A stretch of DNA of 64,000 nucleotides from Acidisphaera sp. S103 (lineage in GTDB: Bacteria > Pseudomonadota > Alphaproteobacteria > Acetobacterales > Acetobacteraceae), in contig NZ_LMUJ01000042.1 of the NCBI RefSeq assembly GCF_009765975.1, positions 152,268 to 216,267 on the forward strand, in the 5' to 3' direction. Position numbers and translations under genes: made by a program. This document shows, one piece after another, positions 1-64,000 of the stretch (the stretch's first letter is position 1; each line of letters opens with the position of its first letter). A model generated the notes under the pieces. That model was given only the letters and a program-made list of their open reading frames with translations. It was not told the origin of the DNA and made no database searches.

Positions 1-2
1 GA

Positions 3-242
3 TGGCGCCGAGCGGGTTGGGGTCCCGATCTGCTGGAGACCCAGGCGCTGCGGTGTCTGAGTTCGTCCGCCACGCTGCGTCGGGGCCTGGTGATCCTGCG
101 GCGCGGCGTCGGCGCTGATGAAACCGAAGAACTGCTGGCGATCGCCCGCCGCCCGTTCCGGATGCCTCCGTTCGCCCCCGGCGTGCATGAGGAACCGCTG
201 CTGGACCCGGCCGAACGCAGTTGGATGGGCTACGCCGCCTGA
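3..242 (+). CDS. C-terminal end of an unknown protein, cut by the left edge
   Basis: The frame is open from base 3 to a TGA at 240-242 and gives 79 residues without a start, so the gene begins outside the window. The fragment is rich in Arg, Leu and Glu and ends in SWMGYAA. Codon use matches the neighbouring chromosomal genes (G or C at most third positions), which supports real coding. I do not recognise the family and assign no function. It lies 138 bp upstream of the dienelactone hydrolase on the same strand. Confidence 0.45.
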   Translation, partial: WRRAGWGPDLLETQALRCLSSSATLRRGLVILRRGVGADETEELLAIARRPFRMPPFAPGVHEEPLLDPAERSWMGYAA

Positions 243-380
243 GGGGGGTCGTGTTGCGCGGCGTGCGCAAACGTCGAATAGTGGGGTCGCGGCGCCTTCC
301 GATGGCACAACCCGTTGGCGCGACGCTTTGGACGGCCTGGCAAAGGGGCCGACACCCACGCTCATACAGGAGGACGAACA

Positions 381-1142
381 ATGTCATTCTACCGAGGCAT
401 GACCTGCGAAAACGTGACCCTGAAAGGGGATAAAGGCGCGCCGATCACGGCCTATGTCGCCAAGCCGTCCGGTCCCGGCCCGTTTCCGGGCGTGGTGCTG
501 ATCCATCACCTGCCGGGCTGGAGCGAGCTGTATATCGAGACCACCCGCCGCTTCGCGCATCATGGCTATATCGCCATCTGCGCCAACCTGTATGAGCGCG
601 AGGGTGGCGGCAGTGACGGCAACCCCGACGACGTCGCTGCCAAGGTGCGCGCCGAGGGCGGCATCGCTGACTCCCAGATGGTCGGTGACACCGCGGCCGC
701 TGTCGCATGGATGCGCGCGCAGCCGGAATCCAACGGCAAGGTCGGGCTGATCGGATCGTGCTCCGGCGGGCGGCATGCGTTCATCTATGCGTGCCAGAAG
801 CACGACGTCGATGCGGTGGTGGAGCAATGGGGCGGCGGCGTGGTGATGGCCGCTTCGGAGTTGAACGAGAAGAAGCCGGTCGCGCCGATCGACATGACCG
901 CCGGCCTGGCCTGCCCGCTGCTGGGCATCTTCGGCAACGACGACCGCGCACCGAGCCCCGAACAGGTGAACCAGCATGAGGCGGAGCTGAAGAAGCAGGG
1001 CAAAAACTACGAGTTCCACCGCTACGACGGCGCCGGCCACGGGTTCTTCTACTGGCACCGGCCGCTGTACCGGGCGGAGCAGTGCATGGATGCCTGGGGC
1101 AAGATCTGGGATTTCTTCGGCAAGCACCTGGCGAAGAAGTAG
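381..1142 (+). CDS. Dienelactone hydrolase family protein
   Basis: A 253-residue cytoplasmic alpha/beta hydrolase of the dienelactone hydrolase family, which opens lactone or ester bonds, classically in chlorocatechol breakdown. The nucleophile elbow GSCSGG places Cys127 where this family carries its catalytic cysteine. Asp in FGNDD (about 187-188) and His220 in GAGHGFF complete the triad. The ATG at 381 is chosen over an upstream in-frame start because AGGAGG sits at 367-372. The next gene, 11 bp downstream, is a DUF6295-like protein, so the two probably form an operon. The real substrate cannot be told from sequence. Confidence 0.88.
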   Translation: MSFYRGMTCENVTLKGDKGAPITAYVAKPSGPGPFPGVVLIHHLPGWSELYIETTRRFAHHGYIAICANLYEREGGGSDGNPDDVAAKVRAEGGIADSQMVGDTAAAVAWMRAQPESNGKVGLIGSCSGGRHAFIYACQKHDVDAVVEQWGGGVVMAASELNEKKPVAPIDMTAGLACPLLGIFGNDDRAPSPEQVNQHEAELKKQGKNYEFHRYDGAGHGFFYWHRPLYRAEQCMDAWGKIWDFFGKHLAKK

Positions 1143-1153
1143 GGGGAACGTCC

Positions 1154-1459
1154 ATGTGCACGTCGATCATCGAGATCGCTCGGGCCGAGGGCATGGCGAA
1201 ACGCGGGGACCAATGGTTCCCGCTGTCGCAAACCGTGGTGGCGTATGACCACGCGCGGCATGCTCCGCTGGGGGATGTGATTACGCTGGACTTCGTGAAC
1301 GGCGAACTGGGCGCCGGGGCACGGGCTGGCGTGGAACTGACGCTGGAGACAGCGAAGGAACTGCGCGCGGCACTGGACCGGGCGATCGCCGCCGCCGATT
1401 ACGAGGAGGCGGAGGTGCGCGGCAAGGGCGCGGTGCCTCGACTGGTTCGGGCGGCGTGA
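1154..1459 (+). CDS. DUF6295-like small protein
   Basis: A 101-residue protein starting MCTSIIEIA, with a middle part (WFPLSQTVVAYDH.RHAP) and a C-terminal helical stretch rich in Ala and Glu. From memory it resembles the DUF6295 family of small soluble proteins; this was not searched. It has no signal peptide or membrane segment. The start at 1154 lies 11 bp after the dienelactone hydrolase stop, with GGGGGAA just upstream. Function is unknown; the tight coupling suggests a role linked to the hydrolase. Confidence 0.7.
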   Translation: MCTSIIEIARAEGMAKRGDQWFPLSQTVVAYDHARHAPLGDVITLDFVNGELGAGARAGVELTLETAKELRAALDRAIAAADYEEAEVRGKGAVPRLVRAA

Positions 1460-1471
1460 GGGACGCCGCCC
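1449..1471 (+). terminator. GC-rich hairpin at the end of the DUF6295-like gene
   Basis: GGGCGGCGT (1449-1457) pairs perfectly with ACGCCGCCC (1463-1471) across a 5-base loop and overlaps the stop codon. It sits between converging genes. There is no clear T-run, so it is only a possible bidirectional terminator. Confidence 0.35.
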
Positions 1472-1487
1472 TGGCTTAGCCTGTGGG

Positions 1488-1790
1488 TTAGGCGCTGGCC
1501 TTGAAGCGGGCGTAGCCGCGCACGCGGACGGGGTATTTGTGCCAGGCGGAGGTGCCCTTGTACCGAGCGAACGGGGGCACCTTCTGCCGGGGCGCTCGGC
1601 TGAGGGCGTTCGGCGACGCCGCGGCGGCGGCCTGGGCGGCGCTGAGCCACTCAGCGGACAGCGAGGTCGTGGCGTTCAGATGCGCCGGGGCCGGGATTTT
1701 GCCGGCACGGATGGCCCGGCGGAGAACCCGGACGGGAACGCCGAGGCGGCTGGCTGCTTCGGGAAGGCCGAATGTGGTGGTGTCAGACAT
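1488..1790 (-). CDS. Small helix-turn-helix (excisionase/MerR-like) protein
   Basis: A 100-residue basic protein. Residues about 8-35 (LPEAASRLGVPVRVLRRAI followed by GKIPAPAHL) look like the winged helix of excisionase or MerR-type DNA-binding proteins. The C-terminal third is rich in Lys, Arg and aromatic residues. It converges with the DUF6295-like gene and is the first gene of the toxin-antitoxin islet, about 85 bp from the HEPN gene. It may be a local regulator or the remnant of an element-encoded excisionase. No exact family is recognised. Confidence 0.5.
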   Translation of the reverse strand: MSDTTTFGLPEAASRLGVPVRVLRRAIRAGKIPAPAHLNATTSLSAEWLSAAQAAAAASPNALSRAPRQKVPPFARYKGTSAWHKYPVRVRGYARFKASA

Positions 1791-1875
1791 GGGTCGCGAT
1801 CCTGGTTAAAGCGGCGGTGTATGATCGGGGTTGGGGTTGGGCGCAAGGGCTTGCGCAATCGCCGAGATAGCCGCA

Positions 1876-2280
1876 TCAAGGCGAATGCGGGCGGAACCTA
1901 TACCGCACCCCACAGATCGCGAGGAAATCGGTGGCCGCCAGCAGGGCGTCCCTGGCTTCCTCGGGCGATGGCACAATCGTTTCGTCGTAGTCGGCCGCGG
2001 TTCGCTCGTCCTTTACTTCGTTGAACGCTCTCCCGGCGACCTTCACGGCGTCGTCCAGGTCCCGGACCAACAGTCCGAACTGCTGAATGACCCCATCGTG
2101 CCGCTTTGGCGCACTGCCAACCGCCTGAAACAACACCGCTCGGGCAGCATGAAACATCGCGTAGTAGCTGGAATGGATGACAGCCATGGGCGAAGCATAC
2201 GCATCTTGCACCGAGGCTTCACGGAGGTGCGCTTCGGCCTTTTGCCAGGATACCGCCGCGCGGCCGGGATCGGAATTCAC
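1876..2280 (-). CDS. HEPN domain protein (HepT-like toxin of a type VII toxin-antitoxin pair)
   Basis: A 134-residue all-helical HEPN protein. The segment HSSYYAMFHAARAVLF (about 36-51) is the hallmark of HEPN proteins that pair with minimal nucleotidyltransferases. A second conserved patch is R93TAADYDE. The canonical R-x4-6-H RNase motif is not obvious in the C-terminal half; this subfamily carries R..ADY there. The start overlaps the nucleotidyltransferase stop by 4 bp, so the two are translationally coupled. In characterised pairs the HEPN partner is an RNase silenced by AMPylation by the nucleotidyltransferase. Whether this one is active is inference. Confidence 0.82.
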   Translation of the reverse strand: MNSDPGRAAVSWQKAEAHLREASVQDAYASPMAVIHSSYYAMFHAARAVLFQAVGSAPKRHDGVIQQFGLLVRDLDDAVKVAGRAFNEVKDERTAADYDETIVPSPEEARDALLAATDFLAICGVRYRFRPHSP

Positions 2281-2651
2281 GTGATTTCCACGCCGTCGCG
2301 AATGATGTCCTGAGCCAACTCTGTCGGCCGCCGGTCGTGCGGTTCAAGGTAGTCCGATGGTAATGGGATCGGCCGGATGAAGAAGCCGCTTAGGATATGG
2401 TCGTAGGCCAGGTCCGAGAGTATGCGCCGGATATGCCGGCGATCCGAGAGATCGCGGACGACGACGGCGATGTCGTAGTCACTGTCGGCGCGCGCCTGAC
2501 CGCGGGCGCGAGAGCCGAAGAGAATCAGCTTTTCCACATCCGGCAGCACGCGCTGGACGTCGCGTTTGTAGGCCGCGAGGCGAGATGCCGCCTCATGGGG
2601 GAGGATTTCGGTTAACGCCCTGGTGGCCGTTGCGGTTTGTGTCTGGGCCAT
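2277..2651 (-). CDS. MNT-type nucleotidyltransferase (MntA-like antitoxin)
   Basis: A 124-residue minimal nucleotidyltransferase. It has the GSRARG motif (46-51) and the metal-binding D58-x-D60 in SDYDIAVV, so the active site looks intact. The family transfers AMP to tyrosines of its HEPN partner. It is the upstream gene of the pair and overlaps the HEPN gene by 4 bp. A divergent promoter region of about 140 bp separates it from the mazE remnant. Confidence 0.85.
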   Translation of the reverse strand: MAQTQTATATRALTEILPHEAASRLAAYKRDVQRVLPDVEKLILFGSRARGQARADSDYDIAVVVRDLSDRRHIRRILSDLAYDHILSGFFIRPIPLPSDYLEPHDRRPTELAQDIIRDGVEIT

Positions 2652-2789
2652 GGCCTACATAATAACACGGGCGGGTGGAGCCTGTCGCTCGTTTCAGTCG
2701 GCCTCGGTGGGAGGCGGGATTGCGACGGCAGGGCCAACGTTGACGCCGCGGCAGCAGGCATCGATGTGTTGTCGATAAAAGGGGCGCAA

Positions 2790-3018
2790 ATGCGGGTTCT
2801 GATCAAGAAATCGGGTAACGGTGCCTCGGTTCGCATTCCCGTCGCCGTGACGGAAGTGGTTGGGCTGTCGGGGACAGGCCGAGGAGGGTGGTCGCGTGGC
2901 TATGGAGCGGATCCCAGGGCCAGTGTTTAGCCTTCGTGAGCTGCTGTCAGAGGTCACCAATGTGAATATTCATGATGAGGTCGACTTTGGCCGTCCGGTC
3001 GGCGAGGAAGTGCTTTAG
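2790..3018 (+). pseudogene. Frameshifted MazE/AbrB-type antitoxin remnant
   Basis: The start at 2790 gives MRVLIKKSGNGASVRIPVAV, the swapped-hairpin DNA-binding N-terminus of MazE/AbrB antitoxins. Around 2870-2883 the frame is lost. In another frame the family's C-terminal half continues as EEGGRV...LRELLSEVTN...HDEVDFGRPVGEEVL to a TAG at 3016-3018. The missing linker suggests an internal deletion of roughly ten bases or more. No mazF follows, so this is the corpse of a MazEF module beside a VapBC pair. Confidence 0.78.
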
Positions 3019-3108
3019 GTGGCTCCGGCGCGGGGTGTCGGCCCTCATGCGCCTTGATTAGACGGGCTGCACCGGATATATTACTGGAAATATCCAGGAG
3101 GCTTGGCC

Positions 3109-3408
3109 GTGGGCGGTTCACAGAAGCGCGCTATCCAAAACTATCGCACGCGCCTCGGCGAACGTGGCCTTGCCCGGTTTGAAGTGCTCGGGCGCGATGC
3201 TGATCGCGACCTTATCCGGTCCCTCGCGCGACGGTTGGCTGAGGATGGGCCTGAGGCGTCGCGGTTGCGCGCCTTCGTGAGCCAGACGATCACTGGGGAA
3301 CCGCCCAAGACGGGTGGCATTCTTGCAGCGCTTCGGCGTTCTCCGCTGGTTGGGGCCGACCTCGATCTTCAACGCCCCCGTGAGGAAGGGCGTAACGTCA
3401 CGATCTGA
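3109..3408 (+). CDS. VapB-type antitoxin of a PIN toxin pair
   Basis: A 99-residue protein with a central helical part (RFEVLGRDADRDLIRSLARRL) and a C-terminal tail (GGILAALRRSPLVGADLDL). From recalled family patterns this is typical of antitoxins paired with PIN-domain VapC proteins. A TTG at 3103 is in frame but only one base from AGGAGG (3096-3101). The GTG at 3109 has proper spacing and is preferred. The stop TGA overlaps the vapC ATG. The tail is expected to wrap the toxin active site. Confidence 0.82.
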   Translation: MGGSQKRAIQNYRTRLGERGLARFEVLGRDADRDLIRSLARRLAEDGPEASRLRAFVSQTITGEPPKTGGILAALRRSPLVGADLDLQRPREEGRNVTI

Positions 3409-3836
3409 TGCGGTACTTGCTGGATACCAACATCATCAGCAATGTAACGAAACCGGCTCCGTCCGAGTCGTTGCTGGCTTGGATGTCGCAGCAGGCGGAC
3501 GAAGACCTGTTCATTGCTTCGCTGACTGTTGCGGAAATACGCCGCGGCGTGTTGGAAAAACCGGCTGGGAGGCGACGTGATCAGTTGGAAAGTTGGTTCA
3601 GCGGTCCGGAAGGCCCCCAAGCTCTGTTCGCGGGGCGAATTCTTTCCTTCGATGAGGCGGCGGGGCTGGTCTGGGCTCGGCTTATGGCCGATGGGAAAGC
3701 AAGAGGTCGGCCGCGGAATGCGCTTGATACGATTATTGCTGCCGTGGCGGAGGCTAATGGGTGTGTTGTCGTGACTGATAACGAAAAGGACTTTGACGGG
3801 ATCGAAATCGTTAACCCGTTGCGGAGTGCTACTTGA
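3408..3836 (+). CDS. vapC: VapC-type PIN domain ribonuclease toxin
   Basis: A 142-residue PIN-domain protein starting MRYLLDTNIIS. The acidic metal-binding residues are all present: D6, E43 (TVAEIRRG), D107 (NALDTIIAA) and D124 (VVTDNEKDF), so the nuclease should be active. PIN toxins cut tRNA or rRNA when freed from their antitoxin. It overlaps the antitoxin stop by one base, a coupled arrangement. The family assignment is firm; the RNA target is unknown. Confidence 0.9.
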   Translation: MRYLLDTNIISNVTKPAPSESLLAWMSQQADEDLFIASLTVAEIRRGVLEKPAGRRRDQLESWFSGPEGPQALFAGRILSFDEAAGLVWARLMADGKARGRPRNALDTIIAAVAEANGCVVVTDNEKDFDGIEIVNPLRSAT

Positions 3837-3888
3837 AGCAGCCAAGTGCTTTACGCTCCGTAATCGGGTTCAAAGGGAGACGAACAAC

Positions 3889-4440
3889 TTGGACATAGCA
3901 CTCAGCCTAGCCATCGTAATTGCTACGCTCGCTGGCCCCGTTCTTGCGGTTTACGTGACCCGCCGGATCGATGCTGATCGGCAGAAACGAGATCGTCAAA
4001 TGACGGTCTTTCGTGCCCTCATGGCCACCAGACGGATTCCTCTCTCCCCCGACAAAGTAAACGCTTTGAATATGGTTGAAATTGAATTTTATGGCGTTCC
4101 TGCTGTTGAAGAGGCCTATCGAACGGTGATGGCTCATATAAATCATCTTCGCCCCTTGCCTCCCAAATGGAATGAGGAATTGCGAAAGCTTACTACAAAA
4201 TTGCTTTCAGAGATGGCCAAAGTATTAAATTATGAACTACAGCAACTCGACATGCTTGATGGTGGGTACTATCCTCAGGGATTGGTGGACATCGAAGGAG
4301 AGCAACAAGCTGTACGACAAGCTTTAGTCGAGGTTCTTTCCGGCCGCCGCCCTCTTCTCACAAGCCCATCGGCTCCCACACCACCAGCGCCATTTCCACC
4401 CCCACCCGCGCCATCACAAGTCGAATCCAAGTCACATTAG
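3889..4440 (+). CDS. Membrane-anchored DUF6680-like protein of unknown function
   Basis: A protein of about 183 residues. One N-terminal membrane helix (LDIALSLAIVIATLAGPVLA) is followed by a basic stop-transfer patch (RRIDADRQKRDRQ), a helical soluble domain (about 35-140) and a Pro-rich tail. The TTG at 3889 is chosen because AGGGAG lies 8-13 bases upstream; a longer in-frame ATG start at 3793 would overlap vapC. The segment FRALMATR.I.LSP..VNALNMVEIEF resembles DUF6680, from memory. The DNA is clearly more AT-rich than its neighbours (one 60-base line is about 37% G+C), which points to transfer. No function is assigned. Confidence 0.65.
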   Translation: MDIALSLAIVIATLAGPVLAVYVTRRIDADRQKRDRQMTVFRALMATRRIPLSPDKVNALNMVEIEFYGVPAVEEAYRTVMAHINHLRPLPPKWNEELRKLTTKLLSEMAKVLNYELQQLDMLDGGYYPQGLVDIEGEQQAVRQALVEVLSGRRPLLTSPSAPTPPAPFPPPPAPSQVESKSH

Positions 4441-4449
4441 GAGAGAAGC

Positions 4450-4794
4450 ATGCAGCAGGGATTCTTCCGTATTGCCTTCACCGGAGTGGCTGGTAGTGGA
4501 TTCGGTGTCACTGTCCTTCAGAATGGAGCAATTGCCGGAGCGGATGTAGCTGGAGGTACGTTTAGCGGCACATATGTTGAAGACCTACAAAGCAACAAAA
4601 TCAATTTTGATATAACGATGCATATGCCTGCCGGAGTTACGCCTGTTCAGACCGGAATCCCGCTTGCTGCAGCACAAGACATTCCTATAACGGGATCGTT
4701 TCTGTTGGCGGATATATTAAGCGAAAATCCCATATTGCTTCAGACACTGATTGGACCAATAAACATTGTGTTTAAGAAATTAAGCGACCTGTGA
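4450..4794 (+). CDS. Small beta-rich protein of unknown function
   Basis: A 114-residue protein 9 bp after the DUF6680-like gene, preceded by GGAGAG at 4440-4445. The start MQQGFFRIAFTG..GSGFGVTVLQNG..AGAD and the Gly/Thr-rich alternating pattern suggest a small beta-barrel. The layout is loosely like GrlR-type T3SS regulators, but the similarity is weak and recalled, not computed. It shares the low G+C of the gene before it, and the two probably arrived together as one unit. Function is unknown. Confidence 0.6.
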   Translation: MQQGFFRIAFTGVAGSGFGVTVLQNGAIAGADVAGGTFSGTYVEDLQSNKINFDITMHMPAGVTPVQTGIPLAAAQDIPITGSFLLADILSENPILLQTLIGPINIVFKKLSDL

Positions 4795-4910
4795 ATGAAA
4801 CTATTCACCTGGTTGCAGTGGAAGGTGCAAATTTTCTTTGATGGGGCCAGGAATCCTCCCTGGACGCGCACCAACCACTCTCCAACCGAGGCCGCATCAA
4901 TAATCAACCC

Positions 4911-6533
4911 CTACCCATGCAGTCCAGGCGCCTCCTGCCCAGTCCGAGCGACATACTCCGTATACCCACCCCCATACTGATGCACCCCCTCGGGCGTCAG
5001 CTCCAACACCCGGTTCGACAGTGCCGCCAGGAAATGCCGATCGTGCGAAACGAACAGCATCGTGCCCTCGAACGCCGACAGCGCCCCGATCAGCATCTGC
5101 TTCGTCGCGATATCCAAATGGTTCGTCGGCTCGTCCAACACCAGGAAATTCGGCGGATCGTACAGCATCAGCGCCATCACCAGCCTGGCCTTCTCGCCCC
5201 CCGACAGCACGCGGCACCGCTTCTCGACCTCATCGCCGGAGAACCCGAACGCCCCCGCCAGAGACCGTAACGACCCCTGCCCCGCCAGCGGAAACGCCTC
5301 CACCAGCGTTTCGAACACGGTGCGTTCGCCATCCAGCAGATCCATCGCGTGCTGGGCGAAATAGCCCATCTTCACGCTGCCCCCCAGCACCACCGACCCG
5401 GCATCCGGCTCCGTCGCACCCACCACCAACCGCAGCAGAGTCGATTTCCCCGCCCCGTTCACCCCCAGCACGCAGCAGCGTTCCCGCCGCCGCACCAGCA
5501 GGTCCAGCCCGTCGTAGATCACGCGGTTGCCGTACCGCTTCCCCACCCCCCGCAGTGCCGCCACGTCCTCCCCGGACCTCGGCGCCGGCGCAAAATCGAA
5601 CGCTATCGAAACGCGCCGCTTCGGCGGTTCCACCCGGTCGATCTTCTCCAGCTTCTTGACCCGGCTTTGCACCTGCGCGGCGTGCGACGCGCGCGCCTTG
5701 AACCGCTCGATGAAGGCGATTTCCTTCGCCAGCATCGCCTGCTGGCGTTCGAACTGCGCCTGCATCTGCTTCTCGTTCAGTGCCCGCTGCTGCTCGTAAA
5801 ATTCATAATCGCCTGAAAACGACGTCAGCACGCCGCCGTCGATTTCGATCACCTTGTTGATGACGCGGTTCATGAATTCCCGGTCGTGCGACGTCATCAG
5901 CAGAGCACCATCGAACCCCGCCAAAAACTGCTCCAGCCAGATCAAACTCTCCAAATCCAGATGGTTGCTCGGTTCGTCCAGCAGCATGACATCGGGGCGC
6001 ATCAGCAGGATGCGGCCGAGCGCCACGCGCATCTTCCAGCCGCCGGACAGCGCGCCGACATCGCCGTCCATCATCTCCTGGCTGAACCCCAGCCCGTCCA
6101 GAACCGAGCGCGCCTGGCCCTCCAGCGCGTAGCCGTCGAGTTCCTCGAACCGGGCCTGCACTTCGCCGAAACGTTCGATGATCGCGTCCAGATCGTCCGC
6201 CTGCGCCGGATCGGCCATCGCGGCTTCCAGCCTTGCGAGTTCCGCGCCGACATCGGCGACCGGGCCAGCACCGTCCATCACCTCGGCGACCGCGCTGCGG
6301 CCAGCCATTTCGCCGACGTCCTGACTGAAGAAACCGATGGTGACGCCGCGATCGACCAGGATCTGGCCGCCATCCGGCTCCTCCTGTCGGTTGATCATGC
6401 GGAACAGCGTGGTTTTGCCGGCGCCGTTGGGGCCGACCAGGCCGATCTTCTCGCCCTTCTGCAGCGCGGCCGAGGCCTCGATGAAGACCAGGCGCGTGCC
6501 GTTCTGCTTACTGATGGTGTCCAGGCGAATCAT
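4911..6533 (-). CDS. ABC-F family ATPase (ribosome-associated type)
   Basis: A 540-residue soluble protein with two ABC domains and no membrane segment. Domain 1 has Walker A GPNGAGKT (about 35-42), signature LSGGWKMR and Walker B LLDEPSNHLD. Domain 2 has GVNGAGKST, LSGGEKAR and VLDEPTNHLD. Between them lies the charged helical linker typical of ABC-F proteins (FERQQAMLAKEIAFIERFKAR). These proteins bind the ribosome E site and act in translation or antibiotic protection. Which subgroup (EttA, Uup, YbiT or other) is not settled by eye. It is a single gene, 66 bp downstream of guaB on the same strand. Confidence 0.92.
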   Translation of the reverse strand: MIRLDTISKQNGTRLVFIEASAALQKGEKIGLVGPNGAGKTTLFRMINRQEEPDGGQILVDRGVTIGFFSQDVGEMAGRSAVAEVMDGAGPVADVGAELARLEAAMADPAQADDLDAIIERFGEVQARFEELDGYALEGQARSVLDGLGFSQEMMDGDVGALSGGWKMRVALGRILLMRPDVMLLDEPSNHLDLESLIWLEQFLAGFDGALLMTSHDREFMNRVINKVIEIDGGVLTSFSGDYEFYEQQRALNEKQMQAQFERQQAMLAKEIAFIERFKARASHAAQVQSRVKKLEKIDRVEPPKRRVSIAFDFAPAPRSGEDVAALRGVGKRYGNRVIYDGLDLLVRRRERCCVLGVNGAGKSTLLRLVVGATEPDAGSVVLGGSVKMGYFAQHAMDLLDGERTVFETLVEAFPLAGQGSLRSLAGAFGFSGDEVEKRCRVLSGGEKARLVMALMLYDPPNFLVLDEPTNHLDIATKQMLIGALSAFEGTMLFVSHDRHFLAALSNRVLELTPEGVHQYGGGYTEYVARTGQEAPGLHG

Positions 6534-6599
6534 GGGTCCTCGGGGGCGGTTGCGGGGGGCTTATACAAGACCACCCGCCGCCGTGAACCGCCCCGGACG

Positions 6600-8583
<1,984 letters not shown>

Positions 8584-8609
<26 letters not shown>

Positions 8610-8898
8610 ACGCGCCAGGCTTCCGCGTGCCTCGTATTATGCGAAGACCTTCGAAAAGGACTGGAAAAGTCTTTCGGAATCCGGTCGCTACGATCTGAAC
8701 CTCCTGAAGGACGTCATGATGAGTCTGATCGCCAATAGCGGCCCGCTGCCGCCGGAGCGGAGGGATCATGACCTAGTCGGCAAATGGGCGGGCTATCGGG
8801 AATGCCACATTGGTGGCGACTTCCTGCTGATTTACAAAATCACCGATACCACGATCAGCTTTGAACGGGCCGGCACGCACGCCCAGCTATTCGAGTAA
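8584..8898 (+). CDS. YafQ/RelE family mRNA interferase toxin
   Basis: About 104 residues. The core has TFEKDWKSL, RDHDLVGKWAGYRECHIGGDFLLIYKI and the C-terminal RAGTHAQLFE, which match YafQ-type toxins that cleave mRNA in the ribosome A site. Catalytic His and Asp positions are present. No ATG fits well; the GTG at 8584 with GGAAGCG 7 bases upstream is preferred to the ATG at 8548. The reading frame overlaps the antitoxin, which couples their translation. Confidence 0.85.
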
Positions 8899-8932
8899 GC
8901 ATCGACGATACACCCACAACGAGCGAAGCAGA

Positions 8933-10153
8933 TCACATTTTCGGCCAGATTGTCGCCGCCTGTGCCATCTCCGGCGGATCGGTCGTGACGATCCGCCCAT
9001 TCTGCCACTGCACGATCATCAGCTTCGCATCCAACCGCCGCCCGGCGGCGTCATACTTGACATGCTGCCCCGGAAACAGCAGCGCCGGCCCGTCCCGCAG
9101 GTCGAACGCTCGGATCTGCTCCGCCACTTTGCGCCGGTCGGCGCTGCCCGCGCGCTCCACCGCGGCGGCCAGCAGCATGATGTGGCCGTAGGCCATGATC
9201 GGCTCCTGCAGCATCCACGGCTCCTTGGTCCTGGCCATGTAGCGGCGCTCGATGTCCTCCAGCCCCTTGCCGGCCCCGGCGGCGGTGACGATCATGATCC
9301 CCTGCACCACGTCCTTGCCGGCATTCGCCACCAGCTCCGGCGTCGCCCAGTGGCCGCCATTGCCCACCACCGGCAGCTTGCCGCCGCCCAGCCCGTATTC
9401 CGACAGCTTGTCCAGGACCATCTTGTCGTCCGGCACGTTGGACGGCAGCGCCAGCAGGAAATCCGGCCGAGCCGACCGCACCCGCTGGATCAGCGTCGTG
9501 GCATCGGTCAGCGGCGGCGTGAACACCTCATCCACCACCGCCGTCAGCCCCAAATCCTTCAGCACATGGCCGCGGATCGGCTTCAGGAAACTGACGGACG
9601 ACGCCGTGTTATCAGCGATGATGCCGATCCGAGTCGGCCGCTTGCCGGTACTGCGCTCCGCCAGGTCCAGGATCGTCGGCAGCGCCTTCTCCGCCTGGTC
9701 AACGGCGGTGGGTGACGACTGGAAGATGTAGTGAAACCCCCGCCCGGTGATCAGATCCGAATACGACTGAGTAAACCACGGGATCTGCGCCCGTTCGGTG
9801 ACCTCGGTGACCGCCAGGGTGAAGGTCGACAGCCACGCCCCGAACCCGCCGCTGACGTCGGGTTCCTGCGCCACCATGCGCTGAGCGGCATCCTTCGCCT
9901 TCTCCGCCGAATCCCCGGCATCGAACTGCACCAGGCGGACCTTCGCGCCGCCCAGCGCCTTGATCCCGCCGGCGGCATTGATGTCGTCTACCGCCATCGC
10001 CGCGCCGCCCAGTTGCAACTGGCCTTCCCTGGCCCACGGCCCGGACAGCGGACTGATCATCGCGAACGTCACTGTTGTCTCCGCCCGCGCTCGACCGATC
10101 GCCGGCACCGAGGCAGCGCCCGCGAGCAATGCCCGCCGCTTCAGGGTGGCCAT
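8933..10153 (-). CDS. ABC transporter substrate-binding protein (branched-chain amino acid / urea type)
   Basis: A 406-residue periplasmic binding protein of the LivJ-like (peripla_BP_6) family. The signal has a twin-arginine-like start (KRRALLAGAASVPAIGRARA), then the typical opening VTFAMISPLSGPWAREG and GGIKALGGAKVRL. The ATG at 10153 is chosen because GGGAGGGAACC stands directly upstream; the open frame to 10252 lacks a site. No permease or ATPase genes lie beside it. It follows the GMC dehydrogenase gene by about 100 bp on the same strand, so it may bring the dehydrogenase's substrate or product. The ligand is unknown. Confidence 0.88.
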   Translation of the reverse strand: MATLKRRALLAGAASVPAIGRARAETTVTFAMISPLSGPWAREGQLQLGGAAMAVDDINAAGGIKALGGAKVRLVQFDAGDSAEKAKDAAQRMVAQEPDVSGGFGAWLSTFTLAVTEVTERAQIPWFTQSYSDLITGRGFHYIFQSSPTAVDQAEKALPTILDLAERSTGKRPTRIGIIADNTASSVSFLKPIRGHVLKDLGLTAVVDEVFTPPLTDATTLIQRVRSARPDFLLALPSNVPDDKMVLDKLSEYGLGGGKLPVVGNGGHWATPELVANAGKDVVQGIMIVTAAGAGKGLEDIERRYMARTKEPWMLQEPIMAYGHIMLLAAAVERAGSADRRKVAEQIRAFDLRDGPALLFPGQHVKYDAAGRRLDAKLMIVQWQNGRIVTTDPPEMAQAATIWPKM

Positions 10154-10259
10154 GGTTCCCTCCCGTTTGTTGGTTCCCCACAGCACCGCACGCCGACGCG
10201 ATGATGTAAAGGCTCGGGTTGGAACGGCCAGGCCCCCTGCCGACGACTTCAACCGGCGG

Positions 10260-12068
10260 CTACAGCCCGCTTGCCAGGATGGCGTCGGCGGTCCGCAGCG
10301 CCAGCGCCGCGATGGTCAGCGTCGGGTTGCCCGTCGCCACTGTCGGGAACGTCCCGCTGCCCACCAGATACAGATTGGGATGATCCCAGGACCGCTGATT
10401 GGCATCGACCACTGAATCCGTCTTGTTCCCGCCCATCCGGTAAGTGCCGACGATGTGCCCGGCTCCGAAATAACCGAACGTTTCGCCCTCGAAGGTGAAC
10501 TGTGCCGGCCCCGGCGCCACCGCGGTGAACTGTTTCGCCCCCAGCTTGGCGAATATCGCATCCGCGGCCCGTTTCGCCGCCACGAACCCCTGCTTGGTGT
10601 AATCTGAGATGTCATACGTCACGCGCGGCCGCGGCAAACCCAGATGATCCACCCGGTCCGACAGCGTCACACGATTGCCCGGTTCCGGCGACTGCTCGAC
10701 CAGGAACCCCAGCCGGAACTGGCGGCTCAGCGCAGCATTCATCGCTGAGGTCAGCGCCTGCCCCGACAGCGCCTTGCCGCCCGGATTCAACCGCGAGACA
10801 TTGCCGCCGTTGATCAGGTCCATCACGGTCGTGTACGGATCGCCGATCGGGAAATTCCAACCTTCATTGCCGATCTCGATCCGGAACGCGGCGCGATCCT
10901 TGCGGAAGATACCATCGCGCAGCGTTTCGATTCCGGCGGTGGACAGCGGCCCGCGATAGCCGAACACCGGTTGCGGCATCTGCGCCCAGGCCAGGTAGAT
11001 CGGGTGATCCATCAGGTTGCGCCCGACCAGGTCACTGCTGTTGGCCACGCCGTTCGGCGTGCGTCCCTCATTCTTCGACATCAGCAGCAGCTTGGGCGTC
11101 TCGATCGCATGTGCGGCCAGGATGAACACCTTCGCCGTGACGCAACCGCGTGCCGTGGCCGGGCCGCCGGCCGTTGCATACTGGATATAGTCGATCTGGC
11201 GGACCTGCCCGGTCCCGTCCACCGCCACGTTGCTGGCAACCGTGTTGCCCCAGATCACCACATTGCCGGTGTCCAACGCCTTGTTCAGCGTCACACTGGG
11301 ATCGTATTTAGCCTGGATCGGACAGATCGGGATGCAGTTGGTGTTGCCCGCGCAGACCCGCCGGTTATCATACGGTTGCGAATTGCGGCCCGCCGGCGTC
11401 GAGGTCACCGTCAGCGCCTCGCCGTCCAGTTCCATCCCATCCACCTTCGCCGCCACCGCCTGGTCCACCAGCGACAGTGGAATCTGCGGCATCGGATAGT
11501 TGTAGTCGGGCGGAAAGGCGATGCCATGATAGGCTTGGTCGGCCTTGTTGGCCGACACCCCGATCGCATGTTCGGCGTCGCCGTACCACCGCTCCAGCTC
11601 GTTGTAGCCGATCGGCCAGTCGACCAGCCGGCCATAGGTGGTTTTCATGGTGAAATCATGCGGCACGAAACGCAGGCTGGTCCCCAGCCAGTGCCGCATC
11701 GTTCCGCCTGAAACACGTTCATAGGTGCTGGCGAACGGCAGTTTCCCCACCTGATCCAGATAAGCCTGCTTCGGATCCTTCCAGTTGTCCCCCAGCGTCA
11801 GCACCGTCGGCCGCGGCGCGTTCATCGTCCCCGGATCGACCAACCCGGTGCTATCCATCAGGGCCGGCGTATACGGGATTTCCGGAACCTTGGCGGTGGC
11901 GAGATAGAATCGCTGCATATAGTCATTGACATTCGGCGGCAGCGGGTCCCCCGCCTCCATGATCAGCACGCGCTTGCCTTTCAGGCCAAGCTGCCACGCG
12001 ATCATCGCGCCCGAGATCCCCGCACCAACGATCACCGCATCGAAAACCTGTGTCTGGGACTGGCTCAT
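10260..12068 (-). CDS. GMC family FAD-dependent oxidoreductase (large subunit of a membrane dehydrogenase)
   Basis: A 602-residue flavoprotein. The Rossmann motif GAGISGAMIAWQL (about 17-29) binds FAD. HIVGTYRMG near the C-terminus carries the GMC active-site His region, followed by the GMC_oxred_C end (HPNLYLVGSGTFPTVATGNPTLTIAALALR). A Cys cluster (CAGNTNCIPICPIQ) resembles that of gluconate and fructose dehydrogenases, where an iron-sulfur cluster is bound. The start at 12068 follows the small subunit by 4 bp. It probably oxidises a sugar or sugar acid in the periplasm and passes electrons to the cytochrome-like partner at 12621-13943; the substrate is not known. Confidence 0.88.
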   Translation of the reverse strand: MSQSQTQVFDAVIVGAGISGAMIAWQLGLKGKRVLIMEAGDPLPPNVNDYMQRFYLATAKVPEIPYTPALMDSTGLVDPGTMNAPRPTVLTLGDNWKDPKQAYLDQVGKLPFASTYERVSGGTMRHWLGTSLRFVPHDFTMKTTYGRLVDWPIGYNELERWYGDAEHAIGVSANKADQAYHGIAFPPDYNYPMPQIPLSLVDQAVAAKVDGMELDGEALTVTSTPAGRNSQPYDNRRVCAGNTNCIPICPIQAKYDPSVTLNKALDTGNVVIWGNTVASNVAVDGTGQVRQIDYIQYATAGGPATARGCVTAKVFILAAHAIETPKLLLMSKNEGRTPNGVANSSDLVGRNLMDHPIYLAWAQMPQPVFGYRGPLSTAGIETLRDGIFRKDRAAFRIEIGNEGWNFPIGDPYTTVMDLINGGNVSRLNPGGKALSGQALTSAMNAALSRQFRLGFLVEQSPEPGNRVTLSDRVDHLGLPRPRVTYDISDYTKQGFVAAKRAADAIFAKLGAKQFTAVAPGPAQFTFEGETFGYFGAGHIVGTYRMGGNKTDSVVDANQRSWDHPNLYLVGSGTFPTVATGNPTLTIAALALRTADAILASGL

Positions 12069-12072
12069 GACA

Positions 12073-12564
12073 TCACGCTCCCGAGCCGATGTAGTCGGTA
12101 AGGGACGGCGGTGCCGCACTCCAGTAGCCGAAGATGTTGGTGCTGAAGCCCATCGGATGTGCCTGCGCGACACTCCAGGCGAAGCCTTTTGTATAGGCGT
12201 TCATCGTGATGACCCGGAACGCGATCGGCGTCGGCGGCGGGTTCGGCCCCGCATACAGCTTCAGGTCGCCAGGATCGTACCAATTGCCCAGATACCACGC
12301 CAACATGATCGCACGAGCCAGAAACCGGACATCGTCGCCCGATTGTTGCAGCACCAGATCGGCCAGTTGTTGCGGCGGCAGCGTCGAATTGTTGGCGACG
12401 ATCGTCAGCAATTGCCCGAACACGGTCGGATCGGCCTGTTGCGCGGTATCGAAATAGGTCTGCTTGATATCGATCGGATCGATCCCCGGCGCCAGGATCC
12501 CGGACGCGATCCCGGTGAGTGCGCTGGAAAGCGTGACGAACTGGTCCATCGGTGAGGCTGCCAT
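12073..12564 (-). CDS. Small subunit of FAD-dependent dehydrogenase (sorbitol/fructose dehydrogenase type)
   Basis: A 163-residue protein. MDQFVTLSSALTGI at the start, the central ARAIMLAWYLGNWYD and the C-terminal AYTKGFAWSVAQAHPMGFSTN fit the small chaperone-like subunit of membrane sorbitol, fructose or gluconate dehydrogenases. In those enzymes it stabilises and exports the flavin subunit through its Tat signal. I see no clear Tat signal here, which is odd. It lies 4 bp upstream of the GMC gene and 56 bp after the haem protein gene, so the three form one operon. Confidence 0.78.
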   Translation of the reverse strand: MAASPMDQFVTLSSALTGIASGILAPGIDPIDIKQTYFDTAQQADPTVFGQLLTIVANNSTLPPQQLADLVLQQSGDDVRFLARAIMLAWYLGNWYDPGDLKLYAGPNPPPTPIAFRVITMNAYTKGFAWSVAQAHPMGFSTNIFGYWSAAPPSLTDYIGSGA

Positions 12565-12620
12565 GATCGGTCTCCCGGTGAGTGTGATCGCCCGAGGGCG
12601 TGAATCACACGAAAAACGCT

Positions 12621-13943
12621 CTATTGCGCACGCTCAAGGATATAGGTGAAGTCGGAGAAATGGCCCGGTTTGTCCGCCGCGTCCTTGTGGCAGTCGATAC
12701 AGGTCGACGACGTCACCGGCACATGTCCCTGGATGTAGGTTTCCATTGTGGTGTTGGCCAGGAACTGTGGCGCCGGCGCCCCCGTCAGGTCCGTTGTGCT
12801 GGTGGGGTCGGTCGGCCATTGCGTGCTGAGCAATTCGTAGTTCGCCCACACCGTCCCCTTCAGGATCGACTGAAACTGTCCGTTCAACGCCACCGTCGCC
12901 GCCGTCAGCGGGGTCACCCGCACGATCTGGCTGTGATAGCCATTGGCGAACGGCTCGACATTCGGGTTCCATGGCCGCGGCGGCGGCGTATTGACCACGC
13001 ACTGGCTCGCCGAACACGCCGGATCGTAGAAATTATACTTGGCCAATAGTTTCTTCGCATCGATATCGGCCTGCGACGGCACGTTGGCGACCTGCTCGAA
13101 CGATGACCACACCCATTGCGGCTCCGCGACGGTCTTATGGCCGACATGCAGGCCGACCAGGACAACCCGAGCGGAACGGCAGGATTCGGCGATGGGTGGA
13201 TTGACGACGGCCTGCTGATACAGCAACGCCGTTTCGGTATGAAAACTTCCGGGATCGTCACCCGGTTCCAGCACCTTCCAGGCGGCCTTCACCATGATGG
13301 CGCCGATCGTCGGCGGCGCATCGACACCGGCCGGAAAATCCACCTTGCCGGTGAACGCGTCCTGCCCGGCTTTACTGTATAACTTGTTAGCCATGATGTA
13401 GTCGAACATCGGCTGGTTGATCAGGATCTCATAATGCACGTAACGGCCTGCCTGATCGATCAGCGGCCCCGTGTCGAACGGCTGGTTGATCGCGGTCAGC
13501 AGGTCCGGCGTCTTGCCCACCATCCGCAGCACGGCAGTGTGCGTGTCATGCGGCACCGATTGGCAGATCGCCGGGATCGGATCGGGCGCGCCCCACGGCG
13601 TGGGGGTCTGCCCCGGCGGCACCATCACCGCGAAGATGTTCTTCCACGACTCCCAGATCGCGGTGGCATCCTTGCCGATCGGCCCAGACCCATCCGCCGG
13701 GGCGTTCAGCGCCAGGAAACTCAACCAGGAAAAGAAATCGAACGCATCCTGCAGGTGCACCAAATTGAACGGCGCCACCGCTTCGACGGCGCACGGCAGC
13801 CCGCTGGTCAGCAGCGCCGGCGTGATCGGGGTTCCTTGCGGGGTCGTATTGCAAACCACCGGACTGGTTTGCGCTGAGGCCGGAGACACCCCCAGGATTG
13901 CCACAAGACCGACGACAGTCGCCAGCGTTACGCGCTTTCTCAT
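12621..13943 (-). CDS. Exported monohaem cytochrome-like partner of the GMC dehydrogenase
   Basis: A 440-residue exported protein with a Sec signal peptide (MRKRVTLATVVGLVAILGVSPASA). It has a single c-type haem motif, CIDCH, at 415-419, 22 residues from the end. The other 380 or so residues hold several isolated Cys and no further CxxCH. The usual cytochrome subunit of gluconate, sorbitol and fructose dehydrogenases has three haems spread along its length, so this is a different architecture in the same slot. It is the first gene of the operon. Inferred role: electron acceptor of the flavin subunit. The large N-terminal domain is not recognised. Confidence 0.75.
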   Translation of the reverse strand: MRKRVTLATVVGLVAILGVSPASAQTSPVVCNTTPQGTPITPALLTSGLPCAVEAVAPFNLVHLQDAFDFFSWLSFLALNAPADGSGPIGKDATAIWESWKNIFAVMVPPGQTPTPWGAPDPIPAICQSVPHDTHTAVLRMVGKTPDLLTAINQPFDTGPLIDQAGRYVHYEILINQPMFDYIMANKLYSKAGQDAFTGKVDFPAGVDAPPTIGAIMVKAAWKVLEPGDDPGSFHTETALLYQQAVVNPPIAESCRSARVVLVGLHVGHKTVAEPQWVWSSFEQVANVPSQADIDAKKLLAKYNFYDPACSASQCVVNTPPPRPWNPNVEPFANGYHSQIVRVTPLTAATVALNGQFQSILKGTVWANYELLSTQWPTDPTSTTDLTGAPAPQFLANTTMETYIQGHVPVTSSTCIDCHKDAADKPGHFSDFTYILERAQ

Positions 13944-14070
13944 GACCGCCCCCGTCGCTTTCTTCCCCGTAAGGGATGAGAATTACAATCGGAACGGGAA
14001 TAGTGTCAATGCAAATCCATCCAGCCGAACAATCTCTCTCTATCCTATGATCCTCGGTTGTATACCAAGG

Positions 14071-14853
14071 CTATGCCTCTCGCCGTTGCGACGCATGCCA
14101 CGGCACGCACCGTCGTTCCAGCAGCGTCATCCCCCAGAACAACACGATCCCCGCCGCCCCCAGCAGAATATTGGCGGCGAAAATCTGCGCGGTTTCAAAC
14201 GTCCCCTGCGCCGTCAGAATAATATAGCCCAGACCGTGATCGGACGCGACGAACTCACCAACGATCGTGCCCACCAGCGCCAGTGAAATACCCACCTTCA
14301 TGCCCGCGAAAATACTGGGCAGCGCCGTCGGCAACCGGATGCGCCAGAACTGAGCCAACTGGCTCGCCCGCATGCTGCTCGCCAAGTCTAGCATTTCCTT
14401 CGACACCGACTTCAGCCCCAGCACGCTGTCGATGACGATGGGAAAGAACGCGATCAGAAAGGCGATGGCAATCTTCGGCCCGTACCCGGTCCCCAGCCAG
14501 ATCACGAACAGCGGGGCGATCGCCACCTTCGGCACGCTGTTCAACGCCGCGATCAGCGCATACAGCGTGTTCTCCAGCAGCTTCACCTCGACGATCAGGA
14601 TCGCCAGCAATATTCCGACGACCACCGCCAGCCCGAAGCCGATCAGCATCGTCAACATGGTGTACAGCCCCTCCTGCATGAACCAGCCTGGCTGCGCCGC
14701 CAGTGCCTCCAAAATCGCGCTCGGGGCCGGCAGGATCACCTGGCGCACGTGAAAAGCCTCGACCAGCACCTGCCACACGACAAACATCAGGATGATGGTC
14801 GCCGTGGGCGCGCACATGTCCCAGGCCCGGCGCAGGCGGCTGACGTCATTCAT
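14071..14853 (-). CDS. ABC transporter permease (SsuC/TauC type)
   Basis: A 260-residue inner-membrane permease with about six helices. The cytoplasmic EAA-loop region around ASQLAQFWRIRLPTALPSIFAGMKVGI contacts the ATPase. The family imports sulfonates, nitrate, taurine or thiamine precursors. Its start overlaps the ATPase stop by 8 bp. With the ATPase and the NMT1-like binding protein it makes a complete importer. The substrate is probably linked to the GntR-regulated operon at 17706-19802. Confidence 0.9.
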   Translation of the reverse strand: MNDVSRLRRAWDMCAPTATIILMFVVWQVLVEAFHVRQVILPAPSAILEALAAQPGWFMQEGLYTMLTMLIGFGLAVVVGILLAILIVEVKLLENTLYALIAALNSVPKVAIAPLFVIWLGTGYGPKIAIAFLIAFFPIVIDSVLGLKSVSKEMLDLASSMRASQLAQFWRIRLPTALPSIFAGMKVGISLALVGTIVGEFVASDHGLGYIILTAQGTFETAQIFAANILLGAAGIVLFWGMTLLERRCVPWHASQRREA

Positions 14854-15676
14854 CTTTCAACAGCCCCATGTCACCGAACAATGCGCGTATCTGCCCGCAG
14901 TACAGCGCGAATTCCGGCATTTCCCGCACCATCATCCGGCGCGGCCGAGGCAAATCGATCGTCAGCGTCATCGCGATCCGGCCCGGACGCGGGCTCATCA
15001 CCACCACCCGGTCCGACAGGAACACCGCTTCCCCGATCGAGTGCGTCACGAACAGGATCGTTCGCCGCGACGCCGACCAGATCTTCTGCAGTTCCAGGTT
15101 CATCTGGTCGCGGGTCAGCGCATCCAGCGCCCCGAACGGCTCATCCATCAGCAACAGATCCGGGTTCGCCAGCAGCGCCCTGCAGATCGCCGCACGTTGC
15201 CGCATGCCGCCGGACAGTTGCGCCGGAAACGCTTTCTCAAACCCCTTCAGGCCGAACAGATCGAGCAGTTCGTGCGCCCGCTCCATATACCGGCCACGCG
15301 GTTCACCGCGGAAATCCACCTGCAGGAACATGTTGTCGAGGATGGACCGCCATTCCAGCAGCACGTCGCGCTGGAACACCACGCCCATGTTCGCCGGCGG
15401 CTTGCGCACCGGTTCCCCATGCACGCGGATTTCCCCGCCGGTGGGACGCTCCAGCCCGGCCACGCAACGCAGCAGGGTGCTTTTGCCGCAGCCGCTGGGT
15501 CCAAGGATGCTGAGGAATTCCCCTTCCCGCACCGACAGCGACACCTGATCCAGCGCCAGGACACCCTTGGCGCCATATTGCTTGCTGACGCCGGTGGCCT
15601 CGATATGGACCGCGGCCGGCGGCGCAGCGGCCACCTTTGGTGCCAGGCTCAGGGCTTCCAGCACGCTTGCGTTCAT
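14846..15676 (-). CDS. ABC transporter ATP-binding protein (SsuB/TauB type)
   Basis: A 276-residue ATPase. Walker A GPSGCGKST, signature LSGGMRQR, Walker B LLLMDEPFGALD and the switch His in FVTHSIGEA are all intact. It energises the importer with the permease (8-bp overlap) and the binding protein (4-bp overlap). The operon order is binding protein, ATPase, permease, read leftward from the divergent promoter at 16720-16934. Confidence 0.93.
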   Translation of the reverse strand: MNASVLEALSLAPKVAAAPPAAVHIEATGVSKQYGAKGVLALDQVSLSVREGEFLSILGPSGCGKSTLLRCVAGLERPTGGEIRVHGEPVRKPPANMGVVFQRDVLLEWRSILDNMFLQVDFRGEPRGRYMERAHELLDLFGLKGFEKAFPAQLSGGMRQRAAICRALLANPDLLLMDEPFGALDALTRDQMNLELQKIWSASRRTILFVTHSIGEAVFLSDRVVVMSPRPGRIAMTLTIDLPRPRRMMVREMPEFALYCGQIRALFGDMGLLKDE

Positions 15677-16719
15677 GCCTTCGTTCCGACTGTACGAGCA
15701 TACAGCGACGAATCGAACAAATCGTTGGAATAACAGTCCGTCGCCGCCAGCCCCTTGGGGATCAGATCGGCCGATGCCAGCGTCTTCATGGCGTCAGTCC
15801 AGTCGACAGGCGCCATCTTGCCCACCGGGGCGTCCTTGGTCGCATCGGTCTTGAAGAATGAAATGAAACTGTTGACCTGCCCCAGCATCGCGGCGGCGTT
15901 CAGCTTGGCGTTGGGACGGGCGGTGTGGATCGCCGCCACGCTTTCTTCCTGGTGACCCGCCGCGACATACGCCCATGCACCGTCGGTGACGCTGGCAAAA
16001 CGGGTCAGCGCCGCCTGTTTCGCCTTGATGTCGGAATCCCGTGCGAACAAGCCGTAACTTGGCATGCGCAGCCCGGCATCCGCCAGCATGATCGCCCTCG
16101 ACTTGCGCTGCGTTTCCACCACGGGAACGAAAAACGGAATGGATGAAAACGCCCCATCCAGCTTGCCGGTCAGATACGCCGCCAGCTTCGTCGCGCCATC
16201 CAGGTTGACCAGTTCGACATCGTCACGGGTCAGCCCGCCGGCCTTCAGGAACAGTCCCAGGAACGGCGTCTCCAGCGAACTCGCGGTGTAGCCGACACGC
16301 TTGCCGCGCAGATCCTTGATCGCACGGATGGGGGAATCGACCGGTATCATCACGCCGATGTCGCTGGTGCGCACGTAGGACGCGATGGCCTTCAGGTTCA
16401 GCCCCTTGCCGCGCGCGATGATCATCGACGACAGCGCCGCATGTCCCACATCCACGTCGTCACCGCCGCCGACGATCTGCACCGTCTGGTTGGTGCCGTT
16501 GCCGTCATCCACCGTGACATCCAGGCCGGCGTCGCGATACCACCCCTTGACCGAGGCCAGATGGATGGCGGCATGTGCGCCCCAAGGCGTCCAATCCAAT
16601 CGAATCCGCAATGGTTCGCCCGAACCGGCACGTGTTCGCGTGGCGACGAACGGGGCGGCCAAAGGGGCAGCGAGCAAACCGAAGCCGACAGCACGGCGTC
16701 CGAGGCGGAGGGAGGACAT
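15673..16719 (-). CDS. ABC transporter substrate-binding protein (NMT1/THI5-like, SsuA family)
   Basis: A 348-residue periplasmic binding protein with a twin-arginine-like signal (GRRAVGFGLLAAPLAAPFVA). The mature start LRIRLDWTPWGAHAAIHLASVKGWYRDAGLDVTV is the NMT1/THI5 signature, used by pyrimidine (thiamine precursor), riboflavin, nitrate and sulfonate importers. The ATG at 16719 has AGGAG upstream; the longer frame to 16821 runs through the TGTATACA operator, so it is rejected. It is the first gene of the leftward operon, divergent from a GntR regulator. The ligand is unknown. Confidence 0.9.
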   Translation of the reverse strand: MSSLRLGRRAVGFGLLAAPLAAPFVATRTRAGSGEPLRIRLDWTPWGAHAAIHLASVKGWYRDAGLDVTVDDGNGTNQTVQIVGGGDDVDVGHAALSSMIIARGKGLNLKAIASYVRTSDIGVMIPVDSPIRAIKDLRGKRVGYTASSLETPFLGLFLKAGGLTRDDVELVNLDGATKLAAYLTGKLDGAFSSIPFFVPVVETQRKSRAIMLADAGLRMPSYGLFARDSDIKAKQAALTRFASVTDGAWAYVAAGHQEESVAAIHTARPNAKLNAAAMLGQVNSFISFFKTDATKDAPVGKMAPVDWTDAMKTLASADLIPKGLAATDCYSNDLFDSSLYARTVGTKA

Positions 16720-16766
16720 GAAGGCCGATCTCCTGATGCTGGCCCGTCGGGCCTGATTTCGGCTAC

Positions 16767-16774
16767 TGTATACA
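16767..16774. promoter_or_regulatory. GntR-type operator TGTATACA in front of the ABC transporter
   Basis: A perfect palindrome TGTATACA lies 48 bp upstream of the binding-protein start. Read on the minus strand it continues as GTATACAGTAGCCG, and the copy at 17660 reads GTATACAGTATCCG. FadR/VanR-type (FCD) GntR regulators are known to bind such TTGTATACAA-like sites. A degenerate third copy, TGTATCCA, lies at 16881-16888, between this site and the GntR start. Confidence 0.72.
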
Positions 16775-16934
16775 AAATCACGGAGCCGCCAATCTTTTTC
16801 TGCATGGCATCGTGAATTCAACCCGAGATTGCGATATGATAAGACCGACAGTGCCTGACGGACAGCAAAGTTCTGTTTTTTGTATCCAAAACTGCCTATA
16901 TGCTGGGCAACGCTGACACTGGAGACCGACGCCC

Positions 16935-17639
16935 GTGGCTGATTCCGACTCCCTCACCCAAGTCCGGCCGCGCCGCATCGGCGCCGATCATGCCCCGTTG
17001 CGCGACAAGGTCGCCGAGGAAATACGCGCCGCCATCCTCTCCGGCCAGTTCAAGCCCGGCGAACGCCTGGTCGAGGATCGCCTCGCCGAGGAATTCGGCG
17101 TCTCCCGCAATCCGGTGCGGGAAGCGATGCGGACGCTCGCCTCCGAGGGGTTGATCGAAGTCACCGCTCGGCGCGGTGCGGTGGTTGCGTCGCTGTCGCC
17201 GCAAGAAGCCGAGGAATTGCTGGAAGTGCGCGCCACCCTGGAAGGCGCCAACGCCCGCCTCGCCGCCCGCCGCCACGACCCCGAGGTGCTGGAACAGTTA
17301 AAAAGCGTTCTGATCAGAGGCAACGCGGCGATCGAGGCGGCACGTCTCGCCGAACTCTCCGACCTCAACATCGCCTTCCACGACCATCTGGCGCGGGCGG
17401 GCCGCAACCGGGTCCTGGTGGATCTGATGAAGACCCTGCGCGACCGATCCGGCCCGCTGTTCCAGGGCGTCGGCATCGAATTCGCTCGGGAATCCTGGGC
17501 CGAACACGCCAGCATCCTGCGCGCGGTGATCGCCGGCGATCCGGAACTGGCCTCGATGCTCGCCTACCGGCACGTCCTGAACGCCGGCGCCCGCCGTCCG
17601 CCCGCGGCAGCCGAGGACGCCACCTCCCCGCAGGAATAA
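16935..17639 (+). CDS. GntR family transcriptional regulator, FCD (FadR/VanR) subfamily
   Basis: A 234-residue regulator. The winged helix (about 20-90) has the family motif GQFKPGERLVEDRLAEEFGVSRNPVREAMRTLASEGLI. The C-terminal FCD domain (about 95-215) has the metal-binding pattern with D/N-x3-H (DLNIAFHDHLARAGRN) and a late His in WAEHASILRAV. The start is GTG at 16935 with GGAG at 16921. It is divergent from the importer and upstream of the di-iron/ferredoxin operon; both have TGTATACA in their leaders, so it is probably the local repressor of the set and of itself. The effector is likely the imported carboxylate or its product. Confidence 0.9.
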   Translation: MADSDSLTQVRPRRIGADHAPLRDKVAEEIRAAILSGQFKPGERLVEDRLAEEFGVSRNPVREAMRTLASEGLIEVTARRGAVVASLSPQEAEELLEVRATLEGANARLAARRHDPEVLEQLKSVLIRGNAAIEAARLAELSDLNIAFHDHLARAGRNRVLVDLMKTLRDRSGPLFQGVGIEFARESWAEHASILRAVIAGDPELASMLAYRHVLNAGARRPPAAAEDATSPQE

Positions 17640-17659
17640 GGCTTGACGTTCATGGACAT

Positions 17660-17667
17660 TGTATACA
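17660..17667. promoter_or_regulatory. GntR-type operator TGTATACA in front of the di-iron/ferredoxin operon
   Basis: The same palindrome as at 16767, placed 21 bp after the gntR stop and 38 bp before the ATG at 17706. Extended identity with the first site (GTATACAGTA-n-CCG) makes chance unlikely. Its position shows that the downstream operon has its own promoter and that the longer open frame from 17643 is not the start. Confidence 0.72.
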
Positions 17668-17705
17668 GTATCCGTTCATCAAACCCGACCGAACAGGAGG
17701 CTCGC

Positions 17706-18437
17706 ATGCCCGCATTGATGGATCCCGTGGAATTCCGCGGCGCTCTCGAAACCGCCATCAAAGGCAAAAGCGCCAATAAATCGCCCTTCAGCATCGCCTG
17801 GGCCGAAGGCAAGCTGTCCCGCACCCACCTGTGCCGCTGGGCGGAAAATCATTACCATTATGTCGGCCCGTTCGCGGATTACCTGGCCTACGTCTACGCC
17901 CGCATGCCGGACCAACTGACGGACGCCAAGGACTTCCTGCTCGCCAACATGTATGAGGAAGAGATCGGCGGCGACCGCCACACCGACCTGCTGATCCGCT
18001 TTGCCGAATCCTGTGGAACCACCGCCGACCGGGTCAAAGACCCCGACAACATGTCCCCCACCACCCGCGGCCTGCAAAGCTGGTGCTATGCCGTCGCCAT
18101 GCGCGAAGACCCGATCGTCGCCGTCGCCGGTCTTGTCGTCGGCCTGGAATCGCAGGTGCCCTCCATCTATCGCCGCCAGACCCCGACGTTACGGGAAAAA
18201 TATGGCTTCACCGATGAAGAAGTCGAATTCTTCGACCTGCACATCGTTTCCGATGAAATCCATGGCGAACGTGGCTTCCAGATCGTCCTTGAACACGCCA
18301 AGACCGTCGAACTGCAACAGCGCTGCCTGAAAATCTGCGAAGTCGGCGCCCAGATGCGGCTGTTGTACACCACGGCGCTGTATCACGACTATGTCGAGGC
18401 GGAACTGCCGCTCAGCGCCCTGCCCCTCGCCGCCTGA
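17706..18437 (+). CDS. Haem-oxygenase-like di-iron oxidase (PqqC/TenA superfamily)
   Basis: A 243-residue all-helical cytoplasmic protein. A complete set of di-iron ligands in the HDO pattern is visible: E85-x6-H92 (EEIGGDRH), E148 (VVGLESQ), and H179-x3-D183-x2-H186 (HIVSDEIHG). This is the arrangement known from UndA and BesC, which use O2 to cleave or oxidise small substrates. PqqC and TenA share the fold but not this metal set, and no TenA-type catalytic Cys is evident. The start at 17706 has AGGAGG at 17695-17700. Two ferredoxins follow, the expected reductants for a di-iron oxygenase. The substrate is unknown. Confidence 0.82.
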   Translation: MPALMDPVEFRGALETAIKGKSANKSPFSIAWAEGKLSRTHLCRWAENHYHYVGPFADYLAYVYARMPDQLTDAKDFLLANMYEEEIGGDRHTDLLIRFAESCGTTADRVKDPDNMSPTTRGLQSWCYAVAMREDPIVAVAGLVVGLESQVPSIYRRQTPTLREKYGFTDEEVEFFDLHIVSDEIHGERGFQIVLEHAKTVELQQRCLKICEVGAQMRLLYTTALYHDYVEAELPLSALPLAA

Positions 18438-18444
18438 CAGCGCA

Positions 18445-18750
18445 ATGCCCAACGTTGTTTTCCACAAGCTTGGTGTCACCTATGCCGAAGACGTTCCGGA
18501 AGACACCAACCTTGTGGTCAACACGGCCATCAAACGATTCCCGTTCCCACACCTGACCTTCGGCTGCGGCATGGGCAAATGCGCGCGATGCGCCTGCCGG
18601 GTTCTCAGCGGCGCCGAACATCTGCCCGAACCCAACTGGAAAGAACAACAACGACTGGGTCCACGCCTGGAACAAGGCTACCGGCTGGTTTGCCAGCTCT
18701 GGCTCAAGCACGACATCGAACTCGCCCAGGACGCTCCCGTTCGGCCATGA
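18445..18750 (+). CDS. [2Fe-2S] ferredoxin, first of two
   Basis: A 101-residue plant-type ferredoxin. The cluster ligands are C41-x4-C46-x2-C49 (FGCGMGKCARC) and C83 (RLVCQ), and there is an extra Cys51. It starts 7 bp after the di-iron gene and overlaps the next start by 4 bases (ATGA). It probably carries electrons to the di-iron enzyme. It differs from the second ferredoxin at 19042, so the operon has two distinct electron carriers. Confidence 0.87.
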   Translation: MPNVVFHKLGVTYAEDVPEDTNLVVNTAIKRFPFPHLTFGCGMGKCARCACRVLSGAEHLPEPNWKEQQRLGPRLEQGYRLVCQLWLKHDIELAQDAPVRP

Positions 18751-19037
18751 CCTACGTGATCCTGACCAGCAAACCGGGAGTTTTCCATACGGAACCGGAC
18801 GATGCGGTCCGCCCCTGCGAAACCTATGACTATGTTTTCCATGGCCAGCGAAAAGCCCGCTTCATCATTGCCGAATTGCTGCGGCCGACCAAACTGCGCA
18901 TCGTCGACGAAACCCCGCCCGAGGTCACCACGCTCGTTCCTTCCAAGTTTCTGCCGGGCTTCTCCACCATCGAAGCTGCCCGCCGCGAACTCCAGCAACT
19001 CTCCGGCCGCGACATGGTATTGGAAAGACTGCCATAA
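18747..19037 (+). CDS. Unknown small protein inside the ferredoxin operon
   Basis: A 96-residue protein, MTYVILTSKPG at the start, with one Cys (C24) and a C-terminal helical part (STIEAARRELQQLSG). There is no signal or membrane segment. It is translationally coupled to the first ferredoxin (ATGA overlap) and followed 4 bp later by the second. I do not recognise the family. Its fixed place between two ferredoxins suggests a subunit or assembly partner of the di-iron system; this is inference only. Confidence 0.7.
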   Translation: MTYVILTSKPGVFHTEPDDAVRPCETYDYVFHGQRKARFIIAELLRPTKLRIVDETPPEVTTLVPSKFLPGFSTIEAARRELQQLSGRDMVLERLP

Positions 19038-19041
19038 CCGC

Positions 19042-19332
19042 ATGATCACGATCACCTTCGTAACCAACGACATGAAGTCGGTCACCGCGCCGGAAAACAG
19101 CAACCTGCTGCGTATATCCTTGCGCGAAAAAGGCGGCATCCCGTTCAAGTGCGGTGCCGGCCTGTGCGGCACCTGCAAGTGCCATTTCGACGCCGGACTG
19201 GAACACGCCGACGCCATCAAGCCGAAGGAACGAAGGCATCTCACAGATGCCGATTTCGCCAACGGTTACCGCATGGCCTGCCAGACCTTCGTCAACGGTG
19301 ACGTCAGCATCTCCTGGAAAACACAAGCATGA
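19042..19332 (+). CDS. [2Fe-2S] ferredoxin, second of two
   Basis: A 96-residue plant-type ferredoxin. Ligands C37-x4-C42-x2-C45 (FKCGAGLCGTCKC) and C80 (MACQ) are intact, with an extra Cys47. The sequence is closer to classical oxygenase ferredoxins than the first one is. It overlaps the GlcG/HbpS gene by 4 bases. No reductase gene is in the operon, so an outside ferredoxin reductase must supply electrons. Confidence 0.88.
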   Translation: MITITFVTNDMKSVTAPENSNLLRISLREKGGIPFKCGAGLCGTCKCHFDAGLEHADAIKPKERRHLTDADFANGYRMACQTFVNGDVSISWKTQA

Positions 19333-19802
19333 AAACCGCCCTGAAACTGGAAACCAGCGAGGCCCGCCTGATGGTCGCCGCCGCCGTCGCCAAGGCGGCG
19401 GAACTCGGCGTGCCCGAAACCGTCTGCATCACCGATGAAGGTGGCTTCCCCATCATCATGGAGCGCATGGACGGTGCCCGCATCACCGGCCCGCAAATCG
19501 CCTGGAACAAGGCCTTTACCGCCGCTGGCCACAAACGGTCCACCCACCTGTTCAACCGCCCCCCCAACGGCCCTGCCCTGCCCGGCAACGAGGCCTACGG
19601 CATCCAGTTCAGCTTCGACGGAAAATTCGCTGTCTTCGTCGGCGGATTCCCGATCGTGGTGGATGGCCAGGTGGTCGGCGGAGTCGGCCTCAGCGGCGGC
19701 AACGGCGAACAAGATACGCTGTGCGGCGTTGCCGCGCTGGCGGCGCTGCAGGAAGCCCTGAACGGCCACGACGTTCTGGTCGCCGCAGACATCAAGACAT
19801 GA
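19329..19802 (+). CDS. GlcG/HbpS family protein (DUF336)
   Basis: A 157-residue protein of the GlcG/HbpS family: ARLMVAAAVAKAAELGVPETVCITDEGG, then MERMDGA..TGPQIAWNKAFTAA, and the closing GGVGLSGGNGEQD. Members bind haem or corrinoids, or accompany glycolate and diol metabolism; the biochemical role is often unknown. It is the last gene of the operon (ATGA overlap with ferredoxin 2). No signal peptide is seen, so it should be cytoplasmic here. Confidence 0.85.
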   Translation: MKTALKLETSEARLMVAAAVAKAAELGVPETVCITDEGGFPIIMERMDGARITGPQIAWNKAFTAAGHKRSTHLFNRPPNGPALPGNEAYGIQFSFDGKFAVFVGGFPIVVDGQVVGGVGLSGGNGEQDTLCGVAALAALQEALNGHDVLVAADIKT

Positions 19803-19855
19803 AGCTTACGGTTCGCAGCGAACAACCCCATCGTTCGGCGCGCATCACCGTCTAC

Positions 19856-19937
19856 CGTCATGGTGTGCGAAGGCACACCATCCACGCCTTCGTTTCGCAC
19901 GAAGAAGGCGTGGATGCTGACCTACGTCAGCATGACG
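19856..19937. repeat. REP-like intergenic palindrome, copy A
   Basis: An imperfect inverted repeat opens with CCGTCATG and closes with CATGACGG. Nested arms read CATCCACGCCTTCG and CGAAGAAGGCGTGGATG. It lies between converging genes (GlcG stop 19802, ior stop 19968). A related copy is at 59355-59443 and half copies are at 60868 and 60950. It could form a cruciform or act as a bidirectional terminator. Confidence 0.75.
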
Positions 19938-19967
19938 GGGCCAACACCACAATAGCGCCGGCCAGTA

Positions 19968-22900
19968 TTACTCCGCCGCCATCATCACCGGCGCTGGCTG
20001 CGCGAACGCCGCCAGTAACTCCGCCCGCCGAACCTCTGCCTTCGCTCGGTTTGCGTCCTTCACCGGCCCAAATCCCCTGATCTGGTCAGGCAATTCCGCC
20101 AACGCCACCGCCGTGTCGAAATTCGCTGCCGTCAGCCGGTCCAGCACGCCGCGCAAATCCGCGGTATACTGTGCAATCAATGCCCGCTCCTGCCGCCGCT
20201 CCACCTGGTACCCGAACGGATCCATCACCGACCCCCGCACCAGCCTGCCATGCCGCAATACCTTGAACAGCGGCAATCCCAGCCAGCCTGGAATAACAAT
20301 CTTCCGCCGCCGTCCCGTCGCCTTGTCGATGCCCTGCCACAACGGCGGAGACATATGGAACGCCGGCTTCTCACCATACGTCGCGCTCGCGTGCAGCCTG
20401 GCGACCTCGTATTCATCCTTGTAGGCCATGACGCGATACAGCCCCTCGGCCGCCGCGCGAGACAACCGTCCCGGCGCCCCAGCCACGGCGGTTTCACGCG
20501 CAACCACATCCTTCATCAGCACCTGGAACCGCCGAGCGTAACGCTTCGACTGATACGCCGTCAGCGCCGCCGTCCGATGCGCGATCAGCCCGTCCAGATC
20601 GGCCGGAGGCCCCTCGACCACGCCTTCCAGCACGTCCTTCATCAACCCCGGCTGCTCCGCCAGGATCCGCCCCCACAGGAACGCCCGCTTGTTCAGTTTG
20701 ACCGCCGCGCCGTTCAACTCGATCGCCCGCAGGATCGAAGCCTCGCCCACCGGCACCAGCCCGCGCTGCCACGCCATCCCCAGCAGCATCGTGTTCATCG
20801 CCTGGGCGTTGCCGAACAGCCGTTCCGCCAGCCGCACCCCGTGCAGCCAAATCGAGCGGCCCTTGTTCGTAGCCTTCTCGATCGTCCGCCTATGCAACGC
20901 CGCGTCGATCGACAGCGCCGCATTGCGCTTGAAGTCCGCCGTCGCCGCCAGATCCAGGTTGCCGATCACCACCGAGGACCGCGCATTCCGCTCCAGCACC
21001 CCCGCGGCGCAGCCAACAGCCAAATCCGCCGCCAGCATCACATCGGCGCTGCCCAGCGGAATGCGCACCACATCCAACGCCGCCTCATCCGCCGCGATCT
21101 GCACATGCGCCACCACCGCGCCGTTCTTCTGCGCCAGCCCAGTGAAATCCAACGTCTTGACCGCTCGGCCTTCCAGATGCGCCGCCATCGCCAGGATCGC
21201 GCCGGAGGTCACGATCCCGCCCCCGCCGATCCCCGCGAACAACCCGCGCCACACGCCCAGCGCCGGCACGACCGGCATCGGCAACCCGGCCGCCAATTCG
21301 GCCTCCCGATCCTGCCAATGCGTATCCGCATCCGGCGCCGCCGGCGGCCCCGCCACGGTCACGAAGCTCGGGCAGAACCCTTTCAGGCACGACAGATCGA
21401 CGTTGCAACTGGTCGGATTGATCCGCCGTTTCCGCCCAAGCTCCGTCTCCACCGGCTCGATCGCGATGCAAGCCGACTGCACCGAACAGTCGCCGCAGTT
21501 CTCACATACCGATTCGTTGATCACGACATGCCGCGCCGGCTGCACCATCGAGCCACGCTTCCGCCGCCGCCGCTTCTCCGTCGCGCACACCTGGTCGTAG
21601 ATCAGCACCGACGGCCCTTCGAAGTCGCGCAGTGCCGTCTGCACCGCCTCCAACTCCTCCCGCGTATGCCGCGTCACCCCCGCCGGCAACGCCGAGGCCG
21701 GCGGCAACCGCTCCGCCTCATCAGCTACAATCACAATCCGCTTGACGCCTTCCGCCGCCAACTGCGCCGCGATCGACGGCACCGTCGGCGCGCCCTCCGT
21801 CGGTTGCCCGCCTGTCATGGCGACCGCATCATTGAACAACAGCTTGTAGGTAATCCGGGTCTTCGCCGCGACCGCCTGGCGGATCGCCATGCTACCCGAG
21901 TGCTGGTACGTTCCGTCGCCGAGGTTGGCGAACATATGCTTCATCTCGGTAAAGCTGGACAGCCCGACGAACGGCGCGCCCTCGCCGCCCATGTGCGTAA
22001 ACGTCCGCGTATTCGGCCCATCATCCATGGCCATGAAATGGCAGCCGATGCCGGCGCTCGAGAAGCTGCCGTCCGGCAGTTTGGTGGAGGTGGCATGCGG
22101 ACAGCCCGCGCAGAACGCCGGAATTCGCCGCAACAGCCCATCCGGGCGTTCCGCCGCCACCGGCATCGGCGCCGCCGGCAAATTCAGCCCGGCCTGCCCC
22201 AGGAACGAGGTCAGCCCGCCGGCGACGCTCTCCGGAGACAACTCCATCAGCGGCGACAGCAACGGCGCACCACGCCCGTCGGTCTTGCCGCTAACCTCCG
22301 GCCGTTCGTCCGCCGGCAGGTTGTACAGCGCGTCGCGGATCTGGCTTTCGACGAAGCTGCGTTTCTCCTCGATCACCAGCAACTGCCGCTTGCTGCGAGC
22401 GAAGTCTCGCAGCCCCTCGGTCTCCAGCGGCCAGGTCATGCCGACTTTGTAGACTGCGATCTGAGGATGCCGATCCAAACCAAGCCGCCGCAGCGCATGC
22501 ATGGTGTCCTCATGCGCCTTACCCACGGTCACTAGCCCGATGGTCGCGTCAGGCGAGCCGCTGATCAGCCGGTCGATCCGGTTGGCACGCGCCCAGGCCA
22601 GCACCGCCGGCATCCGTTCCTCGATCATCCGCCGTTCCAGTTCGGCTCTGTCGCCGGGGAAATGCAGCGTGTGGTCGTAATTCAGCCCGTGCGGCGGCAG
22701 CGCGATGTCCGGGGTCACGAACCGTCGCTCCGACGGCACGATCGCCGTCGACGCCTGCTCCATCGTCTCCGCCGTCGTCTTCATCGCCACCCAGACGCCG
22801 GCGAAGCGGGACAGCGCCCAGCCTGCCAGCCCCAGGTCGATCACATCCTGCACCGATGCCGGGTTGAGCACCGGGATGAAGCAGTTCTGGAACACATATT

Positions 22901-23390
22901 CGGTCTGGTGCGGATAGGTGGACGAATGCGCCCCATGATCGTCGCCGGAGATCGCCAGAACGCCGCCGAATTTGTGCGTGCCGCTCATGTTGGCGCAGTG
23001 GAATGCGTCACCGCTGCGGTCCACGCCCGGACCCTTGCCGTACCACATGCCGTAGACGCCATCGACCCGTTTGCCGGGGAAGGCGTCGATCTCCTGCGTG
23101 CCATACAGCATCGTGGCCGCCAGGTCCTCGTTCACCCCCGGCTCGAACCGGATGTCATGCGCCGCCATCAGCTTCTTCTGGACCCATAGCTCCCGGTCCA
23201 ACCCGCCCAGCGGCGATCCCCGATAGCCCGATACCAGCGCCGCGGTCTTCAACCCGGCTGCCATGTCGAGTCGCCGCTGTTCCAGCAGCAGCCGCAGCAA
23301 CGCCTGGATGCCCGTCAGCAAAACCGGCTGATCGAGGTCGGCAAACCGCGACTCCAGGGTAATGCCGCCGTGTCCGAGACCGATATCCAT
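19968..23390 (-). CDS. Indolepyruvate:ferredoxin oxidoreductase, fused alpha-beta form
   Basis: An 1140-residue enzyme that oxidatively decarboxylates aryl 2-oxoacids to acyl-CoA with ferredoxin as acceptor, in aromatic amino acid breakdown. The N-terminal pyrimidine-binding region has ALVSGYRGSPLGGLDREL. The TPP-binding part includes GIGCHFMAMDD and FNDAVAMTGGQPTEGAPT. The Fe-S segment CENCGDCSVQSACIAIEP plus SCNVDLSCLKGFC binds clusters, and the C-terminal gamma-like domain starts near GIGGGGIVTSGAILAMA. Length is right for the fused proteobacterial type. An Lrp/AsnC regulator is divergent from it. The ferredoxin partner is not adjacent. Confidence 0.92.
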   Translation of the reverse strand: MDIGLGHGGITLESRFADLDQPVLLTGIQALLRLLLEQRRLDMAAGLKTAALVSGYRGSPLGGLDRELWVQKKLMAAHDIRFEPGVNEDLAATMLYGTQEIDAFPGKRVDGVYGMWYGKGPGVDRSGDAFHCANMSGTHKFGGVLAISGDDHGAHSSTYPHQTEYVFQNCFIPVLNPASVQDVIDLGLAGWALSRFAGVWVAMKTTAETMEQASTAIVPSERRFVTPDIALPPHGLNYDHTLHFPGDRAELERRMIEERMPAVLAWARANRIDRLISGSPDATIGLVTVGKAHEDTMHALRRLGLDRHPQIAVYKVGMTWPLETEGLRDFARSKRQLLVIEEKRSFVESQIRDALYNLPADERPEVSGKTDGRGAPLLSPLMELSPESVAGGLTSFLGQAGLNLPAAPMPVAAERPDGLLRRIPAFCAGCPHATSTKLPDGSFSSAGIGCHFMAMDDGPNTRTFTHMGGEGAPFVGLSSFTEMKHMFANLGDGTYQHSGSMAIRQAVAAKTRITYKLLFNDAVAMTGGQPTEGAPTVPSIAAQLAAEGVKRIVIVADEAERLPPASALPAGVTRHTREELEAVQTALRDFEGPSVLIYDQVCATEKRRRRKRGSMVQPARHVVINESVCENCGDCSVQSACIAIEPVETELGRKRRINPTSCNVDLSCLKGFCPSFVTVAGPPAAPDADTHWQDREAELAAGLPMPVVPALGVWRGLFAGIGGGGIVTSGAILAMAAHLEGRAVKTLDFTGLAQKNGAVVAHVQIAADEAALDVVRIPLGSADVMLAADLAVGCAAGVLERNARSSVVIGNLDLAATADFKRNAALSIDAALHRRTIEKATNKGRSIWLHGVRLAERLFGNAQAMNTMLLGMAWQRGLVPVGEASILRAIELNGAAVKLNKRAFLWGRILAEQPGLMKDVLEGVVEGPPADLDGLIAHRTAALTAYQSKRYARRFQVLMKDVVARETAVAGAPGRLSRAAAEGLYRVMAYKDEYEVARLHASATYGEKPAFHMSPPLWQGIDKATGRRRKIVIPGWLGLPLFKVLRHGRLVRGSVMDPFGYQVERRQERALIAQYTADLRGVLDRLTAANFDTAVALAELPDQIRGFGPVKDANRAKAEVRRAELLAAFAQPAPVMMAAE

Positions 23391-23417
23391 GGGCGTTCGT
23401 CCCTTCGAGGATTCTGA

Positions 23418-23431
23418 CTACTAGATAGTAG
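23418..23431. promoter_or_regulatory. Palindrome CTACTA-GA-TAGTAG between ior and the Lrp/AsnC gene
   Basis: An inverted repeat with 6-base arms and a GA spacer lies 28 bp upstream of the oxidoreductase start, in a locally AT-rich stretch. Its place in the divergent promoter fits an operator of the Lrp/AsnC protein. Confidence 0.5.
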
Positions 23432-23556
23432 GTATGGCACTGCAAAAAAGCTTGCCATAGTGGGGGCGGCGGCTGGCCATTTTTGGCAGGAACCACCAAG
23501 AATGCGCTCGCAACCCAGGATGCCGTCATGGAGTTCGCCTAAATGGGTCTGGCCAC

Positions 23557-24030
23557 ATGGAACTAGATCGCCTCGATCTGGCCATACTGGATCACCTGCA
23601 GGCCAACGGCCGAGCCACGGCGCAGGATTTGGGCGACGCGGCGCATCTGTCGGCGTCTCCGTCCCATCGGCGGCAGAAGCTGCTGGAGGAAGCCGGGGTC
23701 ATCACCCGCTATGTCGCGCTGCTGGACCAGGACAAGGTCGGGCTGCCGGTGAATGTCTTCGTCACCGTCAAGCTCGCCAACCACAAGGACGAAACCCTGA
23801 TCGGTTTCGAACGCGCCATCGAAGCCTGTCCCGAGGTGATGGAAATGTACGAGATGACCGGTGCCACCGACTACCTGCTGCGCGTCGTCGCCGCCGACGT
23901 CGCGTCGTATGAGGCATTCCTGCGCGGCCGGCTGACACACATCCCGGGGGTGCAGTCGTTCGAATCAGCCCTGGCGCTGAAGCGGGTCGTCTACCGGACC
24001 AATCTGCCGTTGCGGCAGGGCGGCCGCTAA
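23557..24030 (+). CDS. Lrp/AsnC family transcriptional regulator
   Basis: A 157-residue protein. The N-terminal helix-turn-helix is LDRLDLAILDHLQANGRATAQDLGDAAHLSASPSHRRQKLLEEAG (about 3-48). The C-terminal RAM/ACT-like ligand domain contains MYEMTGATDYLLRVVAAD. It is divergent from the indolepyruvate oxidoreductase, so it probably controls that gene in response to an aromatic amino acid; this is inferred from position. Confidence 0.9.
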   Translation: MELDRLDLAILDHLQANGRATAQDLGDAAHLSASPSHRRQKLLEEAGVITRYVALLDQDKVGLPVNVFVTVKLANHKDETLIGFERAIEACPEVMEMYEMTGATDYLLRVVAADVASYEAFLRGRLTHIPGVQSFESALALKRVVYRTNLPLRQGGR

Positions 24031-24223
24031 TCCGGCACCCAGTCGCTATCCCCGAAACCGAGGCCGATCGCCGCGCAATGACGCGGCGAAATGCGTCGGA
24101 AAACCATCATGAAATCACAATATTGAGAGACTTGGATCGTCGCTGCATACAAATCAGCGCTCGTTAACTTTTTTGCAATAAGTCCAAGCTACAAACGACA
24201 AACCTGATCCGAGGGTCTGTCAC

Positions 24224-24679
24224 GTGCCTCTTATGCCGTCCTATCAATGGCCCCAAATGCCGCCCCATGATGACTGGGCCGGCTCTTGTAATGACCTTCG
24301 TTCGGCGCGCGGCCGTCTCACCATTCTTGTCGTCGAGGATGAGGAATTGATCCGCCTGTTCGTGGCCGATGTCCTCCAGGACAGCGGACACACGGTGCTT
24401 GAAGCCGGCACCGTGGCCGAGGCCAAGCGTCTCCTGATCGAGAATTCCGTCGATCTGGTCTTCAGCGATATCAACATGCCCGGATCCGAAACCGGCTTCG
24501 CACTGGAAAAATGGGTCCGTCGCCAATACCCGCGGACCAAGGTGCTGCTAACCTCCGGCTTCCCGCAAAACCCCTGCGATACAAGCAGCCTGCTCGAACC
24601 GATGCTGCAAAAACCTTATACCACTTCGGTGTTGCTGCAACGCATCAATGGCATTTTCGACGCCGATCCCATGGCCTGA
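24224..24679 (+). CDS. Single-domain response regulator
   Basis: About 151 residues with one receiver domain (about 33-145) and no output domain. Acidic pocket VVEDEE, phosphoacceptor Asp in VFSDINMPG, Thr/Ser in LLTSGF and Lys in LQKPY are all present. A disordered N-terminal tail of about 30 residues precedes it. The GTG at 24224 has GAGGG 8 bases upstream; an ATG at 24233 is the alternative. No kinase is adjacent; the hybrid PAS kinase at 56288 has a similar receiver. Confidence 0.85.
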   Translation: MPLMPSYQWPQMPPHDDWAGSCNDLRSARGRLTILVVEDEELIRLFVADVLQDSGHTVLEAGTVAEAKRLLIENSVDLVFSDINMPGSETGFALEKWVRRQYPRTKVLLTSGFPQNPCDTSSLLEPMLQKPYTTSVLLQRINGIFDADPMA

Positions 24680-24693
24680 GCCTCACCGAACCA

Positions 24694-25479
24694 TCAGCCG
24701 TCCTGTAACGCCGCCACCACGCCGGCCAGCAACCCTGGATCGCCCACCGCGATCACCCGCCCGTCGCCATCAACCCGCAACGCCTGCCCGCGCCAATCCG
24801 TCACGATGCCGCCGGCGCCGGCGATCACCGGCAGCAGTGCCGCCCAGTCCCACGGCTTCAGGTCGCATTCCACGATCACGTCGATCTGCCCCAGCGCCAG
24901 CAGCCCGTAGGCGTAACAATCGCCGCCCCAGTAATTCCGCCGCACCCGACCCGCCAGGCGCTGAAACGCCGGCAGCGACGGCCCCAGCATCTCCGGACTC
25001 GTGCAGGACAGTTCCGCCAACGCAAGATCCGCACAGGCCCTGGTCCCGACGCGTCCGCCCAGCGGCCCGGAGAACGACGTCGGCCGTCCCGTCGCGCCGA
25101 TCCAACGCTCCCCGGTCACCGGCTGGTCGATGATCCCCACCAGTGGTGCGTCGCCATCCAGCAATCCCACCAGCGTACCGAATGTCGGCCGCCCGGTGAT
25201 GAACGCCCTGGTCCCGTCGATGGGATCCAGCACCCAGCGCAACCGCGCCTCGGGCCTCACCAGGCCAAATTCCTCGCCCAGGATCCCGCATTCCGGGCAC
25301 AGTTGCTCCAGCACCGCCCGCATCGCCAGTTCGGCGTCACGATCGGCGATCGTCACCGGTGACTGGTCGGCCTTCAGGTCCGCCGCCACCGCACCACGAA
25401 AATGCGGCCGGATTACCGCTCCGGCCGCATCGGCGGCAGCCTGCGCCGCCGCCACATAGCGTTTGAGGTCGATACTCAG
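24694..25479 (-). CDS. hisN: Inositol-monophosphatase family phosphatase, probably histidinol-phosphatase
   Basis: A metal-dependent phosphatase of about 261 residues. Metal sites are visible in LGEEFG, VLDPIDGTRAFITG and CDLKPWDWAALLPVIAGAGG. The family covers inositol, CysQ and HisN phosphatases; length and the GTRAFITGRP pattern fit HisN. The start is uncertain. A CTG at 25479 overlaps the cytochrome stop by 4 bases (CTGA), and a GTG at 25455 gives 253 residues; neither has a clear ribosome site. It follows the cytochrome gene directly. Confidence 0.78.
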   Translation of the reverse strand: MSIDLKRYVAAAQAAADAAGAVIRPHFRGAVAADLKADQSPVTIADRDAELAMRAVLEQLCPECGILGEEFGLVRPEARLRWVLDPIDGTRAFITGRPTFGTLVGLLDGDAPLVGIIDQPVTGERWIGATGRPTSFSGPLGGRVGTRACADLALAELSCTSPEMLGPSLPAFQRLAGRVRRNYWGGDCYAYGLLALGQIDVIVECDLKPWDWAALLPVIAGAGGIVTDWRGQALRVDGDGRVIAVGDPGLLAGVVAALQDG

Positions 25480-26021
25480 GGCGTCGGCAGCGGCACGGGG
25501 CTGTGCGACAGCGTGTGCAGATAGTCGATCACGTCCGCCCGCTCCTGGTCGTTCTTGATGCCCGCGAAGGCCATCCGTGTGCCCGGCACGTAAGCCGAGG
25601 GCTGATGCAACCACTCGTTCAACTCGTCGAACGTCCACGGCCCGGTCTTCGCCTTCATCCCGGCCGAGTAGTTAAAGCCTTCCATATGCGCGTGCGGTCC
25701 GCCGACGACATTGTACAGGTTCGGTCCGACGATCGCCTTGCCGCCTTCGTTGAAGGAGTGGCAGGACGAGCACAGTTTCTTCACCGACGCTTCACCGGTC
25801 GCCACATCGGCCTTGGCCAGCAGCGGTGCGATCGGCGGCAGCGGCGCGGGTTTCGCTGGGGCCGCCGCGGCTTCGGCGCCCGGTGCCGCCGGAGTCACGA
25901 TCGCCGGCTTCTCCAACCGGTGCTCGACCACCAGGTTCATGCCAACCGTGCCGGTCAGAAAGAACGCAATGCCCGCCACCAGGACCGCGGCCACGCCCTT
26001 GTTGATTTCCATGCTGTCCAT
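25476..26021 (-). CDS. Membrane-anchored class I cytochrome c (CycM-like)
   Basis: A 181-residue protein with an uncleaved N-terminal membrane helix (GVAAVLVAGIAFFLTGTVGM), an Ala/Pro linker and one haem domain. The haem motif is CSSCH and the distal Met lies in GTRMAFAG. This matches the anchored cytochrome c552/CycM that feeds cytochrome c oxidase in alphaproteobacteria. The start at 26021 has GGGAAG upstream; another ATG is at 26012. It is coupled to the downstream phosphatase and divergent from kdsB. Confidence 0.88.
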   Translation of the reverse strand: MDSMEINKGVAAVLVAGIAFFLTGTVGMNLVVEHRLEKPAIVTPAAPGAEAAAAPAKPAPLPPIAPLLAKADVATGEASVKKLCSSCHSFNEGGKAIVGPNLYNVVGGPHAHMEGFNYSAGMKAKTGPWTFDELNEWLHQPSAYVPGTRMAFAGIKNDQERADVIDYLHTLSHSPVPLPTP

Positions 26022-26241
26022 GCAGCGAAGCTTCCCGATCAGATAAGGGCAGACAGCCCCGGTTGAATGGACGCAAGCGGACCCGCCCACCCGCCGTTGC
26101 ATGGCGACGAGCGCATCCGTAAGCTGGCCGCACCATAGGGAAACGAATACGCCTCTTCAACCCCACCCGCCGCACGCGCCAGCCGGATCGATGCCGGGAC
26201 GGACGCGAAACCGGCGAGACATTTCCAGGAAATCCAGGCCG

Positions 26242-26976
26242 TTGAACCCCATCGTCGTCATCCCCGCCCGCATGGCCTCCACCCGCCTGCCCGGCAAACC
26301 GCTGGCCGACATCAACGGCAAGCCGATGATCGTGCACATGCTGGACCGCGGCCGGGAAGCCGGAATCGGCCCAGTTGCCGTGGCCTGCGGCGACCCCGAG
26401 ATCGCTGACGCCGTACGCAAGGCAGGCGGCCGAGCGGTGCTGACCGACCCTGATCTGCCGTCGGGGTCGGACCGGGTGCATGCCGCGCTCGCCGAACTCG
26501 ACCCGAATCGCGAGCATGACGTCGTGGTCAACCTGCAAGGCGATTTTCCGACTCTCGATCCGGAGGGCCTGCGCCTGGTCGTCACGCCGCTGGCCGACCC
26601 GAACATCGATATCGGCACCCTGGTGGTGCCGATTCGCGACGAGATCGAGGCCACGACGGTGTCCTTCGTCAAAGCCGCCTGCGCGTTCGAGGACGGCCAG
26701 ACCATCGCCCCGGCGCTGTATTTCTCACGCCAACCGATCCCCTGGGGTCTCGGCCCGCGCTGGCACCATGTCGGCATCTACGCCTATCGGCGGCCGGTGC
26801 TGGACCGCTACGTCTCGCTGCCGCCAAGCCCGCTGGAGCGGCGTGAACAACTGGAACAACTGCGGGCACTGGAGAATGGAATGCGGATTGCCTGCGTACG
26901 GATGGAACACGGCCCGTTCGGGGTCGACACCGCCGAGGACCTGGAACGCGCCCGCGCAATGGTGCCACATTCATGA
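26242..26976 (+). CDS. kdsB: 3-deoxy-manno-octulosonate cytidylyltransferase
   Basis: A 244-residue enzyme that activates KDO as CMP-KDO for lipopolysaccharide core synthesis. The opening NPIVVIPARMASTRLPGKPLADI is the family signature, and VVNLQGDFP binds the metal-nucleotide. TTG at 26242 gives the usual length and puts the signature at the N-terminus; the open frame back to 26101 adds Pro/Arg-rich sequence unlike the family. The stop overlaps the pheA ATG by 4 bases. Confidence 0.92.
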   Translation: MNPIVVIPARMASTRLPGKPLADINGKPMIVHMLDRGREAGIGPVAVACGDPEIADAVRKAGGRAVLTDPDLPSGSDRVHAALAELDPNREHDVVVNLQGDFPTLDPEGLRLVVTPLADPNIDIGTLVVPIRDEIEATTVSFVKAACAFEDGQTIAPALYFSRQPIPWGLGPRWHHVGIYAYRRPVLDRYVSLPPSPLERREQLEQLRALENGMRIACVRMEHGPFGVDTAEDLERARAMVPHS

Positions 26977-27824
26977 CCGGAAAGATCGCCTTTCAGGGCA
27001 TGCCGGGCGCCTATTCCGACCTCGCCTGCCGCGATGCCTATCCCGGCATCACCACCCTGCCCTGCCTGTCGTTCCAGGCCGCGATCGACGCGGTGCGGGA
27101 AGGCGGCGCGTCGCTGGGCATGCTGCCGTGTGAAAACAGCCTGGCCGGCCGGGTCCCCGACATCCATCATCTGCTGCCCGAGTCCGGCCTGTTCATCGTC
27201 GGCGAGCACTTCCAGCGCGTCGAGCACTGCCTGCTGGGCGTCAAGGGCGCCACCATCGCCGACCTCCGCAAGGCGCATTCCCATACGGTCGCGCTGGGTC
27301 AGGTGCGCCGCATCCTCGCCGACCTGAACCTGACCCCGGTGGTCGAAGCCGACACCGCCGGCGCCGCGCAGTTGGTCGCCGAGTGGGGCCGCAAGGAGGA
27401 CGCCGCCATCGCGTCCTCCCTGGCCGCCGAGATCTACGGCCTGCAGATCCTGCGCGCCAACGTGGAGGACGCCGCCCACAACACCACGCGGTTTTACGTC
27501 GTCGCGCCGCGGGCCGCCGAGGTCGATCCGGCGACGCCCAATCTGATGACCACCTTCGTCTTCCGCGTCCGCAACGTCCCTGCGGCGCTCTACAAGGCGC
27601 TGGGCGGGTTCGCGACCAACGGCGTCAACATGACCAAGCTGGAAAGCTACATGATCAACGGCCAGTTCGCCGCCACTCAGTTCCTGTGCGACGTCGAGGG
27701 TCACCCCGAACACACCGGCCTGCGCAATGCGCTGGATGAACTGTCGTTCTTCTCCACCGAGGTGCGTGTCCTCGGCGTCTACCCGATGGCATCGTTCCGC
27801 CTTGCCCAGGGGGACGGCAACTGA
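26973..27824 (+). CDS. pheA: Prephenate dehydratase
   Basis: A 283-residue monofunctional prephenate dehydratase, which makes phenylpyruvate for phenylalanine synthesis. It starts KIAFQGMPGAYSDLA, has the NTTRF catalytic motif (HNTTRFYV, about 170) and a C-terminal ACT domain (about 190-275) for feedback control. The ACT motif reads KLESYMINGQF in place of the classical ESRP, a common alphaproteobacterial variant. It overlaps kdsB by 4 bases and the next gene by 1. Confidence 0.93.
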   Translation: MTGKIAFQGMPGAYSDLACRDAYPGITTLPCLSFQAAIDAVREGGASLGMLPCENSLAGRVPDIHHLLPESGLFIVGEHFQRVEHCLLGVKGATIADLRKAHSHTVALGQVRRILADLNLTPVVEADTAGAAQLVAEWGRKEDAAIASSLAAEIYGLQILRANVEDAAHNTTRFYVVAPRAAEVDPATPNLMTTFVFRVRNVPAALYKALGGFATNGVNMTKLESYMINGQFAATQFLCDVEGHPEHTGLRNALDELSFFSTEVRVLGVYPMASFRLAQGDGN

Positions 27825-28606
27825 TGGACGACATCCTGGTCGAGTCGCGAGACGGCTGGCGACGGCTGATCCTGAACCGGCAGGCCAGGTTGAACGCTGT
27901 CAACGCCGAGATGCTGACCCGCCTGCTGGCCGCGATCGATGCGGCCGAGGCTGATCCAGGGTGCCGAGCGGTGATCCTGACCGGGGCGGGCCGCGGTTTC
28001 TGTGCCGGCCAGGAACTCGGGCCCGACGTGACGCCCGGTGCAGACGGGCCGCCCGACCTGGAGAAGCTGGCGGACACCCACCACCATGAGGTCGTGCGCC
28101 GCATGCGCGCGTCCCGCTTGCCGTTCATCTGCGCGGTGAACGGGGTCGCGGCCGGCGCCGGTGCCAGTTTCGCCCTGGCCGGCGATATCGTCCTGGCCGC
28201 AAGGTCGGCGACGTTCGTTCAGGCGTTCATCCGCATCGGCCTGGTGCCGGACACCGGCGCCAGCTTCTTCCTGACCCATCTGGTTGGCGATGCCCGCGCC
28301 CGAGCCCTGGCCATGCTGGGCGATGCGATCGACGCGGAGACCGCCGAACGCTGGGGGATGATCTGGAAGGCGGTGGACGACGCATCACTGGGTTCCGAAT
28401 CCGAGACCCTGGCGGTTCGTCTGTCGAAGGCCCCGGCCGAGGCGTTGGCCGCGATCAAGACGATGTTCGCCGCCGCGCCGGGGAACACGCTGCACCAGCA
28501 GCTCGACCTGGAAGCCCGGCTGCAAGGCCAGGCCGGCCGATCCGCCGACTTCGCCGAGGGCGTGCGTGCGTTCCAGGAAAAGCGGCCACCGCGGTTCGGT
28601 GGGTAG
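27824..28606 (+). CDS. Enoyl-CoA hydratase/isomerase family protein (PaaG-like)
   Basis: A 260-residue crotonase-fold protein. The oxyanion-hole segments are GFCAGQELG and NGVAAGAGASFALAGD. GLVPDTGASFFLTHLVG corresponds to the acid region of PaaG-type isomerases, which lack the second hydratase Glu. It would act on an enoyl-CoA or on the epoxide ring of phenylacetyl-CoA breakdown; no other paa genes are nearby, so the substrate is open. The ATG overlaps the pheA stop (TGATG). Confidence 0.85.
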   Translation: MDDILVESRDGWRRLILNRQARLNAVNAEMLTRLLAAIDAAEADPGCRAVILTGAGRGFCAGQELGPDVTPGADGPPDLEKLADTHHHEVVRRMRASRLPFICAVNGVAAGAGASFALAGDIVLAARSATFVQAFIRIGLVPDTGASFFLTHLVGDARARALAMLGDAIDAETAERWGMIWKAVDDASLGSESETLAVRLSKAPAEALAAIKTMFAAAPGNTLHQQLDLEARLQGQAGRSADFAEGVRAFQEKRPPRFGG

Positions 28607-28993
28607 CTTCATGCCGCTTAGCGTTTACGCGTCGCCTGATGGTGGACTCTACCCGTCCCATGGCGTGACCCCAGGTTGGTCAGTGCAGGGACTCACTCAG
28701 CAGCTTCAGGCCCCGGCAGGTTGGGGATCCTGTCGGGGCCGTTAGCTCATCCGGGCGCTTCACCGGGATGGAGATACCGAGAGCGCATCACCAGGATGGC
28801 AAAACCCCATGTGGTATCAGTACCAATCCGGATCAATGACGTGGCCAAGCTGTAATGCATGGCTCGTTGGCATCTTCATCGCTCAGCGCATAAGTCTGAT
28901 GCTGCAATGCGGCATTATCATTCGCGATACGGAGTTCCATCTACTGCTTCATTGAAGCCGGACACCTCGCCCGACGATAGATGGAGAAATCCG
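28607..28993. other. Intergenic stretch with one strong hairpin
   Basis: 387 bp without a convincing gene. The clear structure is a stem at 28709-28720 (GGCCCCGGCAGG) pairing with 28729-28740 (CCTGTCGGGGCC), 12 pairs with one G-T, loop of 8. It may end the kdsB-pheA transcript, though no T-run follows. The right end should hold the promoter of the small secreted peptide; no sure -10/-35 is seen. Confidence 0.55.
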
Positions 28994-29143
28994 ATGAAGA
29001 AGCTGATCCTTGCTGCTTTCGCCGCCCTGAGCCTCTCGGCCGCGATCGCCCCTCTGGCCAATGCGGAGATCTATTCCCACCATACGGGTCCGTATGACAA
29101 CACGGCGAACAGCCTGAACCGCAACGTGATCGGCGGGCAATAA
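28994..29143 (+). CDS. Tiny secreted peptide
   Basis: A 49-residue protein: Sec signal MKKLILAAFAALSLSAAIA ending in ANA (about 24), then a mature peptide of 25 residues (EIYSHHTGPYDNTANSLNRN...GGQ). GGAG at 28983-28986 is 7 bases from the ATG and a rho-independent terminator follows at 29171, so it is a free-standing transcription unit. The two adjacent His could bind metal. The family is not recognised. Confidence 0.68.
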   Translation: MKKLILAAFAALSLSAAIAPLANAEIYSHHTGPYDNTANSLNRNVIGGQ

Positions 29144-29170
29144 GCCAGGGCCTGAAGGGTCAATGATAGC

Positions 29171-29197
29171 AAAGGCCGGGGCAAACCCGGCCTTTTT
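29171..29197 (+). terminator. Rho-independent terminator after the secreted peptide
   Basis: AAAGGCCGGG (29171-29180) pairs perfectly with CCCGGCCTTT (29186-29195), loop of 5, followed by a T-run to 29197. It is the clearest intrinsic terminator in the window. Confidence 0.88.
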
Positions 29198-29366
29198 GCT
29201 GTACCGGGCGGGGAGCGCACTGGCCTCGGACGCGGGCATCGACAGGCAAGGAAACAAAAGGCGGCTTATCTCGTCGGTTCTCATCGTGAAAGTGCCAAGG
29301 CTGCTCAGTCGCCAACAAACCGGGCCCATTTGCCTTCCCCCCGAATCCCAAGCACTCTCCCGCGCC

Positions 29367-30014
29367 ATGACCCAAGACCCCTCCCGCCTGACCCTCTACG
29401 GCAGCTTCACCTCCAGCTCGTCCTACAAGCCGATGCTGTATCTCGCGCTGTCCCGCCTGCCGTTCAGCTTCCGCACCGTGAACCTGAAGAACGGCGTCCA
29501 GAAGCAACCCGAGTATCTCGCCATCAACCGCTACGGCCAGGTCCCTACGCTCCGCCATAACGGCCTGACCATCGTCCAGTCCAACATCATCCTGGACTAC
29601 CTGGCCCGGACCACCGGCCACTTCGCCGGCGAAACCGAACAGGACAAATGGACCGCGCGCGAGTGGCTGTCCTGGGAAGCCGACAACATCACCAACGTCG
29701 CCAAGGTCCGCCACTACAGCCGCTTCCGCAAAGTCGACGACGCGGTGATGGACTATTTCCGTCCCCTCGCGCTGGCCGCCGTCACCCTCGTCGACAAAGC
29801 CCTTGAAAATAAAGACTGGCTGGTCGGCAACACCCTGACCATCGCCGATATCGGCTGCTGGGGCCGCATGGTGTTCATGGCCGAGGGCGGCCTCGACATC
29901 ACCACCTGGCCCAATGTGTACGCCTGGTCGAAACGGCTGAAGGACCAGCCCGGCTTCGCCCTGCCCTACGACCTGATACCCTCCAAAGATAAAGAGTTCG
30001 ATCCATGCGCATAG
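29367..30014 (+). CDS. Glutathione S-transferase family protein
   Basis: A 215-residue protein. The N-terminal thioredoxin-like domain (about 8-85) has GSFTSSSSYKPML, RYGQVPTL and the glutathione-contact IVQSNIILDYLA. The C-terminal all-helical domain has the capping motif LTIADIG. The ATG at 29367 matches where the family begins; the frame open to 29163 would run through the terminator. It overlaps the next gene by 10 bases. Function is detoxification or isomerisation of an unknown electrophile. Confidence 0.88.
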   Translation: MTQDPSRLTLYGSFTSSSSYKPMLYLALSRLPFSFRTVNLKNGVQKQPEYLAINRYGQVPTLRHNGLTIVQSNIILDYLARTTGHFAGETEQDKWTAREWLSWEADNITNVAKVRHYSRFRKVDDAVMDYFRPLALAAVTLVDKALENKDWLVGNTLTIADIGCWGRMVFMAEGGLDITTWPNVYAWSKRLKDQPGFALPYDLIPSKDKEFDPCA

Positions 30015-30931
30015 CAGTCATCGGAGCCGGCGGCGTCGGCGGAGCTTTCGGAGCCGCCCTGGCGAAAGCCGGCGCGGACGTTACTTTCGTCGCCCGCGGC
30101 GCCCACCTGAAAGCCATGCGCGAACACGGCCTGCGCGTCGAGGGCGGCCGCGGCGAGACCCACATCAACCCCACCCAGGCCACCGACGACCCCGCCAGCA
30201 TCGGCCCGGTCGATTACGTGCTGTTCTGCGTCAAGCTGTGGGACGTCGAATCCGCCGGTGCCGCGATCAAGCCGCTGGTCGGCCCCACCACGGCGGTGAT
30301 TCCCTTCCAGAACGGCATCGACTCGGCCGAACGCCTGATCCCCATCCTCGGCAAGCAGGCCGTCATGGGCGGCGTCGCCCAGATCAGCGCGACCATCGCC
30401 GCCCCCGGCGTCGTCCGCCAGGTCGGCACCTTCATGCGGCTGATCTTCGGCGAACTGGAAGGCGGCAAATCCGCCCGTGGCGAGGCCTTCCTCGGCCTCT
30501 GCCAAAAAGCCGGCTTCGACGCCACCCACAGCGACCAGATCATGACGGAGCTGTGGATGAAGTTCATCCTGCTCGCCACCAACGCCGCGCTCACCGCCGC
30601 CACCCGCACGCCTTTGGGCATCCTGCGCGACGACCCCGACATCGCCCCGCTGTTCGCCCGCGCCGCCGCCGAGGTCGCCGCCGTCGGCCGAGCACGAGGC
30701 GTGAAACTGCCGGACGACGCCACGGAAAGAACCGTCGGCTTCACCAACGCCGCACCGCCGACGATGATGGCGTCGATGGCGCACGACCTGATCCGCGGCA
30801 ACCGCATCGAACTGCCCTGGCTGTCCGGCAAGGTGGTTGCCCTCGGCCGCGAACTCGGCGTTCCCACCCCGGTGCATGAGGTTCTCTACGCCGTGCTGAA
30901 ACCCTTCGTGGACGGCAAGCCGGGGACTTGA
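30005..30931 (+). CDS. Ketopantoate reductase family protein (2-dehydropantoate 2-reductase)
   Basis: A 308-residue NADPH-dependent reductase. The Rossmann motif GAGGVGGAFGAALAKAG is at 7-23, FCVKLWD at about 78, and the catalytic Lys lies in ELWMKFILLATNAALTA. The C-terminal ApbA domain includes the substrate patch ELPWLSGKV. The family makes pantoate, but paralogues act on other 2-oxoacids. Pairing with a glutathione transferase in one operon argues for a catabolic paralogue, so no panE symbol is given. Confidence 0.87.
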   Translation: MRIAVIGAGGVGGAFGAALAKAGADVTFVARGAHLKAMREHGLRVEGGRGETHINPTQATDDPASIGPVDYVLFCVKLWDVESAGAAIKPLVGPTTAVIPFQNGIDSAERLIPILGKQAVMGGVAQISATIAAPGVVRQVGTFMRLIFGELEGGKSARGEAFLGLCQKAGFDATHSDQIMTELWMKFILLATNAALTAATRTPLGILRDDPDIAPLFARAAAEVAAVGRARGVKLPDDATERTVGFTNAAPPTMMASMAHDLIRGNRIELPWLSGKVVALGRELGVPTPVHEVLYAVLKPFVDGKPGT

Positions 30932-31152
30932 TGGCGTATACCGCACAACCCAATCCACGGCAGGCACCCATTCCGGTCTTCGTCGTCTGACAGCAATTGT
31001 CAGGCGACGCTTGGCTGTCTTCGCATATTCTTCATTCCACGTGCCTGCGACGCCGCGGCATACGCTCCTATACAGACGTGCAGAGGGGCTGCTCACCCTT
31101 CTTGTGGTTCGTGAAAACGCGAGACTCCCCGGCAGAGCCGCAAGGTGTGACA

Positions 31153-31914
31153 ATGACCTTCCCGACCTCTGCCTATCCACGGCCGCAATTGCGGGACTGG
31201 GCGGTCCTGGCGACTAGTCTGGGCTTCGCCGTCATCGGCCTGTTGCTGTTCACATCCGATCCCGGCACGGCCATCGTCACGGTCGGATTTTTCGGATCTT
31301 GCGCACTTTTTACCGCCGTCCTGATCTACCAGAAATTACGTCGTCACGCGCATGCGCTAGTTCGGGTCGGGGTAGTCGGCGGCGTACCGATCAGACCCTC
31401 AAGGTTCCTCCTTGCCGCCCTCGCCACATGGATGTCGACACTCGGCGTGATCACGCTTTGGGTCGGATGGTACAGCGGAATACCAGGCTACCTCGTCAGT
31501 GGCCTTCTCCTCGCCGGCCCTGGGTTCTGCCTGGCAATCGGGCTTGTGACAGGCCGGATTCCGACTGGATACTTCCAGTTCGATGTTTCGGGCCTCACTT
31601 TCAGCGGGCATGGTTCCGTCCACACGGTTGCATGGGACAACATCCAAGGGATCGGAACCGGGACATTCAATTCCGCCCCTGTCGTGCTCATCAAGCTCCG
31701 AGAACTAACCATCATCGACGTGCATCCACCCGACCGCGCAGTCCGCGTCTTCCGGCAGTGGGCAAAGAACGAAACGACGTTTGGCGCGCAGATCGTTCTC
31801 CATCCCATGCGATACCTGGTTGATATGAATCTGTTGCTGCAGGCCCTGGATCGTTACGTTACGGACCCATTTAGCCGCATGGAACTAGCGCCGCGGCAAC
31901 GACTGCCAGGTTGA
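31153..31914 (+). CDS. Unknown membrane protein with a C-terminal PH-like region
   Basis: 253 residues. Four hydrophobic helices are visible at about 17-34, 38-58, 83-102 and 108-132 (LLAALATWMSTLGVITLWVG and the following stretch). A soluble C-terminal half (about 140-245) has short beta strands (GLTFSGHGSVHTVAWDNIQGIG...PVVLIKL), a pattern like bacterial PH-domain or STM3941-type proteins. The start at 31153 is the first ATG before the hydrophobic part; the open frame reaches back to 30997. No function is assigned. Confidence 0.65.
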   Translation: MTFPTSAYPRPQLRDWAVLATSLGFAVIGLLLFTSDPGTAIVTVGFFGSCALFTAVLIYQKLRRHAHALVRVGVVGGVPIRPSRFLLAALATWMSTLGVITLWVGWYSGIPGYLVSGLLLAGPGFCLAIGLVTGRIPTGYFQFDVSGLTFSGHGSVHTVAWDNIQGIGTGTFNSAPVVLIKLRELTIIDVHPPDRAVRVFRQWAKNETTFGAQIVLHPMRYLVDMNLLLQALDRYVTDPFSRMELAPRQRLPG

Positions 31915-32039
31915 CGCCGCCGGCCATCAATTCCCCCGCCGTCCATTCGATCGAGGCCGTCCGGCGCCGAACACCTGGTCAAGAGGCACTCGGTCCAAGA
32001 CCGCGCCTCGGGCACATCGTAAGGCCCTTGCGAACCCGA

Positions 32040-32945
32040 TCAGACAATCGGCACATGGCTGATCGCGTGCCAACGCATCATCCGTAGCCGTCCGTCCTTG
32101 ATCAGCCGGCGCAGCAGCAGCCACAATTCCGCCTCCCGCACCAACTGCACGGCCTCCTGCCGGCTGGGCTTGCGATCCAGGTCGCGCAGCAGCACCCGCC
32201 AACCCAACATCGCGTGGTCCAGGTGGCGTTGCGACATGTCCTCGGCGACTCGGACATCCAGGCCAACACGCCCCAGCATGCGAGTCACCGAGATCGGCGC
32301 CACCATCAGGGTCGGATCGCGATGATCCAGGTCGGCCCACCGGCGCACGGTCGGATCGGCCGGGTCCAGCGGCACCGGGGCCGTCAATCCGGTGATCACC
32401 ATCTGGCCGCCTGGCTTCAGCACCCGGGCCAACCCATCCAGGATGGGTTCGGGGCGCGCGCGCTGAAACGGTTCCAACGCCAGGCAATGATGGTGGGTTT
32501 TGGCTTCGAACGCCGGATTGGCCGGGTCCCACGCCTTGATGCTGACCTTCTTGGTCATTTGCGCCCGTTGTATCAGCACCCGGGCAGCCGTCAGCAGCGA
32601 CGGATCGGTATCCATCCCGGTGACCCAGGCACCCAGGTTGCGAGCCGCCGCCGCCGCCGGCCCGCCATTGCCGACTCCAACGATCAGCAGGCTGGCCGCC
32701 GCGGACAGGCCCAGCGGACGGGTCAGCCGCAGGGTTTCGATTTCGCCACCGGGGAAGATGAACCCCGGACCCCAGAGCTGGTCGGTGAGGGTCAGCCGGC
32801 CAACCGGCCACGCAGTTTGGATTCGGGCCTCAGGCAAAGCCGCTTCGGTCGTCGGCGCAGGCCCGCTCTCAATAGGCACAGCGACGGCCTGCACCGTCCC
32901 CAACGGCGGTCGTCGAAACAGGCCACGCATCGTGGACGCCAACAT
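32040..32945 (-). CDS. Class I SAM-dependent methyltransferase
   Basis: 301 residues. After a variable N-terminal region of about 80 residues, the Rossmann-like core has motif I LLIVGVGNGGPA, an acidic motif II (VTGMDTDPSLL) and the post-motif GLARVLKPGGQMVI. The C-terminal part carries many Arg and Leu. The loop VGVGNGG departs slightly from the usual GxGxG. The substrate is unknown; no partner gene is adjacent. Confidence 0.78.
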   Translation of the reverse strand: MLASTMRGLFRRPPLGTVQAVAVPIESGPAPTTEAALPEARIQTAWPVGRLTLTDQLWGPGFIFPGGEIETLRLTRPLGLSAAASLLIVGVGNGGPAAAAARNLGAWVTGMDTDPSLLTAARVLIQRAQMTKKVSIKAWDPANPAFEAKTHHHCLALEPFQRARPEPILDGLARVLKPGGQMVITGLTAPVPLDPADPTVRRWADLDHRDPTLMVAPISVTRMLGRVGLDVRVAEDMSQRHLDHAMLGWRVLLRDLDRKPSRQEAVQLVREAELWLLLRRLIKDGRLRMMRWHAISHVPIV

Positions 32946-33009
32946 TATTCGGTCTCCATCGACCGAAACTAGGCTGCAATCCCTACCAAAAAGTTTACAG
33001 ACGCGAGGT

Positions 33010-33345
33010 TTATTCGAATTCCGTCAGTACATACCGCACCGTATCGGGACCAGGCACGCTCGGTTTGTGGCGATGCTGCGGCCCGGCCGGGATATGCAGC
33101 ATGTCGCCGGGTCCTGCCTCGACGCTGTGGGTGTCGAAGCGATAGCGGATACGGCCGGCCAGGATGAAGATCGAATGGCCGGTCTCACACCAATTGCTTT
33201 CAGGCGCCGGGACGGGGTCCGGCGCACGCTCCTGGTAACGCAGTGCGATGCCGAAGCCGGAAACGGCCTCACGCACCTTGAGCCGATCGGTCGCGTCGAG
33301 CAGCGGATGATCCGCGGCTGGGAATAGGTATGGGCTGTCGGTCAT
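33010..33345 (-). CDS. Single-domain cupin protein
   Basis: 111 residues with a cupin barrel: motif 1 around ETGHSIFILAGRIRYRFD and motif 2 PGDMLHIPAGPQHRHKP with three His as possible metal ligands. The ATG at 33345 with GGTGGGG just upstream is preferred; the open frame to 33597 adds sequence unlike a cupin. Such proteins sense or modify small molecules. The substrate is unknown. Confidence 0.8.
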   Translation of the reverse strand: MTDSPYLFPAADHPLLDATDRLKVREAVSGFGIALRYQERAPDPVPAPESNWCETGHSIFILAGRIRYRFDTHSVEAGPGDMLHIPAGPQHRHKPSVPGPDTVRYVLTEFE

Positions 33346-33751
33346 GGCCCCACCGTAATCGTAAAACCCGATATGGCATAGCTGGGCTTCGACCGTCGGT
33401 ATGACAAATACGGGCCAGCCGCGGGAACGCTGTCGGAATATTTTGCGGGCATGCAGTCCGTGAATCTGAACCAGCCAGCAAGATATTGAATAGAAACATC
33501 TTATTCTATGATACAACCTTTGCTTCGGGCGCCCCTCAATGCGCGCGCCGCCGACAAGCAGGTAAGCCGTCATCACTGTCTTTTCGAAATGGGGCATCTA
33601 TACTTTGTTGCCTTGTCGCGCCCTTTAGCCACGGGTCAACAAAATGGAGCACAAACCAACAGACCCCTTCCGAACCCCTTGCCACATCACCGTCACCGGG
33701 TATTTTGCCCGCCCCACACGCCATTAAACAGAAACGCCCAAGGACCCCTGC
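33346..33751. other. Intergenic region before the TRAP transporter
   Basis: 406 bp without a supported gene. An AT-rich patch at 33480-33520 holds TTGAAT (33486-33491) and TATGAT (33507-33512), separated by 15 bases, a weak rightward promoter candidate, with a short inverted repeat GAATA/TATTC inside it. This is the likely control region for the TRAP operon. Confidence 0.35.
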
Positions 33752-34759
33752 ATGACCCGCCTCTACCGCCGCACCCTGCTGACCGGGGCCGCGCTGCCGT
33801 TGTTCGCCATCAACACCCGTCCCGCCCGAGCGGCGGACTTCAGCCTGAAGCTGGCGAACAACTCGCCTGTTACCCATCCGCAGAGCGTCCGCCAGCAGGA
33901 AGCCGCCGACCGCATCAAGAAGGCCACCAACGGCGCCGTCGACATCCAGGTGTTCCCCAACAACCAGCTTGGCTCCGACACCGACATGCTGTCGCAGCTC
34001 CGCTCCGGCGCGATCGATTTTTTCACACTGTCCGGCCTGATCCTGTCCACCCTGGTGCCCGCCGCGTCGATCAACGGCATCGGCTTCGCCTTCAAGGACT
34101 ACGACACCGTCTGGAAGGCGATGGACGGCAAACTGGGCACCTATGTCCGTTCCGAGATCGACAAGCGCGGCCTGACCGCCATGGACAAGATGTGGGACAA
34201 CGGGTTCCGCCAGATCACCAGCTCCACCCATCCGATCAAGGTGCCCGCCGACCTGAAGGGCTTCAAGATCCGCGTCCCCGTCTCCCCCCTGTGGACCAGC
34301 ATGTTCCAGGCGCTCGGTGCATCGCCCATCAGCATCAACTTCGCGGAAGTCTATTCCGCGCTACAAACGAAGATCGCCGAGGGCCAGGAAAACCCGCTGT
34401 CCCTGATCCAGATCGCCAAGCTGTATGAGGTGCAGAAATACGTCTCCATGACCAGCCACATGTGGGACGGGTTCTGGATGCTCGCCAACAAGCGCACTTT
34501 CGCGACGTTGCCCGCCGACGCCCAGGCGATCGTGGCCCGCGAACTCAACAAGTCCGCGCTGGATGAACGCGCCGACATCGCCAAGCTGAACGGATCGGTC
34601 GCCGACGACCTGAAGGCCAAGGGCCTGACCTTCGTGGAGGTCGACAAGCCCGCCTTCCGCCAGGCGCTGAAGTCGGCCGGTTTCTACGCCGACTGGAAGA
34701 AGAAATACGGCGACGAGGCCTGGGGAATCCTGGAAGCGGAAGTCGGCACGCTGTCTTGA
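33752..34759 (+). CDS. TRAP transporter substrate-binding protein (DctP family)
   Basis: A 335-residue periplasmic protein with a Tat-like signal (YRRTLLTGAALPLFAINTRPARA). The mature part has HPQSVRQQEAADRIKKATNGAVDIQVFPNNQLGSDTDML and the conserved carboxylate-binding Arg in LKGFKIRVP. Family ligands are organic acids such as dicarboxylates or sugar acids. It overlaps the permease gene by 4 bases (TTGA). Confidence 0.92.
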   Translation: MTRLYRRTLLTGAALPLFAINTRPARAADFSLKLANNSPVTHPQSVRQQEAADRIKKATNGAVDIQVFPNNQLGSDTDMLSQLRSGAIDFFTLSGLILSTLVPAASINGIGFAFKDYDTVWKAMDGKLGTYVRSEIDKRGLTAMDKMWDNGFRQITSSTHPIKVPADLKGFKIRVPVSPLWTSMFQALGASPISINFAEVYSALQTKIAEGQENPLSLIQIAKLYEVQKYVSMTSHMWDGFWMLANKRTFATLPADAQAIVARELNKSALDERADIAKLNGSVADDLKAKGLTFVEVDKPAFRQALKSAGFYADWKKKYGDEAWGILEAEVGTLS

Positions 34760-36609
34760 CGCAGACGCACGCCGGCACACCACCCCGCCTGACCGCCGCC
34801 GCCCGCATCGACCTGCTGCTGCGGCTGGTGGCGGAAATCCCCGCCGCGATCCTGGTGGTCGCCGAGGTGGTGGTGCTGTTCGCCGGCGTCGTCGCCCGCT
34901 ACGCGCTCCACACGCCGCTGATCTGGACGGACGAACTCGCTTCCATCCTGTTTCTCTGGCTGGCGATGCTGGGCGCCGTCATCGCGCTGCAACGGTCCGA
35001 ACACATGCGCCTGACAGCGGTCGCCGGCGGCCTGTCATCCACCGGACGCGCGCGCACCGATGCGCTGGCCGCCGCCGCGGTGGCGACGTTCCTGCTGATG
35101 ATCGTGCCCCCAGCCTGGGACTACGCGTCCGACCAGTGGTACATCCAGACCCCGGCCCTGAGCATCCACGACACCTACCGAGCGGTCGCCATCCTGGTGG
35201 GCGGCGTGCTGATGCTGATTACCGCGCTGACCCGGCTGCTGGCGCTATCCTGGAAGGACGCGGCGTTCGGCATCGTCGTGGTGGGTGCGCTGGCGGCGGT
35301 GCTGCACTTCGCCGCGCCCTGGCTGCTAGGTTTTGGCAACTGGAACCTGGTGCTGTTCTTCGTCCTGCTCTTGGGCGCCGCCGTGCTGCTGTCGGTGCCG
35401 ATCGGCTTCGCCTTCGGCCTGGCCACACTGGCGTATCTGGCCACCCTCACCCGCACACCGCTGACAGTCGTCGTCTCCCGCATGGATGAGGGCATGTCCT
35501 CGCTGATCCTGCTGGCGGTACCGCTGTTCGTGTTCCTCGGCCTGCTGATCGAGATGACCGGCATGGCGCGCGCCATGGTCAACTTCCTGTCCGCCCTTCT
35601 GGGTCACGTGCGGGGAGGCCTGTCCTACGTGCTGCTGGGCGCGATGTACCTGGTCTCCGGCATTTCCGGCTCGAAAGCCGCCGACATGGCCGCGGTTGCG
35701 CCGATCCTGTTCCCCGACATGAAACGGCGCGGCTTCAACGAAGGCGAACTGGTCTCCCTGCTCGCCGCCTCCGGCGCCATGAGCGAGACGATCCCCCCAT
35801 CCCTGGTGCTGATCACCATCGGATCGGTCACCGGCGTATCGATCGCCGCCCTGTTCACCGGCGGCCTGGTGCCCGCCGCCGTGTTGGCCGCCGCCCTGGC
35901 CTTCATCGCCCGTTGGCGCGGCCGCAACGAAAACATGGAAGGCGTGACGCGTCCCCCCTGGGCGGTGATCGGCAAAGCATTCGTCATCTCCCTGCCCGCC
36001 CTGGTCCTGCCGTTCGTGATCCGCTTCGCCGTCATCGAGGGCATTGCCACCGCCACCGAGGTCTCCACCATCGGCATCGTCTACGCGATCATCGTCGGCA
36101 TCCTGGTCTACCGTCAGTTCCCGCTGCGCCGGCTGTATCCCATGCTGGTGGAAACCGCGTCACTGTCCGGCGCTATCCTGCTGATCATCGGCACCGCCAC
36201 CGGGATGGCCTGGGCGCTGACGCAATCCGGCTTCTCCCACCAACTGGCCGCCGCGATGACGTCCATGCCCGGCGGAGCGACAGGCTTCATGGCCGTTTCC
36301 ATCGTCGCCTTCATCGTCCTCGGCAGCGTGCTGGAGGGCATCCCCGCCATCGTGCTGTTCGGCCCCCTGCTGTTCCCCTCTGCCCGCCTGGTCGGCATCA
36401 ATGAGGTCCACTACGCGATGGTGGTCATCCTGGCGATGGGGATCGGCCTGTTCGCACCGCCGTTCGGCGTCGGCTACTACGCCGCTTGCGCCATCGGCCG
36501 CGTGTCCCCGGACGCGGCGATGCGGCGGATCTGGCCCTATCTGCTGGCGGTGCTCGCCGGCCTGATTGCCGTGGCGGCGGTGCCATGGTTCAGTACCGGG
36601 TTTCTGTAG
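34756..36609 (+). CDS. TRAP transporter permease, fused DctQ-DctM
   Basis: A 617-residue membrane protein. Residues about 1-170 are the small DctQ subunit (four helices, FAGVVARYALHTPLIWTDELA is typical) and the rest is the large DctM subunit with GVSIAALFTGGLVPA and GSVLEGIPAIVLFGPLLFP. In many species these are two genes. The start is TTG at 34756, which overlaps the binding-protein stop. Together the two genes make a complete sodium-driven importer for an unknown organic acid. Confidence 0.9.
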   Translation: MTQTHAGTPPRLTAAARIDLLLRLVAEIPAAILVVAEVVVLFAGVVARYALHTPLIWTDELASILFLWLAMLGAVIALQRSEHMRLTAVAGGLSSTGRARTDALAAAAVATFLLMIVPPAWDYASDQWYIQTPALSIHDTYRAVAILVGGVLMLITALTRLLALSWKDAAFGIVVVGALAAVLHFAAPWLLGFGNWNLVLFFVLLLGAAVLLSVPIGFAFGLATLAYLATLTRTPLTVVVSRMDEGMSSLILLAVPLFVFLGLLIEMTGMARAMVNFLSALLGHVRGGLSYVLLGAMYLVSGISGSKAADMAAVAPILFPDMKRRGFNEGELVSLLAASGAMSETIPPSLVLITIGSVTGVSIAALFTGGLVPAAVLAAALAFIARWRGRNENMEGVTRPPWAVIGKAFVISLPALVLPFVIRFAVIEGIATATEVSTIGIVYAIIVGILVYRQFPLRRLYPMLVETASLSGAILLIIGTATGMAWALTQSGFSHQLAAAMTSMPGGATGFMAVSIVAFIVLGSVLEGIPAIVLFGPLLFPSARLVGINEVHYAMVVILAMGIGLFAPPFGVGYYAACAIGRVSPDAAMRRIWPYLLAVLAGLIAVAAVPWFSTGFL

Positions 36610-36795
36610 AAGCTGACTGCGACGCGAACCGCTCCATTCATCGATCACGGAAGGTCAGACTGATATCACGGTGGAGTTCGGTCCCAATAGGACGTCAATC
36701 CAATCCAGCGGCTTCGATCGTGTCTACCCGGCACATCGTAGTCAGAATTTCCAAGTATCGAAGCCCACTCCATATCGGCCGGCAACGTATCGCCC

Positions 36796-38676
36796 CTACT
36801 TCGCCGCCAGACCGTCGCTGACGCGCTGGTCACCGAACGCCCCCGACTGGCGCCGCCACAAGCGGGCATAGACCCCGTCCCGCCGCAACAGTTCGGCGTG
36901 AGAGCCGGATTCGACGATGCGCCCTTCGTCCAGCACGATCAGCCGGTCCATCCGCGCGATGGTGGACAGCCGGTGGGCGATGGCGATCACCGTACGCCCC
37001 TCCATCAGCCCGTCCAACTGTTCCTGGATCGCCGCCTCGACCTCCGAATCCAGCGCCGACGTCGCCTCGTCCAACACCAGGATCGGCGCGTCCTTCAGGA
37101 TCACACGCGCCAGGGCCACGCGCTGGCGCTGCCCGCCCGACAGCTTCACCCCGCGCTCCCCCACATGCGCGTCGTAGCCGGTCCGGCCATGCCAGTCCTC
37201 CAGCCCCAGGATGAAGTCGTGCGCCTGCGCCTGTTTCGCCGCCGCGACGATCTGCGCCTCGGAGGCCTGCGGCTGGCCATAGCCGATATTCTCCCGAATC
37301 GAGCGGTGCAGCAGCGACGTATCCTGCGTCACCATCGCGATATGCCGGCGCAAACTCTCCTGAGTCACGCCTGCGATATCCTGCCCGTCGATCAGGATGC
37401 GCCCGGATTCCGGATCGAAGAAGTGCAGCAGCAAGTTGACCAACGTCGATTTGCCGGCGCCGGACGGCCCGATCAGCCCCACCCGCTCCCCCGGCGCGAT
37501 CGTCAGGTCGATCCCATGCAGCACCGCCGGATACCGCCCGCCCGCATCCGCCCCGCGCACCCGCCCATAATCGAAATGCAGGTTCTCGATCCGGATCCCA
37601 CCGCCGGTCACCACCAGTTCGGCCGCATCCGGCGAATCCGGCATCTGCCGCGGCACATCGATCGAGCGCATCCCATCCTGCACCGTGCCGATATTCTCGA
37701 AGATCGAGGTAATACTGCGTGCCACCCACCCTGCGATGTTGTTCAACTGCCAGGCCAGCGGGATGGCGGTCGCCACCGCACCGATCGAGATATGCCCAAC
37801 CGACCACTGCCACAGCGCCACGCTCGCCATCGACACCACCAGGCAGGCATTCATGCTCACTAGGGTCGAGGTATACGCCGTCGTCATCCGTGTCTGGTCG
37901 CGGAACGCCTCGGTATGCTCATCGATCGCATCCCGCACGAACGCATCCTCATCGGCGGCGCGTGCGAACAGCTTGACGGTCAGGATGTTGGTGTAGCTGT
38001 CGACGATCCGCCCGGTCAGCATCGACCGCATCTCCGACATCCGCCGCGACCGGTCGCGCAGCCGAGGCACGAAGAAGCGCAGCATGACGGCATAGAACGC
38101 GAACCACAGCAACATCGGCAAGGTCAGCCGCCAGTCCAGGCGCGCCAGCAGCAGCACCGCGCTGCTGCCGTAGACCAGGATGTACCACGCCGCGTCAAAC
38201 GCCATCACCAGGCTTTCCCGCAGCGCCGGCCCGGTCTGCTGCACCCGGTTGGCGATGCGCCCGGCGAAATCGTTCTGGAAGAACGTCCAGCTCTGCCGCA
38301 CCACATGCCAATGGTTCTGCCACCGGATCATGTTGGAGAACCCGGGATTGACGATCTGGTTCACCAGCACGTTGTGCGCGATGAAACTTGCCGGCCGCAC
38401 GAACAGCAGCACACCCGCCATGCCCAGCAGCACCGCACCGTGGTCGCGAAACAGCGTCTCCGGAGTCTGGGAGGATACCAAACTGACGACTCGGCCGATG
38501 AACACCGGGATCAGCGTATCGAGGATCGCGATCAGCCCGCCGCAGACGAACAGCGCGACCGTCAGCGCGCGCACCTGCCCGATATAAAACCAGTAGAACC
38601 GCGGCAACCCGGCGTTCGGCGGCGCGGCTGGCGTACCGGCGGTAGGATCGAGCAGGGCTTCGAAGCGGCGCAACAT
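36796..38676 (-). CDS. ABC exporter, fused membrane and ATPase domains (MsbA-like)
   Basis: 626 residues. The N-terminal transmembrane domain (about 30-330) has six helices; the C-terminal ATPase has Walker A GPSGAGKST, the Q-loop VTQDTSL, signature LSGGQRQR, Walker B ILVLDEATSALD and switch IAHRLSTI. Such half-exporters work as dimers on lipids, peptides or drugs. It is monocistronic; the substrate is not shown by context. Confidence 0.92.
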   Translation of the reverse strand: MLRRFEALLDPTAGTPAAPPNAGLPRFYWFYIGQVRALTVALFVCGGLIAILDTLIPVFIGRVVSLVSSQTPETLFRDHGAVLLGMAGVLLFVRPASFIAHNVLVNQIVNPGFSNMIRWQNHWHVVRQSWTFFQNDFAGRIANRVQQTGPALRESLVMAFDAAWYILVYGSSAVLLLARLDWRLTLPMLLWFAFYAVMLRFFVPRLRDRSRRMSEMRSMLTGRIVDSYTNILTVKLFARAADEDAFVRDAIDEHTEAFRDQTRMTTAYTSTLVSMNACLVVSMASVALWQWSVGHISIGAVATAIPLAWQLNNIAGWVARSITSIFENIGTVQDGMRSIDVPRQMPDSPDAAELVVTGGGIRIENLHFDYGRVRGADAGGRYPAVLHGIDLTIAPGERVGLIGPSGAGKSTLVNLLLHFFDPESGRILIDGQDIAGVTQESLRRHIAMVTQDTSLLHRSIRENIGYGQPQASEAQIVAAAKQAQAHDFILGLEDWHGRTGYDAHVGERGVKLSGGQRQRVALARVILKDAPILVLDEATSALDSEVEAAIQEQLDGLMEGRTVIAIAHRLSTIARMDRLIVLDEGRIVESGSHAELLRRDGVYARLWRRQSGAFGDQRVSDGLAAK

Positions 38677-38749
38677 GGGATCAGCGGTGGACCCAGTTGG
38701 CCGCTACGTCAATCGTGGGCGCCGTTGCCGCGGCGCACCATCGAACCCC

Positions 38750-39034
38750 TCAGCGGCGCCAATAGCCGCGGTGCCAGCCGCCGCCATACCAACCCGGCCG
38801 GATCCACACCCTCGGCCCATAGTAGCCGACCACTGGCGGAGCATAAACCACCGGCGGCGCATAAACGACCGGCGGCGCGTAATACACCGGCGGAGGCGCC
38901 ACCACGACGGCGGGGCCGGGGATCCACACGCCACCGCGCCACCAGGCGTTCGCATTGTGCGGCATCGCCATGACGCCGACCGTCGCGAGCCCAAGCACCG
39001 CGGCCACCGAAGCCACCCGTTTCATTCCAAGCAT
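38750..39034 (-). CDS. Small secreted Pro/Val/Tyr repeat protein
   Basis: 94 residues. A signal peptide (KRVASVAAVLGLATVGVMA, cleavage near HNANA) is followed by APPPVYYAPPVV and two more YAPPVV units, then a Trp/Gly/Arg-rich tail (GWYGGGWHRGYWRR). AGGAGG sits 5 bases from the ATG at 39034, which is preferred to the longer frame. Similar short proteins are common in Rhodospirillales and probably associate with the envelope. Function is unknown. Confidence 0.75.
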   Translation of the reverse strand: MLGMKRVASVAAVLGLATVGVMAMPHNANAWWRGGVWIPGPAVVVAPPPVYYAPPVVYAPPVVYAPPVVGYYGPRVWIRPGWYGGGWHRGYWRR

Positions 39035-39108
39035 CGCAACCTCCTGTCGTCCGGATGACTGTAGATATAACATCTCTTTGTTACAATGGTATGTCTTGTT
39101 GTATCACC

Positions 39109-40302
39109 TTATTCGGCGGCTTCGGCCTGTTCGGGGGCGCCAAGCTCCAGCAGGCGCGGCGCGACTTCCTTGCCGAACAGCGCGATATTCGCCTTCGCAT
39201 CCTGGTGGTTCAGTTGGCCGCCCTGCCCGAAGAACAGCAGATGGCCGACGCCGCCCATACGCTGGTTGAACGCTTTCAACTGGTTGAACACGTCGTCCGG
39301 CGTGCCGGCGAACACGGTTTCAGTGTCCATGAACTGTTCGACTGTCGCCGTCCGATGGTCGATCGGCACGCCGTTGCGGTCCGTCACCATCCGGTGCGCA
39401 CGCGGCCCGGCCTTCAACATCGCGATGTTGGCGCCGACGGAATTGTAACCTGGCGGATTCGTGAAGGGCTCGAACACCACCGGCGCCGTACGCACGTAAT
39501 CGGCGATGATATTCGCCCGCCGCAGCCCTTCCGCCCGCGTATCCCCGACACCGATGATCGCCGCATAGGCCATGCGGTCCGGCCCGGCCTGCCACCCCAG
39601 TTCGCGGGCGCGCTTGCGGTACGCCTCATACATCGGCTTGGCCAACCCGCCCGACAGCAGCGTGCCCACCACATGGCCGCGTTCGGCCGCCGCGATGCCG
39701 GTGTCGACACTCATCCCGGTCATCCAGATCGGCGGCGTCGGCTGCTGGATCGGCCGCGGCCAGATATTCACCGCGCGATACTGGTAGAACTCGCCTTCCC
39801 AGGAGAACGGGCCGGTCGTGGTCGACAGCGCCTTGATAATCAGGTCGTGCGCTTCCCAGTAGCGCCGCATCAGCCGCCCCGGATTGCTGTTCGCCGGCGC
39901 GATCTCATACGGCGCCCCCTTCACCAGCCCCATCTCGATCCGCCCGCCCGACAGGCAGTCGAGCCACGCCATCTCCTCCGCCACCCGCACCGGATCGGGC
40001 CGGTTGGCGATCGGGTTGCCGAGACTCAGCAGACGCGCCTTCTTGGTTTCACGCGCAATCACCGACAGCGCCATCGGCACCGAAATGGTCATGCACGTCG
40101 CCGTGCTGTGATGCTCGTTCACCATGATGTCGAGCCCGACCTCATCGCACAGCGCGAATTCGTCCAGATAACGGTTCAGCAACGTGCCCGCTTCCACCGG
40201 ATCGAGGTTTTCACTGGGAAAATTGACCCGCAACGACCCGCGGGCAAGGCCCTTGTCCCAGGCCGGGTGATAAGCCATTTCGGAGAAATACCAGGTGCGC
40301 AT
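39109..40302 (-). CDS. Luciferase-like (LLM) flavin monooxygenase
   Basis: A 397-residue bacterial-luciferase-fold flavoprotein. VNEHHSTATCMTISVPMALSVIA, the GNPIANRPDPVRVAEEMAWLDCLSGGRIEMGLVKG segment and PPIWMTGMS are the family landmarks. The ATG at 40302 is 11 bp after the stop of the alpha/beta hydrolase, so the two form an operon. It would use reduced FMN or F420 to oxygenate or cleave an unknown substrate. The open frame reaching further back overlaps the hydrolase and is not used. Confidence 0.87.
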   Translation of the reverse strand: MRTWYFSEMAYHPAWDKGLARGSLRVNFPSENLDPVEAGTLLNRYLDEFALCDEVGLDIMVNEHHSTATCMTISVPMALSVIARETKKARLLSLGNPIANRPDPVRVAEEMAWLDCLSGGRIEMGLVKGAPYEIAPANSNPGRLMRRYWEAHDLIIKALSTTTGPFSWEGEFYQYRAVNIWPRPIQQPTPPIWMTGMSVDTGIAAAERGHVVGTLLSGGLAKPMYEAYRKRARELGWQAGPDRMAYAAIIGVGDTRAEGLRRANIIADYVRTAPVVFEPFTNPPGYNSVGANIAMLKAGPRAHRMVTDRNGVPIDHRTATVEQFMDTETVFAGTPDDVFNQLKAFNQRMGGVGHLLFFGQGGQLNHQDAKANIALFGKEVAPRLLELGAPEQAEAAE

Positions 40303-40313
40303 GGCGGTTTTTC

Positions 40314-41087
40314 CTACAGGCGATTGGTGAAGGTTTTTACGCGTGCCGCGAAGCTGTTGGGGTGTTCCCAGTGCGGGTAGTGGCCGGTGGCCGGCATCGT
40401 TTCGATCGTGGCGCCTCGGATTTCGGCTTTCCATGCCTCGCCATAAGCAATCGAAACGATACCATCCTCTTCTCCCCAGACCAGGTGCGTCGGAATGTCG
40501 ATACGATGCAGCCAGCGTTTCAGCCGAGGATTGTGCATGTACGGCTTCCAGCCGAACACCGCCAGCGTTTCCCGCCCGCGCGCGATACCCGCCAGTTCCG
40601 CATCCGCCAGCTTGGTATAATCGATCGCCCCCTTCTCCGGATCCGCCCACGCTCGGCGCATGAACTCGGTTCGGGAAATGGCGTGCATGTCGGTGATGTC
40701 GCGATCCAGCACCCCGCCGACCTTGATCCCCAGCGGCGCTGCCAGCAGCAAGCCGGCAAAGCGGGCGGTGTTGCGCACCGCCATCTCCGCCGCCACCCAG
40801 CCGCCAAAGCAATTGCCCACCAGCACGGCGTTTTCCAGCTTCAGCGCCGCCGCCAGATCAAGATACAAATAGGCCAGGTCATCCACCGAACCCACCCAGT
40901 CCGGCAGCACCGACCCGCCAAACCCGGGATGATGCGGCGCGATCACGCGATGGTTTTCCGCCAGCCTGTCCAGCCATGGCCGGTTGGGCTGCAAGCCCTC
41001 GCCCGGGTGCAGGAACAGGATCGGACGCCCCTGCCCTTTCTCCTCGATCTCCAGGCTGACGCCGGAGACAGTGACCTGGCGGCTCAT
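40314..41087 (-). CDS. Alpha/beta hydrolase with a Cys in the nucleophile position
   Basis: 257 residues of the alpha/beta hydrolase fold: oxyanion segment FLHPGEG, nucleophile elbow VLVGNCFGGW with Cys93 in place of Ser, acid in VWGEEDG and His in ATGHYPHWEHP. Cys nucleophiles are normal in dienelactone hydrolases but not in this MhpC-like group. AGGGG upstream supports the ATG at 41087. It is the first gene of a leftward operon with the monooxygenase, divergent from a CoA transferase. It may hydrolyse a ring-cleavage or thioester product. Confidence 0.86.
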   Translation of the reverse strand: MSRQVTVSGVSLEIEEKGQGRPILFLHPGEGLQPNRPWLDRLAENHRVIAPHHPGFGGSVLPDWVGSVDDLAYLYLDLAAALKLENAVLVGNCFGGWVAAEMAVRNTARFAGLLLAAPLGIKVGGVLDRDITDMHAISRTEFMRRAWADPEKGAIDYTKLADAELAGIARGRETLAVFGWKPYMHNPRLKRWLHRIDIPTHLVWGEEDGIVSIAYGEAWKAEIRGATIETMPATGHYPHWEHPNSFAARVKTFTNRL

Positions 41088-41202
41088 GCCGTTTCCCCTG
41101 TTCTTTTTCCTGCCAGCGAGTTTACCCATCCGCGACCGGCCGGCAACCTTGCGCCCGCTGCCCCGGCCGTGGTTCCTGTCCCCGGCTGACAAGGACCGCA
41201 CC

Positions 41203-42330
41203 ATGACCAAACCGCTGCAAGGCCTGCTCGTTGTCTCGCTGGAGCAAGCCGTCGCCGCCCCCTACTGCGCCGCCAGGCTCGCCGACGCCGGCGCCCGCGT
41301 GATCAAGATCGAGCGCCCGGAAGGCGATTTCGCCCGCGGCTACGACAGCGCGGTACAGGGCCTGTCCAGCTATTTCGTCTGGCTGAACCGCGGCAAGGAA
41401 AGCCTGGTCGCCGACATCAAGGACCCGGCGGACGCGGCCTTGTTGCACCGCCTGATCGCCAAGGCCGATGTGTTCATCCAGAATCTGGCGCCGGGGGCAG
41501 CGGCCCGTTCCGGGTTCGGATCGAACGACCTGCGCGTCCGCTATCCAAGGTTGATCACCGTCGATATCTCCGGCTATGGCGAAACCGGCGAATACGCCTC
41601 GATGAAGGCCTACGACTTGCTGGTGCAGGCGGAGTCAGGCCTGGCGATGGTCACCGGCCATCCCGCCGGACCGGGCCGCGTCGGCGTGTCGATCGCCGAT
41701 GTCGGCTGCGGGATGAATGCCTATACAGGTGTCCTGGAAGCATTGATCGAGCGCGGCGTGACCGGCTGCGGCAAGGGCCTGAAGGTCAGCCTGTTCGACG
41801 CCGTCGCCGACTGGATGAACGTCCCGCTGCTGTATTTCGAGGGCACCGGAAAGTCGCCCCAGCGCATGGGCCTGGCGCATCCGTCGATCTGTCCCTACGG
41901 CGCGTTCGCCACCAAAGATGGCGCACTGGTGCTGATCTCGATCCAGAACGAACGCGAATGGGCCATGTTCTGTGCAAAATTCCTGGATGCGCCGGACCTG
42001 CCCCGACAACCCGGTTTCGAGACCAACACGATCCGGGTCGCCAACCGAACCATGGTGGACGAACGCGTCGGCCAGATGTTCGCCACGCTGACACGGGACC
42101 AGGCGGCGGTGAAACTGCGAGCGTCCAACACCGCCTATGGGTTCGTCAACGATCTCGCGGCCCTGAGCCACCACCCCGCCCTGCGGCGCACGCAAGTGGA
42201 ACTGCCCAGCGGCGGGGTTGCCAAGATCGTCGCCCCAGCCGTCATCCGCGTCGGTGAGACCTTAGATCTAGGCTCCGTCCCGTCGGTCGGCCAAAACAGC
42301 GCCGCGATCCGCGCGGAATTCACAGGATAA
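41203..42330 (+). CDS. CaiB/BaiF family (class III) CoA transferase
   Basis: 375 residues. The N-terminal part has LVVSLEQAVAAPYCAARLADAGARVIKIE; the catalytic Asp is D138 in MKAYDLLVQAESG; the C-terminal part has AHPSICPYGAF. The family moves CoA between carboxylic acids by a ping-pong mechanism. The ATG at 41203 follows AAGGA. It is divergent from the hydrolase/monooxygenase pair, so the three may work on one carboxylic acid substrate. Confidence 0.88.
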   Translation: MTKPLQGLLVVSLEQAVAAPYCAARLADAGARVIKIERPEGDFARGYDSAVQGLSSYFVWLNRGKESLVADIKDPADAALLHRLIAKADVFIQNLAPGAAARSGFGSNDLRVRYPRLITVDISGYGETGEYASMKAYDLLVQAESGLAMVTGHPAGPGRVGVSIADVGCGMNAYTGVLEALIERGVTGCGKGLKVSLFDAVADWMNVPLLYFEGTGKSPQRMGLAHPSICPYGAFATKDGALVLISIQNEREWAMFCAKFLDAPDLPRQPGFETNTIRVANRTMVDERVGQMFATLTRDQAAVKLRASNTAYGFVNDLAALSHHPALRRTQVELPSGGVAKIVAPAVIRVGETLDLGSVPSVGQNSAAIRAEFTG

Positions 42331-42444
42331 TCGCATTGCCGCGAATTCTCCACACAACCTCCGCCGTGGGGTTGGAGGGGCTCATGGCCATTCCGGTTCG
42401 ATTGATGACGTGCCAGCCGGGCACTGCCGGTGCGGTTGCCAATA

Positions 42445-42496
42445 CCGCATTTAACACAGAGGTCACGAAGAACACCGAGGCCGCAGAGAAGAATTT
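42445..42496 (+). repeat. Dispersed repeat (CACAGAG-rich), left copy
   Basis: Begins CCGCATTTAACACAGAGGTC and ends GCAGAGAAGAATTTT. A diverged copy in opposite orientation is at 43470-43522. Together they flank about 1 kb that holds the GxxExxY pseudogene. Confidence 0.7.
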
Positions 42497-42558
42497 TTGG
42501 GCCTTCGGCCCAGGTTTCATACCAGCTGCCGTTGAGGCCAACCCTTAATTCGTCATGC

Positions 42559-42621
42559 CCAGCGGCGTCCGGGGCATCCGCCCCAGTAAGGTGCTGGATC
42601 GGATGCCCCGGACGCTGCTGG
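42559..42621. repeat. Long inverted repeat, 22-base arms
   Basis: The left arm 42559-42580 starts CCAGCGGCGTCC and pairs with 42600-42621 in 21 of 22 positions across a 19-base loop. CGTCATG stands just before it, as in the REP-like palindromes elsewhere in the window. It could fold in DNA or RNA. Confidence 0.75.
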
Positions 42622-42790
42622 CCTAAGACGAGCCTGATGTGTCAACATCAACGGTCGCCGGTATGAGTTTCCACTGGCAGCCCGACCCGCCATGAATGAA
42701 ACTCGGCCCGTGGGAGCCACGGTCATGGCTTTTCTTTTTATAAGGCGGATGAAGCGGGATAAGAAGAGATGAAGGAGATTGGTTCCGCAA

Positions 42791-43200
42791 TCAGGCTTGG
42801 GCGGTGATGCGGCGGATTTCGACTTTGCGTTGGCCGACGTTAATCAGTAGCCACAGGGGCTTGCCGGTTGCCCGCAAGTAATTTCGGCATTGCGGGACAT
42901 GCACGCCGCTTAGCCCGCCGACCACTTTGAGTTCGACGATGACCTAATCCTCGACAAGCAGGTCGGCTGCATATTCACCAACAATCACGTCGTCGCAAAA
43001 GACCACCATTCCCCGCTGCTGCACGACGCTGAGTCTGGACTTTCGCATCTCATGCGCAAGGGCATTCTCGTAGACTCAACGAACCCATGACCGAGCGGAT
43101 CGGCAACCCGAAAAGCACACCCAACGATCCGTTCGGTGACCGGCCCCCAAAACCGCAAATCTCCTTCATCCATCTGCATCCCGCTAATCCGCCTTAACAA
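42791..43200 (-). pseudogene. GxxExxY family protein, frameshifted with an in-frame stop
   Basis: Read leftward, the start gives ISGMQMDEGD and ...FRVADPLGHGFVES. One base is then lost, and the next frame gives YENALAHEMRKSRLSVVQQRG, completing the G-x-x-E-x-x-Y landmark across the break. It goes on as EYAADLLVED, a TAG, then VIVELKVVGGL and LLINVGQRKVEIRRI to a stop at 42791. This is the whole GxxExxY protein (PD-D/ExK-like fold) with two disabling changes. An insertion error cannot be excluded without reads. Confidence 0.8.
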
Positions 43201-43355
43201 ACCTGCCTTGGCGTCCGTGCCGAGCCTGAAGGGGGCGCGAAGGTCTTACGCTGCTTGTATTAGCGAACCATAAATCCCTCCGAACGCGGACAGCCCATTA
43301 TTCGTGTCTATTTAGTATCGTTTTGCGTTCGACCGCCCCGCTAACCCCGCGCGCG

Positions 43356-43406
43356 ATACCGACGGCCCTGATTGCCGGAAGAGTCGGCAATCAGGGCCGT
43401 CGGTAT
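43356..43406. repeat. Perfect inverted repeat, 22-base arms, 7-base loop
   Basis: The left arm 43356-43377 (ATACCGACGGCC...) pairs without mismatch with 43385-43406 (...GGCCGTCGGTAT); the loop is GAAGAGT. It is followed by TATTATTT. This would be a very stable RNA hairpin and could be a terminator or part of a small RNA. Confidence 0.82.
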
Positions 43407-43469
43407 TATTTGCTGCTTTTACCCCCTGATACATGCCGGGGTACGCGTTATACGTTTTCCAGTCGTACT

Positions 43470-43522
43470 GAAATTCTTCTCTGCGTCCTCAGTGCTCTCA
43501 GCGACCTCCGTGTTAAATGCGG
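43470..43522 (-). repeat. Dispersed repeat, right copy, inverted
   Basis: The reverse complement begins CCGCATTTAACACGGAGGTC and ends CGCAGAGAAGAATTT, matching the copy at 42445-42496 with several mismatches in the middle. Confidence 0.7.
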
Positions 43523-43690
43523 AATAAGCACCCACACCGGCGCGCGCCAGCACAACGTACACGAAATCCCCTGTCGACGCCCACACGAAACCGAATCAAC
43601 CCGGAAATCTCGCCCCAACCGGAACAACGCAATCGGGACGACGCGAAACCACCCGACCCGCATCATGCATCCGCTTCGACTTCACCTCCA

Positions 43691-44794
43691 TCACCAACAC
43701 CCGGACAAAGCCTCCACCACCCGATCCACATCGGCCATTGTGTTATAACCATGGAAACTGAACCGCACCCGTCCCTGCCCGTTCCACGCGTACACGCCAC
43801 ATTCGTGCAACGCATCGACAATCGCCGCCGCCCGCGGTGAGGCGACGCACACGCTGGCCCCATGCCGCGCCGGATCGTTCGGCGTCATGACCGGAACCTG
43901 AGAGGCCGCCAGCGCCTCGATCAACGCCACCGTCAACGTCTGCACATGACGCTGGACATCCCGCATGTCGTACCGTGACAGATACGACAACGCGCTGTTC
44001 AGCACATAGAGCGGGCAGTGCGCCGGATTGCCCCGGGTAAACCGCATCGCATCGGCTTTCAGCGCCGGAATCGTGTCATAACCACGCGACCCCGGGGCAA
44101 ACGAATGCCACCCCGCCGACGCAGGACTCCAATCCGGCTGTCGGACCCGGTTCCAGTACGCCACCGCCACCCCGGTGATACCCAGCATCCATTTGTAGCA
44201 GGCCGAAAAAGCGAAATCGGCAACCGAGGCCTCAATCGGCAAATACCCGGACGCCTGGGTGAAATCGACGATCAGCAGCGCCCCGACCCGATCCGCCAAC
44301 GCCCGCAGCGCCGCCAGGTCCACCCGCTCACCCGTCAGGTAGGAGACATAGCTGGCGGCAATGACCCGCGTGCTGCCATCGACGCAGGATGCCAGGCGAT
44401 CCCGTTCGGTGCCTCGGGCCTGGCGCACCTGAATGACCGGATCGCGGCGCATGACAATGGGGCCGACGACGGACGGGTATTCGTTGGCGTCAATGGCGAT
44501 GGAATCGCCGTCACGCCAGTCGATCGATTCGGCGACAATCGACACCCCCTCGGCGACGTTGCTGACGAACCCAATGTCGCCCTGGTTCACGCCCCACAGC
44601 CGAGCCATGCCGGCGCGCGCGTCCTCGATCTCCCGCTCCTGTTCGGTGCGCCCGGGCAGGCCGCTGCTTTTGTCCGCCAGGTAGCGCAGCACGGCTTCGT
44701 CATGCCTGCGCAGGGCCGCCGTTTCACCCCCGGCGCAGACATGGGCAATGCCGGGGGGCAGGCGGAAATCGGCTGGATCGAAGAGTGAGTTCAT
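43691..44794 (-). CDS. Class V aminotransferase (cysteine-desulfurase-like fold)
   Basis: A 367-residue PLP enzyme. The PLP Lys is K201 in SACYKWMLG, the ring-binding Asp is D177 in IVDFTQASG, and FVSNVAEGVSIVAE lies near the phosphate pocket. The fold group covers cysteine desulfurases, kynureninase and isopenicillin epimerase-like enzymes; the desulfurase active Cys loop is not evident. The start at 44794 (MNSLFDP) fits family length. It is a single gene beside an SDR gene on the same strand. Confidence 0.85.
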   Translation of the reverse strand: MNSLFDPADFRLPPGIAHVCAGGETAALRRHDEAVLRYLADKSSGLPGRTEQEREIEDARAGMARLWGVNQGDIGFVSNVAEGVSIVAESIDWRDGDSIAIDANEYPSVVGPIVMRRDPVIQVRQARGTERDRLASCVDGSTRVIAASYVSYLTGERVDLAALRALADRVGALLIVDFTQASGYLPIEASVADFAFSACYKWMLGITGVAVAYWNRVRQPDWSPASAGWHSFAPGSRGYDTIPALKADAMRFTRGNPAHCPLYVLNSALSYLSRYDMRDVQRHVQTLTVALIEALAASQVPVMTPNDPARHGASVCVASPRAAAIVDALHECGVYAWNGQGRVRFSFHGYNTMADVDRVVEALSGCW

Positions 44795-44908
44795 GGATGC
44801 CCCGCCGGTGACGGCCGCTTCCGCAATAACGCGGTTGCCGGCCGAGGATGCGCAAACTACCGCCAGGTGACCCCATGGCAAGGGTCGCGCCGGCGCCTTC
44901 GCAGGTCC

Positions 44909-45694
44909 TCAATCGTCGGCCGAAACAACCGACCCCGCGGTTGTGCCACCATCGATCACGATCGCCTGGCCAGTGGTGAAACTACCCGCCGCCGATGCCA
45001 GGAACACCGCAGCGCCGGCGATCTCATCCGGCTCGCCGATCCGTTGCAGCGGCGTATCCCGGGTCCGCTTGCGATACAGCACCGGATCTTCCCACAACGC
45101 CCGGGCAAAGTCCGTCCGCACCAAACCCGGCGCAATGGCGTTGGCCCGAATGTTTTTCGGCCCCCACTCCACCGCGATATTCCGCGCCAACTGAATGTCG
45201 GCCGCCTTGGACAGCCCATACGTCCCCAGTTGCGCCGATCCCCGCAGTCCGCCGATCGATGAAATAATGATCACCGCGCCACCCCCACGAGGGACCATGT
45301 GCGGGATCGCCATATTCGCCAGCCACCAGTTGCTGCGGACATTGGTGTTCATCACCCGGTCGAACGCATCGTCGGGCATGCCGGCGGCCGGCCCGAGATA
45401 GGGATTCACCCCGGCATTCTCCACCAGGATGTCGATCCCACCGCAGCGCGCCACGGTCTGGTCCACCAGCGCCTGAAGCTCCTCCTTGCGCCCGACATGG
45501 CACGGAATGACCTCCGCCTTGCCGCCCGCCCCGCGAATGCCCGCGGCCACCTTCTCACACGCGTCCGCCTTGCGGCTGGACACCACCACCGTCGCCCCGT
45601 GCTCCGCCATCCGCGTGGCGATAGCCAAACCGATCCCCTTGGTGGACCCGGTCACGATGGCGACTTTGCCGGTCAGATCGAACAGTGACGACAT
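44909..45694 (-). CDS. Short-chain dehydrogenase/reductase
   Basis: A 261-residue classical SDR. Cofactor loop TGSTKGIG (15-22), NAG in VENAGVN, catalytic Ser145/146, Y159 and K163 (TYGLSKAA), and the C-terminal SFTTGQAIVIDGG. R41 in SSRK suggests NADP preference. It is divergent from the acyl-CoA synthetase at 45774 across 79 bp, so the two may share control. The substrate is unknown. Confidence 0.9.
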   Translation of the reverse strand: MSSLFDLTGKVAIVTGSTKGIGLAIATRMAEHGATVVVSSRKADACEKVAAGIRGAGGKAEVIPCHVGRKEELQALVDQTVARCGGIDILVENAGVNPYLGPAAGMPDDAFDRVMNTNVRSNWWLANMAIPHMVPRGGGAVIIISSIGGLRGSAQLGTYGLSKAADIQLARNIAVEWGPKNIRANAIAPGLVRTDFARALWEDPVLYRKRTRDTPLQRIGEPDEIAGAAVFLASAAGSFTTGQAIVIDGGTTAGSVVSADD

Positions 45695-45773
45695 CCCGTT
45701 TTCCCCCTGCGCTTGCCGGATAGCTACCGGTGAGTATGCTGCCTGTCCAGGGAACGTCAATCAGGCGAGAACA

Positions 45774-47909
45774 ATGCAGAACAGGCGCACCGGCGTTTAC
45801 AGCCGCGAACAACTCACCCGGCTGCTCCATCCGGCCAGCATCGCGATCATCGGCGCCTCGACACGCGCCGGTTCGTTCGGCGAACGCACGCTTTTCAACA
45901 TGAAGCACTATGCCGGCCGAGCGTACCCGGTGAACGCGCGCTATCAGACGATCGGCGAGCACACCTGCTACCCCTCCGTCGCCGCCCTGCCGGAGGTACC
46001 GGACTGCGCCGTGATCACCGCCCCGCGCGAGTCCGTGGAAGAAATCGTGCTGGACTGCGCCAAAGCCGGGATCGGCGGCGCCATCATCTTCGCCTCGGGC
46101 TATTCCGAGACCGGAAAGGAAGACCGCACCGCCCAACAGCAACGCCTGGCAGCAATCGCCAGGGAAACCGGCCTTCGCATCGTCGGCCCCAACTGCATCG
46201 GCGTGGTGAACGCCCAGCTGGACTGCCGATCCACGTTCATGGACATCACCCCAATCCCGAGACCGGAACGAAACGCCGTCGGCGTCATCAGCCAGTCGGG
46301 CGCGCTGGGGATGGCACTCGCGCAAGGCGTGGTGCGCGGCCTGTCGGTCAGCCACGTGCTGACATCGGGCAACTCCTGCGACGTGGACATGGCCGATTAC
46401 GTCAACTACCTGGCGACCGACCCGTCCTGCGGGTCCATCGCCTGCGTGTTTGAAGGCATGGCGACTCCCGATCGCCTGCTGCTGGCGGCGGAAAACGCAT
46501 GGAAGGCCGATAAGCCGCTGGTGATCTTCAAGATGGCCACAGGCGAACAAGGCGCCCAGGCCGCGATGTCCCACACCGGCTCGCTGGCCGGCTCGCACGC
46601 ATCCTATCGCGCGATGTTCCGCCGCGCCGGCGCCATCGTGGTCGACGATTTCGAAGCGCTGATGGAAACAGCCGCATTCTTCGCCAAGGCCCCGCCGCCG
46701 AAAGCCCCCGGCGCGGCGGTCGTCGCGGCCTCCGGCGGCGCCGCGATCATGGCCGCCGATCGCGCCGAACAGCACAACGTGCCGATGCCGCAGCCCACCG
46801 AAGCAGTCCGAACCATCCTGGAATCCCGGATCCCGGAGTTCGGATCGTCGCGCAATCCCTGTGACGTCACCGCACAAATTCTCAGCGACCCCGAATCCCT
46901 CGGCATCTGCGCCGGCGCGCTGCTGAGCGACCCCCAGTACGGCGTCCTGGTGTCGCCGCTGACCTACGGCTACGCCCCATCGGCGAAACGGCCGCAGGTC
47001 TACAGCGCGTTGGCCGAGGAACACGGCAAAATGGCCTGCGTCGTCTGGCAGACCGAATGGCAGGACGGACCAGGCGTTGTCGAAGCGAACCAATGCGACC
47101 GCGTGGCCCTGTTCCGCTCGATGAACGCCTGCTTCTCAGCACTCGCGGCCTGGCAGTGGCGAGCGGACAAGCGCACCGCCGGCGCCCAGATCGTTTCGGC
47201 AACCGCGGCGGCAACGATCGCAAAGGCTCGAGGCTTGATCGCCGAGGCAAGCGGTCCGACCCTGACCGAACGCGAAGCCAAGACGGTGCTGGCCCTCTAC
47301 GGCGTACCCGTTGTGGGCGAGCAACTGGTCCAGTCCGACGACGAAGCGGTGAACGCGGCCGCGGCTCTGGGATACCCCGTGGTGCTGAAAGTCGAATCCC
47401 CCGACCTGCCGCACAAGACCGAGGCCGGGGTCATCCGCCTGAACCTGCGCACCGCCGATGAAGTACGGGAAGGTTACGCCGCCGTGATGGCGAACGCCGG
47501 CAAGGTGACGCCGCCCCCAAGGATCAACGGCGTCCTGATCCAGCCCATGGTGCCGCAAGGAATCGAGCTGGTCGTCGGCGCTCGGAACGACCCGCTGTTC
47601 GGCCCGCTGATCGTCGTCGGCCTGGGCGGCATCCTGGTGGAGGTCCTGAACGACACCGCCCTGTCCCCCGCCCCGGTCACCCCGTTCGAAGCCGAGGCAC
47701 TGCTGCGGCAATTGAAAGGCATCAAACTGCTGCAAGGCTTCCGCGGCATGCCGGCGGTGGACATCAAGCACCTCGCCGGCGTGATCAGCGACGTGTCGCG
47801 CTTCGCCGCCGATCACCGTGACTCAGTCGCCGAACTGGACGTAAACCCACTGATCTGTTCGGGCGACCGTATCACGGCGGTGGATGCGCTGATCGTCGTC
47901 GCGCGGTAG
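45774..47909 (+). CDS. Acetate--CoA ligase (ADP-forming) family protein, fused subunits
   Basis: 711 residues. The N-terminal CoA-binding domain has LLHPASIAIIGAS; the middle succinyl-CoA-synthetase-like domain has SQSGALGMALAQ and the phospho-His region MSHTGSLAGS; the C-terminal ATP-grasp has GYPVVLKVESPDLPHKTEAGVI and AELDVNPL. Such enzymes interconvert acyl-CoA plus ADP with acid plus ATP, or activate unusual acids. Start ATG 45774. Divergent SDR suggests a shared catabolic route. Confidence 0.9.
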   Translation: MQNRRTGVYSREQLTRLLHPASIAIIGASTRAGSFGERTLFNMKHYAGRAYPVNARYQTIGEHTCYPSVAALPEVPDCAVITAPRESVEEIVLDCAKAGIGGAIIFASGYSETGKEDRTAQQQRLAAIARETGLRIVGPNCIGVVNAQLDCRSTFMDITPIPRPERNAVGVISQSGALGMALAQGVVRGLSVSHVLTSGNSCDVDMADYVNYLATDPSCGSIACVFEGMATPDRLLLAAENAWKADKPLVIFKMATGEQGAQAAMSHTGSLAGSHASYRAMFRRAGAIVVDDFEALMETAAFFAKAPPPKAPGAAVVAASGGAAIMAADRAEQHNVPMPQPTEAVRTILESRIPEFGSSRNPCDVTAQILSDPESLGICAGALLSDPQYGVLVSPLTYGYAPSAKRPQVYSALAEEHGKMACVVWQTEWQDGPGVVEANQCDRVALFRSMNACFSALAAWQWRADKRTAGAQIVSATAAATIAKARGLIAEASGPTLTEREAKTVLALYGVPVVGEQLVQSDDEAVNAAAALGYPVVLKVESPDLPHKTEAGVIRLNLRTADEVREGYAAVMANAGKVTPPPRINGVLIQPMVPQGIELVVGARNDPLFGPLIVVGLGGILVEVLNDTALSPAPVTPFEAEALLRQLKGIKLLQGFRGMPAVDIKHLAGVISDVSRFAADHRDSVAELDVNPLICSGDRITAVDALIVVAR

Positions 47910-47912
47910 GCT

Positions 47913-49142
47913 TCAGAAAGCGTCCGACGGTTCGCGTTGCAGCGCCGCAACGACGGTGGCGACCGCCAGGATGCCCACCGAAAGCCACAGCCCGGCTCGC
48001 AGGCCATCGGGTCCATCGGACAGCGCACCGCTCAACACCGGACCAATGCACTGGCCCACACCGAACGCGACGGTCAGGGCGGCGATCGCGGCCGTCCAGG
48101 CATGCGGCTTGGCCGCACGGCGCGCGAACGATGTCACCGCGGCAACGACGGCGAGAACAGAGCCTCCAAAGAAAACGGCAGACAGATAAGCGCCTGCCGG
48201 TGCGGTCCATACGAGCGGCACCGCGGTCCCGATCGTGACGGCGCTGAGTGTGGCCGCCGTTCCCCAACCGCCTTTCAGCCGGCCGAGGATGTGTCCCCAA
48301 CCGAACGCGGCAGCAACGGCAACCAATCCGAAGACCGCCCAGAAGCGCGTGATGCCCGCACTGGAGAATCCTTCCTCGCTGCGCAGATAGGCGATGATGA
48401 AGGTCGTATAGGCGATGTAGCCGGCACCGAAGAGACCATAGGCCAGCAGCTTGCAGGTCATGAACCGCGCCGACCAACCCCCGCGCGCCGTGCCGGCCGA
48501 GGCATAGGCGGTGTCGGGCGTGCGCCGCAGCACCAACGCACCGAATACGGTGGCCGCCAGCGCGAGGGCGCCCAGGACAAGCCAGCCGCCTCGCCACCCA
48601 ATCGTCCCGAGCAAAGGGGGAACCGCCAGGGCAGACGCCGTGATGCCCATCCCGGCCCCTCCGAAATAGACCCCCAACAGCGTCGGCGCTCGGCTTCTGG
48701 ACCCGCCCATCGCGGCCGCGGACGTCAACCCCGCTCCGGCCACAAAGGCCAGCGCGCCAGTGAGGCCCGCAGCAGCGCGCAACGCCAGAAGCACGCGGAA
48801 ATCAGCGGTGAGACCCGATGCGCCAACGGTTAGCGCCGTCAGCAGCAGGCCGACCGCGAACACCGGCTTATCGCCCATTCGCTGCCCGAAGGGTGCCGCC
48901 AGCAGCGCCCCGGCCAGGTAACCGGCTGCGTTGGCGGTGTTCATCGCCCCCGCATCCGCGAAACTCCACCCGAGGTCCGCACGCATCGGAGGAAGCAGCA
49001 GCGCATAAGCGAAGCGCGATAAACCCAGCGCCACCGCCGGCCCCATCGCAAGGCCAACCACGACCCACAAGGGCGTTAATGCTGCATGGGGCTTTGCCGC
49101 CGTCCTGCGTTTCGCCGTCACATCGATCGTCGGACTGGTCAT
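47913..49142 (-). CDS. MFS transporter, YbfB/YjiJ type
   Basis: A 409-residue permease with about twelve helices. ALGLSRFAYALLLPPMRADLGWSFADAGAMNTANAAGYLAGAL at the start is the YbfB/YjiJ signature, with a typical MFS loop after helix 2 (GQRMGDKP). The start at 49142 is preferred over the frame open to 49301, which would overlap the SDR gene. It lies 28 bp after the SDR at 49171 and is probably co-transcribed and TetR-controlled. The substrate is unknown. Confidence 0.88.
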   Translation of the reverse strand: MTSPTIDVTAKRRTAAKPHAALTPLWVVVGLAMGPAVALGLSRFAYALLLPPMRADLGWSFADAGAMNTANAAGYLAGALLAAPFGQRMGDKPVFAVGLLLTALTVGASGLTADFRVLLALRAAAGLTGALAFVAGAGLTSAAAMGGSRSRAPTLLGVYFGGAGMGITASALAVPPLLGTIGWRGGWLVLGALALAATVFGALVLRRTPDTAYASAGTARGGWSARFMTCKLLAYGLFGAGYIAYTTFIIAYLRSEEGFSSAGITRFWAVFGLVAVAAAFGWGHILGRLKGGWGTAATLSAVTIGTAVPLVWTAPAGAYLSAVFFGGSVLAVVAAVTSFARRAAKPHAWTAAIAALTVAFGVGQCIGPVLSGALSDGPDGLRAGLWLSVGILAVATVVAALQREPSDAF

Positions 49143-49170
49143 GGGGTTGTCCCGGATTGGAGGATCATGC

Positions 49171-49923
49171 CTAGACCTGCGCCCAGCCGCCATCCGCCTG
49201 GATGTCGGCCCCGTTGATAAAACTGGACGCATCGGAGGCCAGAAAGGCCACGATCTCGCCCATCTCCTCCGGCTGACCCACACGCCCCAACGGTACTGCA
49301 CCGATCACATTCGCCTTGTATGCCTGGACAGCCTTCTCATCGGCCAAGGAAGCCTTGACGGCGGGCGTTTCGATCGGCCCCGGGCTGAGAACGTTGATGC
49401 GGATGCCGCGCTCCTTGAGTTCCGTAACCCAACTCCGGGCAAAGCTCCTTATGGCGGCTTTGGTCGCCGAATAGACCGTGCGCGTGCTCAGACCTTTCAT
49501 GGCTGTCGTCGACGACATCAGAATGATCGATGCGCCCCGGGTCAGCAGCGGCAGTGCCTGTTGAACAGTAAAGATGGTGCCTTTGAAATTGACCGCGAGC
49601 TGGTAATCGAGCGCCTCTTCCGTGATGGACCCAAGCGTTTCCCTCGCCTGAACGCCGGCGTTCGCGACCAGGATGTCCAACTTGCCCTTCGCAACACGAA
49701 CCGCCCCGTAAAGCCGGTCCAGGTCCGCCGGCTTGGACACGTCCGCCTGCACGGCCACGACATCGCCGCCGATCGCGGCAACTGCGTCATCCAACACCGT
49801 CTGGCGGCGGCCAGTGATAAAGACCGCCGCACCGTCAGCAGCGAGCCGCTTTGCCGCGGCCAATCCAATGCCTTCGCTGCCGCCCGTAACGACAGCCACC
49901 TTGCCCCGCAGAGACGTACCCAT
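49171..49923 (-). CDS. Short-chain dehydrogenase/reductase under TetR control
   Basis: A 250-residue classical SDR: TGGSEGIG (13-20), NAG (88-90), Ser138, Y151 and K155 (VYSATKAAI), and an end in INGADIQADGGWAQV. R39-R40 after the second strand suggests NADP. Its promoter contains a perfect 22-bp palindrome shared with the divergent TetR gene. Such SDR plus TetR units often respond to quinones or other electrophiles; that is inference. Confidence 0.91.
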   Translation of the reverse strand: MGTSLRGKVAVVTGGSEGIGLAAAKRLAADGAAVFITGRRQTVLDDAVAAIGGDVVAVQADVSKPADLDRLYGAVRVAKGKLDILVANAGVQARETLGSITEEALDYQLAVNFKGTIFTVQQALPLLTRGASIILMSSTTAMKGLSTRTVYSATKAAIRSFARSWVTELKERGIRINVLSPGPIETPAVKASLADEKAVQAYKANVIGAVPLGRVGQPEEMGEIVAFLASDASSFINGADIQADGGWAQV

Positions 49924-49936
49924 CGACTGCTTTCCA

Positions 49937-49958
49937 TTATGTGATGATCATCACATAA
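49937..49958. promoter_or_regulatory. Perfect 22-bp palindrome, TetR operator 1
   Basis: The half-site TTATGTGATGA is followed directly by its exact reverse complement TCATCACATAA. It is 14 bp upstream of the SDR start and in front of the divergent TetR gene. Size and symmetry fit a TetR-family dimer-pair site. Confidence 0.85.
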
Positions 49959-49985
49959 CCGCGCCGGGTAGACGAGGCAAGCGAA

Positions 49986-50000
49986 TTATGTGATGATCAT
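49986..50000. promoter_or_regulatory. Second, partial TetR operator
   Basis: TTATGTGATGATCAT repeats the first 15 bases of the perfect palindrome, 49 bp further right and 25 bp before the tetR ATG. The right arm is degenerate (TAAAATT). It could mediate autorepression. Confidence 0.72.
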
Positions 50001-50024
50001 TAAAATTGATCGGGGTTGTTTGAA

Positions 50025-50699
50025 ATGGCGCGACCTCGCGTTTTCGAAGAAGCAAACGTGCTGGACCGGGCGATGGACGTATTCTGGCGCCATGGCTACG
50101 AAGGCGCCTCCATGGCTGAACTGACGAAGGCGATGGGCCTGAACTCGCCCAGCATCTATGTGGCCTTTGGCAGCAAGCGCGGCCTGTTCGATGCGGTTCT
50201 CGATCGGTACCGCGAGCGCCGCGCCGTGCACAAGCAGTACGTCCTGGCCGGCGCTACCGCCCGCGAGGTCGCGGAACGATTTCTCTTCGGCGGAATCGAA
50301 TGGCTCGTTGACCCCAGGGAGCCTCGCGGTTGTCTGCTCATCCAGGCCGGGATCTCGACCGGGGTGAACAACGAAGATGTTCCGCGTGCAATCATCAATC
50401 AGCGCAACCTGACCACCGAATTGGTGACGAACCGGCTTGCGCGCGCGCACGCGGAAGGAGACCTGCCCCCGTCCGCCGATCCCGCCGCCCTGGCAAAGTA
50501 TCTGAAAATGGTATTCAACGGCTTGGCCGTACAAGCGGCGGAAGGAATGTCCAAGGCAGAACTGAGGGAATTAGCCGAACGCGCCTTGATGGGATGGCCT
50601 GCTGGTTGCCACGACAGCGGCAGCGCGGTTATCCAATCCGATCAAAGCCTAGAGCACGCTGTTGGCGTTCGAACCGGATCGGCACCGAAGCGCGACTGA
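50025..50699 (+). CDS. TetR family transcriptional regulator
   Basis: 224 residues. The helix-turn-helix (about 8-55) reads FEEANVLDRAMDVFWRHGYEGASMAELTKAMGLNSPSIYVAFGSKRGLF. The C-terminal part is the variable ligand domain, like the AcrR/NemR-like group with VDPREPRGCLLIQAG. The ATG at 50025 has CGGGG 9 bases upstream; an in-frame TTG at 50016 is less likely. It is divergent from the SDR/MFS operon. Confidence 0.92.
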   Translation: MARPRVFEEANVLDRAMDVFWRHGYEGASMAELTKAMGLNSPSIYVAFGSKRGLFDAVLDRYRERRAVHKQYVLAGATAREVAERFLFGGIEWLVDPREPRGCLLIQAGISTGVNNEDVPRAIINQRNLTTELVTNRLARAHAEGDLPPSADPAALAKYLKMVFNGLAVQAAEGMSKAELRELAERALMGWPAGCHDSGSAVIQSDQSLEHAVGVRTGSAPKRD

Positions 50700-50709
50700 C
50701 TGTCCCCCT

Positions 50710-51432
50710 TCAATACTTCCGCATCAGCGCAACAATCCGCCCCTGCACCTTCACCCGGTCAGCGGGAAAAATCCGTGTCTCATGCCGAACGTTGCACGGC
50801 TCCAGCGCGATCGAAGCCCCACGCCGGCGCAAGCGCTTCAGCGTCACCTCGTTCTCATCGACCAGCGCCACCACGATCTGTCCATTCTCCGCCGAGTCAC
50901 CCTTCAGGATGATCACCGTGTCGCCATCCAGGATGCCCGCCTCGACCATCGAGTCACCAGCGACCTCCAACCCGTAATGTTCCCCCGCGCCCAGCAACGC
51001 CAGCGGCACTTCGATCTGGTTGCTGGTGTCGCGCAGCGCCTCGATCGGCAGCCCGGCGGCGATGCGTCCATACATCGGTAGTTCGACCGCACCCGCATCG
51101 CCGGCAGACCGCACACCCGGCAGCCGCTGGGTGAAATCGCCCCGGATGACGTTGGGAGCAAAGCCATGCGCCACCTCGGCTTCCGGCGGGTCTTCCGGCA
51201 GGTCCCGCGCCAGCATGTTGTCGGGCAGCCGCAGGACATCCAGCGCCCGCGCCCGATGGTGCCGGCGCGCCAAGTAACCACGCTCCTCCAACGCCGAAAT
51301 CAACCGGTGGATGCCGGATTTCGACTTCAGGCTCAGTGCGTCCTTCATCTCCTCGAAGCTCGGAGAAAAGCCAGTCTGCTTCAGGTGGCGATCGATATAC
51401 ACCAACAGTTCGTATTGCTTGCGAGTCAACAT
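50710..51432 (-). CDS. lexA: LexA SOS repressor
   Basis: A 240-residue repressor-protease. N-terminal winged helix: [21 protein letters not shown] and [23 protein letters not shown]. The self-cleavage site is A126-G127 (RIAAGLP), the catalytic Ser is S161 (GDSMVEAGI) and the Lys is K199 (VTLKRL), so it should respond to RecA. ATG 51432 gives the family start. A LexA box lies 50 bp upstream. moeA is just upstream on the same strand. Confidence 0.96.
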
Positions 51433-51481
51433 GGCAGACTTCCCCGAAAGATCGTCGGAACAAACCGGCAACCGTCATTGC

Positions 51482-51496
51482 GTTCTATGTTGGTTC
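51482..51496. promoter_or_regulatory. LexA box GTTC-N7-GTTC
   Basis: GTTC (51482-51485), seven bases, GTTC (51493-51496): the exact alphaproteobacterial SOS box, 50 bp before the lexA start. It implies autoregulation. Confidence 0.88.
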
Positions 51497-51574
51497 CGTT
51501 CACGTCGTCAAGCGAAACTGTGGATAAATCTGGATATCCCAGGAATTCCGCGGATTTTCCTGCATACCGGGCGG

Positions 51575-52780
51575 TCACAACCCAAGCGAATCGAGTCGGA
51601 TGATGCCGACCTCGGCTCCCTTCGGCAGCGCCGGCGCGTGCGGCGCGCGCAGCACCAGCGCATCGGCGTTGGCCAACCGGCGCAGCATCGCCGAATCCTG
51701 CACCGGAAATGGATCCACCACGATCCGGCCTGCGGAATCCGTGCTGACGATCGCCCGCAAATGATCGGCCCGATGATCATTCTGTTTCACGCCCGAACCA
51801 AGCACCGCGGTTGACACCGGCGGCGGCGCGGCCGGCAAGCCGGACATTCGGGCCAGCGCCGGCAGCAAAAACAGTGTCCCGCACACGATCGCCGACACCG
51901 GATTGCCCGGCAGCCCCAGCACCGGCGTCCCGCCAAGCTGGCCGAACAGCAGCGGCTTCCCCGGCCGCATGGCGATCTGCCAGAAATCCAGCGTCATGCC
52001 GCGCGCCTTCAACGACTCGATCACCAGGTCGTGGTCCCCCACCGACGCCCCGCCCGTGGTCACCAACATGTCCATGCCCACCACTGAGTCAGCCACAGCG
52101 CCGATCGCCGAACGATCGTCCGGGGCAACCGGCAGCACCACCGGCTCGCCACCCGCCGCGCGAACCAGCGCCGCCAGCGCGTGCGAATTGGAACTGACGA
52201 TCCCACCCGTCGGGATAGGCTCTCCTGGCATGGCGATCTCGTCCCCAGTGGCCAGGATGGCGACCCGAGGCCGTCGATGCACCGCCAGCCACGGATGGTT
52301 CGCAGCCGCCGCCAGCCCCACGTCCCGAGCGGTAATCCGCCGCCCCGCCGCCACCACCAGATCCCCAACCGAGAAATCCTGTCCCGCTCGGCGGATATGC
52401 CGGCCGGCGACGACCGCCTCGTTCACCCGCACGACGTCGCCGTCACGCGTCGCGTCCTCCTGCAACAGGATGGCGTCGGCACCAGACGGCACAACACTGC
52501 CGGTGAACAGCCGAACCGCCTCACCCGCCCCCACACGACCATCGAACGGATGACCGGCCGGCGCCGCCCCCACCACACGCAGGCTGGCGTCCAGCCCCCC
52601 GTCCGCGGCCCTCAGCGCATATCCGTCCATCGCCGACACATCGGCCGGCGGCTGCGTCAACCGCGCCACCACATCTTGCGCGGTCACGCGGTTCCAGGCG
52701 TCGGCCAGGGCCACGATCTCGGCTGGAGTGGGACGCAGGGCGTCCAATATGCGCCCGCGGGCTTCGTCGACACTGATCAT
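51575..52780 (-). CDS. moeA: Molybdopterin molybdenumtransferase
   Basis: A 401-residue enzyme that inserts molybdate into adenylylated molybdopterin. Landmarks: PPADVSAMDGYAL, RLFTGSVVPSGADAILLQED, VAILATGDEI, TTGGASVGDHD and LGLPGNPVSAIV. The four MoeA domains are complete. The lexA gene follows on the same strand with 142 bp between them containing the SOS box. Confidence 0.95.
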   Translation of the reverse strand: MISVDEARGRILDALRPTPAEIVALADAWNRVTAQDVVARLTQPPADVSAMDGYALRAADGGLDASLRVVGAAPAGHPFDGRVGAGEAVRLFTGSVVPSGADAILLQEDATRDGDVVRVNEAVVAGRHIRRAGQDFSVGDLVVAAGRRITARDVGLAAAANHPWLAVHRRPRVAILATGDEIAMPGEPIPTGGIVSSNSHALAALVRAAGGEPVVLPVAPDDRSAIGAVADSVVGMDMLVTTGGASVGDHDLVIESLKARGMTLDFWQIAMRPGKPLLFGQLGGTPVLGLPGNPVSAIVCGTLFLLPALARMSGLPAAPPPVSTAVLGSGVKQNDHRADHLRAIVSTDSAGRIVVDPFPVQDSAMLRRLANADALVLRAPHAPALPKGAEVGIIRLDSLGL

Positions 52781-52871
52781 GCTGCGCTCCGGCTGGCTGG
52801 GTCGGACGCAATGTGAGCGATGCCGGCGCGCGCCTCAAGTCGTGCCACACCCCGCGCCACACCACGGACGC

Positions 52872-54965
52872 TTACGCCGCTCGGATACGCGTCATGAACC
52901 CATCGACATGCTCCCGCAACCGCCCCGCCTGGACGCCCAGCGACCCCGCCGCCGTCTTCACCGCTTCCGCCGATTGCGTGGTGGCCGCCGTGCCTTCACT
53001 GACCGCCGTCACGCTCTGCGAGGCATCCCGCGTGCGATCCGCCGCAAGCTGGGTGTTGCGCGCGATCTCCCGCATCGCCGCCCCCTGCTCCTCGACACTG
53101 GCCGAGATCGTCGTCGCCACCTTGTTCACCTCATCGATCGTCACCTGGATGCGCCGGATCGCACTGACCGCCTGCTGAGTCACCCCGCGCACCTGGTTGA
53201 TCTGCGCGTCAATGTCCTGCGTCGCCTTCGCCGTCTGCGTGGCCAGCGACTTCACCTCGCTCGCCACCACCGCAAACCCTTTGCCGGCCTCACCCGCCCG
53301 CGCCGCCTCGATCGTGGCGTTCAGCGCCAGCAAATTGGTCTGCGCGGCGATGTTGCTGATCAGACTGACGACGTCGCCGATCCGCCCGGCACTCTCCGCC
53401 AGCCCGCGCACGGTTTCGTCGGTCTGCTGCGTTTCCTCCACCGCACGCAGGCTGATTTGCGCCGATTGCGCCACCTGGCGGCTGATTTCGGCGATCGACG
53501 CGCTCAGTTCCTCCGTCGCCGCGGCGATGCTGGAGACGTTGTTAGACGCCTCGGCCGAAGCCTGTTCGGCGCTCCGGACGTCGGCCGCACCACGTTCGGC
53601 GATATCCAGCATCGTCACCGCCGTCCGGTCCATCTGAGTGGAGGCCTGATCCAATTCCGCCAGCGCGGTGGACACGTGTTTCTCAAACTTGCCGATGTAG
53701 CCCTCGACGGTCACACGCCGCTGTTCCGCCGTCTCGCGCTGCGCCTGCTGGTCCGCCTCGATCCGGCCCTTGGCGACCGCCTGCTCGCGGAAGGTGTCCA
53801 GGGCGTGCGCCAGAGCGCCGATCTCATCATGCCGGCCGGCAAACAGCGACGCCGCCGAAAGATCGCCACGCGCCAGCCGTTCGGTCGTCTCCCGCAGCGC
53901 CAGCAACGGCCCGGTGACACGGCGGCTGACGACCCACAAGCCGAACGCCGATGCCGCGATGGCGGCAACCAGAGCCACCAGGCGCCAGATCAGGCCGGAT
54001 GCAGCCCGGCCGCGCAACGCCGCCGCCCGGTCCGCCGCTTGCGCCAGCGCGGCATTCGCCACATCCAGCATCACCCCCAGCCTGGGAACGGTGTACGGCG
54101 ACCAGGCATCGGCCGTCATCTCCGGCGTCTTCTTGTTCACCAGCGCATCCAGCAGCCGCCCCTGGGTGGCCACATAATCCGGCGAGAACAGCGTTCCCTT
54201 GGCCTCCGACAGCGTCGTCAGGAACGCCGGCGGCACGTCGATACCCGTCACCGCATCGTCGATCGCGGTCCACAGGATACGTGCCCCGCCCATGAACCCG
54301 GCGTGCTTCACCATCACATCCGGCGCCACGGACCCCTTTGCCAGGCCCATCGAGATCAGCAATGACCCCTCACCCGCGTCCTGGCGCGCCAGCCAGGCGA
54401 GCTGCTTGACCTCCATCATCTGGGTGATGAACGCATCGCTGGTCTTGATGCTGGCGAACAGATTGGTGGCGATCCGCTCTAGCGAGTCCTGCAGAGCCAG
54501 CCCCGCGGTGACATACTCGGTCCCCAGCGCCGGCCGCCGCTGCGCTTTCGGCTGATCGATATGAGCAGCGAACTCGGCCTGCAAGGCGACAAGATCATCG
54601 GTCGACTGGCGCAGGGCGGGCAGCAGGGTTTCCTTGCCGGCGAACGGCACCGACGCCAGCAACGCGGTGCCGGCGGCCAGGGCCGGCATCTCCTGATCGC
54701 GCAAATTCTTCAGATACGCCCGGTTCTTCTCGTCCGGCGAACCCTCGGCCTCCCAGAACCGCTGGGTCGTGCTGCGATCCGTCCGCTGCGCGATCATCGC
54801 CGTGAAGATCTGCCGGGACGCGGCGACAACCTGTTCCGCCCGCTGGTTCTCGGCCAGCAGCGACCAGGCGTTCCAGACCTGCGACCCCAGCAGCGCGATC
54901 ACCGCGACCGCGAACACGGTCAGGATCGACTTCAAAAGCTGTGCGACGGAAAGACGTTCGACCAT
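52872..54965 (-). CDS. Methyl-accepting chemotaxis protein
   Basis: 697 residues. TM1 at about 12-30 (ILTVFAVAVIALLGSQ), a periplasmic helical sensor of about 290 residues, TM2 (LVALVAAIAASAFGLWVV), then a HAMP domain (RRVTGPLLALRETTERLARGDLS) and the cytoplasmic signalling hairpin with NIAAQTNLLALNATIEAARAGEAGKGFAVVASEVKSLA. It signals to CheA/CheW, which are not in the window. The ATG at 54965 is chosen; an upstream frame exists. The sensed compound is unknown. Confidence 0.93.
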   Translation of the reverse strand: MVERLSVAQLLKSILTVFAVAVIALLGSQVWNAWSLLAENQRAEQVVAASRQIFTAMIAQRTDRSTTQRFWEAEGSPDEKNRAYLKNLRDQEMPALAAGTALLASVPFAGKETLLPALRQSTDDLVALQAEFAAHIDQPKAQRRPALGTEYVTAGLALQDSLERIATNLFASIKTSDAFITQMMEVKQLAWLARQDAGEGSLLISMGLAKGSVAPDVMVKHAGFMGGARILWTAIDDAVTGIDVPPAFLTTLSEAKGTLFSPDYVATQGRLLDALVNKKTPEMTADAWSPYTVPRLGVMLDVANAALAQAADRAAALRGRAASGLIWRLVALVAAIAASAFGLWVVSRRVTGPLLALRETTERLARGDLSAASLFAGRHDEIGALAHALDTFREQAVAKGRIEADQQAQRETAEQRRVTVEGYIGKFEKHVSTALAELDQASTQMDRTAVTMLDIAERGAADVRSAEQASAEASNNVSSIAAATEELSASIAEISRQVAQSAQISLRAVEETQQTDETVRGLAESAGRIGDVVSLISNIAAQTNLLALNATIEAARAGEAGKGFAVVASEVKSLATQTAKATQDIDAQINQVRGVTQQAVSAIRRIQVTIDEVNKVATTISASVEEQGAAMREIARNTQLAADRTRDASQSVTAVSEGTAATTQSAEAVKTAAGSLGVQAGRLREHVDGFMTRIRAA

Positions 54966-55073
54966 GACGCTGACACCCACGCGGAATTTTCCGCCCGGAT
55001 CAAAACAGCGAAAGGTTAACAAAATGTGGACGACAGAGAATATATTTGCGTTCGCCTTCCGGGAACGCCGCCC

Positions 55074-56114
55074 TCAGGTCGTCGCCCGCTCGATGATCCT
55101 GAACGGCACCTGCATGCGGTCATCCTCACGCGGCCCCTCCCCGGCAAGGCGCCGCAACAGGAACGCCGCCGCCGACCGGCCGGTGCTGGCACCCTCCAGG
55201 TTGACGGTGGTGATCGGCGGCTCATTCATCGCGCTCAGCTCGAAATTGCCGAAACCGCACACCGCCAGATGCTCCGGCACCCGAACGCCCTGCACCCTCG
55301 CCTCGACCACCGCGCCGAACGCCATCAGGTCCGAACTGCAGAACAGCGCGCAACGCCGGTCGAGCGACGGCAGCAGCGCCCGCAAGCCCTCACGCCCGGC
55401 GGCAATGGTGCTGGGCGCCGGAATTTGCTGGTCGAGCACGACAGTGCCCCCGGCCTTGGTCACCGTCTCGACAAACCCACGCGCACGGGTCAGCGCTCGG
55501 GCGTCCCGAGCGGTCAGCACCGCAAAGCGGTCGTGACCCTTGCCCAGCAGGAACGCAGCAACCTCGGCACCGACCCGAGCATGGTCGAACCCGATCATCA
55601 TGTCGATCGGCCGGCTGGACATGTCCCAGATTTCAACGACGGGAATGCGGGCTTCGATCAGCATCTGCCAGGCGGCGGGACTGTAGCCCGATCCGGTGAT
55701 CAACAGCGCGTCCGGACGCCGCCCCAGCAGGCCGCGGAACAACGCCTCATCATCAGCATCCTCATAGCCGCAGATCGACAGCGTTACCTGGTAACCCGCA
55801 TGCCGCATGGAATCCGAAAACGACTGCACGACGCTGGCGAACATCGGATGCGCGATCGTCGGCACGATGGCGGCGACCATACGCGACTTACGAGACGACA
55901 GCCCGCCGGCGATCAGGTTGGGCACATAGCCCAGCCGGTCGATCGCCTCCCGCACCCGGGCGGTGGTCTCCGGCGAGACCCGGTCGGGCGTGTTGATGAC
56001 GCGAGAGACGGTCATCGGCGCGACACCGGCCGCCGCCGCGACATCGGTGATTTTCACCGGCGTATTCTTCCCGGACGCGGAACGGATAGATAGGTCGCGC
56101 ACCGGTTCGGACAC
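55074..56114 (-). CDS. LacI family transcriptional regulator (GntR-gluconate type)
   Basis: 346 residues. The LacI helix-turn-helix KITDVAAAAGVAPMTVSRVINTPDRVSPETTARV is followed by the hinge LGYVPNLIAGGLSS and a periplasmic-binding-like sugar domain (IAHPMFASVVQ..., LLGRRPDALLITG). GTG at 56114 with AAGGA 7 bases upstream is chosen; the open frame to 56273 is unlikely. No sugar operon lies next to it, so targets are elsewhere. Confidence 0.9.
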   Translation of the reverse strand: MSEPVRDLSIRSASGKNTPVKITDVAAAAGVAPMTVSRVINTPDRVSPETTARVREAIDRLGYVPNLIAGGLSSRKSRMVAAIVPTIAHPMFASVVQSFSDSMRHAGYQVTLSICGYEDADDEALFRGLLGRRPDALLITGSGYSPAAWQMLIEARIPVVEIWDMSSRPIDMMIGFDHARVGAEVAAFLLGKGHDRFAVLTARDARALTRARGFVETVTKAGGTVVLDQQIPAPSTIAAGREGLRALLPSLDRRCALFCSSDLMAFGAVVEARVQGVRVPEHLAVCGFGNFELSAMNEPPITTVNLEGASTGRSAAAFLLRRLAGEGPREDDRMQVPFRIIERATT

Positions 56115-56287
56115 GTCTTTTTCCTTAGCTGTCGCAAGATCGCGCGCCACCAGCCCTGCCGTCACGGCTGCGGCGACGGGCTGACGACGCAATAGTGTTT
56201 GTAGTGTACTGGAACCGGGTGACCGCCGCCAATCAACTATTCCAGGTCGTTTCATCCGCCGAAGCAGTGACACGCCGGCTCACCCGC

Positions 56288-58258
56288 TCAGCGCCGCGCG
56301 ATGATGGCCTTGATCTGGTTGGCCAGGGACTGCATCGAGAACGGCTTGGTCAGCAAATGCATCCCTCGGCCCAAGGCCCCCTCGCCGATCCCCGCGCCCT
56401 CGGCATACCCGGTGATGAACAGCACCCGCAGGTCAGGCCGATGCAAACGCGCGGCATCGGCCATCTGCCGGCCGTTCACCCCGCCCGGCAGGCCGACATC
56501 GGTGATCAGCAGGTCGATATGCACGTCCGATTGCAGCACCTTCAGCCCCGACACGCCATCCGCCGCCTCGATGGCCGCGTAGCCCAACCCTTCCAGCACA
56601 TCCGCCACCAGCATGCGCACGGTCGGCTCGTCATCCACGATCAGCACCGTCTCGCCGGCCCTCGCCCGCGGCATCTCGGGCGACCTGGGCACCGCCGGCG
56701 TGTCCCCCTCGGCCGCGCCGCGATCCTGCGGCAGGTCGATGCTGACCGTCGTGCCCGCGCCCACCACCGAGGAAATCCGCACATTGCCGCCGGACTGCCG
56801 GGCAAAGCCGTAGATCATCGACAGCCCGAGGCCGGTGCCTTGCCCGATCGGTTTGGTGGTGAAAAACGGCTCGAAAGCGTGCTGGATCACATCGTCCGGC
56901 ATGCCGCTTCCGGTGTCGCTGACGCGGATCGAAACGTACGCACCCGGCTCCATCGCGCCATCCCGGGCATCCTGTCCGCTCACCTGGATATTGACGGTCT
57001 CGATACGCAGGCGTCCGCCATCCGGCATGGCATCGCGCGCATTGATGCACAAATTGAGAATCGCGTTCTCCAACTGGTTGGGATCGCACAATATCGGCTT
57101 CGGATCGTCGGCGAACGCCGTCTCAACCGCGATCTCCGGCCCGACCGTCCGCCGCAGCAGTTCCGTCATCTCGGCGATCAGCGTATTGGCGCTAACCCGC
57201 TTTGCATCCAGCGTCTGACGGCGCGCGAAGGCCAGCAGCCGATGCGTCAACGCCGCCGCGCGACCCGCCGCATCCTGCGCCATCGTCACATAGCGATCGA
57301 CCTCGCTGCCCCGGCCCTGCGACAGCCGTAATTTCAACAGGTCCAGGCTGCCGCTGATCCCGGTGAGCAAGTTGTTGAAGTCGTGCGCCAAGCCACCGGT
57401 CAGTTGTCCGACGGCTTCCATCTTCTGCGACTGGAACAGCAGCTCACGCGACTGGTCCAACTTCAACTGCGCCTCCCGCCGTTCGGACAGGTCGCGGGTG
57501 ATCTTCGCGAAACCGACCAGGACGCCTTTGTCATAGATGGCATCCACCACCACGCTGGCCCAGAACAGGGTGCCGTCCTTCCGCCGCCGCCAGGCCTCCG
57601 CTTCGTAACGCCCCTCCCGCCTCGCCGTCTCGAGTGCCTTTGCCGGCACCCCCGCCTCGGCATCCTCCGGCGTGTAGAAACGGGAGAAATGTTCGCCGAT
57701 GATCTCGGCCGCGGCGTAGCCCTTGATGCGTTCGGCACCCGCGTTCCAGCTTGTGACGCGCCCATTCAGGTCCAGCATGTAGATGGCATAGTCGGTCACG
57801 CTCTGCACCAGCAGGCTGAACTGGCGTTCACTTTCCTGTGCGGCGAGCCGAGCCTCGCGCTGTTCCGTCATGTCGCGGGTGATTTTGGCGAAGCCGATCA
57901 GGGCGCCGTCCCGGCGAATGGGATCGATGACGACCATGGCCCAGAAATGGCTGCCATCCTTCCGGCATCGCCACGCCTCCGTCGCGAAACGACCGGTCGT
58001 GGCGGCGATCCGCAGCGCCCGCTCAGGCACGCCGGCCGCTCGGTCTTCCTCAGTGTAGAACCGAGAAAAATGCTCGCCGATGATTTCGTCCGCCGTGTAG
58101 CCCTTGATCCGTTCGGCACCGGGATTCCAGCTTACGATCCGCCCCTCGGGGTCCAGCATATAGACCGCGTAATCAACCACCCCCTGGACGAGCAGTTCAT
58201 ACGCATCGCTGGCCGGAAACGTCCTGGGGCGGTTCACATCGTCAACAATCGTCGACAC
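56288..58258 (-). CDS. Hybrid PAS sensor histidine kinase
   Basis: A 656-residue soluble kinase. Two PAS domains (about 20-135 and 145-260) are near duplicates of each other (both have ERIKGY, EIIGEHFSRFYT and GFAKITRD). Then a HisKA domain with the phospho-His in LAHDFNN, an HATPase domain (NAILNLCINARDAMPDG, GTGLGLSMIYGF) and a C-terminal receiver with Asp in LLITDVGLPGG and Lys in LLTKPF. It may be part of a phosphorelay; the lone receiver at 24224 is a possible partner. Confidence 0.93.
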   Translation of the reverse strand: MSTIVDDVNRPRTFPASDAYELLVQGVVDYAVYMLDPEGRIVSWNPGAERIKGYTADEIIGEHFSRFYTEEDRAAGVPERALRIAATTGRFATEAWRCRKDGSHFWAMVVIDPIRRDGALIGFAKITRDMTEQREARLAAQESERQFSLLVQSVTDYAIYMLDLNGRVTSWNAGAERIKGYAAAEIIGEHFSRFYTPEDAEAGVPAKALETARREGRYEAEAWRRRKDGTLFWASVVVDAIYDKGVLVGFAKITRDLSERREAQLKLDQSRELLFQSQKMEAVGQLTGGLAHDFNNLLTGISGSLDLLKLRLSQGRGSEVDRYVTMAQDAAGRAAALTHRLLAFARRQTLDAKRVSANTLIAEMTELLRRTVGPEIAVETAFADDPKPILCDPNQLENAILNLCINARDAMPDGGRLRIETVNIQVSGQDARDGAMEPGAYVSIRVSDTGSGMPDDVIQHAFEPFFTTKPIGQGTGLGLSMIYGFARQSGGNVRISSVVGAGTTVSIDLPQDRGAAEGDTPAVPRSPEMPRARAGETVLIVDDEPTVRMLVADVLEGLGYAAIEAADGVSGLKVLQSDVHIDLLITDVGLPGGVNGRQMADAARLHRPDLRVLFITGYAEGAGIGEGALGRGMHLLTKPFSMQSLANQIKAIIARR

Positions 58259-58416
58259 GATCCGTCCCCCGATCCACGGTCAGCCGGCAGTGCAGCACCG
58301 TTTCGCGTCAGGTTCAACCGAATATCCCCTTCTCCTCGCCGCCAGGCCACCGAGGTCTGGAGCAAGCCCATAGAAAGGCGCACCATGCCCAGGTTCCAAT
58401 GCAGGAGGAAATCAAT

Positions 58417-59274
58417 ATGTTGAAATCCGGCGTCTCCATGTTCTTCACCGACTACTCCATGCCGCCCGCCGCGCTGGGCCAGGCGCTCGAGCAGCGCGGT
58501 TTCGAATCACTCTGGGCCCCCGAACACTCCCACATCCCGCTCAGCCGCAAATCGCCATTTCCCGGCGGCGGCGACCTGCCCAAGCGCTACTACGACGCCA
58601 TGGACCCGTTCGTGACTTTGACGGCGGCGGCGGCGGCGACCAAGACGCTGATGGTCGGCACCGGCGTCTGCCTGGTGGCGCAGCGCGATCCGATCCAGAC
58701 GGCGAAGCTGGTGGCGTCCATCGACCAGGTGTCCGGCGGCCGTTTCCTGTTCGGCATCGGCAACGGCTGGAACCAGGACGAACTGGAAGACCACGGCGTG
58801 AAGTTTGCCGACCGGCACAAGGTAGCTCGGGAGCGCGTCGAGGCGATGAAGGCGATCTGGACCAAGTCGAAGCCGGAATATCACGGCGAGTTCGTCAATT
58901 TCGATCCGATGATGACCTGGCCGAAGCCGGTGCAGAAGCCGCATCCTCCGGTGATCGTCGGTGGCGCCTTTCCCTACTCCGCCAGACGAGCGATCCGTTA
59001 CGGTGAAGGCTGGATTCCCCAGGCGGCCCGCGGCAGCTACAAGGAAATCGCCGACCTGATCCCGGAATTCCGCAAAATGGCCACCGAGGCCGGCCGCAAC
59101 CCCGACGAGATCGCCATCACCGTCTGGTTCCCCCGCCGCGACCTGGACATGATGAAACGCTACGCCGACCTGGGCGTCGAACGCGTGGTGTTCAACCTGG
59201 AATCCGAAGGCGAAGACAAAGTGATGCCGGTGATCGAAGAGATCGGCGAATTCATGCACAAGGCGAACGGTTAG
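58417..59274 (+). CDS. LLM class flavin-dependent (F420-type) oxidoreductase
   Basis: A 285-residue luciferase-fold enzyme: ALGQALEQRGFESLWAPEHSHIP, then IDQVSGGRFLFGIGNGWNQDELEDHGV and the closing PPVIVGGAF. The group uses F420 or FMN and is common in proteobacteria with no F420 route. The ATG at 58417 has AGGAGG at 58403-58408. It is monocistronic, divergent from the hybrid kinase. Confidence 0.9.
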   Translation: MLKSGVSMFFTDYSMPPAALGQALEQRGFESLWAPEHSHIPLSRKSPFPGGGDLPKRYYDAMDPFVTLTAAAAATKTLMVGTGVCLVAQRDPIQTAKLVASIDQVSGGRFLFGIGNGWNQDELEDHGVKFADRHKVARERVEAMKAIWTKSKPEYHGEFVNFDPMMTWPKPVQKPHPPVIVGGAFPYSARRAIRYGEGWIPQAARGSYKEIADLIPEFRKMATEAGRNPDEIAITVWFPRRDLDMMKRYADLGVERVVFNLESEGEDKVMPVIEEIGEFMHKANG

Positions 59275-59293
59275 GGCTCAGGCCAAAGCAGCC

Positions 59294-59334
59294 GGTCGTT
59301 TGACAACTGGTCGTTTGACAACTGGTCGTTTGAC
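59294..59334. repeat. 15-bp tandem repeat, 2.7 copies
   Basis: The unit GGTCGTTTGACAACT occurs at 59294-59308 and 59309-59323, with a partial third copy to 59334. It follows the LLM gene stop by 20 bp. TTGACA within each unit resembles a -35 box. Confidence 0.85.
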
Positions 59335-59354
59335 GGACGCCGCCGGTCCCTCAT

Positions 59355-59443
59355 CGTCATGGCGGGCGCAGGCCCGCCATCCACGCCTTGCTGCGCCGGC
59401 CTCGGAAAAGGCATGGATGGTGGGCCTACGCCCACCATGACGG
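59355..59443. repeat. REP-like intergenic palindrome, copy B
   Basis: Starts CGTCATGGCGGGCGCAGGCC and ends CTACGCCCACCATGACGG. The inner arms CATCCACGCCTTG and AAGGCATGGATG mirror copy A at 19856. It lies between converging genes. Confidence 0.78.
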
Positions 59444-59486
59444 ATTGGACGGCAGTGCCAATACGGCGATACGCCTCCCCAACCCC

Positions 59487-60758
59487 TCACTCAGCAACCC
59501 CCACAACCGCATCCGGCTGCTTCAACATGGCATCATCCGACAGCATCACCGTGTAGACCACCGCCCCTGCCAGGGCGATGACCGCGGCGGCGACCATCGG
59601 TGCCATCCAAGACCCGGTCCACTGCAGCAACACCCCCACCATAATGGGCGCGATCAGCCCGGCGGCGTTGCCAACGCAGTTCTGGATGGCGCTGACCTGG
59701 GCACCCTGCTGCTTCGGTGCGATCTCGGCATTCGCCGCCCAGACCACGCTGTTGGTGATCAGGATCCCGAACACCGCGACCGAAAGGCACGCCACGGTCG
59801 CGGTCACCGTCACAGTGAACAGCGACAGAAACGACGCCATGCTGAGGATCATCCCCAAACCAAGGAACGCTTTCCTCGCGCGCATCATCGGCCAGCCCCG
59901 CCGCACCAGCCCATCGGACAGCCGCCCGCCCAACAGAGCGCCAATCAGGCCAAAAAACCACGGAATCGAGCCAAATATCCCGGTATGCAAGGTCGTCAGA
60001 TGATGCTGCTCGATCAGGTACGTCGGCAGCCAGGTCAGCAAAAAATACAGGTTGAACAGCAGCGCCGCATGACCGATCGACAGCCCCAGAATATTGCGAT
60101 TCGTCAGCAATTCACGCCACCCCGCCCGCGTCACCATGGTCTCGCGTTTGCTGTTGTTGCGCAGATAGGCCCGTTCCGCCTCGTTGGCGCCCCGATGCTG
60201 CTCCGGCTGGCGGTAATAGGCGATCCAGCCGATGGCCCACAGCAGCGCGATCACGCCGGTGCCCACGAACACCGCCTGCCACCCGAAATCCGCCAGCAGC
60301 CAGCCGATGAAGGGGGACCCGATGAACACTCCAAGCGGCACGCCCGCCACCGTCATCGCCGAGGCAAACCCACGCTCATGATCCGCCGCCCAATACCCGA
60401 TGACCTTGGTGCCCGCCGGCGCGAGTGGTGCCTCACCCGCCCCCAGCAGGGTCCGCCATGCGGTCAGCGAAACGATGCCGCCGGCTGTGGCCGTGAAGAT
60501 CGTTGCGAATCCCCACAACAGCGCCGCCCCACCATAAACGAAACGCACGCCGAACTTGTCCAGCGCCAGGCCCATCGGCACCTGCAACACGAAGTAGGTC
60601 CACAGGAACGCCGACAAGACGATCCCCATTTGCGCCGGACCAATACCGAACTCCTTCATCAGCATCGGCGCCGCATAGGAGAGATTGACTCGATCGATAT
60701 AATTGATCGTGGCCGCGATCAGCAGCATGCTGATGATCCGCCACCTGACATTTGTCAT
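59487..60758 (-). CDS. MFS transporter, anion:cation symporter (ACS) family
   Basis: A 423-residue permease with twelve helices. The start ATINYIDRVNLSYAAPMLMKEFGIGPAQMGIVLSAFLWTY and GEAPLAPAGTKVIGYW are typical of the ACS family that imports hexuronates, phthalates or other organic anions. It lies downstream of the cyclase gene on the same strand, with repeat DNA between them. The ligand is probably the substrate of the catabolic cluster to its right. Confidence 0.9.
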   Translation of the reverse strand: MTNVRWRIISMLLIAATINYIDRVNLSYAAPMLMKEFGIGPAQMGIVLSAFLWTYFVLQVPMGLALDKFGVRFVYGGAALLWGFATIFTATAGGIVSLTAWRTLLGAGEAPLAPAGTKVIGYWAADHERGFASAMTVAGVPLGVFIGSPFIGWLLADFGWQAVFVGTGVIALLWAIGWIAYYRQPEQHRGANEAERAYLRNNSKRETMVTRAGWRELLTNRNILGLSIGHAALLFNLYFLLTWLPTYLIEQHHLTTLHTGIFGSIPWFFGLIGALLGGRLSDGLVRRGWPMMRARKAFLGLGMILSMASFLSLFTVTVTATVACLSVAVFGILITNSVVWAANAEIAPKQQGAQVSAIQNCVGNAAGLIAPIMVGVLLQWTGSWMAPMVAAAVIALAGAVVYTVMLSDDAMLKQPDAVVGVAE

Positions 60759-60867
60759 GACCTTGGACGCCCCGGAGTTGTGATTGGATTAGGCCGGGGC
60801 AATGACCGCTGAAAGCCCGGGAGTCAAGGTCAGTCCAGCCAAGCCATCGCCACCCGTCACAGCCTGA

Positions 60868-60947
60868 CAGGCACGCCATCCACGCCTTGCCCTCGCGCCA
60901 AACCCTCACTCCAACCAGGCTACCGCTCGGATCGGACTGCTGCTGCC
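60868..60947. repeat. 80-bp direct repeat, left copy (partial duplication of a gene end)
   Basis: Matches 60968-61047, exactly 100 bp away, with about five or six differences in 80 bases. The right copy includes the last 42 bases of the cyclase gene, so this is a relic duplication of that gene end and its REP-like tail. Confidence 0.85.
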
Positions 60948-60951
60948 CCGC

Positions 60952-61047
60952 CCCGTCATGGCGTGCGCAGGCACGCCATCCACGCCTTGCCCTCGCGCCA
61001 AACCCTCACTCCAACCAAGCCACCGCTCGGATCGGGCTGCCGCTGCC
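60952..61047. repeat. 80-bp direct repeat, right copy with REP half-element
   Basis: Begins CCCGTCATGGCGTGCGCAGG, the left arm of the REP-like palindromes, and runs into the cyclase 3' end (stop at 61006). The first copy is at 60868-60947. Confidence 0.82.
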
Positions 61048-61695
61048 ACCCCTGATCTTCAGCGGAAACCCGATGAACCGGAACCGCCCCTTCCCCACCA
61101 ACTGATCGAGGTTCACCAGCCCCTCCATATGCGTGAACCCCATGTCCCGACAAACGTGGTGTACCTCGAAATTCGTGCGGCCGGGCCGCCCGGGACTGAC
61201 CGCCTCGACGCCGAACATGGTGATCCCCTTATTGCCCAGCCACGTGGCGGATTCCTTGGTCAATCCGGGAAAATCGGTGATGAAAGCCTCGGTGCCATGC
61301 GTACGGCGATAAAAATCCATGTGCAGCAACACGGTATCCCGCGGCCTGATCTCGATCCCGGCAGCGCTTTCCGCCGCCTGCAAATCGGCGATGCTGATGT
61401 CGCTTTTCAGCGGCTTGTGCGACAGGTCCAGGCACACCGCCTCGGTGAAGAAATTCTCCAGCGGCATCTCGTCGATGCCCTTCGCACCCGGCCGTTCATC
61501 GAAATGAACCGGCGCATCGACATGGGTTCCGGAATGATCCCCCATGTTCAGCGACATCACCGCCGAGGAAAATTCATAACCATCCGCGACCCGTTTCTCC
61601 TCATGCGTCGAGAACGGCGCGATGATCACCATCGGATGGTTCGGCAAACGAGCCATTTTGTGATGGATTTCGCGGCTCAGGTCGATCAGTTTCAT
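61006..61695 (-). CDS. Cyclase family (kynurenine-formamidase-like) metal hydrolase
   Basis: 229 residues. The Zn-binding signature HSGTHVDAPVHF (H-x-G-T-H-x-D-x-P-x-H) is intact, and ITMFGVEAVSPG lies near the second metal site. The family hydrolyses amides or lactones, such as N-formylkynurenine or isatin. The ATG at 61695 has AGGAG upstream. It is 16 bp from the CaiB gene on the same strand, so probably one operon. Confidence 0.88.
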   Translation of the reverse strand: MKLIDLSREIHHKMARLPNHPMVIIAPFSTHEEKRVADGYEFSSAVMSLNMGDHSGTHVDAPVHFDERPGAKGIDEMPLENFFTEAVCLDLSHKPLKSDISIADLQAAESAAGIEIRPRDTVLLHMDFYRRTHGTEAFITDFPGLTKESATWLGNKGITMFGVEAVSPGRPGRTNFEVHHVCRDMGFTHMEGLVNLDQLVGKGRFRFIGFPLKIRGGSGSPIRAVAWLE

Positions 61696-61711
61696 CCGTT
61701 CCGTTCTCCTG

Positions 61712-63091
61712 TCAGGTCCACGCCGCCGGGTGAGTCCCCAACGGCACCGGCGGCCGGTCCCAGCGCGCCGGCGTTTCCGATAGCACAGCCGCATGTCGCA
61801 CGGCATGCAGACGTCCCAAGCTCGATTCCCCAACCTCCATCAGATCGGCGACGGCGTCGGCATCCGGCACCGAACCGGCCAGCCCATTCGGCACCCGGCC
61901 CAGATCGCGGATCCAGCGTCCGGTGCGTGCCAGGGACACCTGCACGTGCCAGCTTCCACCTTCCTGCATGCGCCGCATCAGCGCGACCAGCGCGCCGAAC
62001 GCCAGCAGGTAGCCCGACCCGTGATCCAACGCCTGGCACGGCAACGGTTTCGGCGCCGTCTGCCCCGCCGCCTCGGCCTCCGCGTGGTTGATACCGCTGG
62101 CGGTCTGCGTGATGCTGTCGAAGCCGCGCCGCCCCGACCACGGCCCGACATGGCCATAAGCCGACAACGATACATACACGATGCCGGGCCGCAAGCGTGC
62201 CGCATCTTCCGGACCGAACCCGAGTTCGGCCAGCCCGCCGGGACGGTACCCTTGGACGAAAATATCGGCTTCCGACAGCAAGTCCTTCAAACGCTGATTG
62301 TCGTCCTTGTCCCGCAACTCCAGATGCGCCGACAGCTTGCCGCGCCCGGTATCGATCACCAGACGTGGCAGGTTCGGAATGTTCGCACTGGCGATGTTCA
62401 TCACCTCGGCGCCATGCGCCGCCAGCGTCCGCCCACAGACCGGACCGGCTATCACGCGAGTCAGGTCCAGCACCCGAACCCCCGACAGCGGCCGATCCGC
62501 CGGCGGCAAATCGCGAGCCGGGGCATCGCCGATGCGGGTGATCTTGACCACTGGCTGCGTAACGACCGCCTGGCCGTGCGGATGCACGTCCCATTCGGCG
62601 AAACTGCGCATCGCGGTGGCGCACATATTGTTGGCGGCGGCCGCGTCCTCCAGATCGTAGCCGGTCCATGACCGCAACGCCGTGGCGACCGCCTGCTTGT
62701 CATACTCGCATCCCAGGATGCGCAGGATACCGGCGCGATGATGCGGAAAGTTGGTGTGCAGGCGCACCCAGCGGCCATCGCCACACTGATAATTTCCAGC
62801 GATACGATCCCACGGATCCTCCGGCACCTCACCTTCCAGGCGAGCGAAATGCTCCGACAGGAACTCGATCGCGGCGTGCCGCATGTCCACCGAGACCGTC
62901 TGCCGTCGGCCCCCCCGCTGCCGCCACACCGTCGCGGCAGCCAACCCGGCGGCGGCGATGGAAACCTGCGCCGCGGTGCCGACGGCGAAGCTGGATGGCA
63001 GGACCGGATCAGCGCCGGTCAACCGCACATCGTCCAACGCCTCCGGCGGCAGTTGGGCGTCGGACCACAAGGCGGACAGATGCGGATTCAT
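61712..63091 (-). CDS. CaiB/BaiF family CoA transferase, long form
   Basis: 459 residues. The main CaiB part starts near residue 210 (PLSGVRVLDLTRVIAGPVCGRTLAAHGAEV); the catalytic Asp is in GRRGFDSITQTASG. The first 180 or so residues hold a region like the C-terminal half of CaiB, so the order looks rotated compared with the 375-residue enzyme at 41203. AAGGAG supports the ATG at 63091, which overlaps the upstream stop by 4 bases. Confidence 0.87.
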   Translation of the reverse strand: MNPHLSALWSDAQLPPEALDDVRLTGADPVLPSSFAVGTAAQVSIAAAGLAAATVWRQRGGRRQTVSVDMRHAAIEFLSEHFARLEGEVPEDPWDRIAGNYQCGDGRWVRLHTNFPHHRAGILRILGCEYDKQAVATALRSWTGYDLEDAAAANNMCATAMRSFAEWDVHPHGQAVVTQPVVKITRIGDAPARDLPPADRPLSGVRVLDLTRVIAGPVCGRTLAAHGAEVMNIASANIPNLPRLVIDTGRGKLSAHLELRDKDDNQRLKDLLSEADIFVQGYRPGGLAELGFGPEDAARLRPGIVYVSLSAYGHVGPWSGRRGFDSITQTASGINHAEAEAAGQTAPKPLPCQALDHGSGYLLAFGALVALMRRMQEGGSWHVQVSLARTGRWIRDLGRVPNGLAGSVPDADAVADLMEVGESSLGRLHAVRHAAVLSETPARWDRPPVPLGTHPAAWT

Positions 63092-64000
63092 GCCAACGTC
63101 TCCTTCGGTACGAAATCCTTCCAACGGTCAGGGGTCTCAGGCTGCTCGCCATAGCTGGTCAGCGCATCCGCCGAACGACCAATCAATTCCCGAAACGTCA
63201 GGCCCCGTTCGGCAAGAAACGAATCCACCTCATCGATCACCCGGGTCAGTCCGCCAAACCCCTCATGCATCACAATCGACAGTAGTTCGGTCGCGCTGGC
63301 GCCGCACAGCGCCATCCGCAGCACATCGCCGCCGGACCGCACGCCGTTCGTCCCCATCAACGGCAAGTCACCACCTGTCGCCTTCCGGGTCAGCGCCAGG
63401 AACCGGCAGACGATCGGCAGCGCCCAGCCACCGCCATAAGCCGCCGAGGTCCCCAACACCGGCGCGAACGTCTCCAGATCAGGCACCAGAGCCATGAACC
63501 GCCCCATCATGCACACCGCGTCCGCACCACCGGCACGAGCCGCCACCGCCAGAGCCGGCAGGTTGGACGACAGCCCGGTCAGCTTGACCCACAACTGCAT
63601 CCCCTCCGTCACCGCGCGAACCTGACGCACCAGATCGGTCAGCCGCCCCGGATCGGTCTCCTGCACGATGGCACCCGCCGCCGCCTCCGACGCATGCGGC
63701 GCACCGACATTCAGCTCGAACACCCGCAACCCCGCCCGACGCGCCATACCAGCGATCGACACGGCGCCCTCGGCACCGGCGTAGACGATACTCGCCGCGA
63801 CGAACCGGCCCTCCCGCCCCACCTCACGATCAATCGCGGCAATAGCAGCGAACCACTCCTCCGTCCCGCGCTGCGTCAGGCCGGAGCGGTTGAACAGCGA
63901 CACCCCTCGCCCCGCCGTCGGCACCCCCTGAGCATCCAGCCGAACATAATCGGCCCGATCCAACTGCCGCCCGCCGGCCGGGTTCTCGTTCACCGACTTG
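63088..64000 (-). CDS. Dihydroorotate-dehydrogenase-like flavoprotein, cut by the right edge
   Basis: At least 303 residues; the reading frame continues past the edge as KSVNENPAGG, where KS matches the FMN-contact Lys of the family, so the true start lies outside. FMN barrel landmarks: ELNVGAPHASE, WVKLTGLSSNLPALA, GTNGVRSGGDVLRMALCGAS. The ELN..CPH Cys of class 1A enzymes is replaced by Gly-Ala (VGAPH), so a pyrimidine-synthesis role is doubtful. It heads a leftward operon with CaiB and the cyclase. Confidence 0.83.
   Translation of the reverse strand, partial: KSVNENPAGGRQLDRADYVRLDAQGVPTAGRGVSLFNRSGLTQRGTEEWFAAIAAIDREVGREGRFVAASIVYAGAEGAVSIAGMARRAGLRVFELNVGAPHASEAAAGAIVQETDPGRLTDLVRQVRAVTEGMQLWVKLTGLSSNLPALAVAARAGGADAVCMMGRFMALVPDLETFAPVLGTSAAYGGGWALPIVCRFLALTRKATGGDLPLMGTNGVRSGGDVLRMALCGASATELLSIVMHEGFGGLTRVIDEVDSFLAERGLTFRELIGRSADALTSYGEQPETPDRWKDFVPKETLA

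Follow-up and report, generated by a model that had tools for sequence, protein, structure and literature searches.

What does an operon do that joins a haem-oxygenase-like di-iron oxidase/oxygenase (HDO) to two ferredoxins, a small protein of unassigned family and a GlcG/HbpS-like protein? In this study, we analyzed such an operon in a 64,000-nucleotide stretch of DNA, referred to here as the window. An earlier note had described the five genes as an operon with a regulator and an importer beside it, and the gene positions and Pfam matches confirm its extent and content, including the two [2Fe-2S] ferredoxins and the GlcG/HbpS protein. The component set and the putative control elements around it, as established from sequence, are as follows.

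14071-14853, - strand, permease of NMT1-type ABC importer (Pfam BPD_transp_1, 87.1 bits)
14846-15676, - strand, ATPase of NMT1-type ABC importer (Pfam ABC_tran, 118.5 bits)
15673-16719, - strand, NMT1/THI5-like substrate-binding protein (Pfam NMT1, 123.7 bits)
16761-16780, no strand assigned, operator-like palindrome in the importer-GntR interval (18.4 bits), core TTGTATACAG at 16766-16775 on the - strand
16875-16894, no strand assigned, weaker operator-like site upstream of GntR (15.3 bits)
16935-17639, + strand, GntR/FCD regulator (Pfam GntR, 75.6 bits; FCD, 90.6 bits)
17654-17673, no strand assigned, operator-like palindrome upstream of HDO (22.9 bits), core TTGTATACAG at 17659-17668
17706-18437, + strand, HDO, 243 aa (Pfam Haem_oxygenas_2, 130.2 bits)
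18445-18750, + strand, [2Fe-2S] ferredoxin 1 (Pfam Fer2, 31.6 bits)
18747-19037, + strand, 96-aa protein, family unassigned, proposed effector/coupling component
19042-19332, + strand, [2Fe-2S] ferredoxin 2 (Pfam Fer2, 46.4 bits)
19329-19802, + strand, GlcG/HbpS-like (DUF336) protein (Pfam HbpS-like, 116.6 bits; gathering score 25)

The genes from HDO to GlcG are joined in turn by a 7-bp gap, a 4-bp overlap, a 4-bp gap and a 4-bp overlap, as expected from the earlier description of overlaps or gaps below 10 bp. The NMT1-type importer is complete, with three genes all on the - strand and thus divergent from the operon as had been claimed, but it extends to 14071, beyond the interval given in the earlier note. 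The GntR gene, which had also been called divergent, lies on the + strand, is co-directional with the HDO gene and ends 66 bp upstream of it.

All six metal ligands claimed for HDO hold up: E85, H92, E148, H179, D183 and H186 align with identical residues in CADD (CT610), are invariant across 32 aligned sequences (the window included), and their motifs are present in 89 of 89 called copies. Judged by its residues, the window protein carries the three-histidine, three-carboxylate ligand set of the HDO superfamily. Its predicted model (pLDDT 81.9) has the haem-oxygenase-like all-helical fold, and Foldseek matched it to PqqC (E 1.5e-8), CADD (2.5e-8) and UndA (2.3e-5), as well as to HrmI and BesC. 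CADD and other HDO 4-aminobenzoate synthases, which have the same six ligands, are the closest PDB sequences (CADD, 63.2 bits; 9pj4, 60.9 bits). Both ferredoxins keep the CX4CX2C...C motif in every called copy, 82 of 82 for ferredoxin 1 and 80 of 80 for ferredoxin 2. The 96-residue protein between them, described earlier as unrecognized, remains so: it has no Pfam match even at E<=5 and no NCBIfam match, and among 582 Foldseek matches of its model to the PDB at E<=10 there is none at E<=0.001. Nevertheless, the predicted model is confident (pLDDT 94.7) and the dN/dS against the L018 copy is 0.31. No cysteine is conserved across 44 sequences. The nearest PDB sequences to GlcG are 2a2l (OrfY), 5cx7 (a PduO domain), NahX and EfgA; OrfY, the PduO C-domain, NahX and EfgA belong to the same DUF336 family. 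EfgA is a formaldehyde sensor, according to the available part of PMC8153426.

The gene set recurs in many genomes, among them that of the laboratory strain Cupriavidus metallidurans CH34 (L015), together with a regulator and catabolic-type partners. The 79 loci that we read (L019-L097), taken from genome_contigs, come from the best 80 among 457 relatives that were confirmed; every count out of 79 therefore applies to the closest relatives. The triplet, upstream-hexamer and five-gene-order counts cover all 79 loci, while scripted gene calls cover 84 sources (L014-L018, L020-L097 and the window) and leave L019 aside; L019 and L038 add no extra evidence, because the same-genus genomes to which these two contigs belong are also represented by L017 and L018. 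Ferredoxin 1, the 96-aa protein and ferredoxin 2 stand in fixed order in 77 of the 79 closest loci, and HDO is directly ahead of this triplet in 60, which argues that the association is not due to chance. The triplet persists even though identity of the 96-aa protein falls to 36-70%. A six-gene core is present in 72 loci, a GntR relative in 76 and GlcG in 75; among full-length loci, core members are missing from L055, which lacks the triplet, from L091, which lacks GntR, and from L094, which lacks both GlcG and GntR. The proposal that the five-gene order could be sought elsewhere was only partly rewarded: the order does recur, contrary to the outcome that would have spoken against it, but exactly as in the window in just 8 of the 79 closest loci. 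In other loci, GlcG or HDO stands away from the ferredoxin block, and the neighboring genes are arranged in several different ways while the same members remain. HDO and the 96-aa protein were found without exception in the same 15 of 146 and the same 21 of 150 genomes in two samples, each of which includes a center genome picked for carrying the cassette.

A palindrome with the core ATACTGTATACAGTAT marks a likely regulon that comprises the oxidase, transporters, an aldehyde dehydrogenase and an amidase. In the window, exact TTGTATACAG occurs only at the two places listed above. Among the closest relatives (best 80 of 457), 78 of 84 HDO copies have GTATAC in the 300 bp upstream of the gene, where 0.068 per copy is expected. 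A matrix trained on sites upstream of HDO found 228 sites of at least 15 bits in 1.58 Mb, compared with a mean of 4.9 (maximum 16) for 40 column-permuted matrices. Of the 226 sites in gene-called loci, 102 precede HDO; given how the matrix was trained, only the non-HDO genes constitute an independent test. These other sites, in loci that are mostly Achromobacter and Cupriavidus, are found mainly before a 12-TM transporter (40 loci), a TauE-like gene (30), an aldehyde dehydrogenase (18), an amidase (12), GntR (8) and another NMT1 importer (all 5 loci having one), with 5 of the 226 inside a gene or without a downstream gene. No site stands in front of the GMC oxidoreductase that adjoins the cassette in Bradyrhizobium (0 of 9 loci) or the Aminobacter esterase (0 of 3), the isochorismatase gene has none of its own (0 of 5) and stands behind an importer carrying one, and 1 of 3 gamma-glutamyltransferase genes has a site (L045). 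Because sites are absent or rare there, we consider these four genes to be neighbors at most.

The partners vary between hosts. The window importer occurs in only 1 of the 79 closest loci and was rejected as a general part of the module; an unrelated 12-TM transporter is found instead in 63. We keep the importer as a host-specific part on account of the palindrome that it shares with HDO; the earlier idea of a dedicated importer is not supported for the closest loci at large. In the same-genus genome G005, a copy adjoins the cassette (permease 85% and ATPase 83% identical), and a different NMT1-type importer is present in Variovorax and Candidimonas. The window binding protein matches PDB sequences weakly, at 52.6 to 31.5 bits, the best being 3qsl, a putative exported protein, 3ix1, a formyl-aminopyrimidine binding protein, and THI5 chains. 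A BenC-like reductase is present in 46 of the 79 closest loci, and the only one scanned, from L014, matched BenC best (217 bits against a cut-off of 430). Within the window genome its best match is just 38% over 85 residues, so a close copy is lacking there. Aldehyde dehydrogenase genes are found in 66 of the 79, and all six scanned products rank both 2-oxoglutarate-semialdehyde dehydrogenase models first, at best scores of 464.8-559.7 bits, which are below the NCBIfam equivalog cut-offs of 750-770. The window cassette itself contains no aldehyde dehydrogenase, and nine Acetobacteraceae-type loci lack both this gene and the reductase in the available stretch, some of their contigs being short. 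A pyrrole-2-carboxylate route, suggested by the dehydrogenase type, found no support in the open-access literature and is no more than a guess.

Our results are consistent with a model, to which we assign a probability of roughly 60%, in which the locus forms a catabolic module under regulation, with a multicomponent HDO at its center. The GntR/FCD protein would repress at the palindrome until the substrate or an intermediate releases it. The substrate, which in some hosts an amidase may first set free, would enter through the 12-TM transporter or through an NMT1-type ABC importer, as in the window and G005 and, with another importer, in Variovorax and Candidimonas. Electrons would pass from NADH through the BenC-like flavin/[2Fe-2S] reductase, where present, to the two ferredoxins and on to the di-iron site; in the window genome a different reductase would feed the ferredoxins. 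We propose, solely from its constancy across loci, that the 96-aa protein is an effector, which could gate or dock the electron-transfer complex like the effectors of ferritin-type multicomponent monooxygenases. Attack by O2 would yield a carbonyl or semialdehyde, most likely a semialdehyde, which GlcG may bind or shield and which an aldehyde dehydrogenase nearest the 2-oxoglutarate-semialdehyde type would hand to central metabolism. In this proposal we are least certain of the substrate, of the precise reaction and of what GlcG does.

Other explanations account for some of the same evidence. HDO might work with O2 and substrate alone, with the ferredoxins and the 96-aa protein re-reducing or assembling a labile di-iron cluster. 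YfaE serves the class I ribonucleotide reductase cluster in a like manner, and the operon has small plant-type ferredoxins, the second of which is weakly YfaE-like (15.6 bits against a cut-off of 75). HDO clusters are often labile, as stated in the available part of PMC13108848. Two ferredoxins with a BenC-like reductase in more than half of the closest loci nevertheless resemble a turnover chain, and we consider a maintenance role unlikely. The genes could also be a travelling block held together by transfer, with GlcG and one ferredoxin in unrelated roles: the HDO of the window (Acetobacteraceae) is 86-87% identical to its counterparts on Caballeronia/Cupriavidus replicons, and presence among the sampled genomes is patchy. 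However, the members stay in the locus despite reshuffled surroundings and palindromes mark separated pieces, which makes simple co-transfer improbable.

The fold name, the supply of ferredoxins and the HbpS-like family name could instead point to the handling of haem or iron, but HDO keeps all six non-haem di-iron ligands, and the genes that share its palindrome code for an aldehyde dehydrogenase, an amidase and importers of small molecules; we regard a haem-linked function as very improbable. Cofactor biosynthesis by a PqqC-like enzyme or a CADD-like p-aminobenzoate synthase is suggested by CADD and PqqC being the best PDB sequence and fold relatives. Both identities were rejected. When HDO is aligned with PqqC, all six ligands are missing from the latter, and the NCBIfam equivalog score is 47.4 bits against a cut-off of 240. 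The sacrificial Tyr27 and amine-donor Lys152 of CADD, named in the accessible part of PMC11965152, align with S29 and Q158, which are invariant in 32 sequences, and the 4-aminobenzoate synthase model scores 95.3 bits against 200. Given also the patchy presence of the genes, this alternative is scarcely credible, and the prospect raised earlier that the homologues would be plain PqqC or TenA did not come true, PqqC failing the ligand test.

The proposed catabolic module can be compared with known systems at several levels. BesC has a 3H/3C ligand set, and we know of no fixed multi-protein cassette like this one for UndA, BesC or HrmI, which resemble the window HDO in fold by structure comparison but are just 15-17% identical to it. 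UndA and HrmI also have the 3H/3C set, and the available part of a 2026 review contains no comparable cassette for the three enzymes (PMC13108848). The earlier statement that known HDOs act alone or with general reductants is outdated, because MboA, the mangotoxin HDO, has a dedicated flavin/[2Fe-2S] reductase, MboB, as published in 2026 (PMC13185094, available part). MboA and MboB are like the present system in their HDO with 3H/3C ligands and operon-encoded redox partner, and the BenC-like reductase is of the same flavin/[2Fe-2S] kind as MboB. A redox partner that is encoded and conserved with HDO is likewise found here, as two ferredoxins in 77 of the 79 closest loci. Unlike the proposed module, MboAB is biosynthetic, and the accessible part of that paper describes one partner protein and mentions no separate ferredoxins, 96-aa protein or GlcG (PMC13185094).

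Soluble methane monooxygenase (sMMO) and the phenol/toluene monooxygenases combine a ferritin-like di-iron hydroxylase with a ferredoxin, a reductase and a small effector protein. The present set would work like these bacterial multicomponent monooxygenases, with a di-iron oxygenase, ferredoxin, reductase and small candidate effector, but its oxygenase has the haem-oxygenase-like fold instead of the ferritin-like one, and the 96-aa protein has no fold match. Tentatively, and at less than even odds, it could be a second, independently evolved bacterial multicomponent di-iron oxygenase on the haem-oxygenase fold and the first HDO to be catabolic, to draw electrons from two dedicated ferredoxins and to require a protein effector, the 96-aa protein; it would convert a small N-containing or heteroaromatic carboxylate or its amide to a 2-oxoglutarate-semialdehyde-like product. 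According to the available part of the 2026 review, about a dozen HDOs are functionally validated and are placed in natural product biosynthesis, and those studied so far are said to work without a protein effector (PMC13108848). Both statements would change if the model of a widespread catabolic HDO that has its own electron chain and an effector candidate is true, and the palindrome-marked set offers handles on the substrate: the operator sequence, two kinds of importer, the amidase and the dehydrogenase.

The open-access literature contained no recognizable description of this gene set, which is weak evidence of absence. None of nine pattern stretches in viral contigs encodes a relative. 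An HDO of G063 (36% identical) has no other core gene in the 12 kb read, where the only resemblance is to an MFS protein, at 29%. The distant HDO of G100 (43%) is followed by GlcG and GntR, and a Rieske protein faces it in place of the ferredoxins. Hosts of the set include Bradyrhizobium, Cupriavidus, Achromobacter, Variovorax, Aminobacter, Kaistia and Acetobacteraceae, and it is present in many soil bacteria.

The gene set headed by the haem-oxygenase-like di-iron oxidase (HDO, 243 aa) is real, widespread and coherent and belongs to the HDO kind, and there is a plausible chance that it represents a new class of multicomponent oxygenase. We base these assessments on a fixed gene triplet, on the co-occurrence of HDO with the 96-aa protein and on an operator-like palindrome that also precedes genes other than HDO. 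The gene content and order of the five-gene operon described in the earlier note were confirmed in the window, and family scans (Pfam and NCBIfam) named every operon protein except the 96-residue one. The NMT1-type importer is indeed divergent, but GntR, also described as divergent, is co-directional with HDO.

Genes of the operon and its neighbors in the window
14071-14853, divergent from HDO: importer permease
14846-15676, divergent from HDO: importer ATPase
15673-16719, divergent from HDO: importer binding protein
16935-17639, same strand as HDO: GntR, 66 bp upstream of HDO
17706-19802, operon: HDO, ferredoxin 1, 96-residue protein, ferredoxin 2 and GlcG, joined in turn by a 7-bp gap, a 4-bp overlap, a 4-bp gap and a 4-bp overlap

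Scanning the 84,980 species of genome_contigs gave 493 stretches with the pattern, 457 of them confirmed relatives, and the best 80 of these 457 make up the 79 loci analyzed here (the 79 best loci; 84 to 90% identity in the best segment). The triplet of ferredoxin 1, 96-aa protein and ferredoxin 2 keeps a fixed order on one strand in 77 of the 79 best loci, and in 60 HDO lies immediately ahead of it in the same orientation. GlcG occurs in 75, GntR in 76, and all six core genes together in 72. The seven others lack some core members: in L074, L075, L089 and L090 the contig is short or stops at or close to the absent part, while in L055, L091 and L094 members are absent despite 20.7 kb covered. 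The five-gene order does recur in other genomes, running from HDO to GlcG exactly as in the window in 8 of the 79 best loci (L019, L030, L038, L043, L047, L069, L091 and L097), but in the remainder GlcG or HDO is apart or divergent. Accompanying genes in these 79 loci include aldehyde dehydrogenase (66), BenC-like reductase (46), TauE-like (42) and OCD family (27) genes. The window-type importer, previously considered dedicated to the operon, is found in 1 of the 79 best loci and is not a general part of the set. By genus label, the 79 best loci fall into Achromobacter (19), Cupriavidus (16), Bradyrhizobium (15), Variovorax (4), Aminobacter (4) and others with 1 or 2 each, and the cassette also occurs on Caballeronia and Cupriavidus replicons in a plasmid collection. 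Two HDO copies per locus were seen in L034, L044, L045, L048 and L054; in Aminobacter and Kaistia, the ferredoxin triplet accompanies one copy, and GlcG and the reductase accompany the second.

At thresholds of E<=1e-60 for HDO and E<=1e-6 for the 96-aa protein, both were found in the same 15 of 146 genomes of a genus sample around the Bradyrhizobium locus L020 and in the same 21 of 150 genomes of a family sample around the Cupriavidus locus L051, the genomes of L020 and L051 included. Of 385 genomes sampled from the window's class, only the window's own was found to contain the 96-aa protein, and ten others carry more distant HDOs (<=203.8 bits). HDO reached E<=1e-40 in five of 398 genomes of a phylum sample; besides the window's own genome, these were three scoring above 500 bits and the distant genome G100. 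Because linkage and co-transfer contribute, the concordance marks the two proteins as a unit without pointing to a mechanism.

In the window, the palindrome core TTGTATACAG has two exact copies: one precedes the importer (copy at 16766-16775) and one precedes HDO (copy at 17659-17668); allowing one mismatch gives three matches, a count reached by 0 of 100 shuffles. GTATAC lies <=300 bp upstream of 78 of the 84 HDO copies in the 79 best loci (0.068 expected per copy). The copies without it, in L030, L043, L047, L069, L089 and L090, which we take to be Acetobacteraceae, have HDO behind a 12-TM transporter gene, and in L030 palindrome sites lie ahead of that gene. A matrix built from 91 distinct HDO-upstream sites (consensus GAATACTGTATACAGTATTC) found 228 sites scoring >=15 bits across 1.58 Mb, compared with a mean of 4.9 and a maximum of 16 for 40 column-permuted matrices. 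Of the 226 sites in gene-called loci, 102 precede HDO and 5 lie inside a gene or have no downstream gene. Since the matrix was trained upstream of HDO, only the other genes provide an independent test.

Genes other than HDO preceded by the palindrome
12-TM transporter: 40 loci
TauE-like gene: 30 loci
Aldehyde dehydrogenase: 18 loci
Amidase: 12 loci, Cupriavidus
GntR: 8 loci
Another NMT1-type importer: all 5 loci in which it occurs
Small ORF of 58-62 aa behind GntR (L039:11408-11593 and its ten-locus cluster): 5 loci
OCD gene: 4 loci
Ferredoxin 1: 1 locus
Window binding protein: 1 locus
Four other clusters: 1-2 loci each

An isochorismatase-type gene lies behind the other NMT1-type importer, and the one copy of the small ORF that was scanned had no Pfam match. 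Given its presence in the loci, GntR is the candidate factor acting at the palindrome.

The residues proposed earlier as metal ligands of HDO (E85, H92, E148, H179, D183 and H186) align with the six ligands of CADD and are invariant in 32 aligned sequences, and the ligand motifs are present in 89 of 89 called HDO copies. The nearest PDB sequences are CADD (63.2 bits), the 4-aminobenzoate synthase 9pj4 (60.9 bits) and a PqqC (39.5 bits). An identity as plain PqqC was rejected, as none of the six ligands is found in PqqC in the alignment. A CADD-type synthase was likewise rejected: excerpts of PMC11965152 describe Tyr27 of CADD as the sacrificial residue and Lys152 as the amine donor, and these positions are S29 and Q158 in HDO, both invariant in the 32 sequences. 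The structure model (mean pLDDT, 81.9), of moderate worth because it was built from 27 close sequences, matches the fold of PqqC, CADD, UndA, HrmI, FlcD and BesC. Together, the ligand alignment, S29/Q158 and the fold matches therefore identify the protein, by sequence, as a di-iron HDO with predicted metal binding, neither PqqC nor CADD-type synthase.

The 96-aa protein matched nothing in Pfam or NCBIfam (in Pfam even at E<=5), and a profile search of PDB sequences gave one match (E, 1.1). Its model from 39 aligned sequences (mean pLDDT, 94.7) is mostly beta with one helix; Foldseek against the PDB gave 582 matches at E<=10 and 0 at E<=0.001. Although its sequence has diverged (44 sequences share 36-70% identity with the window copy), it keeps its place flanked by both ferredoxins in 77 of the 79 best loci. 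Its dN/dS is 0.31 when compared with L018, whereas the comparison with L017 is saturated at synonymous sites. The reading with the best fit is that of a putative effector or docking protein.

The set probably acts as an inducible catabolic oxygenase module whose product would be a semialdehyde; a small nitrogen-containing carboxylate or its amide is our guess for the substrate. Six of six aldehyde dehydrogenases from six loci, among them two types that share about 45% identity, rank the two 2-oxoglutarate-semialdehyde models first, with scores below the cut-offs. Lineage-specific hydrolases near the cassette (isochorismatase type, gamma-glutamyltransferase, esterases and alpha/beta hydrolase), mostly without a palindrome site of their own, give only a hint that the substrate may enter the pathway as an amide or ester. 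The novelty earlier claimed for a dedicated redox set is limited by the published MboAB, which, according to excerpts of the mangotoxin paper (PMC13185094), may be the first characterized dedicated HDO-redox partner pair; for a two-ferredoxin, small-protein or catabolic HDO, no precedent was found in the open-access literature searched.

GlcG groups with OrfY, PduO-C, NahX and EfgA in PDB sequence matches, EfgA being a formaldehyde sensor according to excerpts of PMC8153426. In G100 (L118:6929-9650), HDO (43%), GlcG and GntR face a divergently oriented 272-aa Rieske [2Fe-2S] protein, with no ferredoxins or 96-aa protein in the 17 kb covered. Because this sister system keeps GlcG and GntR with a Rieske protein instead of ferredoxins, it suggests that the association with GlcG predates the ferredoxin set.

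The 12-TM protein is possibly an unclassified transporter family: two copies scanned had no Pfam match at E<=5. Twelve copies (e.g., L014:2947-4560 and L079:13644-15176) have about 505-537 aa and 11-13 hydrophobic segments. No near copy of it turned up in the window genome; such an empty result would by itself show nothing, but tblastn does detect the family in 63 of the 79 best loci. That genome likewise lacks a near copy of the BenC-like reductase.

The window binding protein is nearest, with weak similarity, to pyrimidine-type binders among PDB sequences. At 10260-13943, beside the importer, lie a GMC oxidoreductase with a small FAD-SLDH-like subunit (match below the cut-off) and a protein of 440 aa that contains a CXXCH motif; the matrix scan found no site of at least 8 bits in front of these genes, and a 12.5-bit site lies within the gene of the 440-aa protein. 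Convergent with the operon is a 1140-aa ORF (19968-23390), judged by eye to be presumably an indolepyruvate ferredoxin oxidoreductase fusion, and past it a 157-aa ORF (23557-24030) that we take, also by eye, to be Lrp-like.
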